Source: Alloacidobacterium dinghuense | GTDB lineage: Bacteria > Acidobacteriota > Terriglobia > Terriglobales > Acidobacteriaceae | Length of the DNA stretch: 64,000 nucleotides | Direction: 5' to 3' | Assembly: GCF_014274465.1 (NCBI RefSeq) | Contig: NZ_CP060394.1 | Span: 744,001 to 808,000, forward strand | In this document: one piece after another, positions 1 to 64,000 of the stretch | Numbering within the stretch: position 1 is the first letter of the stretch | How the letters are laid out: the number at the start of each line of letters is the position of its first letter | Translations under genes and position numbers: made by a program | The notes under the pieces: model-generated | What the model was told of the DNA's origin: nothing | Database searches by the model: none | Seen by the model: only the letters and a program-made list of their open reading frames with translations

Positions 1-343
1 GCATCTTTCCCCAAACTCCACCTTCCATATACTTTTCTTTTCCTTCCAGAGTAGAGTCCATTTCGCAAGCGTCAAATTTTCCCGCAAAGCAATATAGGGT
101 TCAAGGTTACGAAGGTTCAGTGTACCTGAGTAATCTGCACCAAGTGCCGTCCTTTCGTAACGGGTAAGCATAGCGAAGTAGGTCATCGGGGTGGGGTACC
201 CATTCTTTGCAAAGCAAAGGATAGGATAACGTGGCTCTAAATCAGCCAAAGTAACACGATCAGCTCGCCAACCAACCCTTTCCTATTGCCTTCCCATAGA
301 GCGATATGCCACCATTCCTATGGCTAAACCAGAGGAGGGCAGC
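1..343. other. Intergenic edge region, no gene seen
   Basis: No reading frame with a convincing start or family resemblance was found on either strand. It holds one degenerate copy (about 194-225) of the GGGTGCCCCATCC-type hairpin repeat, with arms CTTTGC and GCAAAG. The last 12 bases carry the ribosome-binding site of the permease gene that follows. The left part could be the 3-prime flank of a gene outside the window. Confidence 0.5.
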
Positions 344-2995
344 ATGCCAAAGTTGCGAGCACTATGGATTCGGCTCCGCGGACTCATCGGCCGCAAATCA
401 GAGGATTTCAATGCCGAACTCGAAAGCCACCTCCAACTCCACATTGAGGACAATCTCCGCCGAGGCATGACGCCCGAACAAGCCCGCCGCGAAGCTCTGA
501 TCAAACTCGGAGGCATAGAGCAGACAAGACAGGCTTACCGAGAGCGCCAAAGCCTGCCCCCGATCGAAAGCCTGTGGCAGGACATCCGCTTCGGCCTGCG
601 CATGCTCTGGAAAAGTCCCGGCTTCACTGTCACAGCCGTTTTAACGCTCGCCCTCGGCATCGGCGCAAACACTGCCATCTTCTCCGTAGTCAAAGCCGTC
701 CTGATGGCCCCGCTTCCGTACAAGGACCCGAGCCGCATCGTCGCCGTATGGACAGCGAGCCCTGCACGCGGAAATCAGCCTCTTCCCAACTCTCCAGGCG
801 ACTTCGCCATTTGGAAAAAGAGCGGCATCTTCGAAGATCTCGCACCCTCCTATGACGACGAAAAAACGCTGACCGGGCAGGGTTCGCCGCAATTCCTCAT
901 CGGCTACGCTGTCTCGGCAAACTACCTCCGCATCCTCGGCGTCCAGCCGCAGTTAGGCCGCCTCTACACCGACGAAGAAGACAAGCCCGGCGGCCCAAAA
1001 GTAGCGCTGCTCAGCAATCATCTCTGGCGCGCAACCTTTCATTCTGACCCCAACATCGTCGGCAAAGCCATCACTCTAGACGGCAAGCCCTGTACCGTTC
1101 TTGGTGTCATGCCGCCGACATTCGACTACCCGCCAACCGTCGATCTCTGGAACCCGGCCGCTATGGCCCCGTCCGACTTCGACGACTTCAACCGCACCTA
1201 CGTCCGCATTCTCGGACGCCTCCGCTCCGGAATCACTCTTGAAGCAGCGCAAAAAGAAATCAACGCGCTCGAAGCCCAGACTGCTCTCGCACATCCATCC
1301 ACTGACAATGGCAACCGCGTCGTCCTCGCCCCCATTCGCCAGCAGCTTGTGGGTGACATCCGCAAGCCGCTGCTGATTCTCCTCGGTGCTGTCGGTCTAG
1401 TGCTGCTGATCGCCTGCGCCAACACCGCAGGCCTCGCGCTCGCGCGCAATGCCGAGCGGCAAAAGGAAATCTCCGTGCGCCTCGCCCTAGGCGCAACTCG
1501 CTTGCGCCTGCTGCGACAGTTCGTTACCGAAAACCTGCTCCTCGCCATCATGGGCGGAGCCGCGGGCATACTGCTCGCGCTCGCCGGAACACGCCTCCTG
1601 CTTCCGCTTTTCCCCAACGACGTAGCGAACCTGCAAATCCCGAAAGTGACAGAGATCCCCATCGACGGCGGCGTCCTCCTCTTCGCATTAGTCATCACGA
1701 TGCTCTCGACATTTCTTTTCGGAGTGCTGCCGGTGCTCAAAGCCACACGCGCTGAAGCCAGTGACGCGATGAAGGAATCAGCGCGCAGCGCAACAGCCAG
1801 CCGCCGCTCGAATCGCTCCCGCAGCGCCATCGTCGTCTCGGAAGTTGCGATCTCGCTCATCCTGCTCACCGCCGCCGGACTCGTCGTGGCAAGCTTTCAG
1901 CGGGTCATGAACTCCGATCTCGGCTTTCAGTCCGATCACGTCCTCGCGCTCCAGGTCTTTCTACCGCTCGACCGCTATCCAAGCAACGATCAGGAAAAAA
2001 GACGAGCACTCGTCAATGAAGCCATCAGCAGGATGAGCGCCGTGCCCGGAGTGAAATCAGCCGGAGCGACAAACTTCCTGCCGCTCATCGGTTTCTGGGG
2101 CACAACCAATTTTCTGTTTCATGGACAGGTCCCGCCCAAAGACGGCCAGCTCCCCGAAGCCGACAACCGCCTCATGACTCCGGGCTACATGCAGACCATG
2201 GGCATCCCGCTGCTTCGCGGACGAGCCTTCACCGACGCCGACCGTTCCGACAGCGCTCACGTAGCGATGATCAACCAGACTTTCGCGCGGCAATACTTCA
2301 AGGACAAAGATCCCATCGGCGAAGAATTGAACCTCGGTACCGTCGACAAGCCTGACTGGTGGCGCATCGTCGGCATCAGCGGCGACGTCAAATCCTTCGG
2401 CCAGGACCAGCCCACCCACGCCGATATCTACCGCCCGTTTGATCAAGACCCATTTCCACTCGTCGCATTCGTGCTGCACACCGACACTGATCCCGCGTCG
2501 ATGATCAAGCCCGCTGAACAAGCCTTGTGGAGCCTCGATCCTGACCTGCCCGTCTTCAAAGCCATCCCCATGGACTCACTCGCCAACCAATCGCTCGCCC
2601 TGCGACGCGCAAGCTCTGTGCTGATCTCAGGCTTTGCCATCCTGGCATTAGTGCTCGCCTGCATCGGCATCTACGGAGTGATGGCCTATGCTGTCACACA
2701 GCGCACGCAGGAGATTGGCGTGCGCATGGCGTTAGGAGCAGGCCGCTCTGACGTGCTGCGTCTGATCCTTGGTTTTGGCTTCCGTTTGATCCTCGCCGGT
2801 GTAATCATCGGACTGGCGGGCGCGCTCGCAACCACTAGGCTGCTCACGAGCCTGCTCTTCGAGACAACTCCATTGAATCCGCTGATCTTTTCGTCGGCAG
2901 CCGCAGTGCTGATAGCAGTTGCCGTTCTGGCTTCCTATCTACCAGCAAGACGAGCAGCCTCCATCGATCCCATCAACGCCCTGCGGACGGAATAG
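344..2995 (+). CDS. ADOP-family ABC transporter permease (MacB/FtsX type)
   Basis: Inner-membrane permease of the acidobacterial duplicated orphan permease (ADOP) type, 883 residues. Residues 1-80 form a soluble helical head ([17 protein letters not shown] motif) typical of ADOPs. Two MacB-PCD/FtsX modules follow: a first helix near 95-115 ([12 protein letters not shown]), an FtsX helix block near 340-470 ([11 protein letters not shown]), then the second periplasmic part and a last FtsX block near 770-880 ([10 protein letters not shown]). The substrate is unknown; MacB relatives do mechanotransmission or extrude lipids, peptides or drugs. I chose ATG 344 over the in-frame ATG 320 because GAGGAGG ends five bases before 344, while nothing precedes 320. 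No ATPase gene is adjacent, which fits the orphan label. The family call is secure; the function is not. Confidence 0.9.
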
Positions 2996-3010
2996 GGCAT
3001 TCTGATAGTC

Positions 3011-3050
3011 GTCATTCTGACGACCGAAGGGAGGAAGAATCTCAGCGACG
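3011..3050. repeat. GTCATTCTGACGACC-type intergenic repeat
   Basis: The sequence GTCATTCTGACGACC followed by GGGAGGAAGAATCTCAGCGA recurs almost exactly at 16210-16248. It belongs to the wider GTCATYCTGA family found throughout the intergenic space of this window. It lies just downstream of the permease gene. Confidence 0.75.
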
Positions 3051-3100
3051 AAAGCGAGGATGAGATTCGCCGCCATGACGCACTCTTCGCGTTGTCGGAG

Positions 3101-3367
3101 CTAGAAGCGCACTTTGTTCAATATCACCGACCGCGCAGGATACAGGAGCGCAGCGACACACAAGGTCACCATCCCTTCACGCAAATATGCAGCAGTCGAA
3201 ACAGAAACTCCGACGCCAGTCGCAAGGGCGACATAAGCAGCTATGCACATCGGACACTTCGGCATCAACACCAACAGTGCACCAGAAACCACGCCACCCG
3301 AAGTACGCTTCCAGAAACCGCGCCGTAGCGCTGCGGTCTTACGACCGCAGCACACATGCCCGCTCAC
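3101..3367 (-). CDS. Small membrane protein with CPxC motif
   Basis: An 88-residue protein of unknown function. It has a basic N-terminus with a Cys pair (HVCCGRK) and one or two hydrophobic stretches, the first ending in LMPKCPMCIAAYVALATG, where CPMC lies at or in the membrane. CPxC in a membrane segment recalls metal or thiol chemistry (for example mercuric-transport MerC-like proteins), but that is only a resemblance. The GTG start overlaps the stop of the upstream DUF899 gene (GTGA), so the two are probably translationally coupled. It is the last gene of the ArsR-led operon. Confidence 0.7.
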   Translation of the reverse strand: MSGHVCCGRKTAALRRGFWKRTSGGVVSGALLVLMPKCPMCIAAYVALATGVGVSVSTAAYLREGMVTLCVAALLYPARSVILNKVRF

Positions 3368-4164
3368 GACTCACTCTCCGCGCAACCACACGCTGAGACA
3401 TTCTTGGCCGCAACATATCGCCCATGCTCGTTCACCGAGCCGTCAGCTTCGTAGCGGTCATGGTGCCGAACCCAGTCCGTCAGGTTGTAACGAGGCCCAT
3501 TCTCATTGCGGCCCTTAGGCGCAATGTCGAGATACATGTACGTCGAGACAAACTGCTCATCGCCACGCCCGTGCGTCGAATAGGTGTGGTAAATGTCGCC
3601 GCTTGAATCCTTATAGAAGACGCTGTCCCCGGAAAGCTCCTCGATCGAAGCATCGATCATGGCATAGTTATAGAAAACCTTGCCGCTCGCAATCTCTTCC
3701 AGCGTGAACGACACATGGAAGTCGTAGTTGAAGTCGCTGCCATACGAAGACACCCACTTGAACTTCCATCCCATGCGCTCTTTGAACGTTTCAATCTCTT
3801 CGAGCGGCGCCCGCGAGACTGAGACGAACGAAACATCATGGTGCTCCAGATGCGCCAGCGTTCCATCAATGTGATCGGACTTGAAAGAACACCCGACACA
3901 ACCCTCCTTCCATCCTGGCCCGAACATAAAGTGCTGAACAATCAGCTGGCTGCGCCCGTCAAAGAGGTTTGCCAGCGTTACTTTTCCATCGGGTCCATCG
4001 AAAACGTAATTCTTCTCAACCCGCACCCACGGCAATTCGCGCCGCTGCTGGTTTAAAACATCGCGCAGCCGCGTTAATTCTTTCTCCCGCGCCAGCAGCG
4101 CCTTTCGCGCTGCCAGCCACTCCGCCCGCGATACGATCTTGTGGCTCACACTCATTGTTGCCAT
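3364..4164 (-). CDS. DUF899 family protein (thioredoxin-like), copy 2
   Basis: A 266-residue soluble protein of the DUF899 family, which has a thioredoxin-like fold and no settled biochemical role. A charged helical N-terminus (EWLAARKALLAREKELTR) leads into the core FDGRSQLIVQHFMFGPGW, followed by CVGC at residues 89-92, the position of a thioredoxin-type CxxC. Start ATG 4164 has AGGAGA seven bases upstream. It is a tandem paralogue of the gene at 4202-4951, closely similar through residues 11-110, separated by 37 bp. The 3-prime end overlaps the CPxC membrane gene. The context suggests stress or small-molecule response, as inference only. Confidence 0.9.
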   Translation of the reverse strand: MATMSVSHKIVSRAEWLAARKALLAREKELTRLRDVLNQQRRELPWVRVEKNYVFDGPDGKVTLANLFDGRSQLIVQHFMFGPGWKEGCVGCSFKSDHIDGTLAHLEHHDVSFVSVSRAPLEEIETFKERMGWKFKWVSSYGSDFNYDFHVSFTLEEIASGKVFYNYAMIDASIEELSGDSVFYKDSSGDIYHTYSTHGRGDEQFVSTYMYLDIAPKGRNENGPRYNLTDWVRHHDRYEADGSVNEHGRYVAAKNVSACGCAESES

Positions 4165-4201
4165 TTCTCATTCTCCTTTTATGTCGAGCGTAGGCTCGTT
4201 C

Positions 4202-4951
4202 TCACCCGTGGCACTGTGCCTTCGACTGTTGATTGTCGTAGCGGTCGTGATGACGAACCCACGCCATCCCGTCTGGCAACAACTCCTCTTCATCCCGCCC
4301 CTTCGGCACCATGTCAAGGAAGTGATAGGGAAGCAGCATCCCTTCGCCTCCTCGCGCGTACGACGAATATGTATGGAAGACATTGCCATCGCTATCCTTG
4401 TAGAAGACGCTCGTGCCCGTTGCTTCCTCGCTCGGAAATCCGCTCAAACCATAGTTGTAATCAAACTTGTGGCTCGCCATCTCCTCCGGGGTGAACGACA
4501 CGCGATAGTCATAGTTGAAGTCTCTGCCGTACGACGACACCCACTTGAAGCCCCATCCCATGCGTTTCTTGAATGCGTCAATCTTCGCGAACGGAGCCCG
4601 GGAAATCGCGATCAGCGTCACATCGCGCTGCGCCAGATGAATCACGCTTCGATCGAAATGATCCGCCCCCATCGAGCATCGCGGGCATCCTGCTTCCCAA
4701 GCCGGTCCGAACATGAAGTGATATACAACCAACTGGCTGCGCCCATCAAACAGATCCGCCAGCGTTTCCTTGCCGTTTGGCCCATCAAACACATAGCTCT
4801 TCTCGATCTTCACCCACGGCAGCTCACGACGCTTGCGGCTCAACTCATCCCGCAACCGTGTAAGCTTTTTCTCCTCGGTCAGCAATTCCTTCCTCGCCTC
4901 AAGCCATTCTTCCTGTGAAACAACCGGGTGATCCTGCACAACTGCGCTCAT
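4202..4951 (-). CDS. DUF899 family protein (thioredoxin-like), copy 1
   Basis: A 249-residue DUF899 protein. The layout matches its downstream paralogue: helical N-terminus, ELPWVKIEKSYVFDGPNG, then FDGRSQLVVYHFMFGPAW and CPRC at residues 89-92. The conserved EEWLEARKELL...RLRDELSRKRRELPW stretch shows recent duplication with divergence toward the C-terminus. ATG 4951 has GGAGA seven bases upstream. A gap of about 130 bp separates it from the SRPBCC gene upstream, still on the same strand with no obvious terminator. A redox or hydrolase role is plausible from the fold but unproven. Confidence 0.9.
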   Translation of the reverse strand: MSAVVQDHPVVSQEEWLEARKELLTEEKKLTRLRDELSRKRRELPWVKIEKSYVFDGPNGKETLADLFDGRSQLVVYHFMFGPAWEAGCPRCSMGADHFDRSVIHLAQRDVTLIAISRAPFAKIDAFKKRMGWGFKWVSSYGRDFNYDYRVSFTPEEMASHKFDYNYGLSGFPSEEATGTSVFYKDSDGNVFHTYSSYARGGEGMLLPYHFLDMVPKGRDEEELLPDGMAWVRHHDRYDNQQSKAQCHG

Positions 4952-5083
4952 ACCATTTCTCCATTGGATATCGTAACTGCTACGGTTTCAAATCAAGCAG
5001 CGCCGCGCCGCTCGTTGCATCCCACCCGTCCTGCATATCCGTCGTCGTTTATCGCGCTCGCCGGGCATTCCCGGTCAAGAAGG

Positions 5084-5560
5084 TTACGGCTTCAGGCGCT
5101 TGTCCACGCAGCCCCGGAGCTTCGCGAAATAGTTTGTCCAGCCTTGGTTCACGTCGACGCCATCCTGAAGTTCCAGCGGTATCAGCCCCATCGCCCGATG
5201 CGAAAAGTCAAGGCGCGTCAAACCATCGACTTCCTGCAACCGAAACTGCACATGCGAGGTCGCCGCAGCCGACATGAACATCGGCCCATGAAGCTCAAGC
5301 AACTCTGGCGGCCGAATCGCCTGCACATGACCCCACAAATGTCCGGCGCCGTTACCCAGATCACGGAACCAGCGTCCGCCCGGCCATGCCTCCAGCTTCA
5401 TATCGAGCAGTGGTGCATCCTCGCCACAGCTCAGCATCGGGCCAAGCTGTTCCAGAACCGTCTCAAAAACAATGTCAATCGAGGCCGCAATCTCTACCTC
5501 GCGCACCACTTCGAGCACCTGCAGATTCTGTTGTGCCTTCGGCGCTGTCGCTGTCCCCAT
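5084..5560 (-). CDS. SRPBCC (AHSA1/START-like) domain protein, copy 2
   Basis: A 158-residue single-domain protein of the SRPBCC/AHSA1 superfamily, which binds hydrophobic ligands in a deep cavity. The opening VLEVVREVEIAASIDIVFET and the motif EAWPGGRWFRDLGNGAG are typical of AHSA1 proteins. It is a tandem paralogue of the upstream gene (5585-6046), which has EAWPGGRWYRDFGSNTG. I prefer ATG 5560 to the GTG one codon upstream because GGGAG sits seven bases from it. ArsR-SRPBCC pairs are very common, and the ligand is usually unknown. Membership in one operon with the ArsR gene is supported by a 24-bp gap. Confidence 0.88.
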   Translation of the reverse strand: MGTATAPKAQQNLQVLEVVREVEIAASIDIVFETVLEQLGPMLSCGEDAPLLDMKLEAWPGGRWFRDLGNGAGHLWGHVQAIRPPELLELHGPMFMSAAATSHVQFRLQEVDGLTRLDFSHRAMGLIPLELQDGVDVNQGWTNYFAKLRGCVDKRLKP

Positions 5561-5584
5561 CACTCATCTCCCTGGATAGTTCGT

Positions 5585-6046
5585 CTAACGTTTTGCGCGT
5601 TCGTCCACGCCCGCACGAACATTCACAAAAAAGTTGTCCCAGCCGTTATTCACATCCACTCCATCCATCAGGTGATGCGGAATCAGCCCCACCGCGCGGT
5701 GTGCAAAGTCGATGCGCGTCAGCCCGTTTTCTTTCTTCAGCCGAAAGATCACGTGATTCACCGCAGGCGCCGACATGAACATCGGCCCGTGCATCTCGAG
5801 CAGCTCAGGAGGCCTGATCGCCTGCACTGTGCCCCACCAATAACCGGTGTTGCTGCCAAAGTCGCGATACCAGCGTCCGCCCGGCCACGCCTCCAGTGTC
5901 AAATTGTGCGGCGTCTTGTCGGGAGCCTCATTGAGCGGCCCCATGTTCTCAAGTAATGTCTCCCAGACGACATCGATCGTCGCCGCAATCTCGATCTCGC
6001 GCGTTACTTCAAGAACTTCGACCTGCTCGGTCATCTTCACGCTCAT
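5585..6046 (-). CDS. SRPBCC (AHSA1/START-like) domain protein, copy 1
   Basis: A 153-residue SRPBCC/AHSA1 protein. It opens with VEVLEVTREIEIAATIDVVW, carries EAWPGGRWYRDFG, and ends with the amphipathic helix VDVNNGWDNFFVNVRAGVDERAKR. Start ATG 6046 overlaps the ArsR stop codon (ATGA), and GGAGGAGA lies just upstream inside the ArsR gene, so translation is coupled to the regulator. Ligand binding in the cavity is the family property; which ligand is not visible. It is the first of two tandem copies. Confidence 0.9.
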   Translation of the reverse strand: MSVKMTEQVEVLEVTREIEIAATIDVVWETLLENMGPLNEAPDKTPHNLTLEAWPGGRWYRDFGSNTGYWWGTVQAIRPPELLEMHGPMFMSAPAVNHVIFRLKKENGLTRIDFAHRAVGLIPHHLMDGVDVNNGWDNFFVNVRAGVDERAKR

Positions 6047-6420
6047 TTCTCCTCCCGATTCCGATCGGTCTGATTTTCGCGGGCTATCCGCTCCGCCATC
6101 TTCTGCTCGGCGCGTATCTTGATGCGGTCGAGCTGGTGCGTCCAGAAGCGCTCAAACACCTTCACCCAGTCATGCACAGGCTTCAGCTCCTTCGCGTTCA
6201 GGCGGTAGTAGCGCATCTGCCCGCGCTTCGACACCGTCACCACGCCCACCTTGCGCAACACGCCAAGGTGCTTCGACACTGTCGGCTGCGGCATCCGCAA
6301 CCGCAGCACCACATCCCCCACCGCATGCTCCCCACCATCAGAAAGCATGCCGATAATCTCCCGCCGCCGCGGCTCAGCAATCGCGTTGAAGACATCGGTG
6401 GTGGTAGCCGCTCTTGCCAT
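6043..6420 (-). CDS. ArsR-family transcriptional regulator
   Basis: A 125-residue winged-helix repressor. The head NAIAEPRRREIIGMLSDG is followed by the recognition helix MPQPTVSKHLGVLRKVGVV and a wing with RGQMRYYRL. It lacks the CxC/ELCVCDL metal site of true arsenic sensors, as is usual for the ArsR subgroup paired with SRPBCC proteins. ATG 6420 fits the family N-terminus but has no Shine-Dalgarno sequence. A promoter with TTGACA and TATACA lies so close upstream that the transcript is predicted to be leaderless. A perfect 22-bp palindrome sits in that promoter, pointing to autorepression of the whole six-gene operon. Confidence 0.92.
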   Translation of the reverse strand: MARAATTTDVFNAIAEPRRREIIGMLSDGGEHAVGDVVLRLRMPQPTVSKHLGVLRKVGVVTVSKRGQMRYYRLNAKELKPVHDWVKVFERFWTHQLDRIKIRAEQKMAERIARENQTDRNREEK

Positions 6421-6429
6421 GTCAAGAAA

Positions 6430-6459
6430 TGTATATTCCTATATAGGAATATATGTCAA
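6430..6459 (-). promoter_or_regulatory. Promoter with embedded 22-bp palindromic operator
   Basis: Reading the minus strand, TTGACA (6454-6459) and TATACA (6430-6435) are separated by 18 bp. The perfect palindrome TATATTCCTATATAGGAATATA without its outer pairs (core TATTCCTATATAGGAATA, full extent 6432-6453) fills the spacer and overlaps the -10 box. Only nine bases separate the -10 box from the ATG, so the mRNA would begin at or next to the start codon. This is the expected geometry for an autorepressing ArsR protein. Confidence 0.65.
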
Positions 6460-6539
6460 GTAAACGAAGAAGGATTTTTTTCTGTATCTGCTATCGAAAC
6501 TGAAAGAGCCTGGACTTCTGCGAATCAGTTCTTAACGCT

Positions 6540-6637
6540 GTCATCCTGAGCGAAGCGAAGGATCTGCTGTTTCTCAACCATTGAATAAACCTGGGTGCCC
6601 CATCCTATCGCGTAGTTTGCGATAGGGTGGGAAAGCA
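6540..6637. repeat. Composite hairpin repeat (GTCATCCTGAG + GGGTGCCCCATCC)
   Basis: First part 6540-6571 reads GTCATCCTGAGCGAAGCGAA then GGATCTGCTG. Second part 6593-6637 reads GGGTGCCCCATCC, arm CCTATCGC, loop, arm GCGATAGG, GTGGGAAAGCACA. The arm differs from other copies (CCTTTCGC/GCGAAAGG elsewhere), but both arms changed together, so pairing is preserved. Confidence 0.8.
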
Positions 6638-6694
6638 CATCACTTAGACTGGAAATCTCAGAAGTCTCGCGGTCCTTGGAGGTAGAAGACTCAC

Positions 6695-7408
6695 CTAATC
6701 CGCCACCATCAACTCACCCGGCAGAATCGGCCGCGTCCGCGGCAGCAACCCAAACGCAGCCGCGATCCCAACCCCAGCAAGCACGCCAACATAAATCACC
6801 AGCTTCACCAGGTCCGTAGCGTGATTCTTAGGCAAAGTCTTCCAGAGAATCAACAACACCGTCTGCGCCAGCGTCACCGCCCACACCGAACCATAAAAGT
6901 ACCGCCGCTCCGTGCCTTCACCTTTGGTCGAGCGCCGCACACGCGGCAACACACCCACCAACCCGAGCAGCAGAATCAAAGCGCAAAGAGGGAAGTAGCC
7001 ATACCGATAAATCTGCATCATGTGCCAGCGCCGATTCACAACCGCATCCACCAGCCCGGCCAAATTCAGCAGCGCAAAACTCAACACCGCATTCCACGCA
7101 AAGGTGTAGCAGACCTTGCGGTACAGCGGATTCGGCCTGTCCTCATCGAAGCGCAGAATGTAAGGCGCAGGCTCCGCCCCCGGCAGCTTGCCGCGATACG
7201 CAGCAATGCCAGTGCCGACAAGCACCGCGCCCAGCCACAATAGATTCCGCGCGCTTCCGCCCGCGGCAAACAGATCAAACGTCAGCCACCCGGGAGCAAG
7301 AAAGAAAACCCAAATCCAGATCGGCCAGTGCGCCAGCCGATACAGCCGCGTATTGCGCTCGCGCATCTTCCGCTGCGCCGCATATTCCACCTTGATCGAG
7401 TAGGCCAT
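6695..7408 (-). CDS. Multi-pass membrane protein of unknown function
   Basis: A 237-residue integral membrane protein not assignable to a known family. A basic amphipathic N-terminus (KMRERNTRLYRLAHW) precedes about six hydrophobic segments, including WIWVFFLAPGWLTFDLF, LLWLGAVLVGTGIAAY, LSFALLNLAGLVDAVV, FPLCALILLLGLVGVL and LVIYVGVLAGVGIAAAFGLL. The ATG is the only reasonable start, although no clear Shine-Dalgarno sequence precedes it. It stands alone between a hairpin-repeat region and the monooxygenase-domain gene. No catalytic motif is evident. Confidence 0.75.
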   Translation of the reverse strand: MAYSIKVEYAAQRKMRERNTRLYRLAHWPIWIWVFFLAPGWLTFDLFAAGGSARNLLWLGAVLVGTGIAAYRGKLPGAEPAPYILRFDEDRPNPLYRKVCYTFAWNAVLSFALLNLAGLVDAVVNRRWHMMQIYRYGYFPLCALILLLGLVGVLPRVRRSTKGEGTERRYFYGSVWAVTLAQTVLLILWKTLPKNHATDLVKLVIYVGVLAGVGIAAAFGLLPRTRPILPGELMVAD

Positions 7409-7477
7409 GATGCAGTGGCAGCAGTCTTTCAGTAGCGCACAACGCAGTCAAGTGAACGTCGGGATCCATACAGGTAG

Positions 7478-7536
7478 GCGCGGGTTTTAACCCGCGCACC
7501 ACTGTATCAAGAGACCAGCGCGGCTTTAGCCGCTGA
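7478..7536. repeat. Paired GCGGGTTTTAACCCGC / GCGGCTTTAGCCGC hairpin repeat
   Basis: Two short stem-loops, GCGCGGGTTTTAACCCGCGC and CGCGGCTTTAGCCGCTG, are about 20 bp apart. The same two-hairpin layout recurs at 32928-32982 with different arms (GCGGGGCTTCAGCCCCGC and GGGGCTTTAGCCCC), keeping the TTHA core. Confidence 0.7.
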
Positions 7537-7548
7537 GGTGTTTGAGAA

Positions 7549-7857
7549 CTAAGCCCCCGGCCCCTTCGCCGCGATCACATCGATTTTGCTCACGTTCGGA
7601 TCCTTCGCCAACAGCGCCTTCGTCTGCTCGCTGAAGAGCGCCTTCGCAATCTCGCCATTCAGATGTGCATCGCGCCCCGCCTCATCCGCAAAGGTGTCAA
7701 AGATGCCGAAACCGTACGGCCCGAGCCGCACCACGTACCACGTCAACGTGCCTGGTTCCTGCTCTGCCAAAGGCTGTGCCGACTTCAAAAACGCTTCTAC
7801 CTCAGCCTCTTTACCCGGCTTCGCATGAACTTCCGCCCAAATTGAATACTTGACCAT
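7549..7857 (-). CDS. Antibiotic biosynthesis monooxygenase (ABM) domain protein
   Basis: A 102-residue ferredoxin-like alpha-beta dimeric protein of the ABM/putative quinol monooxygenase group (YgiN-like). Family signs are KPGKEAEVEAFLKSAQPLAEQEPGTLTWYVVRLG followed by FDTFADEAGRDAHLNGEIAKAL, here cited in parts: EPGTLTWYVV and DEAGRDAHL. Such proteins oxidise quinols or aromatic compounds without a cofactor, or degrade haem; the substrate here is unknown. I chose ATG 7857 over the upstream TTG because GGAGA lies eight bases before it. It is a single gene, with a 75-bp gap to the DoxX-like gene upstream. Confidence 0.85.
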   Translation of the reverse strand: MVKYSIWAEVHAKPGKEAEVEAFLKSAQPLAEQEPGTLTWYVVRLGPYGFGIFDTFADEAGRDAHLNGEIAKALFSEQTKALLAKDPNVSKIDVIAAKGPGA

Positions 7858-7931
7858 GTGCAATTTCTCCTGCCCATTGGATGTCGGCTTTTATGTCAGA
7901 TTTGTCAAATTCTCGTCACCAGTGCAGGCGA

Positions 7932-8765
7932 TCATCCATCCCGCTTGGGCAGCGCGCCGGCTAATAACAAAGCACCCCCCGCCAGCCCCATGTCCTTCAG
8001 ATAATTTCCACCCACAAGGTCCTCCGGATGCGCCGCCAGCCACGGCACCCAAACAATCAACCCAAAGAGCAGAATCAGAATCCCCAGCAATGTCGCGGCC
8101 AGCCGAACCTTGTTGTTAAGGAAAATCGCAAGCGCCGCCACAAGAAACGCAGTGCCGGTAAAGTAAGACCACATCGGCTGCCCCGGCAGCGGAAACTTCA
8201 CGGCAGCCGACATCGGCTGCACCCCGGGCGCAAACGCGGGAAAGACAAAGTGCAGCACGCCCAGCGTGGCGACCGCGATGGCGAAAAGCACGCGTCCTGT
8301 AGTAAAAACCTTGTCCCTGCCCGAATCCTTCCATACCTCAGACTGCGTCCCTGCAAACAGAAACGCCGCTCCGCTCAGCCCCAGGTCCTTGCACGCGTTG
8401 TGCAGACGACCCGGAAAAGCCCCAAAGATCGGATCCATCGCAAACACGTCACCCGGCCATTGCGCCAGCAACCGCGAGTGAATCAACAGCACAAACGAAA
8501 GAATCATTACCCCCAGCAGAAAGCCGGCCAGCCACGCCTCGCGTTTCACCGTGATCGCCACGCCGGCAGCGATCAGCGCAATGCCCACAAAGTAAGCCCA
8601 GAAAAAATGCCACGGAATCCATGGCGGCACAATCGTCGCCACAATGGTGGCAAACAGAAAATGCTGCACACCGAAAATCACCATGGGCAACGCCAGCAGA
8701 AACCGCCCGGATTCGAGCAACGCGTCAATTGCGCGATTGTCTTCGATCGCCTGTGTCCAACTCAT
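7932..8765 (-). CDS. DoxX-like integral membrane protein with internal duplication
   Basis: A 277-residue protein with about eight transmembrane segments in two similar halves. The first half opens GRFLLALPMVIFGVQHFLFA, the second GRVLFAIAVATLGVLHFVFP. Each continues with a WxYF(V/T)G element (WAYFVGIALIAAG; WSYFTGTAFLVAA) and ends with a conserved DLGLSGAAFLFAG or DMGLAGGALLLAG. This is the four-helix DoxX layout fused in tandem. DoxX relatives act with quinones or in redox stress, and no direct activity can be claimed here. ATG 8765 follows GAGGTGG at good spacing. Confidence 0.8.
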   Translation of the reverse strand: MSWTQAIEDNRAIDALLESGRFLLALPMVIFGVQHFLFATIVATIVPPWIPWHFFWAYFVGIALIAAGVAITVKREAWLAGFLLGVMILSFVLLIHSRLLAQWPGDVFAMDPIFGAFPGRLHNACKDLGLSGAAFLFAGTQSEVWKDSGRDKVFTTGRVLFAIAVATLGVLHFVFPAFAPGVQPMSAAVKFPLPGQPMWSYFTGTAFLVAALAIFLNNKVRLAATLLGILILLFGLIVWVPWLAAHPEDLVGGNYLKDMGLAGGALLLAGALPKRDG

Positions 8766-9088
8766 AGCACCACCTCGCAGCTATGGAACATCGCGTAGTA
8801 CCATGTCGTCCAAACCTTTGCGCCTGAGTGTGAAAGAATCTCGACCAATGGAGTGGGTGACCAGTCGGCTCATTCTTCAACCCGAACCGTGAACATGGCA
8901 CCGACTCGCCTAAGGTCCAACTTTCTGTCCCGGCAGATAGTCGTCTCGACACATATGTCCACCACAGCTCGAATTTGACGTAGTGCGAAGCCAACCGTCG
9001 TAGGTATAGTGTTTCTGACGAACGCGGAATCTCGGCATAGCATTCTTCAGTCCCTAAAATTCCGGGAAGAGTTCCTCCAGGAGGAGTC
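8766..9088. other. Divergent intergenic region
   Basis: This 323-bp region lies between divergent genes. No gene, repeat copy or convincing -35/-10 pair was identified. It should hold the promoters of both the DoxX-like gene and the M16 protease operon. The last bases (AGGAGGAG, 9077-9086) are the ribosome-binding site of the protease. Confidence 0.5.
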
Positions 9089-10495
9089 ATGCGAAGCAAG
9101 CAGGCAAGACGAGTGTGTCTGTTCTTTCTATTGTTCATTGCCTTGACGTTCAATCTGCGACTACTCGCGGCGTCAGCCGACGAGTTCCACGTGCCCGTCG
9201 AATACTACAAGCTGCCCAACGGCCTGCGCGTGGTGCTCTCACCCGACCACACTGCGCCTACGGTCTGCGTAGGCGTTTATTACCGCATCGGCTTCCGCAT
9301 CGAACCCAAGGACCGGACCGGTTTCGCGCACCTCTTCGAACACATGATGTTCCAGGGCTCAGCCAATCTCGGCAAAATGGAGTTCATCAAGCTCATCCAG
9401 TCCAACGGCGGCATCCTCAACGGCTCCACGCGTTTTGATTTCACGAATTATTTTGAAGTCGTCCCATCGAACAAACTCGAAACCATCCTGTGGGCCGAAG
9501 CCGACCGCATGAGCGGCCTCGCCGTCACCGAAGACAACCTCAAGAACCAGCAGGGCGTTGTCGGCAACGAAGTCAAGGTCAACGTCCTCAACCGTCCCTA
9601 TGGCGGTTTCCCATGGATTGACCTGCCCATGGCCGCCAATACCAACTGGTACAACGCCCACAACTTCTACGGCGATCTGAGCGACATCGAATCCGCCAAG
9701 CTCGATGAAGTAAAGAAATTCTTCGACACCTACTACGCGCCCAACAACGCAGCACTGGCAATCGTCGGCGATTTCGAACCGGCTGACGCCAAGAAGTTCG
9801 TCGAAAAATATTTCGGCTCCATCAAGCCATCGCAATTGCCTCCGCAACCCGACCTCACCGAGCCGCGCCAGGAAAAGGAAAAAGTCATCACCAAGACTGA
9901 CCCGCTGGCGCCGCGCCCCGCGCTCGCCATCGCCTACCACATGCCCGACCGCAATACGCCCGAGTACTACGCGATGGGCCTCATCGAACAGATGCTCATC
10001 GAAGGCAATGACAGCCTGCTCTACAAGGAACTCGTCCAGAAGCGGGGCCTGACTGACTCGATCGAGGGCGGCATCAATCTCCTCGGCAACATGTTCGACT
10101 ACGCCGGCCCCATGCTGCTTTCCGCCGACGTTCGCTACGACCCCACCACTACATCGGACACGATCCTCGCCGCCATGGACACCGCCATCAACCCGCTGCT
10201 CGAAAAGCCTGTGGACAAGCAACTGCTCGACCGCGCCCGCGTCAAGGCGCGCTCCAGTCTCTACGACACCATGACGCAATTTGGCGGCTTCGGCCTCATG
10301 GACCTGCTCTCCAGCTTCGCCCTCTTCGACGATGATCCGTCGCACGTCAATTCCATCGTGCCGGAGTTCGACAAGGTCACGCCGGAGCTGATCCAGAAAA
10401 CCGCTCAGGAATACCTGCGGAAGACCAACCGCACCGTCGTCATCGTGCAACCCGCACCCAAGAACACAGCCGCCGCGCCGGCGCAGAAGCCGTAG
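9089..10495 (+). CDS. M16 family zinc metalloprotease, catalytic subunit, secreted
   Basis: A 468-residue periplasmic insulinase-type peptidase. A signal peptide occupies residues 1-28 (LFFLLFIALTFNLRLLAASA). The inverted zinc motif HLFEH at residues 81-85 supplies both histidines and the catalytic glutamate, with the distal glutamate in GNEVKVN at 161. The rest is the usual two-domain M16B fold. Such enzymes cleave peptides or processed protein fragments inside a closed chamber. ATG 9089 is preceded by a strong AGGAGGAG. The next gene, 15 bp downstream, encodes the same fold without the zinc motif, so the pair is predicted to form a heterodimer. Confidence 0.93.
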   Translation: MRSKQARRVCLFFLLFIALTFNLRLLAASADEFHVPVEYYKLPNGLRVVLSPDHTAPTVCVGVYYRIGFRIEPKDRTGFAHLFEHMMFQGSANLGKMEFIKLIQSNGGILNGSTRFDFTNYFEVVPSNKLETILWAEADRMSGLAVTEDNLKNQQGVVGNEVKVNVLNRPYGGFPWIDLPMAANTNWYNAHNFYGDLSDIESAKLDEVKKFFDTYYAPNNAALAIVGDFEPADAKKFVEKYFGSIKPSQLPPQPDLTEPRQEKEKVITKTDPLAPRPALAIAYHMPDRNTPEYYAMGLIEQMLIEGNDSLLYKELVQKRGLTDSIEGGINLLGNMFDYAGPMLLSADVRYDPTTTSDTILAAMDTAINPLLEKPVDKQLLDRARVKARSSLYDTMTQFGGFGLMDLLSSFALFDDDPSHVNSIVPEFDKVTPELIQKTAQEYLRKTNRTVVIVQPAPKNTAAAPAQKP

Positions 10496-10510
10496 GAGAG
10501 GAGAACCCCA

Positions 10511-11902
10511 ATGATGAATATGACGAACAAGATCACCATCTCCACGCTCATCCTCGCCGCAGCAGCTTCCACAACCGCGTTGGCGCAAAAACAGACGCCG
10601 CCTGAAGGCGCGCCGCCCAAGGCATTCACCGTTCCGGCGCATGAAAGCTACACCCTGCCCAACGGATTGAAGATCACGCTCGTACCCTACGGCATCATTC
10701 CCAAGGTCACCGTCAGCCTGGCTGTGAACGCGGGCAGCATCAACGAAGGCAGCAATCACGGCGGAGTCGCAAGCATCACATCCGAACTGCTCAAAGAGGG
10801 AACCGAGAAGCTGACTCCCGAGCAGCTCGCCGACGAAGCCGCCCGCATGGGCAGTACGGTCAGCGTCACCGCCACCGACGATCAGACCATCGCAGAGCTC
10901 GATATCCTTTCTGAATTTGGCCCTGATGCCGTGCGCCTGCTCTCAGACGTTCTCCAACACCCCCGCCTGCCCGATTCCGAGTTGCCGCGCCTCAAGACCG
11001 ACCTACTCCGTCAGATCGCCCTTGGATCGTCCCGTCCACAAGTCATCGCGCAGATGCACTTCCGCAAGATCATCTACGGCGACCACCCCTATTCGGTCGT
11101 CCTCCCATCCGATACCGAAGTGAAGGCCATCACCCTCGATGACGTGAAGACCTACTTCAATACGAATTTCAATCCCGAAAGATCCCATCTTTATGTCGCC
11201 GGAAAATTCGAAACCGGCGCAGTGAAAAAGGCCATCTCGGAGAGCTTCAGCAAATGGCCCAAGGGCGGAGCGCCATGGAAGCCGGACGTCCCCTCGCCGA
11301 AGTCCGGTCACACTCTCGATGTAACCGATCGTCCCGGCGCACCACAGTCGACGCTGATCATCGGTTTGCCAGTGCCTCCGCCTAATAGCCCGGATGCGAT
11401 CCCGCTGCTGGTTACCAACGCCCTGCTTGGCGGATCCTTCAATTCACGCATCACCGCCAACATCCGCGAACAGAAGGGCTACACCTATTCGCCCTTCAGC
11501 ACCATCTCGCGCCGCTACCACGACGCCTACTGGGCAGAGAACGCCGACGTCACGACGCAATTCACCGGCCCGTCGATCAAGGAGATCTTCGGCGAAATCG
11601 ACCGCCTCAAAGGCGCGCCACCGGCCGATCCCGAGTTGAAGGGAATCCAGAACTATCTCTCCGGCCTCTTCATCATCCAGAACTCCAGCCGCGGAGCCCT
11701 CATCACCCAGCTGCAATACGTCGATTTCCAGGGCCTCGGCGAAGACTACCTGAAAACCTACGTCGCAAAAGTGAACGCCGTAGCTCCAGCCGACGTCCAG
11801 AAAATGACCGCCAACTACCTGAAACCAGACCAGATGACCATCGTAGTCGTAGGCGACAAGTCGAAAATCACCGACCAGCTCACTCCCTGGTCAACGCAGT
11901 AG
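10511..11902 (+). CDS. M16 family peptidase-like protein, non-catalytic subunit, secreted
   Basis: A 463-residue periplasmic M16B homologue with a signal peptide (STLILAAAASTTALAQ). Where the catalytic partner has HLFEH, this protein reads NHGGVASITSELLKEGTE, so zinc ligands and catalytic glutamate are absent. It retains the C-terminal substrate-clamp features such as EQKGYTYSPFSTISRR, corresponding to the conserved R/Y region of M16B beta-type subunits. ATG 10511 follows GGAGAGGAGA. Known M16B heterodimers pair one active and one inactive chain in this way, which supports the role assigned here. Confidence 0.9.
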   Translation: MMNMTNKITISTLILAAAASTTALAQKQTPPEGAPPKAFTVPAHESYTLPNGLKITLVPYGIIPKVTVSLAVNAGSINEGSNHGGVASITSELLKEGTEKLTPEQLADEAARMGSTVSVTATDDQTIAELDILSEFGPDAVRLLSDVLQHPRLPDSELPRLKTDLLRQIALGSSRPQVIAQMHFRKIIYGDHPYSVVLPSDTEVKAITLDDVKTYFNTNFNPERSHLYVAGKFETGAVKKAISESFSKWPKGGAPWKPDVPSPKSGHTLDVTDRPGAPQSTLIIGLPVPPPNSPDAIPLLVTNALLGGSFNSRITANIREQKGYTYSPFSTISRRYHDAYWAENADVTTQFTGPSIKEIFGEIDRLKGAPPADPELKGIQNYLSGLFIIQNSSRGALITQLQYVDFQGLGEDYLKTYVAKVNAVAPADVQKMTANYLKPDQMTIVVVGDKSKITDQLTPWSTQ

Positions 11903-11917
11903 CCAAGCCACGAACAC

Positions 11918-11955
11918 GGGTGCCCCAGGTCTCGATTCTGAGACCTGGGTTTTAA
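11918..11955 (+). terminator. Hairpin repeat acting as probable terminator of the M16 pair
   Basis: GGGTG then the stem CCCAGGTCTC / GAGACCTGGG around a six-base loop, followed directly by TTTT and AAAACC. It lies 16 bp after the second M16 stop. The GGGTGCCCC opening links it to the intergenic repeat family, so a repeat may have been recruited as terminator. Confidence 0.55.
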
Positions 11956-12298
11956 AACCACAAAAGTGCTCTTGACTCTCGCCTCAGTAACGCTTTTACA
12001 GATCAAGAATTTGTCAGGCCCCCGGTTGCCAAGATTTCCACTAACCATCTCATTAAGAAGCACTTCCGTCACTTCCGATTTGGCGTATATTTCTTCCGGA
12101 TCAGGTATTCTTAATATAGGGAATCATTTATTGCCCAAATGCGGATGCATGCGGTTTGTTCTTCATCCGCTAGATGATAGATACGTCAATAAATCTTTGA
12201 AAGTGGGTAATTTAGCGATAGTTATCGCGTAGGCGATTGAAAATAAAGATCTCCGTACAAAATAGCGGAGGGGGTACCCTCCGGAAATTGCAACCAGA
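11956..12298. other. AT-rich leader upstream of the hopanoid operon
   Basis: This stretch is clearly more AT-rich than its neighbours and has no reading frame I can support. Near its 3-prime end it holds GCGATTGAAAATAAAG (about 12233-12248), related to elements at 33156-33240 and 44474-44577. The inverted repeat GGAGGGGGTACCCTCC follows, 14 bases before the GGAAA ahead of hpnA. It should contain the operon promoter, but no box pair is convincing. Confidence 0.5.
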
Positions 12299-13300
12299 AT
12301 GAAAGCCTTCGTCACAGGGTCCACAGGATTCGTCGGGAGTCACGTAGCCAAGTTCCTTGCCTGCCAGGGAGCAGACCTCCGTCTCCTCATCCGCAAGTCC
12401 AGCAATCTATCGAACCTCTCAGGAATGGCCGCTCCAACGTCGTTCGACACCATCACAGGCGATCTCCTCGACCCCGAGTCGCTCCGTCCCGGTATCCGTG
12501 GCTGCGACTTCGTATTCCACGTAGCCGCCGACTACCGCCTCTGGGTCCGCGACCCGAAGCAGATGTACGCCGCCAACGTGGACGGCACGCGCGAACTGCT
12601 CCGCGTTGCCCGCGAAGAGGGCGTGCGCCGTGTCATCTACACCTCCAGCGTGGCGACCATGGGCTTTAAGACCGACGGTACCATCGTCGACGAGAACACG
12701 CCCGTCTCCCTGGCCGACATGGTCGGCCACTACAAGCGCTCCAAGTTCCTCGCCGAGCAGGAAGCTCTCAAAGCCGCCTATGATGGTCAGGAAGTAATGA
12801 TCCTCAACCCCACCACCCCCATTGGCCCCGGCGACATCAAACCCACGCCCACTGGCCGCATCATCGTCGACTTCCTCAATAAGAAGTTCCCTGCTTATGT
12901 CGACACCGGCCTCAACCTGGTCGACGTAGAAGAAGTCGCCCGCACCCATGTTTGCGCAACCGACATAGGAACCCCCGGCGAGCGCTACATTCTCGGTGGT
13001 GAAAACCTGACCCTGAAGCAGATCCTCGACAAGATGTCCGCCATCACTGGCCTGCCTTCGCCCACAACGAAAGTCCCGCACGCGGTAGCCATGGGCTTCG
13101 CCTTCTTCGACGAAACCATCACCGGCCGCATTCTGGGCAAAGAGCCGCGCGCGACCGTAGAAGCGGTCCGCATGGGCAAAAAGAAGATGTTCGCCTCGTC
13201 AGCCAAGGCAACACGCGATCTCGGCTTCCGCCAGATTCCCGTATACCCGGCACTGCGCGCCGCCATCGAATGGTTCCGCGCCAACGGGTACGCTCCATGA
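12299..13300 (+). CDS. hpnA: Hopanoid-associated sugar epimerase/reductase HpnA
   Basis: A 333-residue extended-SDR protein of the HpnA group, found in hopanoid gene clusters. It has the Rossmann motif GSTGFVGSHVAKFL at residues 7-20 and the active-site YKRSK after TSSVATMGF, matching the SDR YxxxK signature. HpnA has no firmly proven reaction; it is linked to side-chain sugar processing. The start at ATG 12299 fits the family N-terminus (MKAFVTGSTGFVG), though the ribosome-binding site is weak. The stop overlaps the hpnG start (ATGA), which begins a tightly packed operon. Confidence 0.92.
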   Translation: MKAFVTGSTGFVGSHVAKFLACQGADLRLLIRKSSNLSNLSGMAAPTSFDTITGDLLDPESLRPGIRGCDFVFHVAADYRLWVRDPKQMYAANVDGTRELLRVAREEGVRRVIYTSSVATMGFKTDGTIVDENTPVSLADMVGHYKRSKFLAEQEALKAAYDGQEVMILNPTTPIGPGDIKPTPTGRIIVDFLNKKFPAYVDTGLNLVDVEEVARTHVCATDIGTPGERYILGGENLTLKQILDKMSAITGLPSPTTKVPHAVAMGFAFFDETITGRILGKEPRATVEAVRMGKKKMFASSAKATRDLGFRQIPVYPALRAAIEWFRANGYAP

Positions 13301-13980
13301 AGCGCATCGGCATCATCGCAGCCCTCCCCGGAGAATTGAAGCCGCTGGTAAAAGGCTGGCAGCAGCGCGGCCGGATCCACATTGGCCAGGTAAACGAAGG
13401 AGAGGCCGGCGAAACCGAATACCTCGCCACCGCAGGCGGAATGGGTGCCGAAGCCGCAACCCGAGCCTGTGAATTGGTCCTGGCCGAAGGTAAACTCGAC
13501 GCACTCGTTTCCTATGGCTGGTCCGGCGCGCTCTCCTGCGGACTGAAGCCACCAACAGCTTGCGTCATCGCCGAAGTCATCGACAGCCGCACCAATGAGC
13601 AATTCCGCACCGCGTCGAGCGAAGGCCAGCGTCTTCTGACGCTCGACCATGTTGCTCGGCCCGACGAGAAGCGTGCTCTCGCGCAAAAATACCAGGCTCC
13701 GCTCGTCGACATGGAAGCCGCGGCCGTTGCCCGTGTTGCTGCCGCCAGAAATATTCCCTTTTATTGCCTCAAAGGAATTTCCGACGGCTACACCGACAAC
13801 CTGCCCGACTTCAACCGCTTTCTCGGAAGAGACGGCCAGTTGCAGATGTCAGCCTTCATCGCTTATTCTTTGCTCCACCCGAAATACTGGTCCGCGCTTT
13901 TGCAGCTAGGCAGACAAAGTAACGATGCAGCCCGCAACCTCGCGACCCTAGCCTCTGAGACTCTTGGCAAGACGCTGTAA
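13297..13980 (+). CDS. hpnG: Hopanoid-associated phosphorylase / adenosylhopane nucleosidase HpnG
   Basis: A 227-residue member of the nucleoside phosphorylase superfamily. HpnG removes adenine from adenosylhopane to give (phospho)ribosylhopane, a step in bacteriohopanepolyol synthesis. Family signs are IIAALPGELKPLV at the N-terminus, SYGWSGALSCGLKP, and VDMEAAAVARVAAARNIPF, the motif holding the ribose-binding Met-Glu. The start is ATG 13297, inside the hpnA stop (ATGA overlap), rather than the in-frame extension starting at 13270. It is cotranscribed with hpnA upstream and two dehydrogenases downstream. Confidence 0.9.
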   Translation: MKRIGIIAALPGELKPLVKGWQQRGRIHIGQVNEGEAGETEYLATAGGMGAEAATRACELVLAEGKLDALVSYGWSGALSCGLKPPTACVIAEVIDSRTNEQFRTASSEGQRLLTLDHVARPDEKRALAQKYQAPLVDMEAAAVARVAAARNIPFYCLKGISDGYTDNLPDFNRFLGRDGQLQMSAFIAYSLLHPKYWSALLQLGRQSNDAARNLATLASETLGKTL

Positions 13981-13996
13981 TCTGGTAGTAACAGTC

Positions 13997-15118
13997 ATGT
14001 CGACATTTACCACCGACGCTCCCGCTACTGGGAGCGAAACCATCCCCGCATTCATGCAGGCCGTCGTCTACCGTGCCGTCAACGACGTGCGCGTTGAAAC
14101 CATCCCTGTACCGGAAATCGGCCCCGGTGAGATTCTCATCCGCGTTCATTCCTGTGGCATCTGCGGAACCGACCTCAAGAAGATTCACACCGGCTCGCAC
14201 TCGGCCCCGCGCATCTTTGGCCACGAAACCTCCGGTACCATCGTCAAGACCGGCGAAGGCATCAGCAACTTCGCCGTAGGCGACCGCGTCATGGTCTTCC
14301 ACCACATCCCCTGCGGCAAGTGCTACTACTGCCGCAAAAAGACCTTCGCCCAGTGCGCCACCTACAAGAAAGTCGGCTGCACCGCTGGCTTCGAACCCTC
14401 CGGCGGAGGCTTCGCCGAATACATCCGCGTCATGGATTGGATCGTCTCCATGGGCGGCGTGCTCAAAATCCCCGACGGCGTCCCCTTCGAGCAGGCTGCC
14501 TTCGTCGAGCCCATCAACACCTGCCTCAAAGCCATTAAGAATCTCAACCTCGCCCTCGACGAAACCGTGCTGGTCGTCGGCCAGGGACCCATCGGCATCA
14601 TGTTGGCCGCGCTCGCCGCGCGCACTGGAGCCAAAATCCTGACATCCGATCTCTACCCTGAGCGCCACGCCATCGCCGCAGCCTACGGTCTCAATCACCC
14701 CATCGACGCGGGCAAGGAGAACGTCATCGAAGTCGCGAAACGCGAATCCGAAGGCCGCGGAGCAGACGCCGTCATCCTCGCCGTCGGCGGCAACGCCCTC
14801 ATCCGCACCGCCATGGACGCGGCCCGTCCCGGCGGCCGCGTATTACTTTTCGCGCAAACCCAGCACAGTGAGGCTATGATTGATCCGGCAGCCGTCTGCA
14901 TGGACGAGAAGACGCTGCTTGGCTCCTACAGCGCTTCAGTTGAAATTCAGGATGAGGGCGCACAATTAGTCTTCGACGGCTACCGCAACGGATTCGACCT
15001 GACCCGGCTCATTTCGCACCGGTTCCCGTTGGAGGAAGCCGTCGAAGCCATTGAAGTCGCATCCAATCCAACAGCTGCGTCGATGAAAGTTTTTATTCAG
15101 CCGAATCTGAGAAAATAG
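13997..15118 (+). CDS. Zinc-dependent alcohol dehydrogenase in hopanoid operon, first copy
   Basis: A 373-residue medium-chain dehydrogenase. The catalytic zinc ligands lie in SCGICGTDLKK and FGHETSG. The structural zinc site is CGKCYYCRKKTFAQC, and the cofactor motif is VLVVGQGPIGIMLAALAA. It resembles threonine/sorbitol-type dehydrogenases and should interconvert an alcohol and an aldehyde or ketone with NAD(P). ATG 13997 is preferred over the TTG inside hpnG. The gene sits 16 bp after hpnG and 7 bp before a second, divergent paralogue. HpnG yields a ribosyl aldehyde, so reduction of the hopanoid side chain is an attractive role, but this is inference from position. Confidence 0.88.
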   Translation: MSTFTTDAPATGSETIPAFMQAVVYRAVNDVRVETIPVPEIGPGEILIRVHSCGICGTDLKKIHTGSHSAPRIFGHETSGTIVKTGEGISNFAVGDRVMVFHHIPCGKCYYCRKKTFAQCATYKKVGCTAGFEPSGGGFAEYIRVMDWIVSMGGVLKIPDGVPFEQAAFVEPINTCLKAIKNLNLALDETVLVVGQGPIGIMLAALAARTGAKILTSDLYPERHAIAAAYGLNHPIDAGKENVIEVAKRESEGRGADAVILAVGGNALIRTAMDAARPGGRVLLFAQTQHSEAMIDPAAVCMDEKTLLGSYSASVEIQDEGAQLVFDGYRNGFDLTRLISHRFPLEEAVEAIEVASNPTAASMKVFIQPNLRK

Positions 15119-15125
15119 AAAAGAT

Positions 15126-16169
15126 ATGGCGAATCAAATGACGGCCGCTGTGCTCTACGGGAAAGAAGACCTGCGTATCGAGCAGGTGCCCGTACCATCG
15201 GCCGGACCCGGTGAGATCGTCGTGAGCGTGGCCGCAGCACTTACCTGCGGAACTGACCTTAAGGTCTACCGTCGCGGCTATCACGCAAAAATGCTGAAGC
15301 CGCCCATCGCCTTCGGACACGAGCTGGCGGGAGTTGTCGTAGAAGCTGGAAAAGGCCTGACCGATTTCCGCGTTGGCGACCGCGTCGTCGCGCTCAACTC
15401 CGCCCCCTGCGACGCGTGCTACTACTGCAAGCACCATCAACAGAATCTCTGCGACGACCTGCTCTTCAACAATGGAGCGTATGCCGAGTACATTCGCATT
15501 CCCGCACGCATTGTCGAGAAAAACACGCTGCACGTTCCCGACGGCGTCCCATTCGAACACGCCGCTCTGACTGAGCCCCTGGCATGTGTCGTGCGCGGCC
15601 TTGAAGAGACCAACGCCCAGCCTGGCGATACAGTCGTGGTCATCGGAGCGGGCCCGATCGGGCTCATGTTCATCAATACTGCGCAGCTAGCTGGCATGCA
15701 CGTCATTGCAGTCGTAAAGCGCGATGAGCAGATCGAAGCGGCCAAGGTCTTCGGTGCGGAACAAGTCGTTCAAACCACGGCGGTAAAAGACGTCGTTGCA
15801 GCAGTCCGCAGCCTCACGCCGAACAACCGCGGCGTCGACGTAGCCATTGAAGCCGTTGCCACGCCGGCGACTTGGCAGCAGGCCGTCGAAATGGTGCGCA
15901 AAGGTGGAGTCGTCAACTTCTTCGGCGGATGCGCCGCTGGCACCAAGGTTGAGCTCGACACAAATCGTCTGCACTACAACGACATCACGCTCAAGGCCAG
16001 CTTTCATCACACTCCGGCAACCGCACGCAGAGCCTTCGAACTCATCACCAGCGGGCAGTTCAATTGCCGTGAATACATTACGGGCCGCGCGCCACTATCG
16101 CGCCTCGATGAAGTCTTCCGCAAGCTGATGGACCGATCGAGCGACATTAAAACGGCCATCATCCCGTAA
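15126..16169 (+). CDS. Zinc-dependent alcohol dehydrogenase in hopanoid operon, second copy
   Basis: A 347-residue medium-chain dehydrogenase. Catalytic zinc residues are in LTCGTDLKVYRRG and FGHELAG, the structural zinc site is CDACYYCKHHQQNLC, and the nucleotide motif is VVVIGAGPIGLMFINTA. It is a paralogue of the preceding gene but clearly divergent, suggesting a different substrate or direction. ATG 15126 lies 7 bp after the upstream stop, with only a poor AGAAAAGA ribosome-binding site. A 134-bp gap containing a hairpin repeat separates it from hpnC, so it may end one transcription unit or continue into the next. Confidence 0.87.
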   Translation: MANQMTAAVLYGKEDLRIEQVPVPSAGPGEIVVSVAAALTCGTDLKVYRRGYHAKMLKPPIAFGHELAGVVVEAGKGLTDFRVGDRVVALNSAPCDACYYCKHHQQNLCDDLLFNNGAYAEYIRIPARIVEKNTLHVPDGVPFEHAALTEPLACVVRGLEETNAQPGDTVVVIGAGPIGLMFINTAQLAGMHVIAVVKRDEQIEAAKVFGAEQVVQTTAVKDVVAAVRSLTPNNRGVDVAIEAVATPATWQQAVEMVRKGGVVNFFGGCAAGTKVELDTNRLHYNDITLKASFHHTPATARRAFELITSGQFNCREYITGRAPLSRLDEVFRKLMDRSSDIKTAIIP

Positions 16170-16209
16170 ACTGAAAGAATCGTTCGCACCGATGATTCTC
16201 AGTGGCACC

Positions 16210-16248
16210 GTCATTCTGACGACCAACGGGAGGAAGAATCTCAGCGAT
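16210..16248. repeat. GTCATTCTGACGACC-type intergenic repeat
   Basis: Nearly identical to 3011-3050: GTCATTCTGACGACCAACGG then GAGGAAGAATCTCAGCGATG. It lies between the second dehydrogenase and hpnC and is the only sizeable gap in the hopanoid operon. Confidence 0.75.
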
Positions 16249-16303
16249 GTAGGGGCTCCAATCTTGATTCAACCTCAGGATTAACTACCATTTACTGAAA
16301 GCG

Positions 16304-17251
16304 ATGACCGCAAATACTGCACAAAGTGAACTGATCGAAAAAGGCTGGGCCGCGCTTCCAGCGGAATATCGCATACCCGAGAAGGCTCCGACGATTGAGG
16401 AAGCTCGCGCCTATTGCCAGCGCCTCGCGGAAACACATTACGAAAACTTCCATGTAGCTTCGTGGTTTCTGCCCAAGCGCCTGCGCCGCCATTTTCACAG
16501 CATCTACGCCTACTGCCGTATATCCGACGACCTCGGCGACGAAGTAGGGAATCGAGAGCAGGCGCTGGCGCTGCTCAATCTCTGGGGGGAAGAACTCGAT
16601 GCCTGCTATCGCGGAGAAGCTCGGCACCCGGTATTCGTTGCGCTCGCCGAGACCATTCGCATCTGCGATATCCCGAAGGATCCCTTCGCCGATCTCCTCG
16701 TAGCCTTCCGTCAGGACCAGACCGTCACGCGCTTCGAGACGATGGATGACGTCCTTCATTATTGTCATTACTCGGCAAATCCAGTCGGCCATCTTGTCCT
16801 TTACGCGTGCGGATATCGCGATGCCGAGCGCTTCGCGCTATCCAATCACACCTGCTCGGCGCTGCAACTCGCCAACTTCTGGCAGGATGTAACCGTCGAC
16901 TACGACAAAGATCGCATCTACTTCCCACTTGCAGACATGCGCCGCTTTGGCGTTGACGAAGCAACCATCGCGAACCGAAACTTTACGCCACAATTTCGTG
17001 AACTCATGCAGTATGAAGTCGAGTATGCGCGCCAATTGTTCACGAAAGGCATGCCGCTGATCCAGATGGTCGACCGCGAACTCGCCGTCGACCTCGACCT
17101 CTTCAGCCGTGGCGGCCTTGAAATTCTCAACGCCATCGAGCAGCAGGACTACAACGTGCTCCGAGCGCGCCCCGCCATCTCGAAAGGCAAGAAAGTCGCG
17201 CTGCTTTTCCGCGCATTAAGTGGCAAGTTCTTTGGGCGGAGCGTTGCGTGA
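16304..17251 (+). CDS. hpnC: Squalene synthase-like HpnC (hydroxysqualene synthase)
   Basis: A 315-residue isoprenoid synthase of the trans head-to-head type. HpnC converts presqualene diphosphate to hydroxysqualene in the three-step HpnCDE route. The first Mg-diphosphate motif is DDLGD at residues 75-79, and the second is DVTVDYDKDR at 195-204, with NFWQ before it. The ATG start is family-like (alternatives are later), and the ribosome-binding site is weak. It is coupled to hpnD by a GTGA overlap. Confidence 0.93.
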   Translation: MTANTAQSELIEKGWAALPAEYRIPEKAPTIEEARAYCQRLAETHYENFHVASWFLPKRLRRHFHSIYAYCRISDDLGDEVGNREQALALLNLWGEELDACYRGEARHPVFVALAETIRICDIPKDPFADLLVAFRQDQTVTRFETMDDVLHYCHYSANPVGHLVLYACGYRDAERFALSNHTCSALQLANFWQDVTVDYDKDRIYFPLADMRRFGVDEATIANRNFTPQFRELMQYEVEYARQLFTKGMPLIQMVDRELAVDLDLFSRGGLEILNAIEQQDYNVLRARPAISKGKKVALLFRALSGKFFGRSVA

Positions 17252-18195
17252 CCGTAAGTATCGATGAGGCGTACGCGATCTGCCGACAGATCGCACGCCG
17301 AGAGGCCAAGAACTTTTACTACGCCTTCGTCGCGCTCCCTAAGGCCAAGCGCGACGCCATCTGCGCAGTTTACGCATTCATGCGCCACGCGGATGACCTC
17401 TCGGACGACGAAACCAAGTCGCGAGGGGAGCGTCGCAACGATCTCGACAGGTGGCTCGCAACCTGGCATGACGCCGCGCAGGGAAAAGCAACGGACGACC
17501 CGGTATTCATCGCATTGCGCGATGCGCAGTCGCGCTTTCACATCACCACCGATCTTCTGGACCAATTGGTGCAGGGAACTGCGATGGACCTGCATCCAGC
17601 ACACACCAATCATCATTCTCCCGGCAGCGAAGCAGTGCACCCGCTGCGCTTCGACACCTACGCCACCTTCGAAGACCTCTATCGCTATTGCTACTATGTA
17701 GCGTCCGTCGTGGGCCTGGTCTGCATCCGTATCTTCGAATACACGGATGCGCATGCCGAAAAATTAGCGGAGGAAACAGGCATAGCCTTCCAGTTGACCA
17801 ACATCCTCCGCGATGTACGCGAAGACGCGGAGCGCGACCGCATCTATCTGCCTCTCGAAGACATGGAACGCTTCGGCGTATCCATCGACGAAATCCGGAA
17901 GCTCACGAACGGTCATCATCTCACTCTGAATCAGCGCGAGCTTCTGGAGTTCGAAGCAAAGCGTGCCGAGCACTATTACAAATCGGGTGAAGCCTTATTG
18001 CCGCTGATTGCAGCCGATGCTCGTCCGGCGCTCTGGGTTTTGATCACCATCTATCACCGCCTGCTCTGTCGTATCGAAGACAGAAATTTCGATGTATTTA
18101 CCGAGAGAGTTTCTGTCCCGACGACTGCAAAGTTAGCCATACTCGCGCGTGGACTGGTTCGCACACTCGTCAACCGCTTGCGAGGCAAAAGCTAA
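17248..18195 (+). CDS. hpnD: Presqualene diphosphate synthase HpnD
   Basis: A 315-residue trans-isoprenyl synthase that condenses two farnesyl diphosphates to presqualene diphosphate. The Asp-rich motifs are DDLSDD at 49-54 and DVREDAERD at 189-197. The N-terminus YAICRQIARREAKNFYYAF is typical of the HpnD group. It starts with GTG at 17248, overlapping the hpnC stop. hpnE begins 4 bp after its stop. HpnD and HpnC share the fold but here are clearly distinct subfamily members. Confidence 0.94.
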   Translation: MTVSIDEAYAICRQIARREAKNFYYAFVALPKAKRDAICAVYAFMRHADDLSDDETKSRGERRNDLDRWLATWHDAAQGKATDDPVFIALRDAQSRFHITTDLLDQLVQGTAMDLHPAHTNHHSPGSEAVHPLRFDTYATFEDLYRYCYYVASVVGLVCIRIFEYTDAHAEKLAEETGIAFQLTNILRDVREDAERDRIYLPLEDMERFGVSIDEIRKLTNGHHLTLNQRELLEFEAKRAEHYYKSGEALLPLIAADARPALWVLITIYHRLLCRIEDRNFDVFTERVSVPTTAKLAILARGLVRTLVNRLRGKS

Positions 18196-18199
18196 GTTG

Positions 18200-19615
18200 A
18201 TGTCAGAAGGAAATCGTCAGATCGAATCGGTTGCAGTCATCGGTGGAGGAGTTGCGGGACTCGCTGCCGCGCAGGCGCTTTCCGATTCCGGATACAAAGT
18301 GCGTCTCATCGAGCGTCGTCCCTATGTCGGCGGCCGCGCGTCTTCCTACGAACATCCTGGCATTGGCGAGATCATCGACAACTGCCAGCACCTGCTCTTC
18401 GGCTGCTGCACCAACCTCATCGATCTCTACCGCCGCATCGGCGCACTCGACAAACTCCACTGGTTCGACGCCATTACCATGATAGAACCCGGTGGCCGCA
18501 GAACCGTGCTAAGCCCCTCCGCTCTACCAGCACCCTGGCACGCGAGCCCCGGGTTTCTCAAGGCCCACGCCTTCTCGCTCGCCGACAAGATCGCCATAGC
18601 GCGCGGCCTCAACACCTTCATCACCGGGATCCCCGAAGATACGAAAGAGAACTTCTACCACTGGCTCATTCGTCATAAACAAACTCAAGCAGCCATAAAA
18701 CGTTTCTGGGAGCCGGTTCTCTTCGCCGCACTCAACGAAGAGTTGGACAAGACCTCCGTTCACTACGCCGCAAAAGTTTGCCGCGAACTCTTCCTCCGCT
18801 CCCCCGAAGCGGGCCGCATGGCCATTCCTTCGGTCCCATTAAGCGACCTGTACGGCCACGCATTGCAATCTCTCAAAATGCGCGGAGCCGACATCAATCT
18901 GCGAGCCAGCGTCACGCGCATCGCACAAGACGACCAGACCCAACAATGGGCCATCGAAACCGAAGCAGAGCGCTTCATCAGTGACGCAGTCATCTTCGCG
19001 GTGCCGTTCGAAGCAATGGCAAGGCTCCTGCCAACGCTTCCTGCCGCGCCGGGAAAAGACGCGCTTACCGCGCACGTAAGCCAATTCAGTCACGCACCCA
19101 TTGCAGCCATCCATCTCTGGTTCGACCGCGAAATCACCGATCTCGAACACGCTTCGATGCTCGACACCACCATCCAATGGCTCTTCAATAAATCAAAACT
19201 ACAACCGCAGCGCCACGGCCAGAAAGGCCATTACATTGAAGTTGTCATCAGTGTCCTACGCTCCGTGATCCCGATGCAGCGTCAGGAACTCATCGACCTC
19301 GCTGTGCGAGAACTGGCTCTCTTTTTCCCCACCGTGCGCGAAGCCAAACTCCTAAAAGGTGCGGTGACAAAAGAAGTCCGCGCCACGTTCTCCGTTCCTC
19401 CGGGAATCGACAAGATCCGGCCGACTGCGCAAAGCCCCTGGCCTAACATCTTCCTTGCCGGAGACTGGACCGCCACAGGCTGGCCCGCCACCATGGAAGG
19501 CGCGGCGCGAAGCGGCTTCCTCGCCGCAGAAGCGCTGAGCAATGCCGCCGGCAGGCCGGAAAAATTCCTGCAGCCTGACCTGCCCCCTTCCGGCTTGATG
19601 CGTCTCTTTACTTGA
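18200..19615 (+). CDS. hpnE: Hydroxysqualene dehydroxylase HpnE (FAD-dependent)
   Basis: A 471-residue flavoprotein of the phytoene-desaturase-like family. HpnE reduces hydroxysqualene to squalene, finishing the HpnCDE route. The FAD-binding motif is VIGGGVAGLAAAQALSDSGY near the N-terminus, with the downstream RRPYVGGRASSY. The C-terminal flavin motif is NIFLAGDWTATGWPATMEGA. ATG 18200 is chosen over an upstream GTG that would lie deep within hpnD. It is the last hpn gene of this operon; the GH15 gene follows after 66 bp. Confidence 0.94.
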   Translation: MSEGNRQIESVAVIGGGVAGLAAAQALSDSGYKVRLIERRPYVGGRASSYEHPGIGEIIDNCQHLLFGCCTNLIDLYRRIGALDKLHWFDAITMIEPGGRRTVLSPSALPAPWHASPGFLKAHAFSLADKIAIARGLNTFITGIPEDTKENFYHWLIRHKQTQAAIKRFWEPVLFAALNEELDKTSVHYAAKVCRELFLRSPEAGRMAIPSVPLSDLYGHALQSLKMRGADINLRASVTRIAQDDQTQQWAIETEAERFISDAVIFAVPFEAMARLLPTLPAAPGKDALTAHVSQFSHAPIAAIHLWFDREITDLEHASMLDTTIQWLFNKSKLQPQRHGQKGHYIEVVISVLRSVIPMQRQELIDLAVRELALFFPTVREAKLLKGAVTKEVRATFSVPPGIDKIRPTAQSPWPNIFLAGDWTATGWPATMEGAARSGFLAAEALSNAAGRPEKFLQPDLPPSGLMRLFT

Positions 19616-19681
19616 TGCGTCTCTTTAAGTGATCACTTTCGCGCCTGGGAACATCTAAGCCATGTAACACCTGAGGTGATG

Positions 19682-21508
19682 ATGGCCCCCCAGCCGATTG
19701 AAAACTACGGCGTCATCGGGAATATGCGTTCGATTGCGCTGGTAAGCATGGAAGGCTCGATCGATTTCTACTGCTTCCCGAGTTTTGATTCACCCACTGT
19801 CTTCGCCGCATTGCTCGACAACGAACACGGTGGCTCTTTCTGCATCTGGGCCGAGCTTGAAAACCAGCGCACCAAGCAACTCTACCTCCCCGACACCAAC
19901 ATCCTTGTCACGCGCTTCCTCTCTGAGTCCGGCGTCGCCGAAATCACCGACTTCATGCCGATCCTCGCCGGGAAAAAAGGCGCCATCTACGCCCACCAGA
20001 TCATCCGCATGGTACGCGTCATTAAAGGAGAGATACGCTTCCGCATGCGTTGCGCTCCTCGGTTCAACTATGCACGCGGTAGCCATATTGCGCGGGCAGA
20101 GTCCGGCGGCGTCCTCTTCGAACCAGAGAGCGCCGACCTACCCGGGATGATGCTGCACGCAACTGTCCCCGTGGCCTTGGAAGGCGTGGATGCTGCCGCC
20201 AGCTTCACGCTAAAATCCGGCGAGACCGCAACATTCATATTCGGCGAGGCGTCGCCCGACGTAAAAATCCTCCGGCCGAAAGCGATTGAAAACCACTTCA
20301 ATCAAACATCGCGCTACTGGCGCGATTGGATCGGCCGCTCCAATTATTCCGGTCGATGGCGCGAGATGGTCGATCGTTCTGCGCTCATGTTGAAGCTGCT
20401 CTGCAGCCAGGAATACGGCTCTCTGATCGCCGCCCCAACCTTCGGCCTGCCGGAAAAAATCAAGGGCGAGCGCAACTGGGACTATCGCTATACATGGCTG
20501 CGCGATTCCGCCTTCAGCCTGTATGCCTTCATGCGGCTCGGCTTCGTGGAAGAAGCACAGGCATTTGCAAACTGGCTGCGCGATCGCCTGCACGATGACG
20601 CAGAACATGGGCCACTGCAGGTGATGTATCGCATCAATGGAGATCAGGAACTGGAAGAATCCATTCTCGAAGACTTCAAGGGATATCAGGATTCGCGACC
20701 CGTCCGCATTGGCAACGCCGCATCGAACCAGCTGCAACTCGACATTTACGGCGAGCTCATGGATGCCATCTATCTCTCCAACAAGTACGGCGACGGCATC
20801 TCACACGACGACTGGCAGGCAGTGCACCGTATCCTCAAATGGCTGAGCAAAAATTGGAACCGCCCAGATGAAGGCATTTGGGAAGTGCGCGGCGGTCGCC
20901 GCCATTTCCTGCATTCACGTCTCATGTGCTGGGTAGCCTTCGATCGCGCTATTCGGCTGGGCCGCCAACGTTCGCTGGCTGGCCCGATTGTAGAGTGGCT
21001 CACCATACGCGACGCCATCTCCGACGACATCTTCACCAACTTCTGGGATGAATCACAGAAATCATTCGTGCAATATCAAGGTTCCAGCAGCCTCGACGCG
21101 TCTTCTCTACTGATGCCGCTCATGCGCTTCATCAGCCCGGTTGATCCACGCTGGCTTTCCACCATGGATGCCATCGAGAAAACCCTGACCGAAGACAGCC
21201 TCGTCTATCGCTATGACACAAAGAGGAGTGCCATCGATGGATTGCAAGGCACTGAAGGCAGTTTCATCGCCTGTTCTTTCTGGTTCATTGAATGCCTCGC
21301 TCGCTCACATCAGTTAGAGAAGGCGCGTCTGCTCTTCGACAAGATGTTAGGCTATGCAAACCATCTGGGCCTGTATTCAGAACAACTCGGAAGCAGCGGA
21401 CAACACTTGGGAAACTTTCCACAGGCATTTAGCCATCTGGCATTGATCAGCGCCGCAACCTATCTGGACCGCGCGTTTAGTGGAAGGGATAACGCAGCTT
21501 GGCATTGA
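19682..21508 (+). CDS. Glycoside hydrolase family 15 protein (glucoamylase/trehalase-like)
   Basis: A 608-residue cytoplasmic-type GH15 protein. The N-terminal beta-sandwich begins with PIENYGVIGNMRSIALVS and GSIDFYCFPSFDSP. The (alpha/alpha)6 barrel begins near NWDYRYTWLRDSAFSLYA, and the C-terminal half contains EGSFIACSFWFIE and LYSEQ, the region of the catalytic acid/base pair. Substrates in this group include trehalose and alpha-glucans. Of three consecutive starts (GTG 19676, ATG 19679, ATG 19682) I choose 19682, as GAGG is then five bases upstream. It may be cotranscribed with hpnE but has no known link with hopanoids. Confidence 0.92.
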   Translation: MAPQPIENYGVIGNMRSIALVSMEGSIDFYCFPSFDSPTVFAALLDNEHGGSFCIWAELENQRTKQLYLPDTNILVTRFLSESGVAEITDFMPILAGKKGAIYAHQIIRMVRVIKGEIRFRMRCAPRFNYARGSHIARAESGGVLFEPESADLPGMMLHATVPVALEGVDAAASFTLKSGETATFIFGEASPDVKILRPKAIENHFNQTSRYWRDWIGRSNYSGRWREMVDRSALMLKLLCSQEYGSLIAAPTFGLPEKIKGERNWDYRYTWLRDSAFSLYAFMRLGFVEEAQAFANWLRDRLHDDAEHGPLQVMYRINGDQELEESILEDFKGYQDSRPVRIGNAASNQLQLDIYGELMDAIYLSNKYGDGISHDDWQAVHRILKWLSKNWNRPDEGIWEVRGGRRHFLHSRLMCWVAFDRAIRLGRQRSLAGPIVEWLTIRDAISDDIFTNFWDESQKSFVQYQGSSSLDASSLLMPLMRFISPVDPRWLSTMDAIEKTLTEDSLVYRYDTKRSAIDGLQGTEGSFIACSFWFIECLARSHQLEKARLLFDKMLGYANHLGLYSEQLGSSGQHLGNFPQAFSHLALISAATYLDRAFSGRDNAAWH

Positions 21509-21516
21509 CGAGGCAC

Positions 21517-21912
21517 TTACCGCGCCAGCAGCACCACGCCAACGCACACGCACAGCGCAGCCAGCCACCGCCGTCTGTCCACGTTTTCCTTGAGAAAGAG
21601 CTTGCCCGCGAGTGTGTTCGTCACCACGGTCAAGGATGCGGAAGCCGGCGCTACCAGGCTCAAATCTGCATGACTCAGAGCGAACAGAAGCGAAAAAAAG
21701 CTCACCGCCATCGCCGCCACACCGGTGAAGAAGCGGGTGTTGGTGACAACCGCCTTGATCGCCCCCGCGAGCCCCGACTCGGCCTTGATCTCATCGAGGT
21801 CGCCGATCTGCCGCATTGCTGACGCAATCAGCACGTCGCCTACCGTAGCCGCCACCACAATGCTGGCAATCATCGCCGCATTTGCCACTCCCGAATGATG
21901 CAGCGGACTCAC
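21517..21912 (-). CDS. Four-helix DMT/EamA-type membrane protein, second copy
   Basis: A 131-residue protein with four hydrophobic segments: ASIVVAATVGDVLIASAMR, FFTGVAAMAVSFFSLLFAL, ADLSLVAPASASLTVVTNTL and LAALCVCVGVVLLA. The layout and APASASLTVV loop match half-size DMT (EamA/SMR-like) proteins, which pair as dimers. I choose GTG 21912, which overlaps the stop of the preceding paralogue (GTGA) and has GGAGG seven bases upstream, over the TTG at 21918. With its neighbour it is likely a heterodimer. Such proteins flip lipids or export small cations; cargo here is unknown. Confidence 0.85.
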   Translation of the reverse strand: MSPLHHSGVANAAMIASIVVAATVGDVLIASAMRQIGDLDEIKAESGLAGAIKAVVTNTRFFTGVAAMAVSFFSLLFALSHADLSLVAPASASLTVVTNTLAGKLFLKENVDRRRWLAALCVCVGVVLLAR

Positions 21913-22346
21913 TGGCAAACCTCCGCTGTATCGGGCGTCGTTATAGGCTTCTCATGCTCGGTGTACGACGGCCCACGCGTAACGAACCCCACTGCAGCCG
22001 TAATCAAAAAAATTCCAACCCATCGCGAAAGCGAAATCTGCTCATGCCGCCAGAAGCGCGCCAGCAGGGCAACAATCACGTTGCCAAAAGAAGTTGCAGG
22101 GAGAACGAAGGTGAGATCAGCCCACGACAGGGCCGTCAGATACGACGCAAAAAATCCAATCAACAGCACAATCCCCGACGCCACCCATGGCGTGCTCACT
22201 GCATGAAACAGTGTCGAGATGTGAGCCAGCGAAACCGGCCCAATCCTCTTCATGCCAACATCAAGAAGCGTGTCACCCAGAGGAGCAGAGACAGAGACAA
22301 ACGCCAGCACCATGTATCGCCGGAATGTCATGGTGCTTCGCGTCAT
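21909..22346 (-). CDS. Four-helix DMT/EamA-type membrane protein, first copy
   Basis: A 145-residue protein with four hydrophobic segments, including MVLAFVSVSAPLGDTLLDVG, WVASGIVLLIGFFASYLTAL, LTFVLPATSFGNVIVALLA and WVGIFLITAAVGFV. It is a half-size DMT-superfamily member, paralogous to the gene directly downstream (shared SxADLxxVxPA pattern). It lies 71 bp after hpnJ on the same strand, with a short hairpin between. Gene pairs like this often act as obligate heterodimers in lipid-linked sugar or polyamine transport. The start is uncertain because no ribosome-binding site is evident. Confidence 0.85.
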   Translation of the reverse strand: MTRSTMTFRRYMVLAFVSVSAPLGDTLLDVGMKRIGPVSLAHISTLFHAVSTPWVASGIVLLIGFFASYLTALSWADLTFVLPATSFGNVIVALLARFWRHEQISLSRWVGIFLITAAVGFVTRGPSYTEHEKPITTPDTAEVCQ

Positions 22347-22358
22347 AGAAGAGAAAGC

Positions 22359-22377
22359 GGCCAGCGAGCGGCTGGCC
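22359..22377 (-). other. Intercistronic hairpin
   Basis: GGCCAGC and GCTGGCC flank a five-base loop between hpnJ and the first DMT gene. No T-run follows, so it is more likely a processing or stability element than a terminator. Confidence 0.4.
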
Positions 22378-22417
22378 GGAAATTACCGTTGAACTCTAGC
22401 TCTATTAGAACCAGCGA

Positions 22418-23896
22418 TTAAACTTCAGCGCCGACAGGCTTGACCGTGTCGTTTGCCTTCTCCTGCTTCTTCTGCTTCACAATCTTGTTTCGCTGTGAAC
22501 GCAGCTTCAGGAACGACTTCGCCTCTTGATACAGACGCGGCACATCGCGATTCACAATCGCCTTGCTCACCACGCGCCATGCAGCCTTCGGACGGAAGTA
22601 GTACTCGTCGTAGAAGCGGTGCACCATCTCCAGCACATACTCGGTCGGCAGCCCCGGATACTCAATGTGCGCAAGCTGGTGGCCCTCATCGTCCACCATC
22701 GCGCCATTGTTGATGATGAAGCCGTTCTCTCTTGCGAACTCGTAAAACTCCGTGCCCGGATACGCGTGCGCAATCGAAACCTGAATCGTCTCGACATCCA
22801 GACCCTTCGCAAAATTGATTGTGTTGCGAATCGATTCCTTCGTCTCGCCCGGCAATCCAAGAATAAAGTCGCCGTGAATCGTCAGCCCAAGATCATGACA
22901 GTCGCGCGTAAAGTCGCGCGCACGCTCCACTGTGGCGCCCTTCTTGATGTTCTTCAGAATCTGTGGATCGCCCGACTCGTAGCCCACAATCAGCAAGCGG
23001 CAACCGGCCTCACGCATGGCCTTCAGCGTCTCACGGTCCGTCGTCACACGCGATGTGCACGACCACGTCAGACCCAGCGGCTTCAGCTTCGCGCAAAGCT
23101 CAATCGTGCGCGCCTTCTGAATGTTGAAGGTGTCGTCGTCAAAAAAGAATTCCTTCACATGCGGAAAGAGCGCCTTCGCATGCGCCATCTCAGCCGCCAC
23201 ATCATCTGTAGACCGCTTGCGCCATGCATGGCCTGAAAGCGTCTGCGGCCACAGGCAGAAGGTGCACTGCGCCGGGCATCCACGCGTCGAGTACAGCGAA
23301 ACATATGGATGCAGCAGGAACGGCACGTTGTATTTCGTCACATCCATGTCGCGCGCGTAAATATCTGTCACCCACGGCATCGCGTCCAGGTTGTCTACTT
23401 GCGGGCGGTCGGGATTGTGCACGACCTTGCCATCCTTGCGATAGCTGATACCCAGTATCTCGTTGAGCGGCTTGCCATTTGCAAATTCCACGGTCGCGAA
23501 ATCAAACTCGCGGCGGCACACAAAATCGATCACCTCGCACTCATTCAGAGCGCGGTCCGGCGAAGTCGTCACCGGAGGTCCGACAAAGGCAATGCGGATC
23601 GAAGGATTGGCGCGCTTGATCGCTTCCGCCAGCTTCTGGTCACCCGTCCAGCCCGGTGTGCTGGTGAACAGCACGAGAAACTCATAGCCCTTCGCAATTT
23701 CGATCGTTTCCTGGGCCGAAACGTGGTGCGGAGGCGCATCCAGCAGCCGCGACCCCTCCAGCATGCCGGCCGGATAAGCCAGCCATACCGGGTACCAGTA
23801 CGACTCAATCTCACGCGTGGCCGGCCAGCGAGAGCTGGCGCCACCATCAAAATTCTCAAAGGAAGGCGGGTTTAGAAATAGTGTTTTTAGAGGCAT
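22418..23896 (-). CDS. hpnJ: Hopanoid biosynthesis radical SAM protein HpnJ
   Basis: A 492-residue protein with an N-terminal B12-binding-like domain and a radical SAM core. The N-terminus LKTLFLNPPSFENFDGGASS, WYPVWLAYPAGMLEGSRLLDAPP (cited in part) and the cluster motif CPAQCTFC (Cys 207, 211, 214) match HpnJ. HpnJ is thought to contract glucosamine to the cyclitol of bacteriohopanetetrol cyclitol ether, after HpnI and HpnK. The C-terminus is lysine-rich. ATG 23896 is the family start; the longer frame adds 35 unsupported residues. hpnI and hpnK are not in the window. Confidence 0.88.
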   Translation of the reverse strand: MPLKTLFLNPPSFENFDGGASSRWPATREIESYWYPVWLAYPAGMLEGSRLLDAPPHHVSAQETIEIAKGYEFLVLFTSTPGWTGDQKLAEAIKRANPSIRIAFVGPPVTTSPDRALNECEVIDFVCRREFDFATVEFANGKPLNEILGISYRKDGKVVHNPDRPQVDNLDAMPWVTDIYARDMDVTKYNVPFLLHPYVSLYSTRGCPAQCTFCLWPQTLSGHAWRKRSTDDVAAEMAHAKALFPHVKEFFFDDDTFNIQKARTIELCAKLKPLGLTWSCTSRVTTDRETLKAMREAGCRLLIVGYESGDPQILKNIKKGATVERARDFTRDCHDLGLTIHGDFILGLPGETKESIRNTINFAKGLDVETIQVSIAHAYPGTEFYEFARENGFIINNGAMVDDEGHQLAHIEYPGLPTEYVLEMVHRFYDEYYFRPKAAWRVVSKAIVNRDVPRLYQEAKSFLKLRSQRNKIVKQKKQEKANDTVKPVGAEV

Positions 23897-24039
23897 TTGC
23901 GTATACCTAAGTGTAACATCCGGAGCAGCTTTTAGCCGTTCCAGGGTGCTCTTGCAGATACCCTGCGGAGCCTGCGCACGAGGTATACTCAAAGAAAGCA
24001 ATTACTTACAAAGATGGCGAAAAATGCGTTCGGGTTCGA

Positions 24040-25347
24040 TTATTTTGGCCCCGATTTCGCCCAGTCCTCAATGCCACCAGTTGACCGCAGCAGACTGAGT
24101 TCAGTCCGCAGAACCGCATAGTTTGCATCCAGCACATCCTCATACCGCTCGCGCTCCTGGATGCGCGCCAACTGTTCATCCTTCGGTGTCAGGATAGGGG
24201 CGTTGGGCGAGCCGCTCCCATTACTCAACTGTGTCGTAATCGCGTCCAGTTGCTCTTGCGCCAGCTCCGCCTGCAGTTGCACCACCCGCTGCTGCGCTGT
24301 CAACTCGTTCATGCTCTGTTGCAACTGGTGAATCTGCTCGCTTGCAAGATCCCGCGCCTGGTCGGCCTGCGCTGCTGCATGCGCCGCATCGGCGGCGGAA
24401 CGCCGCTCTCTGGCCTTGATCGCAGCGTCAAAAAGCGTGACCTTGATCTGAATGCCGATATCGAAGTTGTTGTACTGGAAGTGCTGATAGTACTCGTTGT
24501 AGTTATTGAATTTTGCAAACAGGCTGTAGTTGCCCCCAGCATAGAATTGTGGACGGTAGATCTGCTGCGAATCGCCAAAGGCAACATACTGCTTGGAAAC
24601 CGCATTGGCCTGCGCTGCCTGTACGCTTGCATTCTGCATCATCACTGGGCTGGCTGCCGGCTCCGTGGGGTTTTGAGGAATCGCAGGAATGCTATTCGAG
24701 CTGGTGACAAAGCTCGTCGCCGGAAGGCCGGTCAGATGGGACAGTTGCTCGCGCACGACCTCAGCATCATTCTGCGAATGAATCCGCCTCAGATCGATTT
24801 GCGCGGCAGCCAGTTTTGCCCTGGTCAATTCCATCCGGTTTTCTACTCCGGCCAGCACCCGTTCTTCCTCAATGCTTACCAGTTTCTCGGCAGCCTGCTT
24901 TTCCTGGTCGAGGGCGGCCACCGTCTGTTGCGCTCGATCCAGCCGGATGTAATCGAGCGCAGTATCCAGAATCACCGCCTGGCGGGCGTCCTTCAGACTA
25001 AACTCTGCGGCGTGCACTGCCGCGCGGGCCGAGCGGATATAGTCCGGCTGCGAAAACGTGAACAGCAGCGACTGTGAACTCACATTGAAAACCGAGGGTT
25101 CGCCGAGAGGGAAACCGTAAGAATACCCGAGGCTTGAGCCGAAATTGAGGTTTGGAATGTAGGCGTCTTTCGATTCCGTCAGCCCGGCGGCAGCCCGCAT
25201 CAAATCCGCTTGCGCCATGCGCACCGAAGTGCTGTTTCGCAGCGCCAGATCAACCACCGTATAGAGTGAGACCTGCGCGCCCGCGCTCAAGCAAGAGAGC
25301 ACGCCAAGAGCGCTCAGAGCCATCCATCTGCCGTGTAGTCGGCTCAC
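24040..25347 (-). CDS. TolC-family outer membrane efflux protein
   Basis: A 435-residue outer-membrane channel protein. The signal peptide is MALSALGVLSCLSAGAQ; then come alternating coiled-coil helices (AQADLMRAAAGLTESKDAY; ARQAVILDTALDYIRLDR; ERRSAADAAHAAAQADQA) and short beta strands, as in TolC. GTG 25347 is chosen over TTG 25374 because GAGGTGG lies upstream, and it leaves an ordinary signal peptide. TolC trimers accept cargo from a periplasmic adaptor, here the HlyD-like protein two genes upstream. No inner-membrane ATPase or RND pump is encoded nearby. Confidence 0.9.
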   Translation of the reverse strand: MSRLHGRWMALSALGVLSCLSAGAQVSLYTVVDLALRNSTSVRMAQADLMRAAAGLTESKDAYIPNLNFGSSLGYSYGFPLGEPSVFNVSSQSLLFTFSQPDYIRSARAAVHAAEFSLKDARQAVILDTALDYIRLDRAQQTVAALDQEKQAAEKLVSIEEERVLAGVENRMELTRAKLAAAQIDLRRIHSQNDAEVVREQLSHLTGLPATSFVTSSNSIPAIPQNPTEPAASPVMMQNASVQAAQANAVSKQYVAFGDSQQIYRPQFYAGGNYSLFAKFNNYNEYYQHFQYNNFDIGIQIKVTLFDAAIKARERRSAADAAHAAAQADQARDLASEQIHQLQQSMNELTAQQRVVQLQAELAQEQLDAITTQLSNGSGSPNAPILTPKDEQLARIQERERYEDVLDANYAVLRTELSLLRSTGGIEDWAKSGPK

Positions 25348-25416
25348 CCCGAACCACCTCGCAATAAACTGCAAACCCTGATTCTATTCGTACCGGAACG
25401 AATTTCAGTTTCTCTG

Positions 25417-26403
25417 TTACCTGCCGCTGTTTGTAGCTGCCTGCGAACCAGCCTGGTAATCCTTGGCCAGTTCCACCGCGGCTGCAAATTGCTGTTGTGC
25501 GTTAGCAGCATCGCCCAGAGTGGTCAACAGCTTCCCAAGCTGAACATGCGTCTGAAATGCCGGCGCATCTTCTGACTTATTCGATGAAGCCAGATACTGC
25601 TCCAGCAATTGCCGCGCAAAAGGCAGATCGCGGTTGGCGCGGATCAACACCGACGCCCCATCCGCGGAAGCCACGCCATGCTCCGTATCCAGGGCCGCCC
25701 CTCTATGCACTGCCTGAATCATGTCCTCATAGCGCTGGCGCTTGCGGTAGAACGATGCCAGATCCATCCACGCATCGGCAGGATCCCTCGATCCGGCAAT
25801 CGCAGCCTTGTACTCCTCTTCAGCCCGCGCATAATCTTTCTGATTCTCGGCAATCCGCGCGCGAATATAGTGAGCTCGATCCGGAGCAAACGCATCCAGT
25901 TGCTGTGCGACACCTACGGCCTTGTCCAGCCCGCCGCCTACGATTCCCGGTGCGTCGACGTAAAACTCGCCAAGATCCGAAAGAGCATTGGCATTGTGCG
26001 GGTCCAGTTTCGCCGCCGTCTCGAATTCCACGTGAATCTGCTTCGCCATCTTGAAAGCGGTAAAGAACGCCACACGATCCGCCTTCTCCCCCAGCGCCCG
26101 CGCCAGCCACAGGTGATAGCTGCTGTTATCCGGCATCAGCTTCACCGCCGCCTGGCATGCCTTGATCGCGTCGCTCCAGCGCTGTTCCTGCAGATAAATC
26201 CGGCATTGCAGGTTGTGCGCTTCCGCGTTATGCGGATCCTGTGCCAGCACCTGTCCCAGCGCCTGCAGGCCATGATCGGCGCGTCCTTGCGTCAGGTCGC
26301 CGCGGACTGCCTCCAGAAGCTGCGAAGGTGGCACATTGGCGCAGGCCACGCCAGTCGCACCTCCGAGAAGAACAAACAATACGATTCGAGCAACCACGTG
26401 CAT
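25417..26403 (-). CDS. Secreted tetratricopeptide-repeat protein
   Basis: A 328-residue protein with a signal peptide (VARIVLFVLLGGATGVACA). At least five TPR units follow: VLAQDPHNAEAHNLQCRIYL, AIKACQAAVKLMPDNSSYHL, KLDPHNANALSDLGEFYVD and others. TPRs mediate protein contacts, so it may scaffold the HlyD-TolC machinery. Its ATG shares a base with the HlyD stop (TAATG), and tolC starts 69 bp after its end, so the three are one operon. It has no enzymatic motif. Confidence 0.85.
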   Translation of the reverse strand: MHVVARIVLFVLLGGATGVACANVPPSQLLEAVRGDLTQGRADHGLQALGQVLAQDPHNAEAHNLQCRIYLQEQRWSDAIKACQAAVKLMPDNSSYHLWLARALGEKADRVAFFTAFKMAKQIHVEFETAAKLDPHNANALSDLGEFYVDAPGIVGGGLDKAVGVAQQLDAFAPDRAHYIRARIAENQKDYARAEEEYKAAIAGSRDPADAWMDLASFYRKRQRYEDMIQAVHRGAALDTEHGVASADGASVLIRANRDLPFARQLLEQYLASSNKSEDAPAFQTHVQLGKLLTTLGDAANAQQQFAAAVELAKDYQAGSQAATNSGR

Positions 26404-27644
26404 TACCGCACAATCCTCACAGCGACACCCTCGCTGATTGGCTGTCCGTTTGTTGACCCCAGAGCAACGACATCGCCCTCGTGAAGGCCGGAGACGATCT
26501 CAACTTGCGACAGGTTCAGCGCGTTCACCGTCACAGGCGTGCGACGGAGCGTTCCATTGATCACCCGATACACATACGACTTTCCCTGCTCCGTGTGCAG
26601 CGCATCGCGCGGAACATTCAGTGCATCCGGCGTATCTGAAGTTGTCACCGCGACAGTTACGTTTGTATTGGGCAGCAGTTTGCCGTCCGCATCGTCAATC
26701 GAGATCAGCACCTGCCCCACGTTGCGCGTTCCATAGGTGATGATCGTCGAAGGAACGCGCTCCACGTGACCATGCCACTCTCGATCCGGGATTGCGTCCC
26801 AGCGGATAGCGATCGGCATCCCCTCGCGGATCTTAGCAATCTCCGGCTCATCAAAATATGCGCGCACCTGCATCTTGGTCAGGTCAGCCATCTGCAGCAA
26901 CTTGTCTCCAGACTGCACATATTCAGACTTCGAAACCGGAATTGAATACAGCGTCCCTGCAAACGGAGCCTTTACGTTTGCCTGGTTCACAACTTCCTGT
27001 GCTGCGGTATATCCAGCCTGCGCATCCGCCAACGCGGCTTTGGCATGGGCAATGTCTGCCGAGTCATAACGCCCGGACTTCCTCTTCTCAAGCAGCGCAA
27101 GCGAATTGTTCGTCGCAGTCAGGCGATCCTTCGCTGCAGCCACTTCCGCCGCCGAAGCCGCCCCCTGCGCCTGCAGCTTTTCAAGAGCGGCCACATCGCG
27201 CTGCGCCTGGTCCCGATCCATCTGTGTCTTCGTCAGGTCACCGTTCAGCGACAACCGTTCTTCCTGCGTGCCGCCATTCATCGTTGCATCATAGCTGGCC
27301 TGCGCGCCCCTGAGCGCGGCAATCGCTGTTGCCAGCTTTGAGAGCGCATCCGTGTCATCCATCTGCAACAGCAGCTTGCCTTGGGTGACCTTGTCACCCT
27401 CATGCGCGTAAATCGACTTTACGATACCCGGAAACGGCGCATGAGCCTCAAAATACGAAGCCGGCTCAACCTTGCCATTCGTCGACGTCGTGCTCTTCAG
27501 GCTGCTGCGCTCCACCTCAGCGGCGCGTATAGGCAGCGTCGTGCGCGTAGCCAGATGCACAAGATAGAAGACCAGCGCCACCGCCACCGCCGCTCCCATC
27601 CAGATCCACTTCGTACGATTCGTCGTTGTTCCTGCTCTTGCCAT
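26403..27644 (-). CDS. HlyD/MFP periplasmic adaptor subunit
   Basis: A 413-residue membrane-fusion protein. One N-terminal transmembrane helix (WIWMGAAVAVALVFYLVHLA) precedes a lipoyl half-motif (PFPGIVKSIYAHEGDKVTQG), a long coiled coil (about 110-200), the second lipoyl half (VKAPFAGTLYSIPVSKSEYV), a beta-barrel and a membrane-proximal domain. It bridges an inner-membrane transporter to TolC. ATG 27644 removes an unsupported 29-residue extension. It heads a minus-strand operon with the TPR, tolC and probably hpnJ and two DMT genes. The energising transporter is missing here. Confidence 0.9.
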   Translation of the reverse strand: MARAGTTTNRTKWIWMGAAVAVALVFYLVHLATRTTLPIRAAEVERSSLKSTTSTNGKVEPASYFEAHAPFPGIVKSIYAHEGDKVTQGKLLLQMDDTDALSKLATAIAALRGAQASYDATMNGGTQEERLSLNGDLTKTQMDRDQAQRDVAALEKLQAQGAASAAEVAAAKDRLTATNNSLALLEKRKSGRYDSADIAHAKAALADAQAGYTAAQEVVNQANVKAPFAGTLYSIPVSKSEYVQSGDKLLQMADLTKMQVRAYFDEPEIAKIREGMPIAIRWDAIPDREWHGHVERVPSTIITYGTRNVGQVLISIDDADGKLLPNTNVTVAVTTSDTPDALNVPRDALHTEQGKSYVYRVINGTLRRTPVTVNALNLSQVEIVSGLHEGDVVALGSTNGQPISEGVAVRIVR

Positions 27645-27654
27645 CCTGCAACCG

Positions 27655-27675
27655 TGAGTCAGTATATAAGACTCA
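27655..27675 (-). promoter_or_regulatory. Putative operator/-10 region of the hlyD operon
   Basis: Inverted repeat TGAGTC-N9-GACTCA. On the minus strand its centre holds TATACT (27661-27666), a good -10 box about ten bases before the HlyD ATG region. No matching -35 was found, so activation by a regulator bound at or near the repeat is possible. Confidence 0.4.
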
Positions 27676-27750
27676 ATGAGATGTACATCCGCATCAGGAA
27701 ATATGCCCGCATCCAGCGGACGCTCGCGCACGCTGCCCTACAATAAATGC

Positions 27751-28158
27751 ATGGCACTTTCTGAAAGATACACGGACGAGCACGCAAAAGCCGGGCTCGA
27801 CTTTTCCTTTCCCGCAATCGAGACCTGGAAAAACCAGTTTCCCGGCTACGAAATCCTGATCGACGATCCCGAATTCACCTCTGTCTGCCCCAAGACCGGC
27901 CTGCCCGACTTCGGCGTCATCACGCTGCGCTACATGCCCCGCGACCTCTGCCTCGAACTCAAGTCCTACAAGGAATATCTCTTCAGCTATCGCCATCTCG
28001 GCATCTTTCAGGAGAACGTCGTCAACCAGCTCCTCGACGACGTTGTGAAAGCCTGCGATCCCATCTGGGCCGTAGTCAAAGGCGATTTCCGCCCACGCGG
28101 CGGCATCTCGACCACGGTCGAAGCCCGCTGGCCCCGCCCGAAAACCGACCAGCTATAA
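27751..28158 (+). CDS. queF: NADPH-dependent 7-cyano-7-deazaguanine reductase QueF
   Basis: A 135-residue type I (unimodular) QueF, a cytoplasmic T-fold enzyme that reduces preQ0 to preQ1 in queuosine synthesis. The active-site cysteine is C46 in FTSVCPKTGLPDFG, and the NADPH-binding QueF motif is ELKSYKEY (69-76) followed by FSYR. ATG 27751 fits the family length. No ribosome-binding site is present, and TACAAT lies six bases before the ATG, so the mRNA may be leaderless. A later queuosine step, queG, is also in this window, 15 kb away. Confidence 0.93.
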   Translation: MALSERYTDEHAKAGLDFSFPAIETWKNQFPGYEILIDDPEFTSVCPKTGLPDFGVITLRYMPRDLCLELKSYKEYLFSYRHLGIFQENVVNQLLDDVVKACDPIWAVVKGDFRPRGGISTTVEARWPRPKTDQL

Positions 28159-28166
28159 AAAGAATT

Positions 28167-28332
28167 GTCATCCTGAGCGGAGCGCGAAGCGCGGAGTCGA
28201 AGGACCTGCTTTCTTCCAGCAGCACGAAAACGGGTGCCCCATCCTGAAGAAATCAGGGTGGGAAAGCACAACTCTAAATAAGCCGTCATCCTGAGGAGCA
28301 GTGCGACCGAAGTCGAGGACCCAGTCGCAAGG
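28167..28332. repeat. Composite hairpin repeats between queF and MFS gene
   Basis: Three units: GTCATCCTGAGCGGAGCG... at 28167, GGGTGCCCCATCCTGAAGAA with arms CCTGA/TCAGG and GTGGGAAAGCACA at 28232-28270, and GTCATCCTGAGGAGCAGTGC at 28285. The units are 15-30 bp apart and in the same orientation. Confidence 0.75.
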
Positions 28333-28395
28333 AAAGAGTGGGAAAGCAAGGTACCGCCCAAACCACCATCAAGCTGATATCATGCGACACACCGC

Positions 28396-29667
28396 ATGAC
28401 AGCGCATCTTCAGCGAGCAAATCCCTCAGCCGCTCAAACCGCCGGCATCGCGCTGTTCCTGCTCACCTGCCTCAATCTCTTCAACTTCATCGACCGCTAC
28501 GTCCTACCCGGCGTGCAGCCGCTCGTGCAAAAAGAATTCCACGCCAACGACGCACAGATGGGCCTGCTCACCTCGGCCTTTTTCTTCACCTACATGATCG
28601 CCGCGCCGCTCACCGGATGGCTCGGCGACCGTTTCCCGCGCCGCCCGCTCATCGTCGCCGGAACGCTTCTTTGGAGCGCCGCCACTCTCTTCACCGCAAC
28701 TGTCCATAGTTATGACACGCTGCTCTTCCGCCACGCCATCGTCGGCATCGGCGAAGCGACTTTCAGCATCTACGCGCCGGCGCTTCTCGCCGACTACTAC
28801 CCGGAAATCGACCGCAACCGCGTCCTGAGCATCTTCTACATCACCATTCCGGTAGGAGCCGCCCTTGGCTATTTAATGGGAGGCGTACTCGGCCAGTACT
28901 ATGGCTGGCGCATGCCTTTCTACGTTGCCGCGGCGCCCGGCGTGCTCATCGCCGCCGCCTTCTGGTTCTTCGTCAAAGAGCCCGCGCGCGGAGCCGCCGA
29001 CGAACTCGCGCCCACCATCAACCGCGCAACCATCTCCGGATTTGCCCACAACCCCGCATTCTGGACAGCAACCCTCGGCATGGCGATGTGGACCTTTACC
29101 GTCGGAGGCATCTCCACCTTTCTGCCAACGTTTTTCGTCCGCTTCGCCGGATACTCCCTCGCATCAGCCGGATTGATCAGCGGCGCCATCACTGCCATCG
29201 ACGGTCTCCTCGGCACAGTCGCCGGCGGATGGCTCGGCCAGCGCTGGCTCCGCAAGAATCATCGCGGCCTCTATCTCCTCTCCGCGTGGAGCATGCTCAT
29301 CGCCATCCCCGCCGCTGCCGCCGCAATCTTCGGCCCGCGATCTCTCCTCATTCCCGCCGTCTTCCTCGCCGAATTTCTTCTCTTCCTCAACAACGGACCT
29401 CTGAACGCATGCCTCGTAAATTCGGTGGCCGCCCCCATCCGTTCTACCGCTCTCGCCATCAATCTCTTCATGATCCACGGCCTGGGCGACGCCTTCTCGC
29501 CGCGCCTGATCGGCCATATATCGGATAGGACCTCATCCTTACGCATCGGTCTCGGCGCCACCCTCGTCTCACTGGCCATCGCCAGCCTCATCCTCTTCAC
29601 CGGCTCGCACTTCGCTCCGCTCCTGCCCGAAAGCGAAGACACCCGTCAACTCTCACCAATTCACTAG
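28396..29667 (+). CDS. MFS transporter, spinster-like
   Basis: A 423-residue 12-helix major facilitator protein. Signature A lies between helices 2 and 3 (GWLGDRFPRRPLIVAG), with ATFSIYAPALLADYY and RVLSIFYITIPVGAALGY typical of the spinster-like (Spns) group, which carries sphingolipid-like or lysolipid substrates in other organisms. Helix 1 has LFNFIDRYVLPGV, another Spns feature. ATG 28396 fits the family start, but no ribosome-binding site is seen. The gene is isolated between repeat regions. Substrate remains open. Confidence 0.88.
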   Translation: MTAHLQRANPSAAQTAGIALFLLTCLNLFNFIDRYVLPGVQPLVQKEFHANDAQMGLLTSAFFFTYMIAAPLTGWLGDRFPRRPLIVAGTLLWSAATLFTATVHSYDTLLFRHAIVGIGEATFSIYAPALLADYYPEIDRNRVLSIFYITIPVGAALGYLMGGVLGQYYGWRMPFYVAAAPGVLIAAAFWFFVKEPARGAADELAPTINRATISGFAHNPAFWTATLGMAMWTFTVGGISTFLPTFFVRFAGYSLASAGLISGAITAIDGLLGTVAGGWLGQRWLRKNHRGLYLLSAWSMLIAIPAAAAAIFGPRSLLIPAVFLAEFLLFLNNGPLNACLVNSVAAPIRSTALAINLFMIHGLGDAFSPRLIGHISDRTSSLRIGLGATLVSLAIASLILFTGSHFAPLLPESEDTRQLSPIH

Positions 29668-29695
29668 CCACCATCGACGCGAGCGTCCAGATGCT

Positions 29696-29920
29696 GTCAT
29701 CCTGAGCGAAGTGACCGAAGGGAACGAAGCCTTGCAGAGCAAGGCTGCTTTTCCCTTAAGCATCAGCACGAAAACGGGTGCCCCATCCTGACGAAGTCAG
29801 GGTGGGAAGGCACACCCCCAACCCAGCCGTCATTCTGAGGAGCAGCACCGGGGCCCCCCGGCACGCGCGCCTTTCGCGTGACGGGGTGGAACGCGACGAA
29901 GAATCCCAGCGGATGACATG
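29696..29920. repeat. Repeat cluster with nested 45-bp insertion
   Basis: GTCATCCTGAGCGAAGTGAC unit at 29696, hairpin GGGTGCCCCATCCTGACGAAG with arms CCTGAC/GTCAGG at 29776-29813, and a GTCATTCTGAGGAGCAG unit at 29829. The last is split at about 29848-29892 by a segment with CCCGGCACGCGCG and TTTCGCGTGA, after which GCGACGAAGAATCCCAGCG resumes the repeat. The 308-bp gap 29668-29975 holds nothing else. Confidence 0.7.
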
Positions 29921-29975
29921 AGCCACAATGACAACCACCCAACGAAAACCCTCCCATTCATAGATACTGAAAAGA

Positions 29976-31151
29976 ATGCGCATCATCGCCATCCTCCTCA
30001 ACTGGCTCATCGCCCTTATCTGGACATGGCGTTCCACAACCGCCCGCCGCAATCTCCCCAAGCTCCCCAACCTACTCAACGAGTCCGACTCGAACCAACC
30101 AGCAACAACCCCGCAGATCACCGTCATCGTCCCCGCCCGCAACGAAGACCAAGCCATCGAGCAAACCCTGCGCTCACTGCTCGGACAGCAGAACATCACC
30201 CTGGAAATCCTGGCCGTCAACGACCGCTCGACCGATAGAACTGGCGAGATCATGGACCGCATCGCCGCCGAAGGCCTCGCACAGAACAAAAGCATCAGCA
30301 TCATCCACATCAAGGAACTGCCAGAAGGATGGCTCGGCAAAACCCACGCCATGGCTCTCGCCGCGCGCCAGGCCTCCGCGCCCTGGCTGCTCTTCACCGA
30401 CGGCGACATCTTCTTTCGCGAGGACTGCCTCAGCCGCGCCCACCTCTATGCGGAAAGGGAAGCCGACCACGTCATCCTCATCCCGACGCTCATTCACAAA
30501 ACATTCGGCGAGCGCATGATGCTCTCCGCCATTCAGGCGCTCTCCTTCCTGGCAACGCGCCCCTGGAAAACCCGCGATACCAAAAGTCGCGAGGCCGTTG
30601 GCATCGGAGCCTTCAACCTCATCCGCAGCGACGTCTACCGCGGCATCGGAGGCTATGAAGGCCATCGCATGGAGGTCTGCGAAGATCTCAAACTCGGCTA
30701 CCAGGTCAAGCGCAACGGCTACCGCCAGCACGTCGTCCTGGGACGCGATCTGGCCCGCGTGCACTGGGCCTCCGGCGCCTTCGGCATCGTCCGCAACCTG
30801 ACGAAAAACGTCTTCGCCGCCTTCCGCTTCCAGCCTGCACTGCTCCTCGCCGCGAGCCTCTTTGTTGCCACCTTCTGCCTTACCCCATTCTGCGGACTCT
30901 TCGGCCCATGGCAAACCATCGCCGCCAGCCTCCTCGCCCTTGAAGCTGCCCTCGGAATCTACCGCTGCTGCGAACGCCACATCAGCGGCATCTCCCCCGT
31001 CTATGTGCTCCTGCTTCCCGTGGCAACCTGCATCATCGTCTACATGATGTGGCGGTCAATGATCGTTACCCTGGTCCGCCGCGGCATCGTCTGGCGAGGC
31101 ACCTTCTACCCCCTAGCCGAACTCCGCAAAAACGCCGGCCCCCTGCGCTGA
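29976..31151 (+). CDS. Membrane-associated family 2 glycosyltransferase
   Basis: A 391-residue GT-A-fold enzyme. An N-terminal membrane helix (IIAILLNWLIALIWTWR) precedes the catalytic domain, with VIVPARNEDQAIEQTL, VNDRSTDRTGEI, the metal-binding FTDGDIFFRED (DxD-like), and an acceptor-site MEVCEDLKLGYQVKRNG. C-terminal helices start near FRFQPALLLAASLFVATF. This architecture matches carotenoid/hopanoid-type glycosyltransferases and related lipid transferases. It is not clearly HpnB or HpnI, so I give no symbol. Start ATG 29976 has only a weak AAAAGA ribosome-binding site. Confidence 0.85.
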   Translation: MRIIAILLNWLIALIWTWRSTTARRNLPKLPNLLNESDSNQPATTPQITVIVPARNEDQAIEQTLRSLLGQQNITLEILAVNDRSTDRTGEIMDRIAAEGLAQNKSISIIHIKELPEGWLGKTHAMALAARQASAPWLLFTDGDIFFREDCLSRAHLYAEREADHVILIPTLIHKTFGERMMLSAIQALSFLATRPWKTRDTKSREAVGIGAFNLIRSDVYRGIGGYEGHRMEVCEDLKLGYQVKRNGYRQHVVLGRDLARVHWASGAFGIVRNLTKNVFAAFRFQPALLLAASLFVATFCLTPFCGLFGPWQTIAASLLALEAALGIYRCCERHISGISPVYVLLLPVATCIIVYMMWRSMIVTLVRRGIVWRGTFYPLAELRKNAGPLR

Positions 31152-31186
31152 ACTTTGCCATCACCATCAACTCCGCCCCTAAAGAT

Positions 31187-31836
31187 GTCATCCTGAGCGA
31201 AGCGCATAGCGCAGTCGAAGGACCTGCGGCTTCTAATCAGAGGCACGAAAAAGGGTGCCCCATCCTTTCGCGCAGTTTGCGAAAGGGTGGGAGACCGCAG
31301 TGTTAAGACAACCACCGTCATCCTGAGCGAAGTGACCGAAGGAAACGAAGTCGAAGGACCCGCACGAACAAAGTTCGTGCGAAGCCTTGCAAAGCAAGGC
31401 CCGTCTTTCGGCAGCATCAGGACGAAAAAGGGTGCCCCATCCTTTGCAAATCGGGTCCCCGGCACGCGCGGGTTTCGCGTGATGGTGTGAGAAGCAAAGG
31501 GTGGGAAAGCACACCCCCAACCCAGCCGTCATTCTGAGCGCGCAATCCGCGCGAGGAATCCATACGATGCCCGCAAGTTACGATTACACCCAGCAATCTT
31601 CAGCCAAGAAAGAGAAATCAGTAGGGGTGCCCCATCCTTTCGCGCAGTTTGCGAAAGGGTGGGAGACCGCAGCGTTAAGACAACCACCGTCATCCTGAGC
31701 GAAGTGACCGAAGGAAACGTAGTCGAAGGACCCGCACAAACAAAGTGCGTGCGAAGCCTTGCAAAGCAAGGCCCGTCTTTGCCAGCAGAGGCACGGAAAC
31801 GGGTGCCCCATCCTTCGCAAAGCGAAGGGTGGGAGA
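31187..31836. repeat. Dense mosaic of hairpin repeats
   Basis: GTCATCCTGAGCGAAG units start at 31187, 31317, 31528 and 31689. GGGTGCCCCATCC hairpins lie at 31253-31297, 31430-31512, 31625-31668 and 31801-31836. The stretches 31317-31440 and 31689-31812 are near-identical 124-bp copies, and 31253-31320 and 31625-31692 are also near-identical, so part of the block is a tandem duplication. Hairpin 31430-31512 is interrupted by a 42-bp segment (31451-31492) like the one at 29848-29892. The whole gap 31152-31896 holds no supportable gene. Confidence 0.8.
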
Positions 31837-31896
31837 GCAGTATGTCGAAGTATTGAATATTTGTTCCGGTAGTGGCTGCGTGAGAGGATTGGAGTC

Positions 31897-32166
31897 GTGC
31901 CGTGGCCCAAATCAAAAGCAAAACAGTCAGTTATAGCTTTTGTTCTGGCGCTCCTGTCGGCAATCTGTGTGCTTCTCCAGATCGCTACAGAATCATTCAA
32001 TCATTTCTACTTCGCTCCGCATAAAGCCTACCCATACCCGTATCTAACCGTGCGTAGTGCTCAGGTAGTTCACTCCCTCGAGTGTGGGCTTACATTCATT
32101 GGAGTTTTTGTGGCTTCTTTCGTGATGCAGCGTGTGCTTACGAGGCAGAGATCCCGCAGGGCTTGA
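31897..32166 (+). CDS. Small two-helix membrane protein, hypothetical
   Basis: An 89-residue open frame with a basic N-terminus (PKSKAKQ), a first hydrophobic helix (VIAFVLALLSAICVLLQIA), a polar loop rich in Tyr/Pro (YFAPHKAYPYPYLTVR), a second helix (CGLTFIGVFVASFVMQ) and a basic tail (RQRSRRA). The positive-inside pattern argues for a real protein. The GTG start has GGAG close upstream. No family was recognised, and its third-position base use is less GC-biased than its neighbours. It lies directly after the repeat mosaic. Confidence 0.45.
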   Translation: MPWPKSKAKQSVIAFVLALLSAICVLLQIATESFNHFYFAPHKAYPYPYLTVRSAQVVHSLECGLTFIGVFVASFVMQRVLTRQRSRRA

Positions 32167-32177
32167 AGCAGCACCAC

Positions 32178-32663
32178 TCAATGCGCCGTCTGAAACACAC
32201 TCCGATGCTTCCCACTCTTCAAAGCCGGATCAGTGAATGCCGTCCGCCCATCCTCCGCCGAGAATCCATGTAACAGCGCCGGATTGGGCCGAAACTTCTC
32301 CGCGCCCCCATGAAACTGCCGCGCATCACTCAACAGAATCTCCGCCCGTCCGGCAAAAGGCCGAACCACGCCGCGAACCTGAATATCCCGCTCCCGATAC
32401 TGATTCAGATCGCCAACAGTTTTTCGGTCCCCGTTCGCGCTCATCACCGTAAACCGGCACTTGTCATCCGGCGTCTCAGGACTGCAGACATCGAGAAACC
32501 GCGTCCCATCCGCCAGCTCCACCACGTCATAAACGTGCGCAGATACGCAGATGTCTTTGTTCTGGTGCGCCAGCGCGTCTTCCGGCGAATAACAAGTTTT
32601 TCCGGCCCACGAAGCTACCGGACACAGAACGGCCAGACACAGAGTGAGCGTTCGTATGAACAT
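32178..32663 (-). CDS. Secreted OB-fold-like protein, hypothetical
   Basis: A 161-residue protein with a clear signal peptide (FIRTLTLCLAVLCPVASWA). The mature part starts GKTCYSPEDALAHQNKDICV and continues into a small beta-rich domain: VSAHVYDVVELADGTRFLDV, CRFTVMSANGDRKTVGDL and DIQVRGVVRPFAGRAEILLS, a pattern like OB-fold domains. The C-terminal 45 residues are low in structure. ATG 32663 begins the signal peptide; the longer frame to 32696 is less likely. Two or three cysteines suggest a periplasmic disulphide. Function unknown. Confidence 0.7.
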   Translation of the reverse strand: MFIRTLTLCLAVLCPVASWAGKTCYSPEDALAHQNKDICVSAHVYDVVELADGTRFLDVCSPETPDDKCRFTVMSANGDRKTVGDLNQYRERDIQVRGVVRPFAGRAEILLSDARQFHGGAEKFRPNPALLHGFSAEDGRTAFTDPALKSGKHRSVFQTAH

Positions 32664-33100
32664 TTTCCCGATAAGCCAAGTTAGGTCAAGCGCCAAAAGA
32701 GGAAAAGATTACGAAAGGCAGAGGCGCGAAAAGACAGGTCAAGAAAATGCGCTAAGACCCGCGAAAATGACACAAATTGTTCCCTTAAACAGCCCTTTCG
32801 CGCAACATTTTTCCTAAGCCCTGCTCTAAAACGCCTACTGAAGCAAGAAAATCGACCTTCCTTCCTATGCTGGAGCCCAGAGCATACCGATTGTCCTGCG
32901 CAGCAGGACGGCGGTGGTGAAAGAGCGGGGCTTCAGCCCCGCGTCACGGGTTCAAGAAAAGGGGCTTTAGCCCCGGGCCGTTTCCCCCTGTCAAGAGGGC
33001 AATCGCAAAAATACTTTGCAAGCCACAGACAACAAACCACTTAAAGCAACCGAAAATTGGCGTGTTATTTCGCGAAAGCTGCTATTCTAAATATAAGAAG
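32664..33100. other. Gene-free region with hairpins
   Basis: No coding frame is convincing. It holds the inverted repeat GTCCTGCGCAGCAGGAC (about 32893-32909) and the paired TTHA-core hairpins listed separately. The part from 33005 to 33100 is AT-richer and runs into a strong terminator, so a short transcript ending there is possible. Confidence 0.45.
32928..32982. repeat. Paired GCGGGGCTTCAGCCCCGC / GGGGCTTTAGCCCC hairpin repeat
   Basis: Two short stem-loops about 20 bp apart in the same layout as 7478-7536. Arm sequences differ between the two loci, yet pairing is kept. This type is widespread in soil-bacterium genomes. Confidence 0.65.
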
Positions 33101-33128
33101 AAAAAGCCTGCCCTGCGGCAGGCTTTTT
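33101..33128. terminator. Strong bidirectional rho-independent terminator
   Basis: A perfect 12-bp stem, AAAAAGCCTGCC / GGCAGGCTTTTT, closes a CTGC loop. Both strands end in a T-run. It lies about 190 bp beyond the ispG stop on the minus strand. No plus-strand gene ends here, so on that strand it would end an unknown RNA. Confidence 0.85.
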
Positions 33129-33155
33129 CATTTCCGGGAGAGAGGATCCCCGCTA

Positions 33156-33240
33156 AGTTATTGAAAACACTAGAAACCACTTAACCCGATTAGAATCAGC
33201 GGCATAGCAGGGGATGATCCCCTCGTAAACGATTGAAAAT
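33156..33240. repeat. TAAGTTATTGAAAA-type AT-rich elements
   Basis: TAAGTTATTGAAAACAC (33156 on) and TAAACGATTGAAAATAAAAG (33226 on) flank the inverted repeat GGGGATGATCCCC. The related GATTGAAAATAAAG lies before hpnA, and reverse-oriented relatives lie at 44474-44577. Downstream is the G-rich tract 33259-33283. Confidence 0.5.
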
Positions 33241-33316
33241 AAAAGAAGGCGATTCCTGGAGGGAGGGGGAGAGGGGGAGGTGGCAGGGCGAACTGCATGC
33301 CCCACCAAGCCCAAGA

Positions 33317-34567
33317 TCACCGAACTCCGACCAGTTCCTCTTTCGGCGAACCCTTGCCGTAACGAGTCTTCACATACTCGTCGAGGATCTTCTGGAAGTC
33401 CTGAACAATCGTATCGCCACGCAGCGTCGTCATCAATCGCCCATCGACGTAAACCGGTGCTTTTGGTTCCTCAAACGTCCCCGGAAGCGAGATGCCGATA
33501 TTGGCATGCTTCGATTCACCCGGACCGTTGACCACGCAGCCCATGACGGCGAGCTTCAGCTCCTCAACCCCCGGATAGCGCTCGCGCCACGAAGGCATCG
33601 AGTCCCGCAGATAGTTCTGGATCTGCTGGGCCAATTCTTGGAAAAAGGTCGAAGTCGTCCGCCCGCAGCCAGGGCAAGCCGTCACCTGCGGCGTAAAGCT
33701 CCGGATGCCCAGCGACTGCAGAATCTGTTGTCCCGTAAGCACTTCCTCCGTGCGGTCGCCGCCTGGTTTCGGAGTCAGCGAAACGCGAATCGTATCGCCA
33801 ATGCCCTTGAGCAGCAGGGGCGAAAGCCCGGCAGTGGAGGCGACGATACCCTTCATCCCCATCCCGGCCTCGGTCAGGCCCAGATGCAGCGGGTAATCGC
33901 AACGGCTGGCGAGCATCTCGTAAACATCAATCAGGTCGCGAACGCCGCTGACCTTGCCGCTGATGATGATCTTGTCGTGCCCGAGACCATAGCTCTCGGC
34001 AGCAGCAGCCGAATCCAGCGCGCTGCGGCACATCGCCTCCATCATTACGTCGCGGGCGTCGAGCGGATCGGGCCGCTTCGAGTTCTCGTCCATCAAGCGC
34101 GTCAGCAGCGCCTGGTCGAGCGAGCCCCAGTTCACGCCAATGCGGACTGGCTTGTTGTTTTCAATCGCGCACTCAATCATCGTGCGGAAGTTGTCGTCGT
34201 TCTTGCGTCCAATCGAAACGTTACCGGGATTGATGCGGTACTTGGCCAGCGCCTTCGCGCAGTCCGGATACTTCTTCAGCAGCAGGTGCCCGTTGTAATG
34301 GAAATCGCCAATGATCGGAACATGAATGCCCAGCTTCGCCAGTCCTTCCACAATGTAAGGAACAGCCTTGGCCGCCTCGTCATTGTTGACCGTCACCCTC
34401 ACCAACTCCGACCCAGCCGCGGCGAGCGCCGCTACCTGCTGAATCGTCCCCTGAACATCGGCGGTATCGGTATTGGTCATCGACTGGACGATAACCGGCA
34501 CGTCCGAACCGACCCGAACATGGCCGATCCTGACCGTGACGGTCTTCCTGCGCTGTATTTCCGGCAT
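33317..34567 (-). CDS. ispG: 4-hydroxy-3-methylbut-2-enyl diphosphate synthase IspG
   Basis: A 416-residue iron-sulfur enzyme of the MEP pathway that converts MEcPP to HMBPP. A TIM-barrel N-terminus starts [17 protein letters not shown], with [13 protein letters not shown]. The C-terminal 4Fe-4S domain has the Cys pair CPGCGRT and a third Cys in [17 protein letters not shown], which also holds the catalytic Glu. ATG 34567 is chosen because GAGG lies six bases upstream; 13 residues of the longer frame are dropped. IspG supplies IPP and DMAPP, the precursors of the HpnCDE products. It appears monocistronic. Confidence 0.95.
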
Positions 34568-34601
34568 AGATTTCCTCATAACCATTCTACTAGAGAGACT
34601 T

Positions 34602-34703
34602 GTCATCCTGACGCTGAACGGAGTGAAGTGGAAGGACCTGCTTTGCCTCAGAAGTGGTACGAAAAGAGATGTTCCATCCTGACTAAGTCAGGGTGGGAAA
34701 GCG
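34602..34703. repeat. Composite hairpin repeat upstream of ispG
   Basis: A GTCATCCTGACGCTGAACGG unit at 34602 and a diverged hairpin at 34669-34703 with TGTTCCATCC, arms CCTGACT/AGTCAGG and GTGGGAAAGCG. It lies between ispG and the alcohol dehydrogenase. Confidence 0.7.
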
Positions 34704-34737
34704 AGAACCCTATGCTTAAGTCGTAAGTACGACGGAG

Positions 34738-35739
34738 TTAAGAGCAGAGCACAACCGCAGCGCCATCAATCGAGTCGTGATAGACCGCAGCCAAAGCCTC
34801 ATTGACCTGATCGAGCGAAAACAATGTAGTCCGAGGCAGAATTCCAATCTCAGTAGCCAGCTTGACGAAGTCGCGCGCATCCTGCCGCGTCATGTTCGCC
34901 ACGCTCCGCAGCTGCCGCTCGCCCCAAAGCAGTGAGTCGTAATCAAACTGAGGCATCCGATCGAGATGAATAGCATTGATCGCAACAATCCCGCCCTTCC
35001 TCAGGGAAGCGAGCGCCGCAAGAACCACATCGCCGCTGGGAGCAAACGTAACCGCTCGATCAAGCTGCACGGGAGGCCGCTCCGTAGCCTCGCCCACCCA
35101 GACAGCTCCCAACTCGTGCGCCAGTTTCTGATGCGAAGCACCGCGCGTAGCCACGTAGGCCTCGCAACCCCAATGCTTCAGAACATTGATAGCCAGATGC
35201 GCCGAAGCCCCAAACCCGAACAGCCCAACACGATCCCCCGGCTCAACCTCCGCTACAAGCAGACTCCGAAACCCAATAATCCCCGCACACAGCAGCGGGG
35301 CCAGATCCTTCGCTGCGGCCTCTTCCGGCAATGGAATGCAGAAGTCTGCGCGCGCAATCACATACTCGGCGTAGCCGCCATTCACCGAGTAACCGGTAAA
35401 CGTGGGATGGTCGCAGAGATTTTCCATCCCCTTGCGGCACAGCAGACAAGTCCCATCGACGCCACCAAGCCAGGAGACGCCAAGCCGCTCACCAATCTTC
35501 ATTCCGAAGACATCTGCACCCAATTCTTCGACACGCCCTACAATCTGATGCCCCGGAGTGACCGCCGCCAGCAGCGGCTTCAACTCACCAGTGGTGATAT
35601 GCAGATCCGTCCGGCAAACGCCGCAAGCCTCGACGCGAAGCAGAACCTGGCCCGGTCCCGGCTCCGGTACAGGCAGGTTTTCAAGATGAAGTGGATTCTG
35701 TTCAATCGGAGCAGGTTGATAAAGGACAGCGGCTCGCAT
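34738..35739 (-). CDS. Zinc-dependent alcohol dehydrogenase (AdhA/AdhP-like)
   Basis: A 333-residue medium-chain dehydrogenase that interconverts alcohols and aldehydes with NAD(P). The catalytic zinc site is ACGVCRTDLH and TPGHQIVG, and the structural site is CLLCRKGMENLC. The nucleotide motif is unusual, LFGFGASAHLAINVLKHWG, as in the AdhA/CAD-like class. GGAGG lies directly before ATG 35739. A broken LytTR response regulator ends 10 bp upstream on the same strand, so the dehydrogenase may once have been in a regulated operon. It is unrelated to the hopanoid pair apart from the family. Confidence 0.9.
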   Translation of the reverse strand: MRAAVLYQPAPIEQNPLHLENLPVPEPGPGQVLLRVEACGVCRTDLHITTGELKPLLAAVTPGHQIVGRVEELGADVFGMKIGERLGVSWLGGVDGTCLLCRKGMENLCDHPTFTGYSVNGGYAEYVIARADFCIPLPEEAAAKDLAPLLCAGIIGFRSLLVAEVEPGDRVGLFGFGASAHLAINVLKHWGCEAYVATRGASHQKLAHELGAVWVGEATERPPVQLDRAVTFAPSGDVVLAALASLRKGGIVAINAIHLDRMPQFDYDSLLWGERQLRSVANMTRQDARDFVKLATEIGILPRTTLFSLDQVNEALAAVYHDSIDGAAVVLCS

Positions 35740-35749
35740 TCCTCCGATT

Positions 35750-36297
35750 TTAGCGCCCGATCAACAACCGGACTGCCTGCGTGAAATTCCGTCCGGAAGT
35801 GAGACGCACACCATGTTGCATCTCGATCTCATAGGTGCCGCCAGCCAAGGGATGCACGGCAAGAATCCGGCTGGCATTCACAATATGCCGCCGATGAATC
35901 CGCAAGAACTTATGAGGATCAAGCCGCTGCTCGATCCTGCTCATCGTCTCGTTCAGCAGATGGGTTTTGTTTCCGCAATGCAACTCAATATAGTTGTCCG
36001 CCGATTCGATCCAGTTCACCGAGTCTGCTGAAACAAACTCGTGGTGATTCGTCTTCCGAACAACAAACCGCTCCGGCCCAGCCGGACGGTAATTCGCAAC
36101 CAGCTTCTCCAATTGCGCTATGATTTCTTGCTGCCCGTCCGAAGCAAGCCGTTCGCGCGCGCGATAAGGGCACGCTGCAAACGATCTTCATCGAACGGCT
36201 TCAGCAGATAGTCGAGCGCATTCAGTTCAAACGCCTCAATAGCATGCTCGTCACATGCCTGGACGGAAATTGTCGCAGCAAGGACATACAATGAGGG
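35750..36297 (-). pseudogene. LytTR response regulator, truncated and frameshifted
   Basis: The last 120 codons form an intact LytTR DNA-binding domain (RFVVRKTNHHEFVSADSVNW, IESADNYIELHCG, KFLRIHRRHIVNASRI). Upstream, in a different frame, lies the end of a receiver domain: [39 protein letters not shown], with the conserved lysine in LLKPFD. That frame stops at TAG near 36118-36120, while the LytTR frame reads on as [17 protein letters not shown] single frameshift between 36113 and 36160 therefore separates them. The receiver also lacks its first 60 or so residues, including the phosphorylated Asp. No sensor kinase is next to it. The LytTR domain could still be made alone from a TTG at 36112. 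Confidence 0.75.
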
Positions 36298-36373
36298 CTA
36301 AAGATCAGAGGACCAATTGTTGCGCGGCAGCCCGAAAGCCCATTCCAGTTCCAGGCCTGTTCCTTTCGTCCCA

Positions 36374-37531
36374 ATGACAGTCGCAGGTGTTATGAGCGGC
36401 ACTTCCGCCGACGGCATCGATGTGGCGCTCGTACAAATCCGGCCCAAAGGTAATGGCCTGAAACTAGAGCTGATCGGTCATGAGGCATTTCCATTTACGC
36501 CTGTTTTGCGCAAGGTAATTTTGTCTGCAATGGACGCAAAATCCACGTCCACGGCCGACCTGGCGAGGCTCAACTGGCGGCTCGGGCAGGCCTATGTGGA
36601 AGCGCTTCGCGCAACGGTGAAGCGCCATCCCGTCAACCTGCAACTCATCGGATGTCACGGACAGACAATTTACCACCAGGGTGCGACTGCCATGTATGCA
36701 GGCCGCACAGTTGCCTGCACATGGCAGATCGGTGAGCCTGCGCTCCTTGCCGCGGAACTGGGCGTTCCCATCGTGAGCAATTTCCGTCCCGCCGATATGG
36801 TCGCTGGCGGACAAGGCGCGCCGCTCGTGCCTCTGCTGGACTACGTCCAGTTCGCCGACAACAAGCGTGCACGCGTTCTCCAGAACATTGGAGGCATCGG
36901 GAATCTAACGTTGATACCTCCAGCCTCTGGCATCAACAAATTGATCGCCTTCGATACTGGTCCGGGAAACATGGTGATCGACGCACTGATGCAGCAGCTA
37001 TTCCAGAAGTCCTATGATCGCAGTGGCAAAATTGCCTCCCGAGGCCACGTCATAGAAAGCGTACTGTCGGCGACTCTGAAGCATCCGTTTTTCAGGGCAA
37101 AGCCACCGAAATCTGCAGGGCGCGAGGAGTTCGGTGCAGCTTTTGCTGAAAGGCTTTTGCAGCTTTGCCAAGAATTCGGTGGCAGCAACGAAGATGCGAT
37201 CACAACCGCGACTGCTCTCACGGCCGATAGCATCACCCGTGCATTCAAGGAATTTGTCCAGCCAAGGCTCAAATCGAATATCCCTGTCGACTACATTGTT
37301 TCCGGTGGAGGAGCAAAAAATAAAACGTTGATGGCGATGCTCCAGCAAAGGCTAGAACCGTTGGGGTGCAATCTTCTGGAAAGCTCCGATGCCGGCATTC
37401 CGGTAGACGCAAAGGAGGCCATGGCCTTTGCGTTGCTTGCCTATTACACATGGCATCGACGTCCGGCAAACGTTCCATCCGCAACTGGAGCGAAGCGACC
37501 AGCAATCCTAGGTCAGATCACTCATGCCTAA
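36374..37531 (+). CDS. anmK: Anhydro-N-acetylmuramic acid kinase AnmK
   Basis: A 385-residue sugar kinase of the ASKHA fold that phosphorylates 1,6-anhydro-MurNAc with ring opening, giving MurNAc-6-phosphate in cell-wall recycling. The signature GVMSGTSADGIDVALV lies at the N-terminus, with the motif CHGQTIYHQG, the catalytic region AFDTGPGNMVIDALM, and IVSGGGAKNKTLM near the C-terminus. ATG 36374 fits the family start; the frame extends to a TTG at 36317, but neither has a clear ribosome-binding site. The binding-protein gene downstream overlaps by 8 bp, so the two are coexpressed. Confidence 0.93.
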   Translation: MTVAGVMSGTSADGIDVALVQIRPKGNGLKLELIGHEAFPFTPVLRKVILSAMDAKSTSTADLARLNWRLGQAYVEALRATVKRHPVNLQLIGCHGQTIYHQGATAMYAGRTVACTWQIGEPALLAAELGVPIVSNFRPADMVAGGQGAPLVPLLDYVQFADNKRARVLQNIGGIGNLTLIPPASGINKLIAFDTGPGNMVIDALMQQLFQKSYDRSGKIASRGHVIESVLSATLKHPFFRAKPPKSAGREEFGAAFAERLLQLCQEFGGSNEDAITTATALTADSITRAFKEFVQPRLKSNIPVDYIVSGGGAKNKTLMAMLQQRLEPLGCNLLESSDAGIPVDAKEAMAFALLAYYTWHRRPANVPSATGAKRPAILGQITHA

Positions 37532-39053
37532 GAAGCTTGCGTTGATCGTTCTGTCGATAGGCGTCACTTGCCTCCAACTCGGCTGCCGGCACAAACGAGA
37601 ATCGGCCAACACTGTTACCGTCCTGATCGAAAGCAGCCCCACGAACCTCGATCCGCGCATCGGCGTGGACGCGCAATCCGAGCGTATCGATTCTTTGATA
37701 TTCGACTCCCTGGTCCGCAAAGACGAACACTTCAACTTACAACCGTGGCTAGCTTCTAGTTGGGATAATCCCGACACGTTGACCTACATTTTTCATCTTC
37801 GCAACGACGTCCATTTCCACAATGGAAAACACCTCACAGCGGCCGACGCAAAGTACACGCTGGACACCATCATGCAAGGCAAGGTCATCAGCGTAAAAGC
37901 GAATGCATATCAGACCATCGATCGTGTGGACGCACCCGATGCACAAACCCTCGTCATCCATCTCAAGAAGCCAGACCCGGCATTGCTGTGGAATCTCAGC
38001 GACGGCGGCTTCGGCGTCGTTCCCGCAGGCAGCGGACGCGACTTCTGGAAACATCCCATCGGCAGCGGCCCGTTCCAATTTGTCAGTCAGGAACAGGACA
38101 AGGACGTAATCCTCATGCGCGCCGCGCAATCCTGGCAGCCGTTACCATCCATCCAAAGTCTGCGTTTCGCCGTAGTCCCCGATGCCACCACCCGAGCGCT
38201 GGAATTGCAAAAAGGTTCCGCTGATGCTGCGATCAACGCGTTGCCAGCAGACACCGTCTATGCTTTGCGACGAGACGCCAACCTGCAGATCGACTCAGGC
38301 CCTGGCACTACGCTCGTCTATCTAACTTTCAACACACGTGATCCAATTCTGCGCGACGCGCGAGTACGCAACGCCATCGCGCTCGCCATTAACCGCCCGT
38401 TGATCATCCACTCGCTCTATCGTGACGAGGCAAGGTTGGCAGAAAGCACTTTGCCCCCGGAGCACTGGGCATGGAATGGCAATGTTGCGCGTCACAACTA
38501 CGATCCTGTATCAGCAAACACGTTGCTCGATCAAGCAGGGTATTCGCGCAAAGCGGACGCCTACCGCTTTCACCTCGGCATGAAAACTTCAACCGATGAG
38601 GGCAGCCGTTTGTTAGCGATGGTCGTGCAGCAGCAGCTTACCGCAGTCGGTATTGCTTTAGACGTGCGCAGTTTCGAATTTGCGACTTTCTATTCAGACA
38701 TCAGCCGCGGTGTTTTTCAAATCGCCCCGTCGCGCTGGATCGGGGGCAACGAAGCTCCGGACATCTTCCGCTACTCTTTTACAACGGCAAGCTTCCCTCC
38801 GCACGGCGCAAATCGTGGCTTTTACGCGAACACTAAGGTAGACCAGTTGCTTACCGACGCCGCTTCGACTGCAGACCGATCGCAGCAGCAATCAATCTAT
38901 GCTGAAGTGCAGAAGATTCTCGCCGACGACATGCCGGCCATTAATCTTTGGTATCTCGACACAGTGTTGGTGCACAGCCGTCGCCTCCAGAATCTACATC
39001 TTTCTCCCTCCGGCAATTATGATTTTTTGCGCGACGCAACGGTGAAGGAATAA
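37524..39053 (+). CDS. ABC transporter substrate-binding lipoprotein (peptide/nickel type)
   Basis: A 509-residue lipoprotein of the SBP-bac-5 (OppA/DppA/MppA) family. The signal ends in the lipobox LQLGC (Cys 21). The body opens with VTVLIESSPTNLDPRIGVDA and contains the family motif VRNAIALAINRPLIIHSLYR. It overlaps the end of anmK by 8 bp, which suggests muropeptide or wall-derived oligopeptide uptake. No permease or ATPase genes follow, so it must use a transporter encoded elsewhere. The ligand assignment is inference from the neighbour alone. Confidence 0.88.
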   Translation: MPKKLALIVLSIGVTCLQLGCRHKRESANTVTVLIESSPTNLDPRIGVDAQSERIDSLIFDSLVRKDEHFNLQPWLASSWDNPDTLTYIFHLRNDVHFHNGKHLTAADAKYTLDTIMQGKVISVKANAYQTIDRVDAPDAQTLVIHLKKPDPALLWNLSDGGFGVVPAGSGRDFWKHPIGSGPFQFVSQEQDKDVILMRAAQSWQPLPSIQSLRFAVVPDATTRALELQKGSADAAINALPADTVYALRRDANLQIDSGPGTTLVYLTFNTRDPILRDARVRNAIALAINRPLIIHSLYRDEARLAESTLPPEHWAWNGNVARHNYDPVSANTLLDQAGYSRKADAYRFHLGMKTSTDEGSRLLAMVVQQQLTAVGIALDVRSFEFATFYSDISRGVFQIAPSRWIGGNEAPDIFRYSFTTASFPPHGANRGFYANTKVDQLLTDAASTADRSQQQSIYAEVQKILADDMPAINLWYLDTVLVHSRRLQNLHLSPSGNYDFLRDATVKE

Positions 39054-39078
39054 AACGAATAGGAACAGGAACCTCCCG

Positions 39079-40131
39079 ATGAAGGCACTTTTGCTCTCCG
39101 AATATAAGAAGTTCGAACTCGCGGATCTCCCACGCCCCACACCTGGGCCCGACGAGATTTTGGTGCAGGTCGCAGCATGCGGCATCTGCGGTAGCGACGT
39201 TCATGGCTATGACGGGACCTCAGGCCGCCGCATTCCCCCAATCGTCATGGGCCACGAAGCGGCAGGCACCGTTGCGGAGATAGGCTCTGGTGTCAGCGCG
39301 TTCAAGAAAGGCGATCGTGTAACCTTTGATTCCACGGTCTACTGCGGCAAATGCGACTACTGTCTCAGCGGCCAAGTTAATCTCTGCGATTTCCGTCAGG
39401 TCGTCGGCGTTTCATGCGGAGACTATCGCCGGTATGGAGCATTCGCTGAGTATGTCGTCGTCCCGCAACGCATCGTTTACCGGTTACCTGATGCACTTTC
39501 CTTTCCCGAGGCAGCGATGCTCGAAGCCGTTTCCGTGGCGTTGCACGCGGTTCGCGTTTCTGAAATGCGCGGCGGTGAAACCGCACTCGTCATCGGCGCA
39601 GGCATGATTGGGCTTCTCACGCTCCAGTCAGCGAGAGCCGCCGGAGCGGCACGCGTTCTGATCACCGACCTCGACGCGACACGCCTCAAACTGGCCAAAG
39701 AAATGGGCGCCGATGATGCGCTGCATCTCTCGGGAGCGGAATTGATCGCGGAAGTAATGCGGCTCACGGCAGGCAAAGGAGTTGATGTCGTGCTAGAGGC
39801 TGTAGGGCGCAACGAGACCATCTCTACCGCAATTGACTGTGTCCGCAAGGGCGGAACCGTAACGCTGATCGGAAACATAAAGCCTGAGATAACGCTCCCA
39901 CTTCAGAAAGTCGTGTCACGCGAGATTCGCTTGCAGGGCACAGCAGCATCTGCGGGCGAGTATCCGCAGGCCATCGAGTTGATGACCTCTGGAAAGATTC
40001 GCGTCAAGCCGCTCATCACAGCCGTCGCTCCACTGGATGAAGGACCGAACTGGTTCGACCGTCTGCATGCGGGTGAGCCCAACCTGATGAAGATCGTCCT
40101 TGCGCCACAGGAATCAAAGGTTATCCAATGA
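39079..40131 (+). CDS. Zinc-dependent dehydrogenase (sorbitol/threonine dehydrogenase-like)
   Basis: A 350-residue medium-chain dehydrogenase. The catalytic zinc site comprises ACGICGSDVHGYDG and MGHEAAG; the structural cysteines are in CGKCDYCLSGQVNLC. The cofactor motif is ALVIGAGMIGLLTLQSARAA. It has the length and sequence style of polyol dehydrogenases. It starts 26 bp after the binding-lipoprotein gene, and its stop overlaps the start of the following SDR (ATGA). With that SDR it probably oxidises a sugar or polyol, but the substrate is not visible. Confidence 0.9.
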   Translation: MKALLLSEYKKFELADLPRPTPGPDEILVQVAACGICGSDVHGYDGTSGRRIPPIVMGHEAAGTVAEIGSGVSAFKKGDRVTFDSTVYCGKCDYCLSGQVNLCDFRQVVGVSCGDYRRYGAFAEYVVVPQRIVYRLPDALSFPEAAMLEAVSVALHAVRVSEMRGGETALVIGAGMIGLLTLQSARAAGAARVLITDLDATRLKLAKEMGADDALHLSGAELIAEVMRLTAGKGVDVVLEAVGRNETISTAIDCVRKGGTVTLIGNIKPEITLPLQKVVSREIRLQGTAASAGEYPQAIELMTSGKIRVKPLITAVAPLDEGPNWFDRLHAGEPNLMKIVLAPQESKVIQ

Positions 40132-40928
40132 GCAATCCACTCTTCGATCTCACAGGTCAGGTTGCGCTCGTCACCGGCACCAGCCGCGGACTAGGCCAGT
40201 ACTTCGCCCGCGCTCTGGCCAATGCCGGAGCCGATCTGATCCTCACCAGCCGCAAGCTTGAAACCCTGGCGCTTTTTGAAGCAGAAATGAAAGCGCTCGG
40301 ACGCTGCGTCGTCTCACTCGAACTCGATGTGCGCGACGAAGCCAGTATTAGGAGCATGGCAGCGGAAGCCGAAACGGCTTTCGGTCAAATCCACATACTT
40401 GTGAACAACGCCGGCTGCAACGTTCGCAAGCCAGCAGTCGATGTGACATGGGACGACTGGAACCTCGTGCTCGACACGAACCTGCGCGGCAGCTTTTTTG
40501 TCGCGCAATCCGTTGCACGCGGAATGATCCACCACGGCTACGGTCGCATCATCAATATCGGATCAGTCACGAGCGTTGCTGGCTACGCGGGCCTGGGCCC
40601 GTACACTGCCAGCCGCGGCGGCATCAGGCAACTCACCATGAGCCTTGCTGCCGACTGGGGCAAGCATGGCATCACCGTGAATTGCCTCGCGCCAGGCTGG
40701 TTCAAAACCGCGCAGAACAGAGTTATGTACGAAGACGAAGGATGGGTGGAATATCTCGTGGAGCGCATTCCTCTCAAGAGACCGGGCCAACCGAATGACC
40801 TGGACGGAGCCATCGTCTTCCTTGCCTCCGAGTCAAGCCGTTACGTTACTGGTCAGACTCTCCTCGTCGACGGCGGCATTTCAACGGGAGCCTTGCGTGC
40901 CACCGTGTCGCAAAAGGAAAAAAAATGA
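40128..40928 (+). CDS. SDR-family oxidoreductase (gluconate 5-dehydrogenase-like)
   Basis: A 266-residue classical short-chain dehydrogenase. It has the cofactor motif VTGTSRGLGQYFARALA, NNAGCN, the catalytic Ser in INIGSVTSVAGY, and the YTASRGG site. In that site the usual YxxxK lysine position is glycine (Tyr-Thr-Ala-Ser-Arg), so catalysis may be altered or the neighbouring Arg may serve. It overlaps both neighbours by ATGA, a sign of coupled translation. It resembles gluconate or 2-deoxygluconate dehydrogenases that act on keto-sugar acids. Confidence 0.9.
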   Translation: MSNPLFDLTGQVALVTGTSRGLGQYFARALANAGADLILTSRKLETLALFEAEMKALGRCVVSLELDVRDEASIRSMAAEAETAFGQIHILVNNAGCNVRKPAVDVTWDDWNLVLDTNLRGSFFVAQSVARGMIHHGYGRIINIGSVTSVAGYAGLGPYTASRGGIRQLTMSLAADWGKHGITVNCLAPGWFKTAQNRVMYEDEGWVEYLVERIPLKRPGQPNDLDGAIVFLASESSRYVTGQTLLVDGGISTGALRATVSQKEKK

Positions 40929-41959
40929 GCAAAGCCAAAAGCTGGATATTGTGCCTCATTCTGATCTGTGTCAGTGCCGCAGCGGGTGCGCAGAACAAAG
41001 AAAAACTGCAGATATATTTCGTTGACGTTGAAGGCGGACAGGCTACCCTCTTCGTTACGCCAGCAGGTGAATCATTACTTATCGACACAGGTTGGCCGGG
41101 GAACAATGGACGTGATGCCAAGCGCATTGTTGCTGCAGCAAAAAAGGCCGGCATCAGCAAGATCGACTATGTTCTGATCACTCACTTCCACATGGATCAT
41201 GTCGGAGGTGTGCCTCAACTCGTTGAACGCATTCCCGTCGGTACATTCATCGATCATGGTCCAAACCGCGAGACCTCCGACACTTCCACGGAGCAGGGCT
41301 ATGAGGCCTATCAAAAGCTGCTCGCTACTGGAAAATACCAGCACATCGTGGCGAAGCCCGGCGATACCCTTCCAATTAAAGGCTTCAATGCGCTGGTCAT
41401 CAGTGCAGACGGGAATCTGATTAACCACGCACTTGCCGGTGAAGGAGAAGCAAACAACTACTGCAAGACATCGGAAACCCGCGCCGCGGATCAGTCAGAA
41501 AATGCGCGCTCTCTCGGTGTGCTGATCACCTTCGGAAAGCTGCGAATTCTTGATCTTGGCGATCTTACCTGGGACAAAGAAATGCAACTCATGTGTCCCA
41601 CCAACAAACTCGGCCATGTGAATATCCTTGTCGTCTCACATCACGGCTTGTATCAAAGCTCCAGCCCGGCTCTAGTAGACGCCATTCACCCGCAGGTCGC
41701 CATTATGGACAACGGAGCCAAGAAGGGCGGTTCGAAGGCAACGCTTGAGAGCTTCAAGAATGTTCCCGGCCTTGAAACGCTCTGGCAACTGCACTACTCC
41801 GAAGAAGGCGGCCCGTCACTCAACACCCAGGACGCATACATTGCCAATTCGCAAGGCCCCGACAGCGGCAATGACCTGGAACTGACGGCCATGGAGGACG
41901 GTAGTTTCTCTGTGCTAAATTCGCGCACGGGTGCCAGCAGATCCTACAGCGCCAGATGA
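40925..41959 (+). CDS. Secreted MBL-fold metallo-hydrolase
   Basis: A 344-residue metallo-beta-lactamase-fold protein of the ComEC/Rec2-like hydrolase group. It has a signal peptide (SWILCLILICVSAAAGAQ), the metal motif HFHMDH at 87-92 (with GGV after it), and further ligands in LDLGDLTWD and VSHHGLYQSS. The front LQIYFVDVEGGQATLFVTP is characteristic of this group. It probably acts in the periplasm on a phosphoester or lactone; the substrate is unknown. It is the last gene of the anmK operon. Its 3-prime end overlaps the convergent MFS gene by 16 bp. Confidence 0.9.
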   Translation: MSKAKSWILCLILICVSAAAGAQNKEKLQIYFVDVEGGQATLFVTPAGESLLIDTGWPGNNGRDAKRIVAAAKKAGISKIDYVLITHFHMDHVGGVPQLVERIPVGTFIDHGPNRETSDTSTEQGYEAYQKLLATGKYQHIVAKPGDTLPIKGFNALVISADGNLINHALAGEGEANNYCKTSETRAADQSENARSLGVLITFGKLRILDLGDLTWDKEMQLMCPTNKLGHVNILVVSHHGLYQSSSPALVDAIHPQVAIMDNGAKKGGSKATLESFKNVPGLETLWQLHYSEEGGPSLNTQDAYIANSQGPDSGNDLELTAMEDGSFSVLNSRTGASRSYSAR

Positions 41960-43257
41960 GATTCTCCCGGAATACGCTGTATATCTCCCAATAGAAATAC
42001 GTAGCCAGCGATTCCAATCGCGAGGTAGACAGCTGCGACACCAAACGCCAACCCAAATGAATGCTGAGCGGTCACCAGGTAGCCCGTTAAAATCGGAGCC
42101 GCAATGCCGGAAATCTGATTCGCAAAATTAAGAATGCCGCCAAGCGTACCAACGCTCGCTCTCGGCGCGATCAGAGATGGAATTGACCACCCAACCGGAG
42201 CCGCCGCTGAGAGTCCGCCAATCGAAAGGCTGATCCAAAACAGCGCCTGTATCGGAGTATGTGCATCCGCGGCGCCCAAAATCCCCAGTCCAAGAGCGGT
42301 CCCTCCAATTAAAACCACGCGGCGCACCAAACTTGCATTCCATCCTCGCTGAATAAGCGCATCCACGAGCCAACCCCCGACGATCAGGTCGGTGAAAGTC
42401 GCAACAAGCCATGGCACGCCGGTGTAGAGAAAAGAATGCAGTAGATCGATATTCAACGAGCGAGACAGATAACTCGGCAGCCACGTGAGCAGCAAATAAA
42501 AAACGTAATTGTAAGATCCAAATCCAAGCGCCAGACCGATCACTTTCCGCTTTCCCAGCAAATAGCCTAGAGAAGCCTGCTCGGCGTCTCCTACCTCAAC
42601 GTTCCTTAGCGTATCTTCCGAGCGAATATAAGCCAGCTCTTCAGCGCTCAATTCCGGGTCGTCTTTAGGATCACGATAGATCCAATAGAACAGCAGAAAA
42701 TAAAGAAAGCTGATCATGCCCGTCGCAGCGAAGCTAAGCCGCCAGCCCACATGCAGGAGCAGAATTCCAATCAAAGGCACCCCAATCGCCGGTGCAAATT
42801 TGGCAGCCGAATCGAAAATACTCGTAGCCAGACTGCGTTCCCTTGGGGGAAACCAATAGCCAATCGCCTTGGCATTAGCAGGAAACGTCGGTGCCTCTCC
42901 GATCCCCAAAAGAAGGCGCGCCGCAAAAAATCCGCCAATACTTGGAGTGATAGCAGCGGCGAACGACGCCAAACTCCACACGAATGTGCTGATGCGTCCT
43001 ACCAGTCGCACTCCGAATCGATCCAGCAATACCCCAATCGGCAATTGGCAGAGAGCATAGCTCCAGTTGTAAGCGGCAAGCAGATAACCGAAGGTGATGT
43101 CTGAAATACCGAAGGTCGCGTAGAGATCGTTATGCGATACCGACAGGTTCACGCGGTCGAAGTAATTGACGAGGACACCCAGGCCGAGCAGGAAGGCTAT
43201 TCTCCAGCGGCGACGCGGAACTTCACTTATGAATAGAGCTGGTTTAGCGGTAGTCAT
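41944..43257 (-). CDS. MFS transporter, anion:cation symporter-like
   Basis: A 437-residue 12-helix major facilitator protein. The first helix is preceded by RRRWRIAFLLGLGVLVNYFD, and the conserved loop is LPIGVLLDRFGVRLVG. LLGIGEAPTFPANAKAIGYW is the mark of the ACS family, which carries hexuronates, phthalate or sialic-type organic anions. ATG 43257 matches the family start; the 25-residue extension is unsupported. It converges on the anmK operon, with which it may share the uptake and use of wall sugars or sugar acids. Confidence 0.9.
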   Translation of the reverse strand: MTTAKPALFISEVPRRRWRIAFLLGLGVLVNYFDRVNLSVSHNDLYATFGISDITFGYLLAAYNWSYALCQLPIGVLLDRFGVRLVGRISTFVWSLASFAAAITPSIGGFFAARLLLGIGEAPTFPANAKAIGYWFPPRERSLATSIFDSAAKFAPAIGVPLIGILLLHVGWRLSFAATGMISFLYFLLFYWIYRDPKDDPELSAEELAYIRSEDTLRNVEVGDAEQASLGYLLGKRKVIGLALGFGSYNYVFYLLLTWLPSYLSRSLNIDLLHSFLYTGVPWLVATFTDLIVGGWLVDALIQRGWNASLVRRVVLIGGTALGLGILGAADAHTPIQALFWISLSIGGLSAAAPVGWSIPSLIAPRASVGTLGGILNFANQISGIAAPILTGYLVTAQHSFGLAFGVAAVYLAIGIAGYVFLLGDIQRIPGESHLAL

Positions 43258-43337
43258 CGTCTCGTTTCTGTAAGGCCCTAGTCTATCTGCATCCATGAGC
43301 CGGCGCTCGACTACCATATCGATAGCGGTCAATTTTC

Positions 43338-44453
43338 ATGCAACATGCATCTCTGCACTCGCTCATCACGGCAGCAGCGAAGACAGCCGGCTTCGCTGCC
43401 GCGGGCATAGCCGCTGTTCCCGAACTCGGATCTCCTGAAGATGAGAGCGATCGTCAGGCGTTTGCTGACTGGGTCGAGCAGGGAAGCGCTGGCGAGATGG
43501 AATATCTCAAGCGCCGCAACGAGTCGGGCGAACTTGTGCGCTCATCGTTGCGTGTGGCCATTCCGTGGGTCAAATCTGTCATCGTCTGTGTTACAAATTA
43601 CAACGCGCCGAAGCCGCTTTCGATCGATCACGCTCCCGAAGGAACGGGCTGGGTGGCACGCTATGCCTGGACAGGACAGCAAAGCATCAATGGCGGGTTA
43701 GCGCCGAGCGACTACCACAAAGTTCTGCTAAAGAGATTGGAGCGACTCGATGCAGCGCTCAAAAGCGAACTCGGGCCGTTTGAGTCGAAGTGTTACGTTG
43801 ACACCGGGCCGATAGTAGAGCGCACCTACGCGCGTTATGCCGGACTCGGCTGGATCGGAAAAAATACCTGCCTTCTTAATCAAGAATTAGGCTCATGGCT
43901 TTTTCTGGGCGTGATCCTCACTTCACTTGAAATTGCCGCCGACCAGCATCCGCAGCTTGCCGCCGACCGTTGTGGAAGCTGCACGCGTTGCATCGACGCC
44001 TGCCCCACGGGAGCGCTTACGGCCCCGCGCCAGATGGATGCGAGCCTTTGCATCTCTTACCTGACGATTGAAAAACGTGGGCTCATTCCGCTCGAATTGC
44101 GAGAGGGAATCGGACGGCAGGTCTTCGGTTGCGATATCTGCCAGGACGTCTGTCCATGGAACCGGAAGGCGCCCATCGCCTCCGATCCCGAATTGCAGCC
44201 CCGGACCGAGTTGGTCAACCCGGCGTTGGATTGGCTTGCCGAACTCGACCAGGAGGGTTTTGGGCGACTCTTTTTCGGGTCACCCATTAAGCGGGCCAAG
44301 TTTGAAGGGCTGCGGCGAAATGTTGCCATTGCTATGGGGAACAGCGGCCTGCGGCAATTTCTGCCGAAGCTCGGCGAATGGCAGTCCAGCGATGATCGGG
44401 TTCTGGCGGAGGCGGCTTCGTGGGCTGTTCGGCGGATTGAAGGCCGGAACTAA
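43338..44453 (+). CDS. queG: Epoxyqueuosine reductase QueG
   Basis: A 371-residue cobalamin- and iron-sulfur-dependent enzyme that reduces epoxyqueuosine to queuosine in tRNA. The B12-binding region has VIVCVTNYNAP and VDTGPIVERTYARYAGLGW with the catalytic Asp. Two 4Fe-4S motifs follow: CGSCTRCIDACPTGAL and CDICQDVCPWN. A HEAT-like C-terminal tail follows (RRNVAIAMGNSGLRQFLPKL). ATG 43338 is 80 bp from the divergent MFS start. Together with QueF it shows that the host makes queuosine de novo. Confidence 0.95.
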   Translation: MQHASLHSLITAAAKTAGFAAAGIAAVPELGSPEDESDRQAFADWVEQGSAGEMEYLKRRNESGELVRSSLRVAIPWVKSVIVCVTNYNAPKPLSIDHAPEGTGWVARYAWTGQQSINGGLAPSDYHKVLLKRLERLDAALKSELGPFESKCYVDTGPIVERTYARYAGLGWIGKNTCLLNQELGSWLFLGVILTSLEIAADQHPQLAADRCGSCTRCIDACPTGALTAPRQMDASLCISYLTIEKRGLIPLELREGIGRQVFGCDICQDVCPWNRKAPIASDPELQPRTELVNPALDWLAELDQEGFGRLFFGSPIKRAKFEGLRRNVAIAMGNSGLRQFLPKLGEWQSSDDRVLAEAASWAVRRIEGRN

Positions 44454-44764
44454 GAGAGTTCAAACCCTCCCCCTATTTTTCTAAATTCGCCATTTTCAAT
44501 TACTTACGCGGAGCATGGTTGTAAGTTATTTAGAATCAATCGATTATTTTCTAAATTCGCGATTCTAAATAGCTTATTATTTATTCGCCGGTTGCGGAAG
44601 AGCATTTCTTAAACGCCCTCAGAGGAAATTAGCCCCTATATTCAGGATAGCGGATCTGGAAGAAAAACACGCCAAATACAGAGCCTTAGAAGTGATTGAT
44701 AAGGCAGGGGATAGAAGAATTGTTTCTTGTCAGGGGCTTGACAAGGCGACGGCGGTCTCTGATT
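44454..44764. other. AT-rich intergenic region with hairpin
   Basis: This convergent gap has no gene. It holds the AT-rich repeat at 44474-44577 described separately; the rest has no feature I can support. Confidence 0.5.
44474..44577. repeat. TTTTCTAAATTCGC direct and inverted repeat
   Basis: Two 33-bp imperfect direct copies (44474-44506 and 44544-44576) share TTTTCTAAATTCGC. Between them TAAGTTATTTAGAATC (44522-44537) is the reverse complement, with one G-T pair, of GATTCTAAATAGCTTA (44561-44576), forming a 16-bp stem over a 23-base loop. Related TAAGTTATTGAAAA motifs lie at 33156-33240. Confidence 0.6.
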
Positions 44765-46558
44765 TCAAACTTCGAGGCCAATCGAGCGCATCAGCTTCAG
44801 GGCGTTTGTCGTCTGCACGATGCCCGGGGTCAGCTTGTAATCGAAACGCAGCTGTCCATCCTCAAGATGATCCGAAAAATGGTAGTTTGCAGCGTGATCG
44901 GCCATGTCGTCAGCGATCTTGGCCAACGCCAGATCGTGCGTGGTGATGAGGCCGATCGCTCCCCGCGCCAGTAGATGACGCACGAACGACTCGGTGCCGA
45001 CGCGGCGGTCATGGGAGTTTGTTCCAGAGAGCAGCTCATCAAGCAGAAAGAGAATCGGCACGCCGCCTTCAGTCATTTCGTCGATGGTTTTCAGCCGCAG
45101 AATTTCGGCGTAAAAGCGCGAAAGGCCGCCTTGCAGCGAATCGAGTATGCAGATCGATGCTGCAACTGCCAGATGCGAGAGTTTCAGCTGGCGCGCGCAT
45201 ATGGGCGCTCCCGCCTGGGCGAGAACCACATTGATTCCAACGCAGCGAATGAAGGTGCTTTTGCCCGCCATATTCGGCCCGCTGATGACGATCAGTTGCA
45301 GATTGTGGTCGAGCGCGAGATCATTTGCGACGCTCTTGCCTCGCGGCAGCAACGGATGCGCCATCGCCTCAGAGTGAAGGAACGGTCCCTGCTCGACGAA
45401 CTCCGGGAAAATATCCGCTGGGTGTTCGTAGGCGTAGCAACCGAGGGAGGTTAGAGCTTCCACCTCGCCCGTGACTTCGATCCATCGGCGAACATTGGCT
45501 CCGTGCAGGGCACGCCACGCTTCGATGGCGAGCACCCATTGCGGTGTCCAGAAGACGAAGAGGTCGAGGACCTTGACCATCCAGTGCTCATGCGAATCGA
45601 GCCAGATGACGCGCTTGCTCAGGCGGCGAATTGCATGCGATGGATACATCGCATGCGAGCGCAGTCCTTTTTGCAGATCTGTGAGCTGACGTGAGGTAAA
45701 TTGCGCGGCTTCGATTTCCTTTACGACCGAGGCCAGAATATCGAGATTGTGAGATGCCTCATCGATTTTGCCAATGGCAAGCTTTACTCGCGGGTGAAGC
45801 TTGTAGGTGATGGCGAGATTCAGCAGGCTCACTGTGAGTGCCGCAATCCCCCAGTCCCATAGAAACCAGGCGGCAATGCTCGCAATCCAGCACGCGGCCA
45901 GCAATGGCAGAACGATTCGAAGAGCCCGATACGCCTCGAGGCGCGTTTTCGATTCGCTCCATGCAATCAGCGACTCGGGGTGAACTCCGACGCGAACGTC
46001 TTCGCCTGCGAGCGCCAGGCACTCGCGGAAATCAAGCTTGGGAGCAAGCTCCTGAATGGACTCGCGGCGCAGCGCGATCTCTTCGAGCGAAGCTCGGTCG
46101 AGCAGCCATGCGGCGAGCGTGCTCTCGCCTGCGCGGGTGCGCGCCGTGCAAAGCAGTTCAAAGAGGCCGCCTTTGCCGAAGATGTCGAGATCGCGCGCAT
46201 AGGGATGTGAGGGATCAAGATATTGCTCGCCCGTCTGTCCGGTGCCGGCCCAGCGGTCTTCGAGACGCGCAACGCCCTGTTCGTAGAAGCTTCGCAGACG
46301 CGTGCATCGGCGCAGTGAGCGAAGTACGCGCTCGTGCCACACAAACACCGCTACAAGCACTACGATCGGGATGAAGACGTAGGCAATTTGGGTGGTGTGA
46401 TATTTCGCAAGCCAAACGGTAAGGATGACCGTGATAGAGACGACTGTGAGTTTCGCGCCTGCGAGGAGCCTGTCGCGCTGTTCATGACGCGCGATGGCGG
46501 TGGCGAGGTTATTGATTCGCGAAAGATATTCGTCTTTTGGGGGAGGCATTTGACCCAT
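44765..46558 (-). CDS. Membrane-anchored MutS-family ATPase
   Basis: A 597-residue protein. The last 170 residues are the MutS ATPase/dimerisation domain, with Walker A GPNMAGKST near 427, Walker B in LFLLDELLSGT and the signature histidine in GLITTHDLAL. The N-terminus has two helices (VVSITVILTVWLA; YVFIPIVVLVAVFV), and the middle has another membrane hairpin (LPLLAACWIASIAAWFL; IAALTVSLLNLAITY), in place of the mismatch-recognition domain. A core MutS lever-like helical part lies between. Not a canonical MutS or MutS2. ATG 46558 is chosen over 46618, which would lie in the padR promoter. Role unknown. Confidence 0.85.
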   Translation of the reverse strand: MGQMPPPKDEYLSRINNLATAIARHEQRDRLLAGAKLTVVSITVILTVWLAKYHTTQIAYVFIPIVVLVAVFVWHERVLRSLRRCTRLRSFYEQGVARLEDRWAGTGQTGEQYLDPSHPYARDLDIFGKGGLFELLCTARTRAGESTLAAWLLDRASLEEIALRRESIQELAPKLDFRECLALAGEDVRVGVHPESLIAWSESKTRLEAYRALRIVLPLLAACWIASIAAWFLWDWGIAALTVSLLNLAITYKLHPRVKLAIGKIDEASHNLDILASVVKEIEAAQFTSRQLTDLQKGLRSHAMYPSHAIRRLSKRVIWLDSHEHWMVKVLDLFVFWTPQWVLAIEAWRALHGANVRRWIEVTGEVEALTSLGCYAYEHPADIFPEFVEQGPFLHSEAMAHPLLPRGKSVANDLALDHNLQLIVISGPNMAGKSTFIRCVGINVVLAQAGAPICARQLKLSHLAVAASICILDSLQGGLSRFYAEILRLKTIDEMTEGGVPILFLLDELLSGTNSHDRRVGTESFVRHLLARGAIGLITTHDLALAKIADDMADHAANYHFSDHLEDGQLRFDYKLTPGIVQTTNALKLMRSIGLEV

Positions 46559-46590
46559 TATCGCAAGTGACGGGTCAATATTCTTGTCGC

Positions 46591-46618
46591 TTGACAGATC
46601 CGCATGTAGCGCTAGCAT
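46591..46618 (+). promoter_or_regulatory. Putative promoter of padR-ADOP
   Basis: TTGACA (46591-46596), a 16-bp spacer and TAGCAT (46613-46618). The predicted start site is one or two bases before ATG 46627, so the message would be leaderless. The sequence GCATATGTTGCTATGACATAT overlapping the start has half-sites CATAT and ATATG, a possible PadR binding site. Confidence 0.45.
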
Positions 46619-46626
46619 ATGTTGCT

Positions 46627-46980
46627 ATGACATATATGGGTGCGCAAGTCTTCGACCGTGAGCTGAAAAAGGGAAGCGCCGAGTTGCTGATTCTTTCTTT
46701 GATTGAGCACAAAGCGAGGCACGGCTACGAGATCAGCAAGTTGATTGAAGAGCGCTCGGGCGGTGTGCTTAAGTTCAACGTCGCTTCGTTTTATCCGTTG
46801 CTGTATCGGCTTGAGGAGCGCGGCCTGATTGCAGGACGTTGGGTGGAAAAAGCGGGCCAGCGCCGTCGGCGGTATTACCGCCTGACGGCGCAGGGGAAGG
46901 AAGTACTGAAAACACAGCGGGCAACCTGGCTCGATTTCGTAAACGCAATCCACCGCATCACGGAGGCGGAAAATGCCTGA
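46627..46980 (+). CDS. PadR-family transcriptional regulator
   Basis: A 117-residue winged-helix repressor. The helix-turn-helix and wing occupy LLILSLIEHKARHGYEISKL to RRRYYRLTAQGKEVL, and the C-terminal helix dimerises. The core VASFYPLLYRLEERGLIAGR is diagnostic for PadR. The ATG at 46627 or 46636 is the likely start; the frame to 46537 lacks support. No Shine-Dalgarno sequence precedes it. Its stop overlaps the ADOP permease start by eight bases, so it very probably regulates that gene. Confidence 0.9.
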   Translation: MTYMGAQVFDRELKKGSAELLILSLIEHKARHGYEISKLIEERSGGVLKFNVASFYPLLYRLEERGLIAGRWVEKAGQRRRRYYRLTAQGKEVLKTQRATWLDFVNAIHRITEAENA

Positions 46981-49720
46981 TTGGCCGAAGGAAATACGCG
47001 CTGCCATTGCCGGGCTCAATCTTGAGCCAACGCGCGAAGCCGATGTTGTTGAAGAGCTGAGCCAGCACCTGCGCGACCGTTATGAGGAAATGCTGGCGAA
47101 GGGAGTAGATGCGAATCAGGCGTATCAAACGCTGCACTCCGAACTTGAAGACAGGCGACTGTTGAAAGGACTGGCGAGCACCGTAGCGCGAGAGCGCGAG
47201 CCATTGGCTGCAGGAAGCACCGGGCAGGCGAAGTTTCTTGGCGGCATCGGCAGAGATCTGCGCTATGCGATGCGCCAGCTTAGGCAAAGCCCTGGATTTG
47301 CGATTGTCGCCATCCTCTCGCTTGCGCTAGGCGTTGGCGCGAACACGGCTGTCTTTCAGCTGCTCGACGCGGTGCGTCTGCGTCTGTTGCCGGTAAAGCA
47401 TCCGGAGCAACTGGTTGCGGTGCGCATCACGAACGCAACTAACGGTCGGACTGGAAACTTCCAGTCGGACCATGCGGACCTGACGTTTGGCGTCTGGAAT
47501 CTGCTGCGCGCGCAGCAGGCGGGATTCTCAAGCATTGCGGCATGGTCGTCAGCTGGGCGCAATCTTAGCGAGGGAGGCGAGGCGCGCAACGCGAATACGT
47601 TGATGGTCAGCGGTGATTTCTTTCCGATGCTGGGTCTTCAACCGCTCATCGGGAGATTGCTGTCACCATCGGATGACTATCGTGGATGTGGCGCGCAGGG
47701 AGCGGTTCTCAGCTACGGCTTCTGGCAGAGGGCGTATGGTGGCCATGACTCGGTGCTGGGCTCGAAGATCACGCTCGACAGGCAGATATTCCAGGTGATT
47801 GGCGTGACGCTGCCGTCATTTCATGGTGTGGATGTGGGCAGGGACTTCGATGTCGCCATAGCCATGTGCTCTGAGCCAGTGTTCTCGGGAAAGGACTCGT
47901 GGACTGACAGCTCACAAACATGGTGGCTTGCTGTGATTGGCCGACTCAAACCGGGGTGGAAAATCGAGAGCGCATCGGCGCAGCTGAAGACGATCTCTCC
48001 CGGGATTTTTGCGGCGACCTTGCCTGCGCAGTTCGACCCAATTGACAAGAAGGAGTACCTGCGTTTCCAGCTTGGCGCGTTGTGCGCGGATAACGGCGTG
48101 TCGTCTCTCCGCGGCGGTAAGCGCGACCCGCTGACGATTCTGATGGGGTTGTCGGGTCTGGTTCTGCTGCTTGCCTGTGCCAATCTCGCCAATCTTCTGC
48201 TGGCGCGCGCCAGCGCACGGCAGCGGGAAATGGCGCTGCGGCTCACGCTGGGGGCATCGCGTGCGCGTCTGATGCGGCAAGTGCTGGCGGAGAGCCTGCT
48301 GCTGGCAATCTTTGGGACTTTAGTGGGCGTGTGTCTTGCGCAAGTGTTGAGCCGCGGTTTGATCTCCATGCTGACTTCGAGTGGGAACAGCATTTTCCTC
48401 GACATGACGCCTGATTGGCGCGTGTTCGGGTTTGCTGCGGGGCTGGCGATCTTCACCTGTATTCTTTTCGGACTGACTCCGGCGCTGCAAGCATCGCATA
48501 CGGATCCGGGATCTGCCATGAAAGCGAATGGCCGCGGCGTGACGTCGGGGCGCCATCACTTTGCCCTGCGCCGTTTCCTGGTTGTGTCGCAGGTGGCGCT
48601 CTCTTTGGTGTTGCTGGTAGGAGCGCTGCTGTTTGCCAGAAGCTTCCGCAATCTGATGACGGTGGACACAGGCTTTGAGCAGGATCATGTTCTCGTCGCC
48701 GGCTTTGACTTTTCGCCACTACAAATTCCGATGGAGCGGCGTGCGGCTTTCAATCGGGAACTGAACGAGCGCATGCGCGCGATTCCGGGTGTTCAATCGG
48801 TGGCCGGAGTGTTCATCGTACCGATCAGTCACAGCGGATGGGACAACAACATTGACGTTCCCGGCGGTCCGCAGCGGCAGGACACACAATTCAATTCGGT
48901 CTCAGCAGGCTACTTTCAAACGATGCGGGTGCCGATGCTCGCGGGGCGCGATTTCAACGAGTCCGACTTGCCCAATTCGCCGCGTGTGGCCATTGTGAAT
49001 GAGACGTTTGCCAGGAAATTTTTTGCGGGCGCCAATCCCGTTGGCAAGGTGGTCGACGATGCGGGTAAGCCGGACCAGACTTACCAGATTGTCGGCCTGG
49101 TGAAGGACATGAAGTACCACACGCTGCGGGAGGACTTCAAGCCGATCATCTTTGTCGCCACTTCACAGGAGAAGGAGCCAGGGGAAGGGCAGACTTTTGT
49201 GATTCGCTCGAACGAGTTGACGGAGTCGCTTGTTGCCGAAGTCAAGCGCGTTGCGCAGGCGATGAATCCGGCAATGGTGCTGAACTTTTCGACGTTCAGG
49301 GCTCAGGTGCGGGATGATTTGATGGGAGAGCGGCTGATGGCCACGCTCACAGGCTTCTTCGGAGTGCTGGCGATCGTTCTCGCCATGATAGGGATTTACG
49401 GGGTGATTTCCTACATGGTGCTTCGTCGCCGGAATGAGATTGGCGTTCGCATGGCGCTTGGCGCTGCACGGACGCGAATTCTGCTGATGGTCTTGAGGGA
49501 ATCGCTGATCCTGCTGGCGATTGGTGCGGTGATTGGAACTGGACTCGCTTTGGCAGCCGGCGTGGCTGCTGCTTCCATGCTGTATGGATTGAAGGCGCAT
49601 GATCCGCTGACGCTCGGTGCGTCACTGGTGTGTCTGGCTGTGATCGTAATTATCGCCAGCTTCATCCCTGCCCGCCAGGCAGCTACAGTCGATCCGATGG
49701 TGGTGCTGCGCGAAGAGTAG
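46973..49720 (+). CDS. ADOP-family ABC transporter permease with PadR partner
   Basis: A 915-residue ADOP permease. Residues 1-90 form the soluble helical head (READVVEELSQHLRDRYEEM). An FtsX helix lies at LSLALGVGANTAVFQLLD, then a periplasmic MacB-PCD region, an FtsX helix block near 390-490 (LLACANLANLLLARASARQR; LRLTLGASRARLMRQVLAE), and a second module ending in GIYGVISYMVLRRRNEIGVR and MALGAARTRILLMVL. Length and duplicated layout match the first ADOP in the window, yet sequence identity is modest. ATG 46973 lies inside the padR 3-prime end. No ATPase is adjacent. Substrate unknown. Confidence 0.92.
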   Translation: MPDWPKEIRAAIAGLNLEPTREADVVEELSQHLRDRYEEMLAKGVDANQAYQTLHSELEDRRLLKGLASTVAREREPLAAGSTGQAKFLGGIGRDLRYAMRQLRQSPGFAIVAILSLALGVGANTAVFQLLDAVRLRLLPVKHPEQLVAVRITNATNGRTGNFQSDHADLTFGVWNLLRAQQAGFSSIAAWSSAGRNLSEGGEARNANTLMVSGDFFPMLGLQPLIGRLLSPSDDYRGCGAQGAVLSYGFWQRAYGGHDSVLGSKITLDRQIFQVIGVTLPSFHGVDVGRDFDVAIAMCSEPVFSGKDSWTDSSQTWWLAVIGRLKPGWKIESASAQLKTISPGIFAATLPAQFDPIDKKEYLRFQLGALCADNGVSSLRGGKRDPLTILMGLSGLVLLLACANLANLLLARASARQREMALRLTLGASRARLMRQVLAESLLLAIFGTLVGVCLAQVLSRGLISMLTSSGNSIFLDMTPDWRVFGFAAGLAIFTCILFGLTPALQASHTDPGSAMKANGRGVTSGRHHFALRRFLVVSQVALSLVLLVGALLFARSFRNLMTVDTGFEQDHVLVAGFDFSPLQIPMERRAAFNRELNERMRAIPGVQSVAGVFIVPISHSGWDNNIDVPGGPQRQDTQFNSVSAGYFQTMRVPMLAGRDFNESDLPNSPRVAIVNETFARKFFAGANPVGKVVDDAGKPDQTYQIVGLVKDMKYHTLREDFKPIIFVATSQEKEPGEGQTFVIRSNELTESLVAEVKRVAQAMNPAMVLNFSTFRAQVRDDLMGERLMATLTGFFGVLAIVLAMIGIYGVISYMVLRRRNEIGVRMALGAARTRILLMVLRESLILLAIGAVIGTGLALAAGVAAASMLYGLKAHDPLTLGASLVCLAVIVIIASFIPARQAATVDPMVVLREE

Positions 49721-49759
49721 CAAACGGTCTCCCTGGATCGTGAGCAGGGAGCCGTTTGC
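49720..49759. terminator. Convergent hairpin between ADOP and cold-shock gene
   Basis: GCAAACGGTCTCCCTG and CAGGGAGCCGTTTGC pair over a nine-base loop with a single bulge (15 bp). It lies in the 58-bp gap between two convergent genes. Neither strand has a long T-run, so it may act as a transcript barrier or as a weak terminator. Confidence 0.55.
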
Positions 49760-49778
49760 AGAAGAAGTTGTGTAGAGT

Positions 49779-49985
49779 CTAGGCGTTGCGTGTTACGTTG
49801 GCCGCGTTCAGCCCTTTTGGCCCCTGCTGGCACTCGAACTCCACTGCTTCACCCTCATTTAACGTCTTGTATCCATTGTCCAGAATCGCAGAGAAGTGAA
49901 CGAAAACATCCTCTCCGGTCGAACGCTGGATAAACCCATAGCCCTTAGCTCCATTGAACCACTTCACAACACCATGCTCTTTCAC
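49779..49985 (-). CDS. CspA-family cold-shock protein
   Basis: A 68-residue OB-fold nucleic-acid chaperone. It has RNP1 as KGYGFIQR (K/S-G-F/Y-G-F-I) and RNP2 as VFVHFSAI, with the start [17 protein letters not shown]. The GTG at 49985 is preferred: AAGGAG lies five bases upstream, while the ATG between them (GATG) is out of frame and the 16-residue extension is unlike the family. No neighbour is cotranscribed. The long upstream gap suggests an untranslated leader, as in many cold-shock genes. Confidence 0.92.
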
Positions 49986-50345
49986 ATCTACTCCTTTCCG
50001 CTTTTGCTCCAGAAATACCCCTGTAAACACCAAGAGCCGCCGTTACTGCATCGGCAGCTCAACGCATTGACACTGATTTCCTGGAGAGTAAAACCACAAA
50101 ACAAACAAAATGGCCTTCCAACAGATAACGATTCGGCCGAAAATCGGTCTAATCGTCCCTATGTTATGGCAGGAAACAGTTTTGGAAGCAAGTAAAAAAT
50201 GTGTTGTAAATGCAGGAGTTGCACGTTGTTACGAGAGGACAATGTACCGCGGTAACCAAAAGTATCTTCTACGGGCCGATGAAGGGTAGGACAGGGCCGA
50301 ACTTGTACCCCTCCAGGTTTGGTAGTCTCGCAATAAGCAAGATAT
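49986..50345. other. Leader/intergenic region of the cold-shock gene
   Basis: This gap separates the divergent cold-shock and BrkB genes. The 200 bp next to the cold-shock gene could be a 5-prime untranslated leader. No convincing -35/-10 pair or coding frame was found in it. Confidence 0.4.
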
Positions 50346-51275
50346 ATGCCCCCAGCCTTTCAAATCAAACAACAGGACACTCAATCCTCGGCCGGGTCGC
50401 TCGCCAAGGTATTCTCTGGATCGCTCCTCTGGAAGCAGATTACCTCACTGGTGAAGTACTTGACGCAGACCGAAGTGCACACCTACGCTTTCAGTGTCGC
50501 GGCGAATGCCATTCTGTCGCTTTTCCCATTCATCGTAATGATGTTCACGGTTGCGCGTCGCGTCTTCCACTCCCAAGCCATGGTCGACGTCATTGGAGAC
50601 ATGTTGCGCTACTTTTTGCCGGCAAATCAGGACTTTGTCGTGCGCAATATGAGCCTCCTGGTCAATCCACGTGGAAATGTGCAGATCGCCTCGGTTGTCA
50701 TGCTGCTTATTTCCTCTACAGGCGTTTTTCTGCCGCTGGAAGTGGCTCTGAATCGAGTATGGGGTGTCAACAAGAATCGGTCCTACTGGATGAATCAGTT
50801 GGTCTCCATCGGATTGGCCCTGGCTGTCGGCCTGCTGGCGATTACTTCTATCGCACTCACCGCAACGCAGAACAGGGTTCTCGGAATATTCTTCTTCGGA
50901 AAGACAAACAACGTCGTTTATTCGTTCTTTGAGCACGCATTTTTGCAGATTTCTGCCGCTTTTCTGAGCGTAGCGATATTTTTCGTTATCTACTGGGTCT
51001 TGCCCAATCGCAAACTGCCAGTAAGCGCCGTGCTGCCTGCAGGAATTGTTACTGGGCTCATTTGGGAAGGAGCTAAGGTGATCTATGTAAAGGTGCTGCC
51101 CTGGCTTGACCTGCGTTCCGTCTATGGACCCTTTTCGGTGTCGGTCAGCCTTATGATGTGGGCCTTTCTCACAGGATTGCTGTTGCTTGCCGGGGCGCAA
51201 TCTTCCGCGACTAGATATACCCTCCGTTTAGCGCACCAGGCCGACGTTGAAGCCGCGCAAAAAGCAGAAAACTGA
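50346..51275 (+). CDS. YihY/BrkB-family inner membrane protein
   Basis: A 309-residue protein with six hydrophobic helices of the YihY/UPF0761/BrkB group. The family region SVAANAILSLFPFIVMMFTV is near residues 50-70, with VMLLISSTGVFLPLEVALNR and WEGAKVIYVKVLPWLDLRSV, the latter a BrkB signature with YGPFSVSVSLMMW following. Once thought to be RNase BN, the family has no proven activity. ATG 50346 has no strong ribosome-binding site. Its stop is 76 bp before the likely start of the phosphatase gene, whose reading frame overlaps its end. Confidence 0.88.
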   Translation: MPPAFQIKQQDTQSSAGSLAKVFSGSLLWKQITSLVKYLTQTEVHTYAFSVAANAILSLFPFIVMMFTVARRVFHSQAMVDVIGDMLRYFLPANQDFVVRNMSLLVNPRGNVQIASVVMLLISSTGVFLPLEVALNRVWGVNKNRSYWMNQLVSIGLALAVGLLAITSIALTATQNRVLGIFFFGKTNNVVYSFFEHAFLQISAAFLSVAIFFVIYWVLPNRKLPVSAVLPAGIVTGLIWEGAKVIYVKVLPWLDLRSVYGPFSVSVSLMMWAFLTGLLLLAGAQSSATRYTLRLAHQADVEAAQKAEN

Positions 51276-51351
51276 GGCTCTTTTCCGGAACGTACAGCAG
51301 TCGCGCTACACTCAAGCAGAGCGTTCGGGCGAAGCAACAGCGAATAAATCC

Positions 51352-53532
51352 ATGGGACAAGTCAGAAATTTTGAGGCTCGCGTCTTCCGCGCACTTCATC
51401 GCGAGCCGCCTCAGAGCAAGGTGCATCGCCTTGCCTTCTGGCTGCTGATCATTTATCTGGCATTGATCCCGGAGCGCCTTCTGCCCGGCAACGCGGGAGC
51501 CTTCTTCCAGTGGGTCAGCTTTTTCATTCTCCTGTTGCTGCTGGCGTTCTGCATCCCCCTGGTTTGGCGATGGATCTTCGGTCGCTTTCTCTGGAAGCTG
51601 CGCAACCGGCTCATCGTTAACTACCTGCTGATGGGGCTGACGCCGGTGGTGCTCTTCGTCCTCCTGGCGTTAATCGCCCTGTACGGATTCAGCGGGCAAT
51701 TCGCGATCTTTGCCGCGGCATCCGCGATTGATGCGCAAATGGAACGCTACGGCGCCGAGAATCGCGCTTTTTGCGTGCACGTAGCGCACTTTCTTGCCAC
51801 CCATCCTGGGAGCAAGACCATTTCGCCTCCTCCTGAACTGGAGAGCACAGCGCCCGGCAAGGGTGACGCCAACCTACGTCTTGCAGCGTTTCAGGACGGC
51901 AAGGCCATTCCCATCGTCCCCGCTGAACTTCAGGCCGACATCCCCGAAGTTCCCTCGTGGGCTCAGAACCACTTCCGCAGCGCAGTCCTCGACAACGGAA
52001 GGCTTTACCTCCGTGCAATCAACATGCAGACAGTCGACGGCCACACGACAACCGTGATCACCAGCGCTCTGGTCGATAAGGCGGGCCTTGATGAGGCCGC
52101 TCATGGAATCGGCAGAATCGAGGTCCTGCCAAACCTCCCTATGAGTGAAGAGACCTCTGCTGGCGGTGAGCAAGCCCGAGTGGTCCTTAGCAAGCCATCA
52201 CCGCCGGGAATCAAGGCGAAGATCAATCAGCATGAGCTGACTCGCGAGGAGATTCGCGCCAGCTCGATTACAGGCGGCACTTTGCCTTCCGCGCAGAGTT
52301 TCTATGATATTCCGATTACTTTCTACGCCCCGCTCGGAACAACCGACTGGGCGACGGGTAAAACCCACAACACGCCGACGATTGTGACTTCGCGCCCGTC
52401 ACTGCTTTACCAGCGCCTCTTCATCACTTCGCTGCAGATCGCCACCGTGGTGCAGGACATCCTGATCGCCATCGCCGCCTTCTTCGCTGTGCTTGAGCTG
52501 ATCGCCTTTATTATGGCCGTGCGTCTCAATCGCACCATTACGCGGTCGGTGAATGATCTCTATGACGCGACCATAGAAATTGACCAAGGAAATCTTGTCC
52601 ACCGCATTAAGGTCACGCGCAACGACCAGCTTGCGGCCCTGAGCCGCTCATTTAATCGCATGTCGTACTCGCTCGAGCGCCTGCTCGCTGAGCAGCGCGA
52701 AAAAGAGCGCCTCCAGGGCGAACTCGCCATCGCTCAGGAGGTTCAGGCGAACCTCTTTCCACAGGGAGCCATCTCGCTTCCCATGCTCGAATTGCACGGT
52801 GCCTGCTATCCCGCGCGTACCGTCAGTGGCGATTATTATGATTTCCTCACCTTTGACGATTCCAGCCTGGGACTTGCGCTGGGCGACATCAGCGGTAAGG
52901 GCATCTCCGCCGCCTTGCTGATGGCAACGCTGCACTCCGCCGTGCGCGCCTATCGCTATGCCGGCGAAGAGATGGTATCGGTTGGAAATCAATTCAGCGC
53001 CATGGCTGCTGAAAAGATCGGTGCAATCAACGGCTCAAACGGAAACAGCAATGGCAGCGATCCATTTCTCAAGCCAGCAAGGATTCTCGCGCAGCTCAAT
53101 CGCCATCTCTATCGTAGTACCCAGCCGGAAAAATACGCCACGCTTTTCCTCGCACACTATGACGGCCATACCAGCCAGCTCACATATTCCTGTGGAGGCC
53201 AGCTTCCTCCGCTGATCCTGCGCTGCGATAACAGTGTGACGCAGCTGGGCTGCGGCGGAACAGTCGTAGGTCTGCTCGAGAATCCAAGCTACGATCAGGG
53301 CGTGGAGAGGCTGATGAGCGGCGACATCCTCATTGCCTACAGCGACGGCGTTACCGAGCCGGAAAATGACTTCGGCGAATTCGGAGAGGATCGCCTGATT
53401 GATGTGGTGCGGCGTCATCGCCACATGCCGCTCGATGCCATTTCCGAGCAGGTGATGCAGTCTCTGCGCAACTGGATTGGCGGCCAGGAGCAGCCGGACG
53501 ACATCACGCTGGTTCTCGCGCGTCAGCGTTAG
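51352..53532 (+). CDS. HAMP-SpoIIE phosphatase (RsbU-like) with periplasmic sensor
   Basis: A 726-residue membrane signalling protein. Three or four N-terminal helices (FWLLIIYLALIPERLLP; FILLLLLAFCIPLVWRW; VLFVLLALIALYGF) precede a periplasmic region of about 250 residues, then helix IAAFFAVLELIAFIMAV, HAMP (RTITRSVNDLYDATIEID, continuing to LSRSFNRM), a coiled coil and a PP2C-like SpoIIE domain. The domain has VSGDYYDF with its metal Asp and LGDISGKGISAALLMA, and ends with DDITLVL. It should dephosphorylate an anti-sigma antagonist, but none is nearby. ATG 51352 is chosen because the longer frame starts inside brkB. Confidence 0.88.
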   Translation: MGQVRNFEARVFRALHREPPQSKVHRLAFWLLIIYLALIPERLLPGNAGAFFQWVSFFILLLLLAFCIPLVWRWIFGRFLWKLRNRLIVNYLLMGLTPVVLFVLLALIALYGFSGQFAIFAAASAIDAQMERYGAENRAFCVHVAHFLATHPGSKTISPPPELESTAPGKGDANLRLAAFQDGKAIPIVPAELQADIPEVPSWAQNHFRSAVLDNGRLYLRAINMQTVDGHTTTVITSALVDKAGLDEAAHGIGRIEVLPNLPMSEETSAGGEQARVVLSKPSPPGIKAKINQHELTREEIRASSITGGTLPSAQSFYDIPITFYAPLGTTDWATGKTHNTPTIVTSRPSLLYQRLFITSLQIATVVQDILIAIAAFFAVLELIAFIMAVRLNRTITRSVNDLYDATIEIDQGNLVHRIKVTRNDQLAALSRSFNRMSYSLERLLAEQREKERLQGELAIAQEVQANLFPQGAISLPMLELHGACYPARTVSGDYYDFLTFDDSSLGLALGDISGKGISAALLMATLHSAVRAYRYAGEEMVSVGNQFSAMAAEKIGAINGSNGNSNGSDPFLKPARILAQLNRHLYRSTQPEKYATLFLAHYDGHTSQLTYSCGGQLPPLILRCDNSVTQLGCGGTVVGLLENPSYDQGVERLMSGDILIAYSDGVTEPENDFGEFGEDRLIDVVRRHRHMPLDAISEQVMQSLRNWIGGQEQPDDITLVLARQR

Positions 53533-53549
53533 GGGTAGCCAGACAAATT

Positions 53550-54272
53550 ATGTTGAAGAGAGCAGAGAAGGGAAGAGTTTATCTGGTAGGTGGAGGGCCC
53601 GGCGACCCGGATCTGCTGACGGTGCGCGCTGCCGCTCTGATCCAGTCAGCGGACCTTCTTTTTCACGACGATCTGGTAGCTCCTGAGATCCTGAAACTGG
53701 CGAACAAGCAAGCGACAATTCAGAACGTTGGCAAACGCTGCGGTAGCAAATCCATCACTCAGGAGGGCATTAACGCCCTCCTGATCCGCCACGCACGCGC
53801 AGGTCATAGCGTAGTCCGCCTTAAGATCGGTGATCCCATGCTCTTTGGGCGTGCTGGTGAAGAAATCGACGCGCTGCACCACGCATCCGTCCCGTTTGAA
53901 GTGGTACCGGGAATCACCGCCGCCTTTGCCGCTGCGGCAACCATCCATGCTTCCCTAACGGATCGACGGCTAGCTTCCAAGGTCGTCTTTCTCACTGGCC
54001 ATCGCGCCAGCCCTGAGGATCCCGGCTGGGGGCCACTGCCCACCGATGCGACGCTGGTCATCTACATGCCGGGATCGGACTACGCGAGGCTTAGCGCACA
54101 GATCAGAGCGTCGGGATTCGGTCCGGAAACGCCCAGCATTATCATCTCGAAAGTTGCTACCGCAAAAGAGCAAACCCGGCACACAACTGTAGGCAATTTA
54201 GCCTCTGGCTCCCCGCTGTCCGCACCATGCGTCATCCTTGTAGGAAATGCGCTTGGCAGGAGAAAGAGCTGA
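53550..54272 (+). CDS. cobA: Uroporphyrinogen-III C-methyltransferase
   Basis: A 240-residue SAM-dependent tetrapyrrole methylase that makes precorrin-2, the branch point to sirohaem and cobalamin. It has KGRVYLVGGGPGDPDLLTVR (N-terminal GxGxGDxxLLT motif), LFHDDLVAPEIL, VVRLKIGDPMLFGRAGEEID and PGITAAFAAAATIHASLTDR. It is the short stand-alone form (no CysG N-terminal domain). It starts 17 bp after the phosphatase stop, and no other sirohaem gene is near. QueG in this window is itself a cobalamin user. Confidence 0.93.
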   Translation: MLKRAEKGRVYLVGGGPGDPDLLTVRAAALIQSADLLFHDDLVAPEILKLANKQATIQNVGKRCGSKSITQEGINALLIRHARAGHSVVRLKIGDPMLFGRAGEEIDALHHASVPFEVVPGITAAFAAAATIHASLTDRRLASKVVFLTGHRASPEDPGWGPLPTDATLVIYMPGSDYARLSAQIRASGFGPETPSIIISKVATAKEQTRHTTVGNLASGSPLSAPCVILVGNALGRRKS

Positions 54273-54318
54273 ACGGTTAGTAAGCGAAGTAGTTGTCACT
54301 CCGAAGCCGGGAAAGTGG

Positions 54319-55563
54319 TCATCTGACATGAAACGCCTTCACCACAATGTCATTCGGCTGCTTGCCCGCCGGAAGCAGGGTGAAGAGCGTACCAACGCGA
54401 TTGATTCCGCCCGGCGTTCGGCTCATAACGCGCACGACTGCAACATCGTTTGACCTCGCATCGGCGACAAGCAACAGGTGCCCTTCAGCTGAAAAAGCAA
54501 GCGCGTCCGGTCCATCGCCCACATGGACAGTGTTGATGGTTTTGCCATCGTCGATCGAGTACACCTCAATGGATCCGGTGTTGAATTTGCTGATCCACAA
54601 CGTGGAGTTGTCCGCGCTTACAACTGCGCTCGCTGGATGCGCGCCAACCAGATAAGCCCCGCCCACTTCGTTCGCCTGCGTGGCAATTTCTGAAATTGTG
54701 TCGCTGTCAAAGTTCGAGACAAAAATCTCACCCCCATCCGGCTTCAACGCCAGATGCACTGGCGTCTGGCCCACATCAAGAAAGGTGAGCAAGCGGTCGG
54801 CGTGCTCGATTGCAATCGGACTGTCAGTCCGTGCCAGGCCAACCACCATCACCTGATGCCCACCCGAGCAGGCAACAAACGCCTTCGACGAATCGGGCAG
54901 AATGACCGCATACGTTGCTGCCGGGCATCCGGTGAAAACGCTGCGAACCTTATAGGTCTGCGGGTCAACAACGGTAACGCTTCCGCTCGTTCGATTCGTG
55001 ACGACCAGACTCTTGCCGTCAGGAGAGATGCGCGCCATTCCCGGACCTTCGCCCGCTCCGATCAGTGCAATCTCTCGCCGCCTCGTCAGGTCAATGACCG
55101 ATACATTGTTGGAGCCGGAGTTTGCAACATAACCGCGCTCACCCCTCGCGTCCAGATCAATGAAATACGGCTTGCTGTGAACCGGAATCGTCGCTACAAC
55201 CGCGTTCTTCTGCGCGTCAATGACGCTCACTGAACTACTGTTCGTATTAACGGCGTAAATTTCGTTCTTTACTGGATTGGCTGCGAGTCCCGTAGGATTG
55301 TCACCCACGCGAATCACCCGGTCCTGCCGCAGATTCACCAGGTCGAGAACGGTAACGGTATTGCTGCCGCCGCTGGTTACGTAAGCATATTCGCGGTAAT
55401 CTGCCGGATACTGTGGAAAGTCTCGTCGGCGGCAGGACGCCAGCGGCGCAAGCAGCAAGAGCAGAGAAATGAGACAGGCCCGCTGTTTCTTCGCAAGGTG
55501 AAGACTGCGAACCCTCTCTATCTCATCTGCAGAAAAAGCTGGGTCTGACTGGCCGGATGGCAT
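54319..55563 (-). CDS. YVTN-repeat beta-propeller lipoprotein
   Basis: A 414-residue lipoprotein. The signal region is CLISLLLLLAPLASC, whose final Cys is a lipobox cysteine. The mature part is a seven-bladed YVTN-type propeller: YAYVTSGGSNTVTVLDLVNL, IYAVNTNSSSVSVIDAQKNA, GYVANSGSNNVSVIDLTRRR and similar repeats every 40 or so residues. Such proteins bind ligands or act as surface scaffolds. It begins four bp after the aroF stop and is likely cotranscribed, although no functional link is evident. The exact start is uncertain; the lipobox would fit several. Confidence 0.82.
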   Translation of the reverse strand: MPSGQSDPAFSADEIERVRSLHLAKKQRACLISLLLLLAPLASCRRRDFPQYPADYREYAYVTSGGSNTVTVLDLVNLRQDRVIRVGDNPTGLAANPVKNEIYAVNTNSSSVSVIDAQKNAVVATIPVHSKPYFIDLDARGERGYVANSGSNNVSVIDLTRRREIALIGAGEGPGMARISPDGKSLVVTNRTSGSVTVVDPQTYKVRSVFTGCPAATYAVILPDSSKAFVACSGGHQVMVVGLARTDSPIAIEHADRLLTFLDVGQTPVHLALKPDGGEIFVSNFDSDTISEIATQANEVGGAYLVGAHPASAVVSADNSTLWISKFNTGSIEVYSIDDGKTINTVHVGDGPDALAFSAEGHLLLVADARSNDVAVVRVMSRTPGGINRVGTLFTLLPAGKQPNDIVVKAFHVR

Positions 55564-55567
55564 GCGT

Positions 55568-56626
55568 CTAACGTGAAGCAATGCCTTCCGTGATCTGAAT
55601 GCCACGCGGCACGGTGCGTCCCAGCACTGCCGCAATCTGCGCAGCCTCGTTCATCAACTGCACATATTGCTCAGGGTACAAAGACTGCATGCCATCAGAC
55701 AGAGCCTTGTCCGGCTGGTGATGCACCTCGACGATCAGGCCATCGCATCCCACCGCAACCGCGGCGCGGCCGAGAGGGATGACCTTGTTGCGCTTGCCTG
55801 TGCCGTGGCTTGGATCGACGACGATGGGCAGATGGCTCAGACGCTGGACGGCGGGCACAATGCTCAGGTCGAGCGTATTGCGGGTGTGATCGGCAAAGGT
55901 ACGTACCCCACGCTCGCACAGGATGACCTGATAATTGCCCTCGCTCATAATGTATTCAGCCGCCATGAGAAACTCTTCGAGCGTGGCGGCAATTCCGCGC
56001 TTCAGCAAAACGGGCTTACGCTTCCGGCCTGCCGCCTTCAGCAGGGAATAGTTCTGCATATTACGCGCGCCGATTTGGATCACGTCGGCATATTTGTCGA
56101 CCAGCTCCAGCGCTTCGTTGTCGATGGCTTCTGTAACAATCCGCAGGCCAAATTTGTCGCGAATCTCCGCCATAATCTTGAGCGCTTCTTCGCCTAGCCC
56201 TTGGAACGCATACGGAGAAGTGCGCGGCTTATAGGCTCCGCCGCGAAAGAACTGCGCACCAGCGCTGGCAACCTCCTCGGCCACAGCAAAGGCCTGTTCC
56301 CGCGTTTCAATCGAGCACGGACCAGCGATCATCGCGAAATCGCGGCCGCCGATCGTGGCATTTGTGCCGGGGAAGCGGATAATCGTGTCCTCTTCCTTGA
56401 CCTCGCGGCTCACCAGTTTGTACGGTTTTGAGACTTGAATGACTTCGGCGACGCCGGAAAGATCCTCGATATTGCCGCGGTCGATTTCTCCCTGGTTGCC
56501 GGTGATCCCAATTGCAGTGCGCTGCGCACCAGGCAGAGGATGGGGGCGTAAGCCTAATTGTTCAATCTGTTCGCAGACCGCCTGGATTTCCTCCGGCGTT
56601 GCCTGCGCTTTCATGACCACGAGCAT
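55568..56626 (-). CDS. aroF: 3-deoxy-7-phosphoheptulonate (DAHP) synthase
   Basis: A 352-residue type I-beta DAHP synthase, the first enzyme of the shikimate pathway, condensing PEP and erythrose-4-phosphate. The N-terminal ferredoxin-like regulatory domain ([20 protein letters not shown]) precedes the catalytic barrel, with [35 protein letters not shown] and [19 protein letters not shown] 56626 is the family start, with AAAGGT upstream; a longer frame begins with an unsupported GTG at 56692. It is the only shikimate gene here. A YVTN lipoprotein follows directly. Confidence 0.95.
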
Positions 56627-56786
56627 GGAGACGGACCTTTCTGTAACTTTCAAGTGTATCGACTTCCCCGTTGGGGAAGCAATGAGAGTCACCTGTCCAC
56701 ATTGTTCCGGACCGTTTCACGCGATACCCGGAAGCGCCCCGATTAATAAAATTCGATTCCGCGAAACTTTTTTTCAGAAAATCTGT

Positions 56787-56893
56787 CTTCGCTATGAGAG
56801 AGGCAACACTCCAAAGTGCTCAGCTTCTTCAAATAGCAGTAAACCCTCCTCGGACAACGAGGCTATCGAAAGATAGTCTCGTTGCTTTTTTTT
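56787..56893 (+). ncRNA. Putative small RNA, copy 1, with rho-independent terminator
   Basis: A 107-bp unit starting CTTCGCTATGAGAGAGGCAA. It holds a small stem CACT-CCAA-AGTG (56817 region), an unpaired AAACCCTCCTCGG containing CCTCCT (56845-56850), and a terminator: a 13-bp stem 56855-56867 / 56872-56884 with a GAAA loop and eight T. A second copy starts 128 bp downstream. Both copies keep the start, CCTCCT and terminator pairing while loops differ. No coding frame is conserved between them. Length, layout and terminator fit an independently transcribed small RNA. Confidence 0.7.
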
Positions 56894-56914
56894 CTAGCTC
56901 GCCAGCAGATTAAC

Positions 56915-57021
56915 CTTCGCTATGAGAGAGGCAACACTTTAAAGTGCTCAGCTTCTTCGAATAGCAGCAAACCCTCCTCGGACAACGAGGCTATCGGACG
57001 GTAGCCTCGTTGTTTTTTCTT
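56915..57021 (+). ncRNA. Putative small RNA, copy 2, with rho-independent terminator
   Basis: A 107-bp unit about 91 percent identical to copy 1 (ten differences). Its terminator stem is 56983-56995 / 57000-57012 with a GGAC loop and a T-run at 57013-57018. Two stem positions changed but remain paired (G-T to G-C; T-A to T-G). The small stem is CACT-TTAA-AGTG, and CCTCCT lies at 56973-56978. The duplication with loop drift but preserved pairing argues for function. Promoter boxes are not clear. Confidence 0.7.
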
Positions 57022-57036
57022 CAGCCCCAGCGCAGA

Positions 57037-57576
57037 TTATTCGATGCGCGTCGCCGTCAACTCCACCTGGACCTTTCCTTTGTCCTGAAGATTGTCAGAA
57101 GAAAAGATGATGGTAGGTTTCGTGATTGGAACCAACACGTTGGCGGACCACTTATTCGATCGAATGATTGGCAGCGCGGTTGACTCGGTGGTCGCAGTTG
57201 GCTCGGTGGTTCTAGTTGTGCTGCTGATCTCAGCCGTTACTGAGAGTGCGAGCTTGTTGTCGACTTCCAGCGCGCGCAGGGAATCGATATTCACGCCAAC
57301 GTCGATATATTGCACCTCACCCTTCTCCCGCTCAGTTAAGACCGGAACCTTGTCCCCAATCCTGATCTGCGCGGACGGACCGTTTCCAGTTGCAATAGCA
57401 GTAGCGTAGGTGCGGCTATTGGTAACTTTGCCCGTCTCTCCAACTTCCTGAACGGAGTAGGTGAGCCGGTAGTAGTGTGCGGGACTCTCCACTGTTTTTA
57501 CTTCCTGTTGTGCGGACATATCGATCGGTGCCGCGAAGAGGGCAAGCGCAAAGCAGAGGATGATAATTCGGCGCAT
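57037..57576 (-). CDS. Secreted protein of unknown function
   Basis: A 179-residue protein with a signal peptide (IIILCFALALFAAPIDMSA). The mature part has a beta-rich pattern: YYRLTYSVQEVGETGKVTN, RTYATAIATGNGPSAQIRIG and VPITKPTIIFSSDNLQDKGK. A threonine-rich linker (SSTTRTTEPTATTES) lies in the middle. It starts 14 bp after the anti-sigma-like gene and is likely in the same operon, which makes it a candidate target or effector of the ECF module. No family was recognised. Confidence 0.75.
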   Translation of the reverse strand: MRRIIILCFALALFAAPIDMSAQQEVKTVESPAHYYRLTYSVQEVGETGKVTNSRTYATAIATGNGPSAQIRIGDKVPVLTEREKGEVQYIDVGVNIDSLRALEVDNKLALSVTAEISSTTRTTEPTATTESTALPIIRSNKWSANVLVPITKPTIIFSSDNLQDKGKVQVELTATRIE

Positions 57577-57590
57577 GGTGGCTCCTGTCT

Positions 57591-58127
57591 TTAAGGTTGG
57601 GTATCTGAATCAAGATATGGAATGCTCAGTTCCGCGATATGCAAAGGCTCGTCGAGCTGCGTTCGCGCTTTCGCAACCAATTGCTGGGCCTTCGGCGGTG
57701 CATGCGCTGTGAATTGCATGAGCAACTGCTCCTGCTCGGTTGGAGCCGAAGGGGTAGGGAATTGGTCAAGTTTAGGCAACTCGCGTGGCTTGTGGTGAGC
57801 CGTCCCATGTTGCGCGACCTCCAACTTTGGGGCCGAAGATTGTCTGGGGACGACTACGGGAGTTGAGCTCGATGCAACGGATGGATTGTTTGCGACTTGA
57901 GGCCGAGTCTCAGCTTGCTGCCTGTAGAACAACGCCGCTATCAGGCAGCTAAGCATGGGAACAGCAACAGCGATGCCCAGCCACCAACGATGCTTCCGGC
58001 GTCGGGCCTCCACCGCAGCCATAACTCGCGCCGTCAGCGCCGGGGGATGGCCGCCGTCGCGGGGATCGGCGTAGGTGGCAATCGCCTGCTCCACTTCGGC
58101 TTCGAATTCAGGCGTGTCGAGCGGCAT
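57591..58127 (-). CDS. Putative anti-sigma factor, single-pass membrane protein
   Basis: A 178-residue protein. A cytoplasmic N-terminus of about 46 residues (FEAEVEQAIATYADPRDGGH; RVMAAVEARRRKHRWW) precedes one membrane helix near 48-68 (LGIAVAVPMLSCLIAALFY), and a Pro/Ser-rich periplasmic part follows. It overlaps the ECF sigma gene by 20 bp, the typical place for an anti-sigma factor, though the zinc HxxxCxxC motif is missing. ATG 58127 follows GAGGGAAAG; the longer frame is antisense-like to the sigma coding start and unsupported. Confidence 0.78.
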   Translation of the reverse strand: MPLDTPEFEAEVEQAIATYADPRDGGHPPALTARVMAAVEARRRKHRWWLGIAVAVPMLSCLIAALFYRQQAETRPQVANNPSVASSSTPVVVPRQSSAPKLEVAQHGTAHHKPRELPKLDQFPTPSAPTEQEQLLMQFTAHAPPKAQQLVAKARTQLDEPLHIAELSIPYLDSDTQP

Positions 58128-58632
58128 GGTTCTTTCCCTCCAGCGCAGCCAGCTTTTCCCGTAGCAGTTGGCGCGCGCGGAGCACACGCGTTCGCACTGT
58201 ACCTTCCGGAATCCCGAGAAGCTGCGCAACTTCGGACGAGGTCAACTCTTGAATGGTTGAAAGCGCGAGCGGCTGCCGAAGCTCTTCGGGCAGCCCATCG
58301 ATCAGGCGATGCACTTTCTGTTGCAGGTCGGCGTCGAGCGCGGTCTGCTCTGGGCTGGGGCGGCCGGACTCAATCTCAATTTCGCCCACCTCATGTGCAG
58401 GCTCGTGCTTCGGCAGGTGATCGAGAGCGACTCGCCAGGCCGCGCGGGCCAGATAGGCCTTTTCGTCTCGCATGCCATCCCATGCATTACCGCGGTAGAG
58501 CTTCAAGAACACCTCCTGCACCACGTCCTCGGCATCATGGGAATTACGCAGCACGGCATACGCGACGCGAAAGACAAGGCGGGAGTGGCGCCGGACACAT
58601 TCCGTGAACTTCGCATCATCCCGTTTTGCCAA
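58108..58632 (-). CDS. ECF RNA polymerase sigma factor
   Basis: A 174-residue group 4 sigma factor. Region 2 comprises HSRLVFRVAYAVLRNSHDAE and DVVQEVFLKLYR (residues 15-50); region 4 has LPEELRQPLALSTIQELTSS and EVAQLLGIPEGTVRTRVLRA (about 115-160). It binds core polymerase and redirects it to GAAC/CGTC-type promoters. The TTG start at 58632 has GGGAGAG ten bases upstream. It is followed by an overlapping anti-sigma-like gene and a secreted protein gene. A matching promoter upstream suggests autoregulation. Confidence 0.93.
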   Translation of the reverse strand: MAKRDDAKFTECVRRHSRLVFRVAYAVLRNSHDAEDVVQEVFLKLYRGNAWDGMRDEKAYLARAAWRVALDHLPKHEPAHEVGEIEIESGRPSPEQTALDADLQQKVHRLIDGLPEELRQPLALSTIQELTSSEVAQLLGIPEGTVRTRVLRARQLLREKLAALEGKNHAARHA

Positions 58633-58660
58633 GCTGGCTCAACTCTCCCATTCACACGCA

Positions 58661-58687
58661 AAGACGGTGGAGGCAGGAAGGCTGTTC
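58661..58687 (-). promoter_or_regulatory. Putative ECF-type promoter of the sigma operon
   Basis: On the minus strand GAAC (58684-58687) and CGTC (58663-58666) are 17 bp apart, the usual ECF promoter layout. The predicted start site is about 20-25 bp before the TTG start of the sigma gene, leaving room for its GGGAGAG site. Confidence 0.5.
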
Positions 58688-58729
58688 AGATATTTTTTGA
58701 AATGCTCTGAGTGAATGGCGCCGAAAGAG

Positions 58730-58840
58730 CTAGTTCCGGCCGGATCGCCACTTCAGCGCCACGTAGGCGAAATATCCAAGCTGGATGACCCAGGTGACAG
58801 CATAGGCCAGCACAAGATGGCGATGAAACATTGGATTCAT
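58730..58840 (-). CDS. ccmD: CcmD-like haem-exporter micro-protein
   Basis: A 36-residue open frame beginning five bases after the ccmC stop. Translation gives MNPMFHRHLVLAYAVTWVIQ then LGYFAYVALKWRSGRN, with one helix and a basic tail. CcmD proteins are tiny, follow ccmC, and have exactly this form (WxxxxxGYxxYVxLxxR-like). CcmD helps release the CcmE-haem complex from CcmABC. It is too short for ordinary gene finding. AGGG precedes the ATG. Identification rests on position, length and the LGYFAYV motif. Confidence 0.75.
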   Translation of the reverse strand: MNPMFHRHLVLAYAVTWVIQLGYFAYVALKWRSGRN

Positions 58841-58845
58841 AGTGG

Positions 58846-59550
58846 TTACCCTGCCGCTTCCAGTGCGCGCAGCGCTGCCTGTTGCTCTTTCAGTTGATCA
58901 CGCACAGCGACACCGTAACGGAAGGCGACGAGCATGACGCCCCACGCCAGCCACGCCGCCAGATTCCAAAACACTGCAGGCAACATGCTGGGATCAAGCC
59001 CGGCATTCGGCCCACCGAAGAAAACGGGAGCGGGATGCTGCGTGCGCCACCAGCGCGTCGACATATAGACGATGGGCACATCGGCATAGCCAAAGATCGC
59101 CATCACTGCGGCCAACGTCTGCATCTGCGGGCCTGCGGCAAAGCGTCGCAGCAGCAGATAGGCGACGTAAATGAGGTAAAGGACCAGCGTCGAAGTCAAC
59201 CGCTCATCCCATGTCCACCAGATGCCCCACACCGGCCGCGCCCACAGTGATCCTGTGATCAGCCCGACGGTGCAGAAAACCACGCCCATCTCTGCCGTCG
59301 AAATTGCCAGCGCATCCGCTTTCATGGCTCGAACGGAATTTCTGTTGCGATAGACGAGGTACGCGATCGAAGCCAGAAGATTGATGGCAAAAAAGACGCT
59401 CATTCCGCACCAGGCGGAGACGTGGTAATAGAAAATCCGCTGAATTTCGCCCTGGTTACTGTCCGGAGGGACGACAAACATGGCCACACGAAAACCCTGG
59501 GCGAGTAGGCCGAGCGTGAGAGCAACCCATAGCCAGCGAAACAGCTTCAT
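58846..59550 (-). CDS. ccmC: Haem exporter protein CcmC (cytochrome c maturation)
   Basis: A 234-residue six-helix membrane protein of the HemeHandling (CcmC/CcsA) family that presents haem to CcmE. The tryptophan-rich motif WGIWWTWDERLTS is the signature, and the conserved histidines lie in YYHVSAWCGM and the loop before RWWRTQHP. AAGGATCGGAA precedes ATG 59550. The CcmD-like gene follows; the other ccm genes are not in this window. The ECF sigma operon beyond it seems a separate unit. Confidence 0.92.
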   Translation of the reverse strand: MKLFRWLWVALTLGLLAQGFRVAMFVVPPDSNQGEIQRIFYYHVSAWCGMSVFFAINLLASIAYLVYRNRNSVRAMKADALAISTAEMGVVFCTVGLITGSLWARPVWGIWWTWDERLTSTLVLYLIYVAYLLLRRFAAGPQMQTLAAVMAIFGYADVPIVYMSTRWWRTQHPAPVFFGGPNAGLDPSMLPAVFWNLAAWLAWGVMLVAFRYGVAVRDQLKEQQAALRALEAAG

Positions 59551-59669
59551 TTCCGATCCTTGATGAGGATGATTCCCAACCAGTGTAACGCGTCAGTCGT
59601 CATAAGTCGTTCCGTCTGAAGGAGTCCATCTCTCCACTTTCCAATCGTTACGCAAAGGGAGTACAGTGT

Positions 59670-59879
59670 TTGGCCATGGCAGTGGTTACTCTCATTATCG
59701 GCATTGTTCTTCTTGGTATGGGGCTTCTTGGCCACACCTTTTTTACCCGTACGAAACGCGCATTGCACCCAGATGAGCACAGGGCCCGCAGATGGGTCAT
59801 GACCATCGGGTCGCTGGTAGCAGGTTTATGGCTGGTGGCATTTTCCGCCGCGCAGCTCCTGCACTATTATCGCCAGTAA
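59670..59879 (+). CDS. Small two-helix membrane protein, hypothetical
   Basis: A 69-residue frame with two membrane helices (VVTLIIGIVLLGMGLLGHTF; TIGSLVAGLWLVAFSAAQLL) joined by a charged loop, TRTKRALHPDEHRARRW. The positive-inside pattern is strong. TTG 59670 has AAGGGAG eight bases upstream, while ATG 59676 has it 14 bases away, so the TTG start is favoured. It lies between divergent ccmC and a convergent oxidoreductase and belongs to no family I recognise. Confidence 0.6.
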   Translation: MAMAVVTLIIGIVLLGMGLLGHTFFTRTKRALHPDEHRARRWVMTIGSLVAGLWLVAFSAAQLLHYYRQ

Positions 59880-60000
59880 GCCTGAGCAAGGCGCAAACGG
59901 CATCTTCGCTATACGATTCGTGACGGCGAGCAGGAGCGTCAACCAGCCGTGGGCTTTCTCCAAGAAGACGGCAATGTCTGTGTCTAAGGTCCCGGATGAG

Positions 60001-61056
60001 TCAAGGCTTATTACTGAGGTCGACAGGCAATACGCGTCCCTCGCTGCTGCTTTCGCGCGCCAGTTCGATAAGCCTCGTTGTCCGCCAGGCTTGCTCCGGC
60101 GCAACCACCAGCTTTGCCTTGCCCAGCAGCGCATCGCGAACGTTCGCGTAGATACCGCGATAATCGCCTACCTCGGTTTCGACCCTCTCAGGTGCGGCTC
60201 CTTCCATGTATAACTTGCCCCACGCCTCTTCCGGCTCCTGACCGAAACCAGGCGCATCAAACAGGATGCCACCCTTCAGTTGATCTTCCTGGGGATCCAG
60301 CCCGAACTTCACAAAGCTGCCCTGTGTGCCGTGCAGGGTAAAACGGGCTCCCGGCGCTTTCGTGAGAGTCGAAGCGCGGAGATAAGCAGTAAGCCGCTTA
60401 TAGAACAAAGTAATGTCAAACACATCGTCGACTACGCCATTGTCGCGATCGATCCGCACGGAAGCGAAAATCTTTTCCGGATTACCGAACAGGGTGAGTG
60501 CCTGATCAATTAAGTGTGAACCCAGGTCAAAAAGCGTTCCCCCGCCAGGACCGCCATTCTCGCGCCAGCCCCTGAGTCGCGGTTCAGGCCGGAAACGGTC
60601 AAAATGTGATTCGAACGTGACCAGCCGCCCGAGTAATCCGCTGACCAGCATCTTCTCTACGGTTTTGAAATCGCCATCCCAGCGCCGATTCTGATAGGCG
60701 GTGAGAAGCCGCTTACGTTCGCGCGCCAGCCGAATCAACTGCGCGGCATCATCGGACGTAAGCGCGAACGGCTTGTCGATCACGACATCCCGATCGGCGC
60801 GCAGGCATTGTTCCGCAACCTCAAAGTGGGAAGAACTGGGCGTTCCCACTGCGATGAGCCGAATGCTCTCATCGGCCAGCAATTCCTCGATGGAACGGCA
60901 AATTTTGACCTGAGGATAGGCCTTCGCTGCTTCGTCTCCTGTGCGTTGCACAATCGCTGCAAGCTCGAGCCCAGGGGTTGCGTGGATAACGGCCGCATGA
61001 AAGATGCGGCCAGCAAGACCAAAGCCGATAACGCCGGCACGAATCGTATCTGTCAC
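60001..61056 (-). CDS. Gfo/Idh/MocA-family oxidoreductase
   Basis: A 351-residue NAD(P)-dependent sugar or inositol oxidoreductase. The Rossmann motif is GVIGFGLAGRIFHAAVIH near the N-terminus, followed by VGTPSSSHFEVAEQCL and the catalytic EKP-like motif VVIDKPFALTSDDA with the Lys. The C-terminal substrate domain has GGPGGGTLFDLGSHLIDQA, containing the catalytic His of the family. Substrate unknown; many act on sugar acids or their derivatives. GTG 61056 has AAGGA nine bases upstream. The neighbour is glgX. Confidence 0.9.
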   Translation of the reverse strand: MTDTIRAGVIGFGLAGRIFHAAVIHATPGLELAAIVQRTGDEAAKAYPQVKICRSIEELLADESIRLIAVGTPSSSHFEVAEQCLRADRDVVIDKPFALTSDDAAQLIRLARERKRLLTAYQNRRWDGDFKTVEKMLVSGLLGRLVTFESHFDRFRPEPRLRGWRENGGPGGGTLFDLGSHLIDQALTLFGNPEKIFASVRIDRDNGVVDDVFDITLFYKRLTAYLRASTLTKAPGARFTLHGTQGSFVKFGLDPQEDQLKGGILFDAPGFGQEPEEAWGKLYMEGAAPERVETEVGDYRGIYANVRDALLGKAKLVVAPEQAWRTTRLIELARESSSEGRVLPVDLSNKP

Positions 61057-61107
61057 GGTTGCGAATCCTTGTCAGAGAGGGACGCACCCATTCTCTATCG
61101 AAGCGCG

Positions 61108-63273
61108 CTACTCCGCAAGCTCATCCGGAGATTCTACCAAGGCTGGCTTCTGACGCTCCCGCTCCATCAGCAAAATCAGCGAGCGCCCTTCCAGTCGAAC
61201 ACGTCGTCGCGCTGTTGATTTCTTAAACGGGGTCGCGCAGTTGTTCGTATTCAGAATCGTCTGCCATATCCCATCCTGGGGAGGAGGCGGCAGCTGAAAA
61301 TTCACCGCCTGGTGATAAGCATTCATAAGCAGCAGGAATGAGTTGTCTGTAATAGAGTTTCCCAGTTGATCCGTTGCCTCAAGTGTCGAGCCGTTCAGCA
61401 TCATGCCAAGCGTGCGAATCCACCCGGCATTCCATGCCTCCACGCCCAACTCTTTTCCGTTGGTGCCAAACCATGCAATGTCACGTGCAGCTGAGTGGTG
61501 AATCACGCGATCCTGAAAAAACTTTCGCCGTCGCAAATTCGGATGTTCCTTGCGCAGCGCAATCAGCCGGCAGGTAAAGTCAATCAATAATTCTTTTTCT
61601 TCCGTTGGCGTCCAGTCATACCAGCTGATCGCGTTGTCCTGGCAATAGGCATTGTTGTTTCCACTTTGCGTGCGCCCTATTTCGTCGCCGCCCGAGATCA
61701 TGGGAACGCCTTGCGAAAGCAGCAGCGTCGCCAGAAAATTCCGCATCTGCCGGTCACGGGCATGGTTGATTTCCGGATGATCAGTCGGCCCCTCGACTCC
61801 CATGTTCCAGGAGCTGTTATCGTTCGCGCCGTCCTGATTGTTTTCTCCGTTGGCCTCATTGTGTTTGTCGTTGTAGCTCACCAGATCGCGCAGCGTGAAG
61901 CCATCATGCGCCGTGACGAAATTAATGCTCGCGTAGGGGCGTCGCCCGTCATGCTGATAGAGGTCGCTTGATCCCGTCAATCGATAGCCAACGTCCGACA
62001 ACTGTCCGTCATCGCCTTTCCAATAACGGCGCACGGTGTCGCGATATTTCCCGTTCCACTCGGCCCACTGCACGGGAAAATTGCCCACCTGATAGCCGCC
62101 CTCGCCAACGTCCCACGGCTCCGCGATCAGCTTTACATCGGCCAAGGTCGGGTCCTGATGAATGATGTCAAAGAAGCCGCTCAGTCGATCCACATCATGC
62201 AGTTCGCGCGCCAGCGCAGAGGCGAGATCAAAGCGAAATCCGTCGACGTGCATCTCCAGCACCCAATAGCGCAGCGAATCCATGATCAGCTTCAGCACTT
62301 GCGGATGCCGCACATTCAGGCTGTTTCCAGTGCCCGTGTAGTCCATGTAAAAACGCGGATTATCCGCCACGGTCCGGTAATACGTGAGGTTGTCGATGCC
62401 CTTCTGCGAAAGCATCGGCCCCATGTGATTGCCCTCAGCTGTATGGTTGTAAACCACATCGAGAATCACCTCGATGCCTTCCCGGTGCAGCATCTTCACC
62501 ATGGCCTTGAACTCGGCAACCTGATTACCACCATCGCCAGTTGAGCAGTAGCGTCCGTGCGGAGCGAAATAAGCAAGCGTGTTATAGCCCCAGTAGTTGC
62601 TCAAGCCGCTCTCAACGAGGTGACTGTCGTTGATGAAGTGATGGACCGGCATTAGTTCCACAGCCGTGACGCCAAGCCGTTTTAGGTGGCGCAGGCTGGC
62701 CGGTGATGCTATCCCCGCATAGGTGCCACGCAGAGGCTCCGGCACGTCCGGATTCTGTATGCTGAAGCCCCTCACATGCGTTTCATAGATGATCGAGTCC
62801 GAAAGCGGCGTGCGCAGCGGGCGGTCCTGTTCCCAATCGAAATAAGGATTCACCACAAGGCTCTTCGGAATTCCCGGTGCACTGTCACGGTCGTCGCGAT
62901 GCAAATCGGCGTCCTCGCCTCCGAAGACGTAGGGAAAGATTGCCTGCGACCAGTCAACACGCCCCGTCACCGCCTGTGCATACGGGTCAACCAACAGCTT
63001 CGCCGGATTGAACCGCAGGCCCTTCTGCGGCTCCCACGGCCCATGCACGCGATATCCATACTTTTGCCCCGGTTGAATACCCGGCAAATAGCCGTGCCAG
63101 ACAAAAGCAGTTGTCTCTTTCAGCGGGATCTTTTCGCAGCCTTTATCCTCTTCATTAAAGAGGCAAAGCTCGACTCCTTGAGCCATCTCGGAATAGAGAG
63201 CAAAATTTACGCCCGTTCCATCCCACTTCGCGCCGAGTGGGTAAGGCCTACCCGGAAGAAGCGTCATTGGCAT
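61108..63273 (-). CDS. glgX: Glycogen debranching enzyme GlgX (isoamylase-type)
   Basis: A 721-residue GH13 alpha-1,6-glucosidase that trims limit dextrins in glycogen breakdown. The CBM48 N-terminus ([18 protein letters not shown]) precedes the barrel with [10 protein letters not shown] (region 1), [15 protein letters not shown] holding the nucleophile Asp, and [12 protein letters not shown] with the catalytic Glu; [10 protein letters not shown] is the fourth region. ATG 63273 is the family start; the 20-residue extension from 63333 is unsupported. Together with the GH15 gene it indicates use of storage glucans. No other glg gene is adjacent. Confidence 0.94.
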
Positions 63274-63363
63274 ATCGCAAATCTCTTTCGCTGATTGTGA
63301 TCGTTGATCAGGGTTTCCCCATATCAGAGGCAAATAGGGCTGGAAACGTTGCCAGCAGCAGCG

Positions 63364-64000
63364 CTATCTCTTTCTCCGTGCGAATTTTAGCCCAGACCAC
63401 TGCGCATCTACAGCGCACACTTTGTAATCGACAAAACCGCGCGCGAGTCCTACTTCCCGCACATCGTTCTGGTTGAAATCACTGCGCAGCTTCGCCGTTG
63501 TCTTCGGATGAATTATCCAGAACGAAGTGCCTTCGGGCAAATGCGCCTGTGCATGATCAGCCGCAGCATCCAGTTCCCGAAGCGAATGCACAACATACAG
63601 GACTAGCTGTGTCCCAGCAACGATTCGATGGTTGAGCGATGTTCCTTCTGGCAGTTCGCCGATGATCTCTTCCATGCCATCTTCCGCCCCGCCAATCAGA
63701 GCGACTTGCATTTTAGGTGAAATGCCCAGCTTCCGCGTCAGCGCCGAATCGTGCCAGCGCTCCATGTGTGGTGTAGGCTGCACCGGTTCCAGAGGAGACG
63801 AAACGATCGCCTTCTTCAATGCTCCCGCAATCTTCTGCCACGATGTAAAGATCGCATCCGGGAGTTCTGCGCGCAGCCGCGCAACCTTTTCATCTACCCC
63901 GCCCGCAAACACAATCGGAATATGGCGTGTTGTCCTGCTCCCGCGCAACACAATCGCAACCTCACGCCCATGCGAAGGCAAACGATCCAGATCAATCGCA
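63364..64000 (-). CDS. Partial protein with DUF3052-like C-terminus (cut by window edge)
   Basis: The frame runs off the right end without an upstream start; 212 residues are visible. The visible N-terminal part (AIDLDRLPSHGREVAIVLRG) resembles a response-regulator-like fold, RHIPIVFAGG following. The C-terminal 120 residues have DSALTRKLGISPKMQVALIG and end in LARGFVDYKVCAVDAQWSGL, the pattern of DUF3052 proteins. No function is known for the combination. It may be a fusion of a receiver-like domain with DUF3052. The N-terminus and any sensor domain lie outside. Confidence 0.7.
   Translation of the reverse strand, partial: AIDLDRLPSHGREVAIVLRGSRTTRHIPIVFAGGVDEKVARLRAELPDAIFTSWQKIAGALKKAIVSSPLEPVQPTPHMERWHDSALTRKLGISPKMQVALIGGAEDGMEEIIGELPEGTSLNHRIVAGTQLVLYVVHSLRELDAAADHAQAHLPEGTSFWIIHPKTTAKLRSDFNQNDVREVGLARGFVDYKVCAVDAQWSGLKFARRKR

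Follow-up and report, generated by a model that had tools for sequence, protein, structure and literature searches.

The sigma-E promoters of the enterobacterial rybB and micA genes, as described in PMC1804206, have the -35 box GGAACTTTT. The small RNA (sRNA) reported here resembles RybB and MicA in being a short intergenic sRNA with conserved flanking genes and an ECF promoter, and its CGAAACTTT is close to the sigma-E -35 box of those two genes (PMC1804206). However, the -10 element is GTGTTTA/GGGTC here and GTCAAA there, and the organisms belong to different phyla (PMC1804206). No Rfam model match places the RNA in the RybB or MicA family proper. A CCUCC-type anti-Shine-Dalgarno motif is common to this RNA and the CCUCCUCCC-loop sRNAs of Rhizobiales (SmelA075/SmelA099), but in the latter, according to PMC3927594, the motif occurs in three or four hairpin loops, whereas here a single copy lies in a linker and the family as a whole does not conserve it.

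Acidobacteriota are abundant in soils (PMC3174227), and a 2022 review counts only four distinct annotated sRNAs in this phylum (PMC9029176). Acido-1 (RF01686) and Acido-Lenti-1 (RF01687) are likewise candidate noncoding RNAs of Acidobacteria (PMC2864571). Neither model matches the window (the whole 64,000-nucleotide stretch of the Alloacidobacterium dinghuense genome that was analyzed) at gathering score, or positions 56700-57060 within it at E <=10. The first-pass annotation, made from the sequence of the window, did not recognize the family, and this agrees with Rfam: no model matches the window at gathering score, and a search of 56700-57060 at E <=10 returned only four unrelated chance matches (E 3.7 to 6.9). 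No paper on the RNA was found in a literature search that covered mainly open-access journals.

Comparative sequence analysis indicates that two units in the window belong to a real, previously uncatalogued RNA family of Acidobacteriaceae, that is, an sRNA family that is absent from Rfam and has a predicted ECF-sigma regulator. The best explanation as a whole, which we regard as reasonably probable, is that the family is read out by an ECF stress sigma factor and pairs with mRNAs. The promoter, which the first-pass annotation missed, is the most informative part of the feature.

Two units in the window

The plus strand of the window contains two 107-nucleotide units, copy A and copy B, that lie 128 bp apart and are 91% identical (Table 1). 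Both whole-unit folds have the same layout, which consists of a 5' hairpin, a CCCTCCT linker (56972-56978 in copy B), and a terminator with a 13-bp stem and a T-run. In copy A, the GC-rich stem is formed by the arms CAACGAGGCTATC and GATAGTCTCGTTG. A scan of 56640-57060 found exactly two terminators, those of copies A and B (shuffle mean 0.5). The fold z-scores of the units on the plus strand are -5.5 (A) and -4.8 (B), and none of 200 dinucleotide shuffles is equally stable; the opposite-strand z-scores are weaker (-2.6 and -2.7). Alignment, folding, and the terminator scan thus bear out the original description of the pair, including its spacing, its identity, and the 13-bp terminators with T-runs. 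The list of differences between the copies was also correct on checking: CCAA is replaced by TTAA in a loop, and G-U by G-C and U-A by U-G in the terminator, so that changes fall in loops or preserve pairing.

Table 1. Features of the sRNA locus, in window positions
Feature	Position	Strand	Evidence or remark
DAHP synthase (3-deoxy-7-phosphoheptulonate synthase) gene, divergent from the sRNA	55568..56692	-	Pfam, NCBIfam; synteny
Predicted ECF-sigma promoter of copy A	56762..56789	+	-35 CGAAACTTTT (56762-56771), -10 CTGTCTT (56783-56789); matrix score 23.5
sRNA copy A, about 100 nt	56791..56893 (homologous unit from 56787)	+	5' end uncertain, about 56791-56796; start inferred from -10 position
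5' hairpin of copy A	56791..56837	+	MFE fold of the 107-nt unit; another fold replaces it at starts 56793-56796
Linker CCCTCCT (56844-56850) and conserved core CTCGGACAACG (56849-56859) of copy A	56844..56859	+	Core exact in 58/62 loci
Intrinsic terminator of copy A, 13-bp stem and T-run	56855..56893	+	Terminator scan, fold; covariation on 24 homologues
Spacer, part of the duplicated segment, homologous to the sequence after copy B	56894..56914	+	Without ECF-like or sigma-70-like promoter
sRNA copy B, tandem duplicate without recognizable promoter	56915..57021	+	91% identity to copy A
Conserved core CTCGGACAACG of copy B	56977..56987	+	Sequence comparison
Intrinsic terminator of copy B	56980..57021	+	Terminator scan, fold
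Putative secreted protein gene, convergent with the sRNA	57037..57576	-	Sub-threshold secretin match; adjoins the sRNA in G003 too

The duplicated segment reaches through the spacer (56787-56912 versus 56915-57039), which means that unit and spacer were duplicated together in tandem. Copy B keeps its base pairing and is probably a recent duplicate. Among the 63 genomes with a match to the second covariance model described below (E <=1e-5), only the source genome has two matches; G003 has one, and in G001, which belongs to the same genus, no second copy is present in the 167 nucleotides of contig beyond its single copy. The best promoter-matrix score for copy B is -0.9, compared with 23.5 for copy A, and no ECF-type promoter was found for it; nor was a sigma-70-like promoter found in the sRNA region. 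To judge from these promoter predictions, copy B would be made only if the terminator of copy A leaks and permits read-through. The earlier suggestion that the tandem layout serves dosage or sequential use is weak, because the arrangement occurs in one of 63 genomes and copy B has no detectable promoter.

Within the window, a ccmC gene is found beyond the gene for the putative secreted protein. The latter belongs to a three-gene cluster beside the sRNA (57037-58632) that also comprises an ECF sigma gene (58108-58632) and a putative anti-sigma gene (57591-58229), which overlaps the ECF gene and has no Pfam or NCBIfam match. The same cluster adjoins the sRNA in G003.

Distribution and structure of the family

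A blastn search of 100 relatives gave matches in nine genomes, namely the source, six with true homologues, and two with partial matches (L009 and L011) that were dropped before counting. A first covariance model, which covers the 3' half and was built from eight sequences, found matches in 35 of 200 family genomes at E <=0.01. On reading, 23 of these were true and seven were terminator-only (L034 and L036-L041), and five weak ones were left unread (G100, G144, G158, G175, and G213). With the second model, built from 24 sequences, 63 of the 398 family genomes gave a match at E <=1e-5. All were read, and one match, to the terminator only (G159), was dropped. The units that the first-pass annotation pointed out therefore recur, as true homologues, in 62 of the 398 genomes (44 + 18 loci), which fall in 10 of 79 genera. 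Two loci, L042 and L048, are duplicates and were dropped. In a class-wide covariance search, 32 of 399 genomes match and every one is in the same family, with the absence beyond the family resting on Infernal's stricter filters.

Named genomes were scanned with a pattern that demanded CTCGGACAACG itself, and this yielded 45 stretches, 43 of them acidobacterial by label or by neighboring genes. Hosts include Granulicella, Edaphobacter, Paracidobacterium, and Acidobacterium MAGs. The stretch L242 resembles a chance match. Another stretch, L225 (CAJCHN010000148.1), is labelled Rhodanobacteraceae and contains the core of the sRNA and, in their normal order, the two flanking genes; it is probably a misbinned acidobacterial contig. 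The upstream neighbor is a beta-propeller gene or a DAHP synthase gene that runs away from the RNA in 39 of the 45 stretches, the others being L208, L228, and L236 (all three near a stretch end), L234, L245, and L242. Downstream, a ccmC gene runs towards the RNA in 27 of the 45, and L240 is rearranged.

The terminator covaries among homologues. Its pairs are formed in 95.7% of cells of the 24-sequence alignment and 8 of its 13 pairs have changed on both sides, counts that lean towards the structure because the alignment was fitted to it. None of 500 shuffles reaches this level of covariation, and slid controls fall to 20-55% paired. The first five terminator pairs, CAACG/CGTTG, are invariant in the 24 sequences. 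In L308:1-341, the base of the terminator has changed from CAACG to CAGCG, with a matching, compensatory CGCTG in the other arm.

The 5' part of the RNA was analyzed in 59 distinct RNAs whose start was set 6 nucleotides after the GTY box of the promoter motif described below. This set leaves out L225, L228, L242, and L015, the last because its terminator was missed by the regular expression. With the start so defined, the RNAs are 85-115 nucleotides long. At least 6 bp of 5' structure is present in all 59, with a mean z-score of -2.9 against mononucleotide shuffles, and 58 of the 59 score below -1. RybB and MicA have less 5' structure before the linker than the acidobacterial RNA. The covarying terminator and the universal 5' structure support the initial reading of the pair as two sRNA-like genes with intrinsic terminators, the structure of which is conserved in relatives.

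That reading also held that no reading frame is common to the units, and this extends to the homologues. Closed ORFs of at least 8 codons cover the core in 17 of the 59 distinct RNAs and are spread over all three frames. A coding function was rejected, because no frame over the core is common to homologues.

An ECF-type promoter and its candidate sigma factor

ECF-sigma promoters have AAC in their -35 box. The motif upstream of the RNA has the consensus CG(A/C)AAC(T/C)TT and a second element, G(T/G)GT(T/C), whose distance from AAC is 17-18 nucleotides in 42 of 43 aligned cases. The promoter matrix was built from the promoter of copy A and 42 others, that is, from 43 of the 44 loci counted, and the motif was first seen in, and then counted on, the same sequences. 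Counted in this way, GMAAC-N16/18-GTY occurs at a set distance from the core in 44 of 44 loci, compared with a mean of 0.135 and a maximum of 2 in dinucleotide shuffles; L027 was missed by the stricter regular expression of the promoter alignment and was found in this geometry-fixed count. The corresponding figure elsewhere in the same loci is 10/2781. The motif is also present in all 18 further loci (14 in a scripted count, and 4 with variant cores), and thus precedes the RNA in each of the 62 genomes, including at copy A. Among the named-genome stretches, it is found in 42 of 45. The exceptions are L228, which is cut at the stretch end, the chance match L242, and L225, a true homologue that has no promoter motif at the expected place. 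An ECF-type promoter that is located at a set distance and is kept in relatives is what is expected of an ECF-sigma-dependent sRNA.

The RNA is situated between divergent and convergent genes, where terminators are common, and it might on this account belong to the neighboring genes, as their conserved terminator or untranslated region, instead of being an RNA in its own right. However, the known neighbors either run away from the site or run towards it on the other strand, and both a promoter-like motif at a set distance and a conserved 5' structure are present, so we regard this explanation as very improbable.

Strict motif scans for more promoter sites gave one match in four genomes (0 control matches) and, in six genomes, 8 matches versus 8 control matches (3, 1, 0, 1, 2, and 1 per genome). 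Since matches equal controls in the latter scan, most such sites may be chance. The matches include L073, which is the sRNA of G310 and served as a positive control. In G050 (L065:1501-1909), the promoter motif lies about 45 nucleotides before the gene for a 111-amino-acid, secreted-looking protein without a Pfam match, which is a candidate for a further member of the sigma regulon.

Across the family, the same promoter motif precedes an operon that encodes an ECF sigma factor, an anti-sigma factor, and a DUF3106 protein. In the source genome (G000), the sigma factor of this operon is the RpoE-like L141:2874-3539 (minus strand; G000:C1 3178373-3179038). Behind it lie the anti-sigma gene, which matches NCBIfam antisigma with E 4e-10 but scores under the curated cut-off, and the DUF3106 protein gene. 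ECF sigma factors were compared by using 67 ECF regions from three genomes (30 of 65 in G000, 21 of 38 in G050, and 16 of 27 in G020), which are the stronger of 130 region-4 matches. When the 550 nucleotides upstream are scored with the sRNA-promoter matrix, the L141 orthologue ranks first of 30 in G000, first of 16 in G020, and second of 21 in G050. Over 1,000 nucleotides, the three L141 orthologues are found at ranks 1, 4, and 7 of 67 (scores 17.0, 14.9, and 11.7), with the orthologue in G000 third in its genome, behind L081 and L138; the reversed-sequence control over this length reached 19.6 once and 11.0 next.

The GMAAC-N16/18-GTY motif occurs upstream of 58 of 60 sigma orthologues (mononucleotide shuffle mean 3.0, maximum 9), a count in which L141 and L149 each appear with a downstream match that is due to chance, and in 8 of 64 paralogue regions, even though the sequence searched there was longer. 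The exact spacing of 17 together with an in-frame start codon within 6-18 nucleotides is found in 57 of the 60 orthologues, and L189, L196, and L200 lack this geometry. The spacing and the start codon just after the motif suggest that the mRNA of the L141-type sigma factor is leaderless and autoregulated. A motif at a predicted autoregulated sigma/anti-sigma operon is likewise expected of the regulator of an ECF-sigma-dependent sRNA, with the caveat that in 55 of the 57 orthologues no in-frame stop interrupts the motif, so conservation of the motif there could be partly coding. Stops occur only in L193 and L197, where they fall between the -35 box and the start, and the motif scores are 21.7 and 19.1, respectively. 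All 30 sRNA-bearing genomes tested have the L141-type sigma factor, as do 27 of 30 genomes without a reported RNA match (five of these 30 being outside the family); because the sigma factor is also common where the RNA is not reported, co-occurrence is uninformative.

Autoregulation is common among ECF sigma factors, although it is not universal, and the sRNA promoter might be read by some other ECF sigma factor, such as the neighbor encoded at 58108-58632 or one of the L116 or L101 type. This neighbor and its anti-sigma-like partner adjoin the RNA in G000 and G003, and in G050 the upstream regions of L116 and L101 score 15.6 and 14.7, compared with 14.9 for the favored sigma factor. However, L107, L091, and L130, which are related to L116 and L101 and come from the two remaining genomes, score low. 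The region upstream of the neighboring ECF gene scores -1.0, and among 23 loci only those of genus g1 (G000 and G003) have that gene next to the RNA, so the neighbor was demoted as a regulator. It is unlikely, on balance, that another ECF sigma factor reads the promoter.

With an L141-type sigma factor as the most likely regulator, copy A would give rise to an RNA of about 100 nucleotides, transcribed from a promoter that is read by this RpoE-like ECF sigma factor, which is encoded elsewhere in the genome in its autoregulated sigma/anti-sigma/DUF3106 operon. Stress would release the sigma factor, and the RNA would then accumulate as a noncoding member of the regulon, analogous to RybB and MicA.

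Linker, core and possible targets

Of the 62 loci, 58 have the core CUCGGACAACG without any change (44/44 and 14/18), a count that is taken from model matches only, because the named-genome pattern required CTCGGACAACG, and in which the covariance model itself rewards the core. The core of copy A extends five bases into the terminator stem. Across the 59 distinct RNAs, the nine positions before the CGG of the core are on average 62-87% unpaired, and the linker is usually pyrimidine-rich across the family. CCUCC is exact in 16 of the 59; at the same position, CTCC, CTTC, or CTAC occurs in 34 more, and another sequence in nine. The anti-Shine-Dalgarno motif is thus a trait of some genera, including the source genus, and not of the family, which does not have the conserved and unpaired CCUCC of a CCUCC-type anti-Shine-Dalgarno sRNA.

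The exposure of the linker in the window depends on the transcription start. CCCTCCT is unpaired in the whole-unit folds of both copies, as the first-pass annotation had stated, and with starts at 56787-56791 it has a mean unpaired probability of 0.88 in copy A. It is mostly free at starts <=56792 or 56797-56798, but this probability drops to 0.31-0.47 at starts 56793-56796; the corresponding drop in copy B, at starts 56921-56924, is from 0.95 to 0.17-0.18. In the window's copies, the 5' segment GAGAGAGG can pair with CCCTCCTC (56794-56850), so the linker is hidden or free according to the start. The statement that CCCTCCT is unpaired consequently stands for the whole-unit folds and fails for these intermediate starts.

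A competing fold between CCUCG and CGAGG of the terminator arm had also been proposed. The corresponding columns pair in 81-89% of cells, more than slid controls. However, covariation is at shuffle level in three registers, one of which is broken in 17 of 24 sequences, and no measure is clearly above shuffles in the three, so this switch was rejected.

The exposed CCUCCU led to the further idea of an anti-Shine-Dalgarno RNA. In this case, an sRNA with an ECF promoter would act mainly through CCUCC on many ribosome-binding sites, as might be expected from the unpaired CCCTCCT in both whole-unit folds, the 16 RNAs with exact CCUCC, and the usual pyrimidine-rich linker. What makes this mode of action doubtful is that CCUCC is inexact in 43 of the 59 RNAs, where linkers such as GATAACCCTCGG or TTTATTCTCGG occur, that it may be paired in the source genome at starts 56793-56796, and that the adjoining core CUCGGACAACG is better conserved.

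Conservation that enters the terminator stem is not explained by a simple seed model. It might point to a sponge or protein-binding RNA, in which CUCGGACAACG and the base of the terminator bind Hfq, another protein, or a second sRNA, and not mRNAs. The invariant CAACG/CGTTG pairs in the 24 sequences, with the compensated change found later in L308, fit such a role. However, the linker beside the core is pyrimidine-rich and, averaged over the family, mostly unpaired, which fits pairing with mRNAs; this role is therefore quite improbable.

Pairing of an ECF-sigma-dependent sRNA with mRNAs remains the favored explanation. The linker and the CUCGGA of the core are flanked by the 5' structure on one side and by an Hfq-type terminator on the other. 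They would pair at or near ribosome-binding sites, and this pairing would silence the mRNAs. A gene product for Hfq was found in 10 of 10 genomes tested, eight of which bear the sRNA. A linker before a U-run terminator in a host with Hfq is the sequence signature of an Hfq-dependent trans-acting sRNA, with the qualification that linker exposure is start-dependent in the window, and the RNA may accordingly require Hfq.

The target-site pattern TCCGAGNAG-N3/11-ATG occurs at 146 sites in six genomes, versus 94 for the reversed pattern, an excess that is expected from Shine-Dalgarno-like sites before ATG. Counts exceed the control in five genomes (for example, 38 versus 13 in G190) and are below it in G310 (20 versus 25). 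Two of the 146 sites are the antisense strand of sRNA genes themselves. Of 18 loci with the pattern that were examined, one (L294, in G020) precedes a gene for a CarboxypepD_reg secreted protein and is a single lead. Targets may perhaps include outer-membrane proteins.

We tentatively propose, as a possibility that falls somewhat short of probable, that the family represents an independently evolved RNA arm of an RpoE-like envelope-stress response, in which the sRNA silences envelope mRNAs (for example, those of CarboxypepD_reg-type receptors) via CUCGGACAACG and is controlled by a sigma factor with a near-identical -35 box. Because CUCGGACAACG overlaps the terminator stem, target pairing may in that case compete with the terminator hairpin.

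What is new here is an sRNA family that is conserved and has both a defined promoter and a predicted sigma regulator, in a phylum with few annotated sRNAs. Orthologues are present in the named genera Granulicella, Edaphobacter, and Paracidobacterium, so the link between the RNA and the sigma factor is directly testable. If the proposal of independent evolution is true, the RNA arm of an ECF stress response would have arisen more than once, with nearly the same -35 box.
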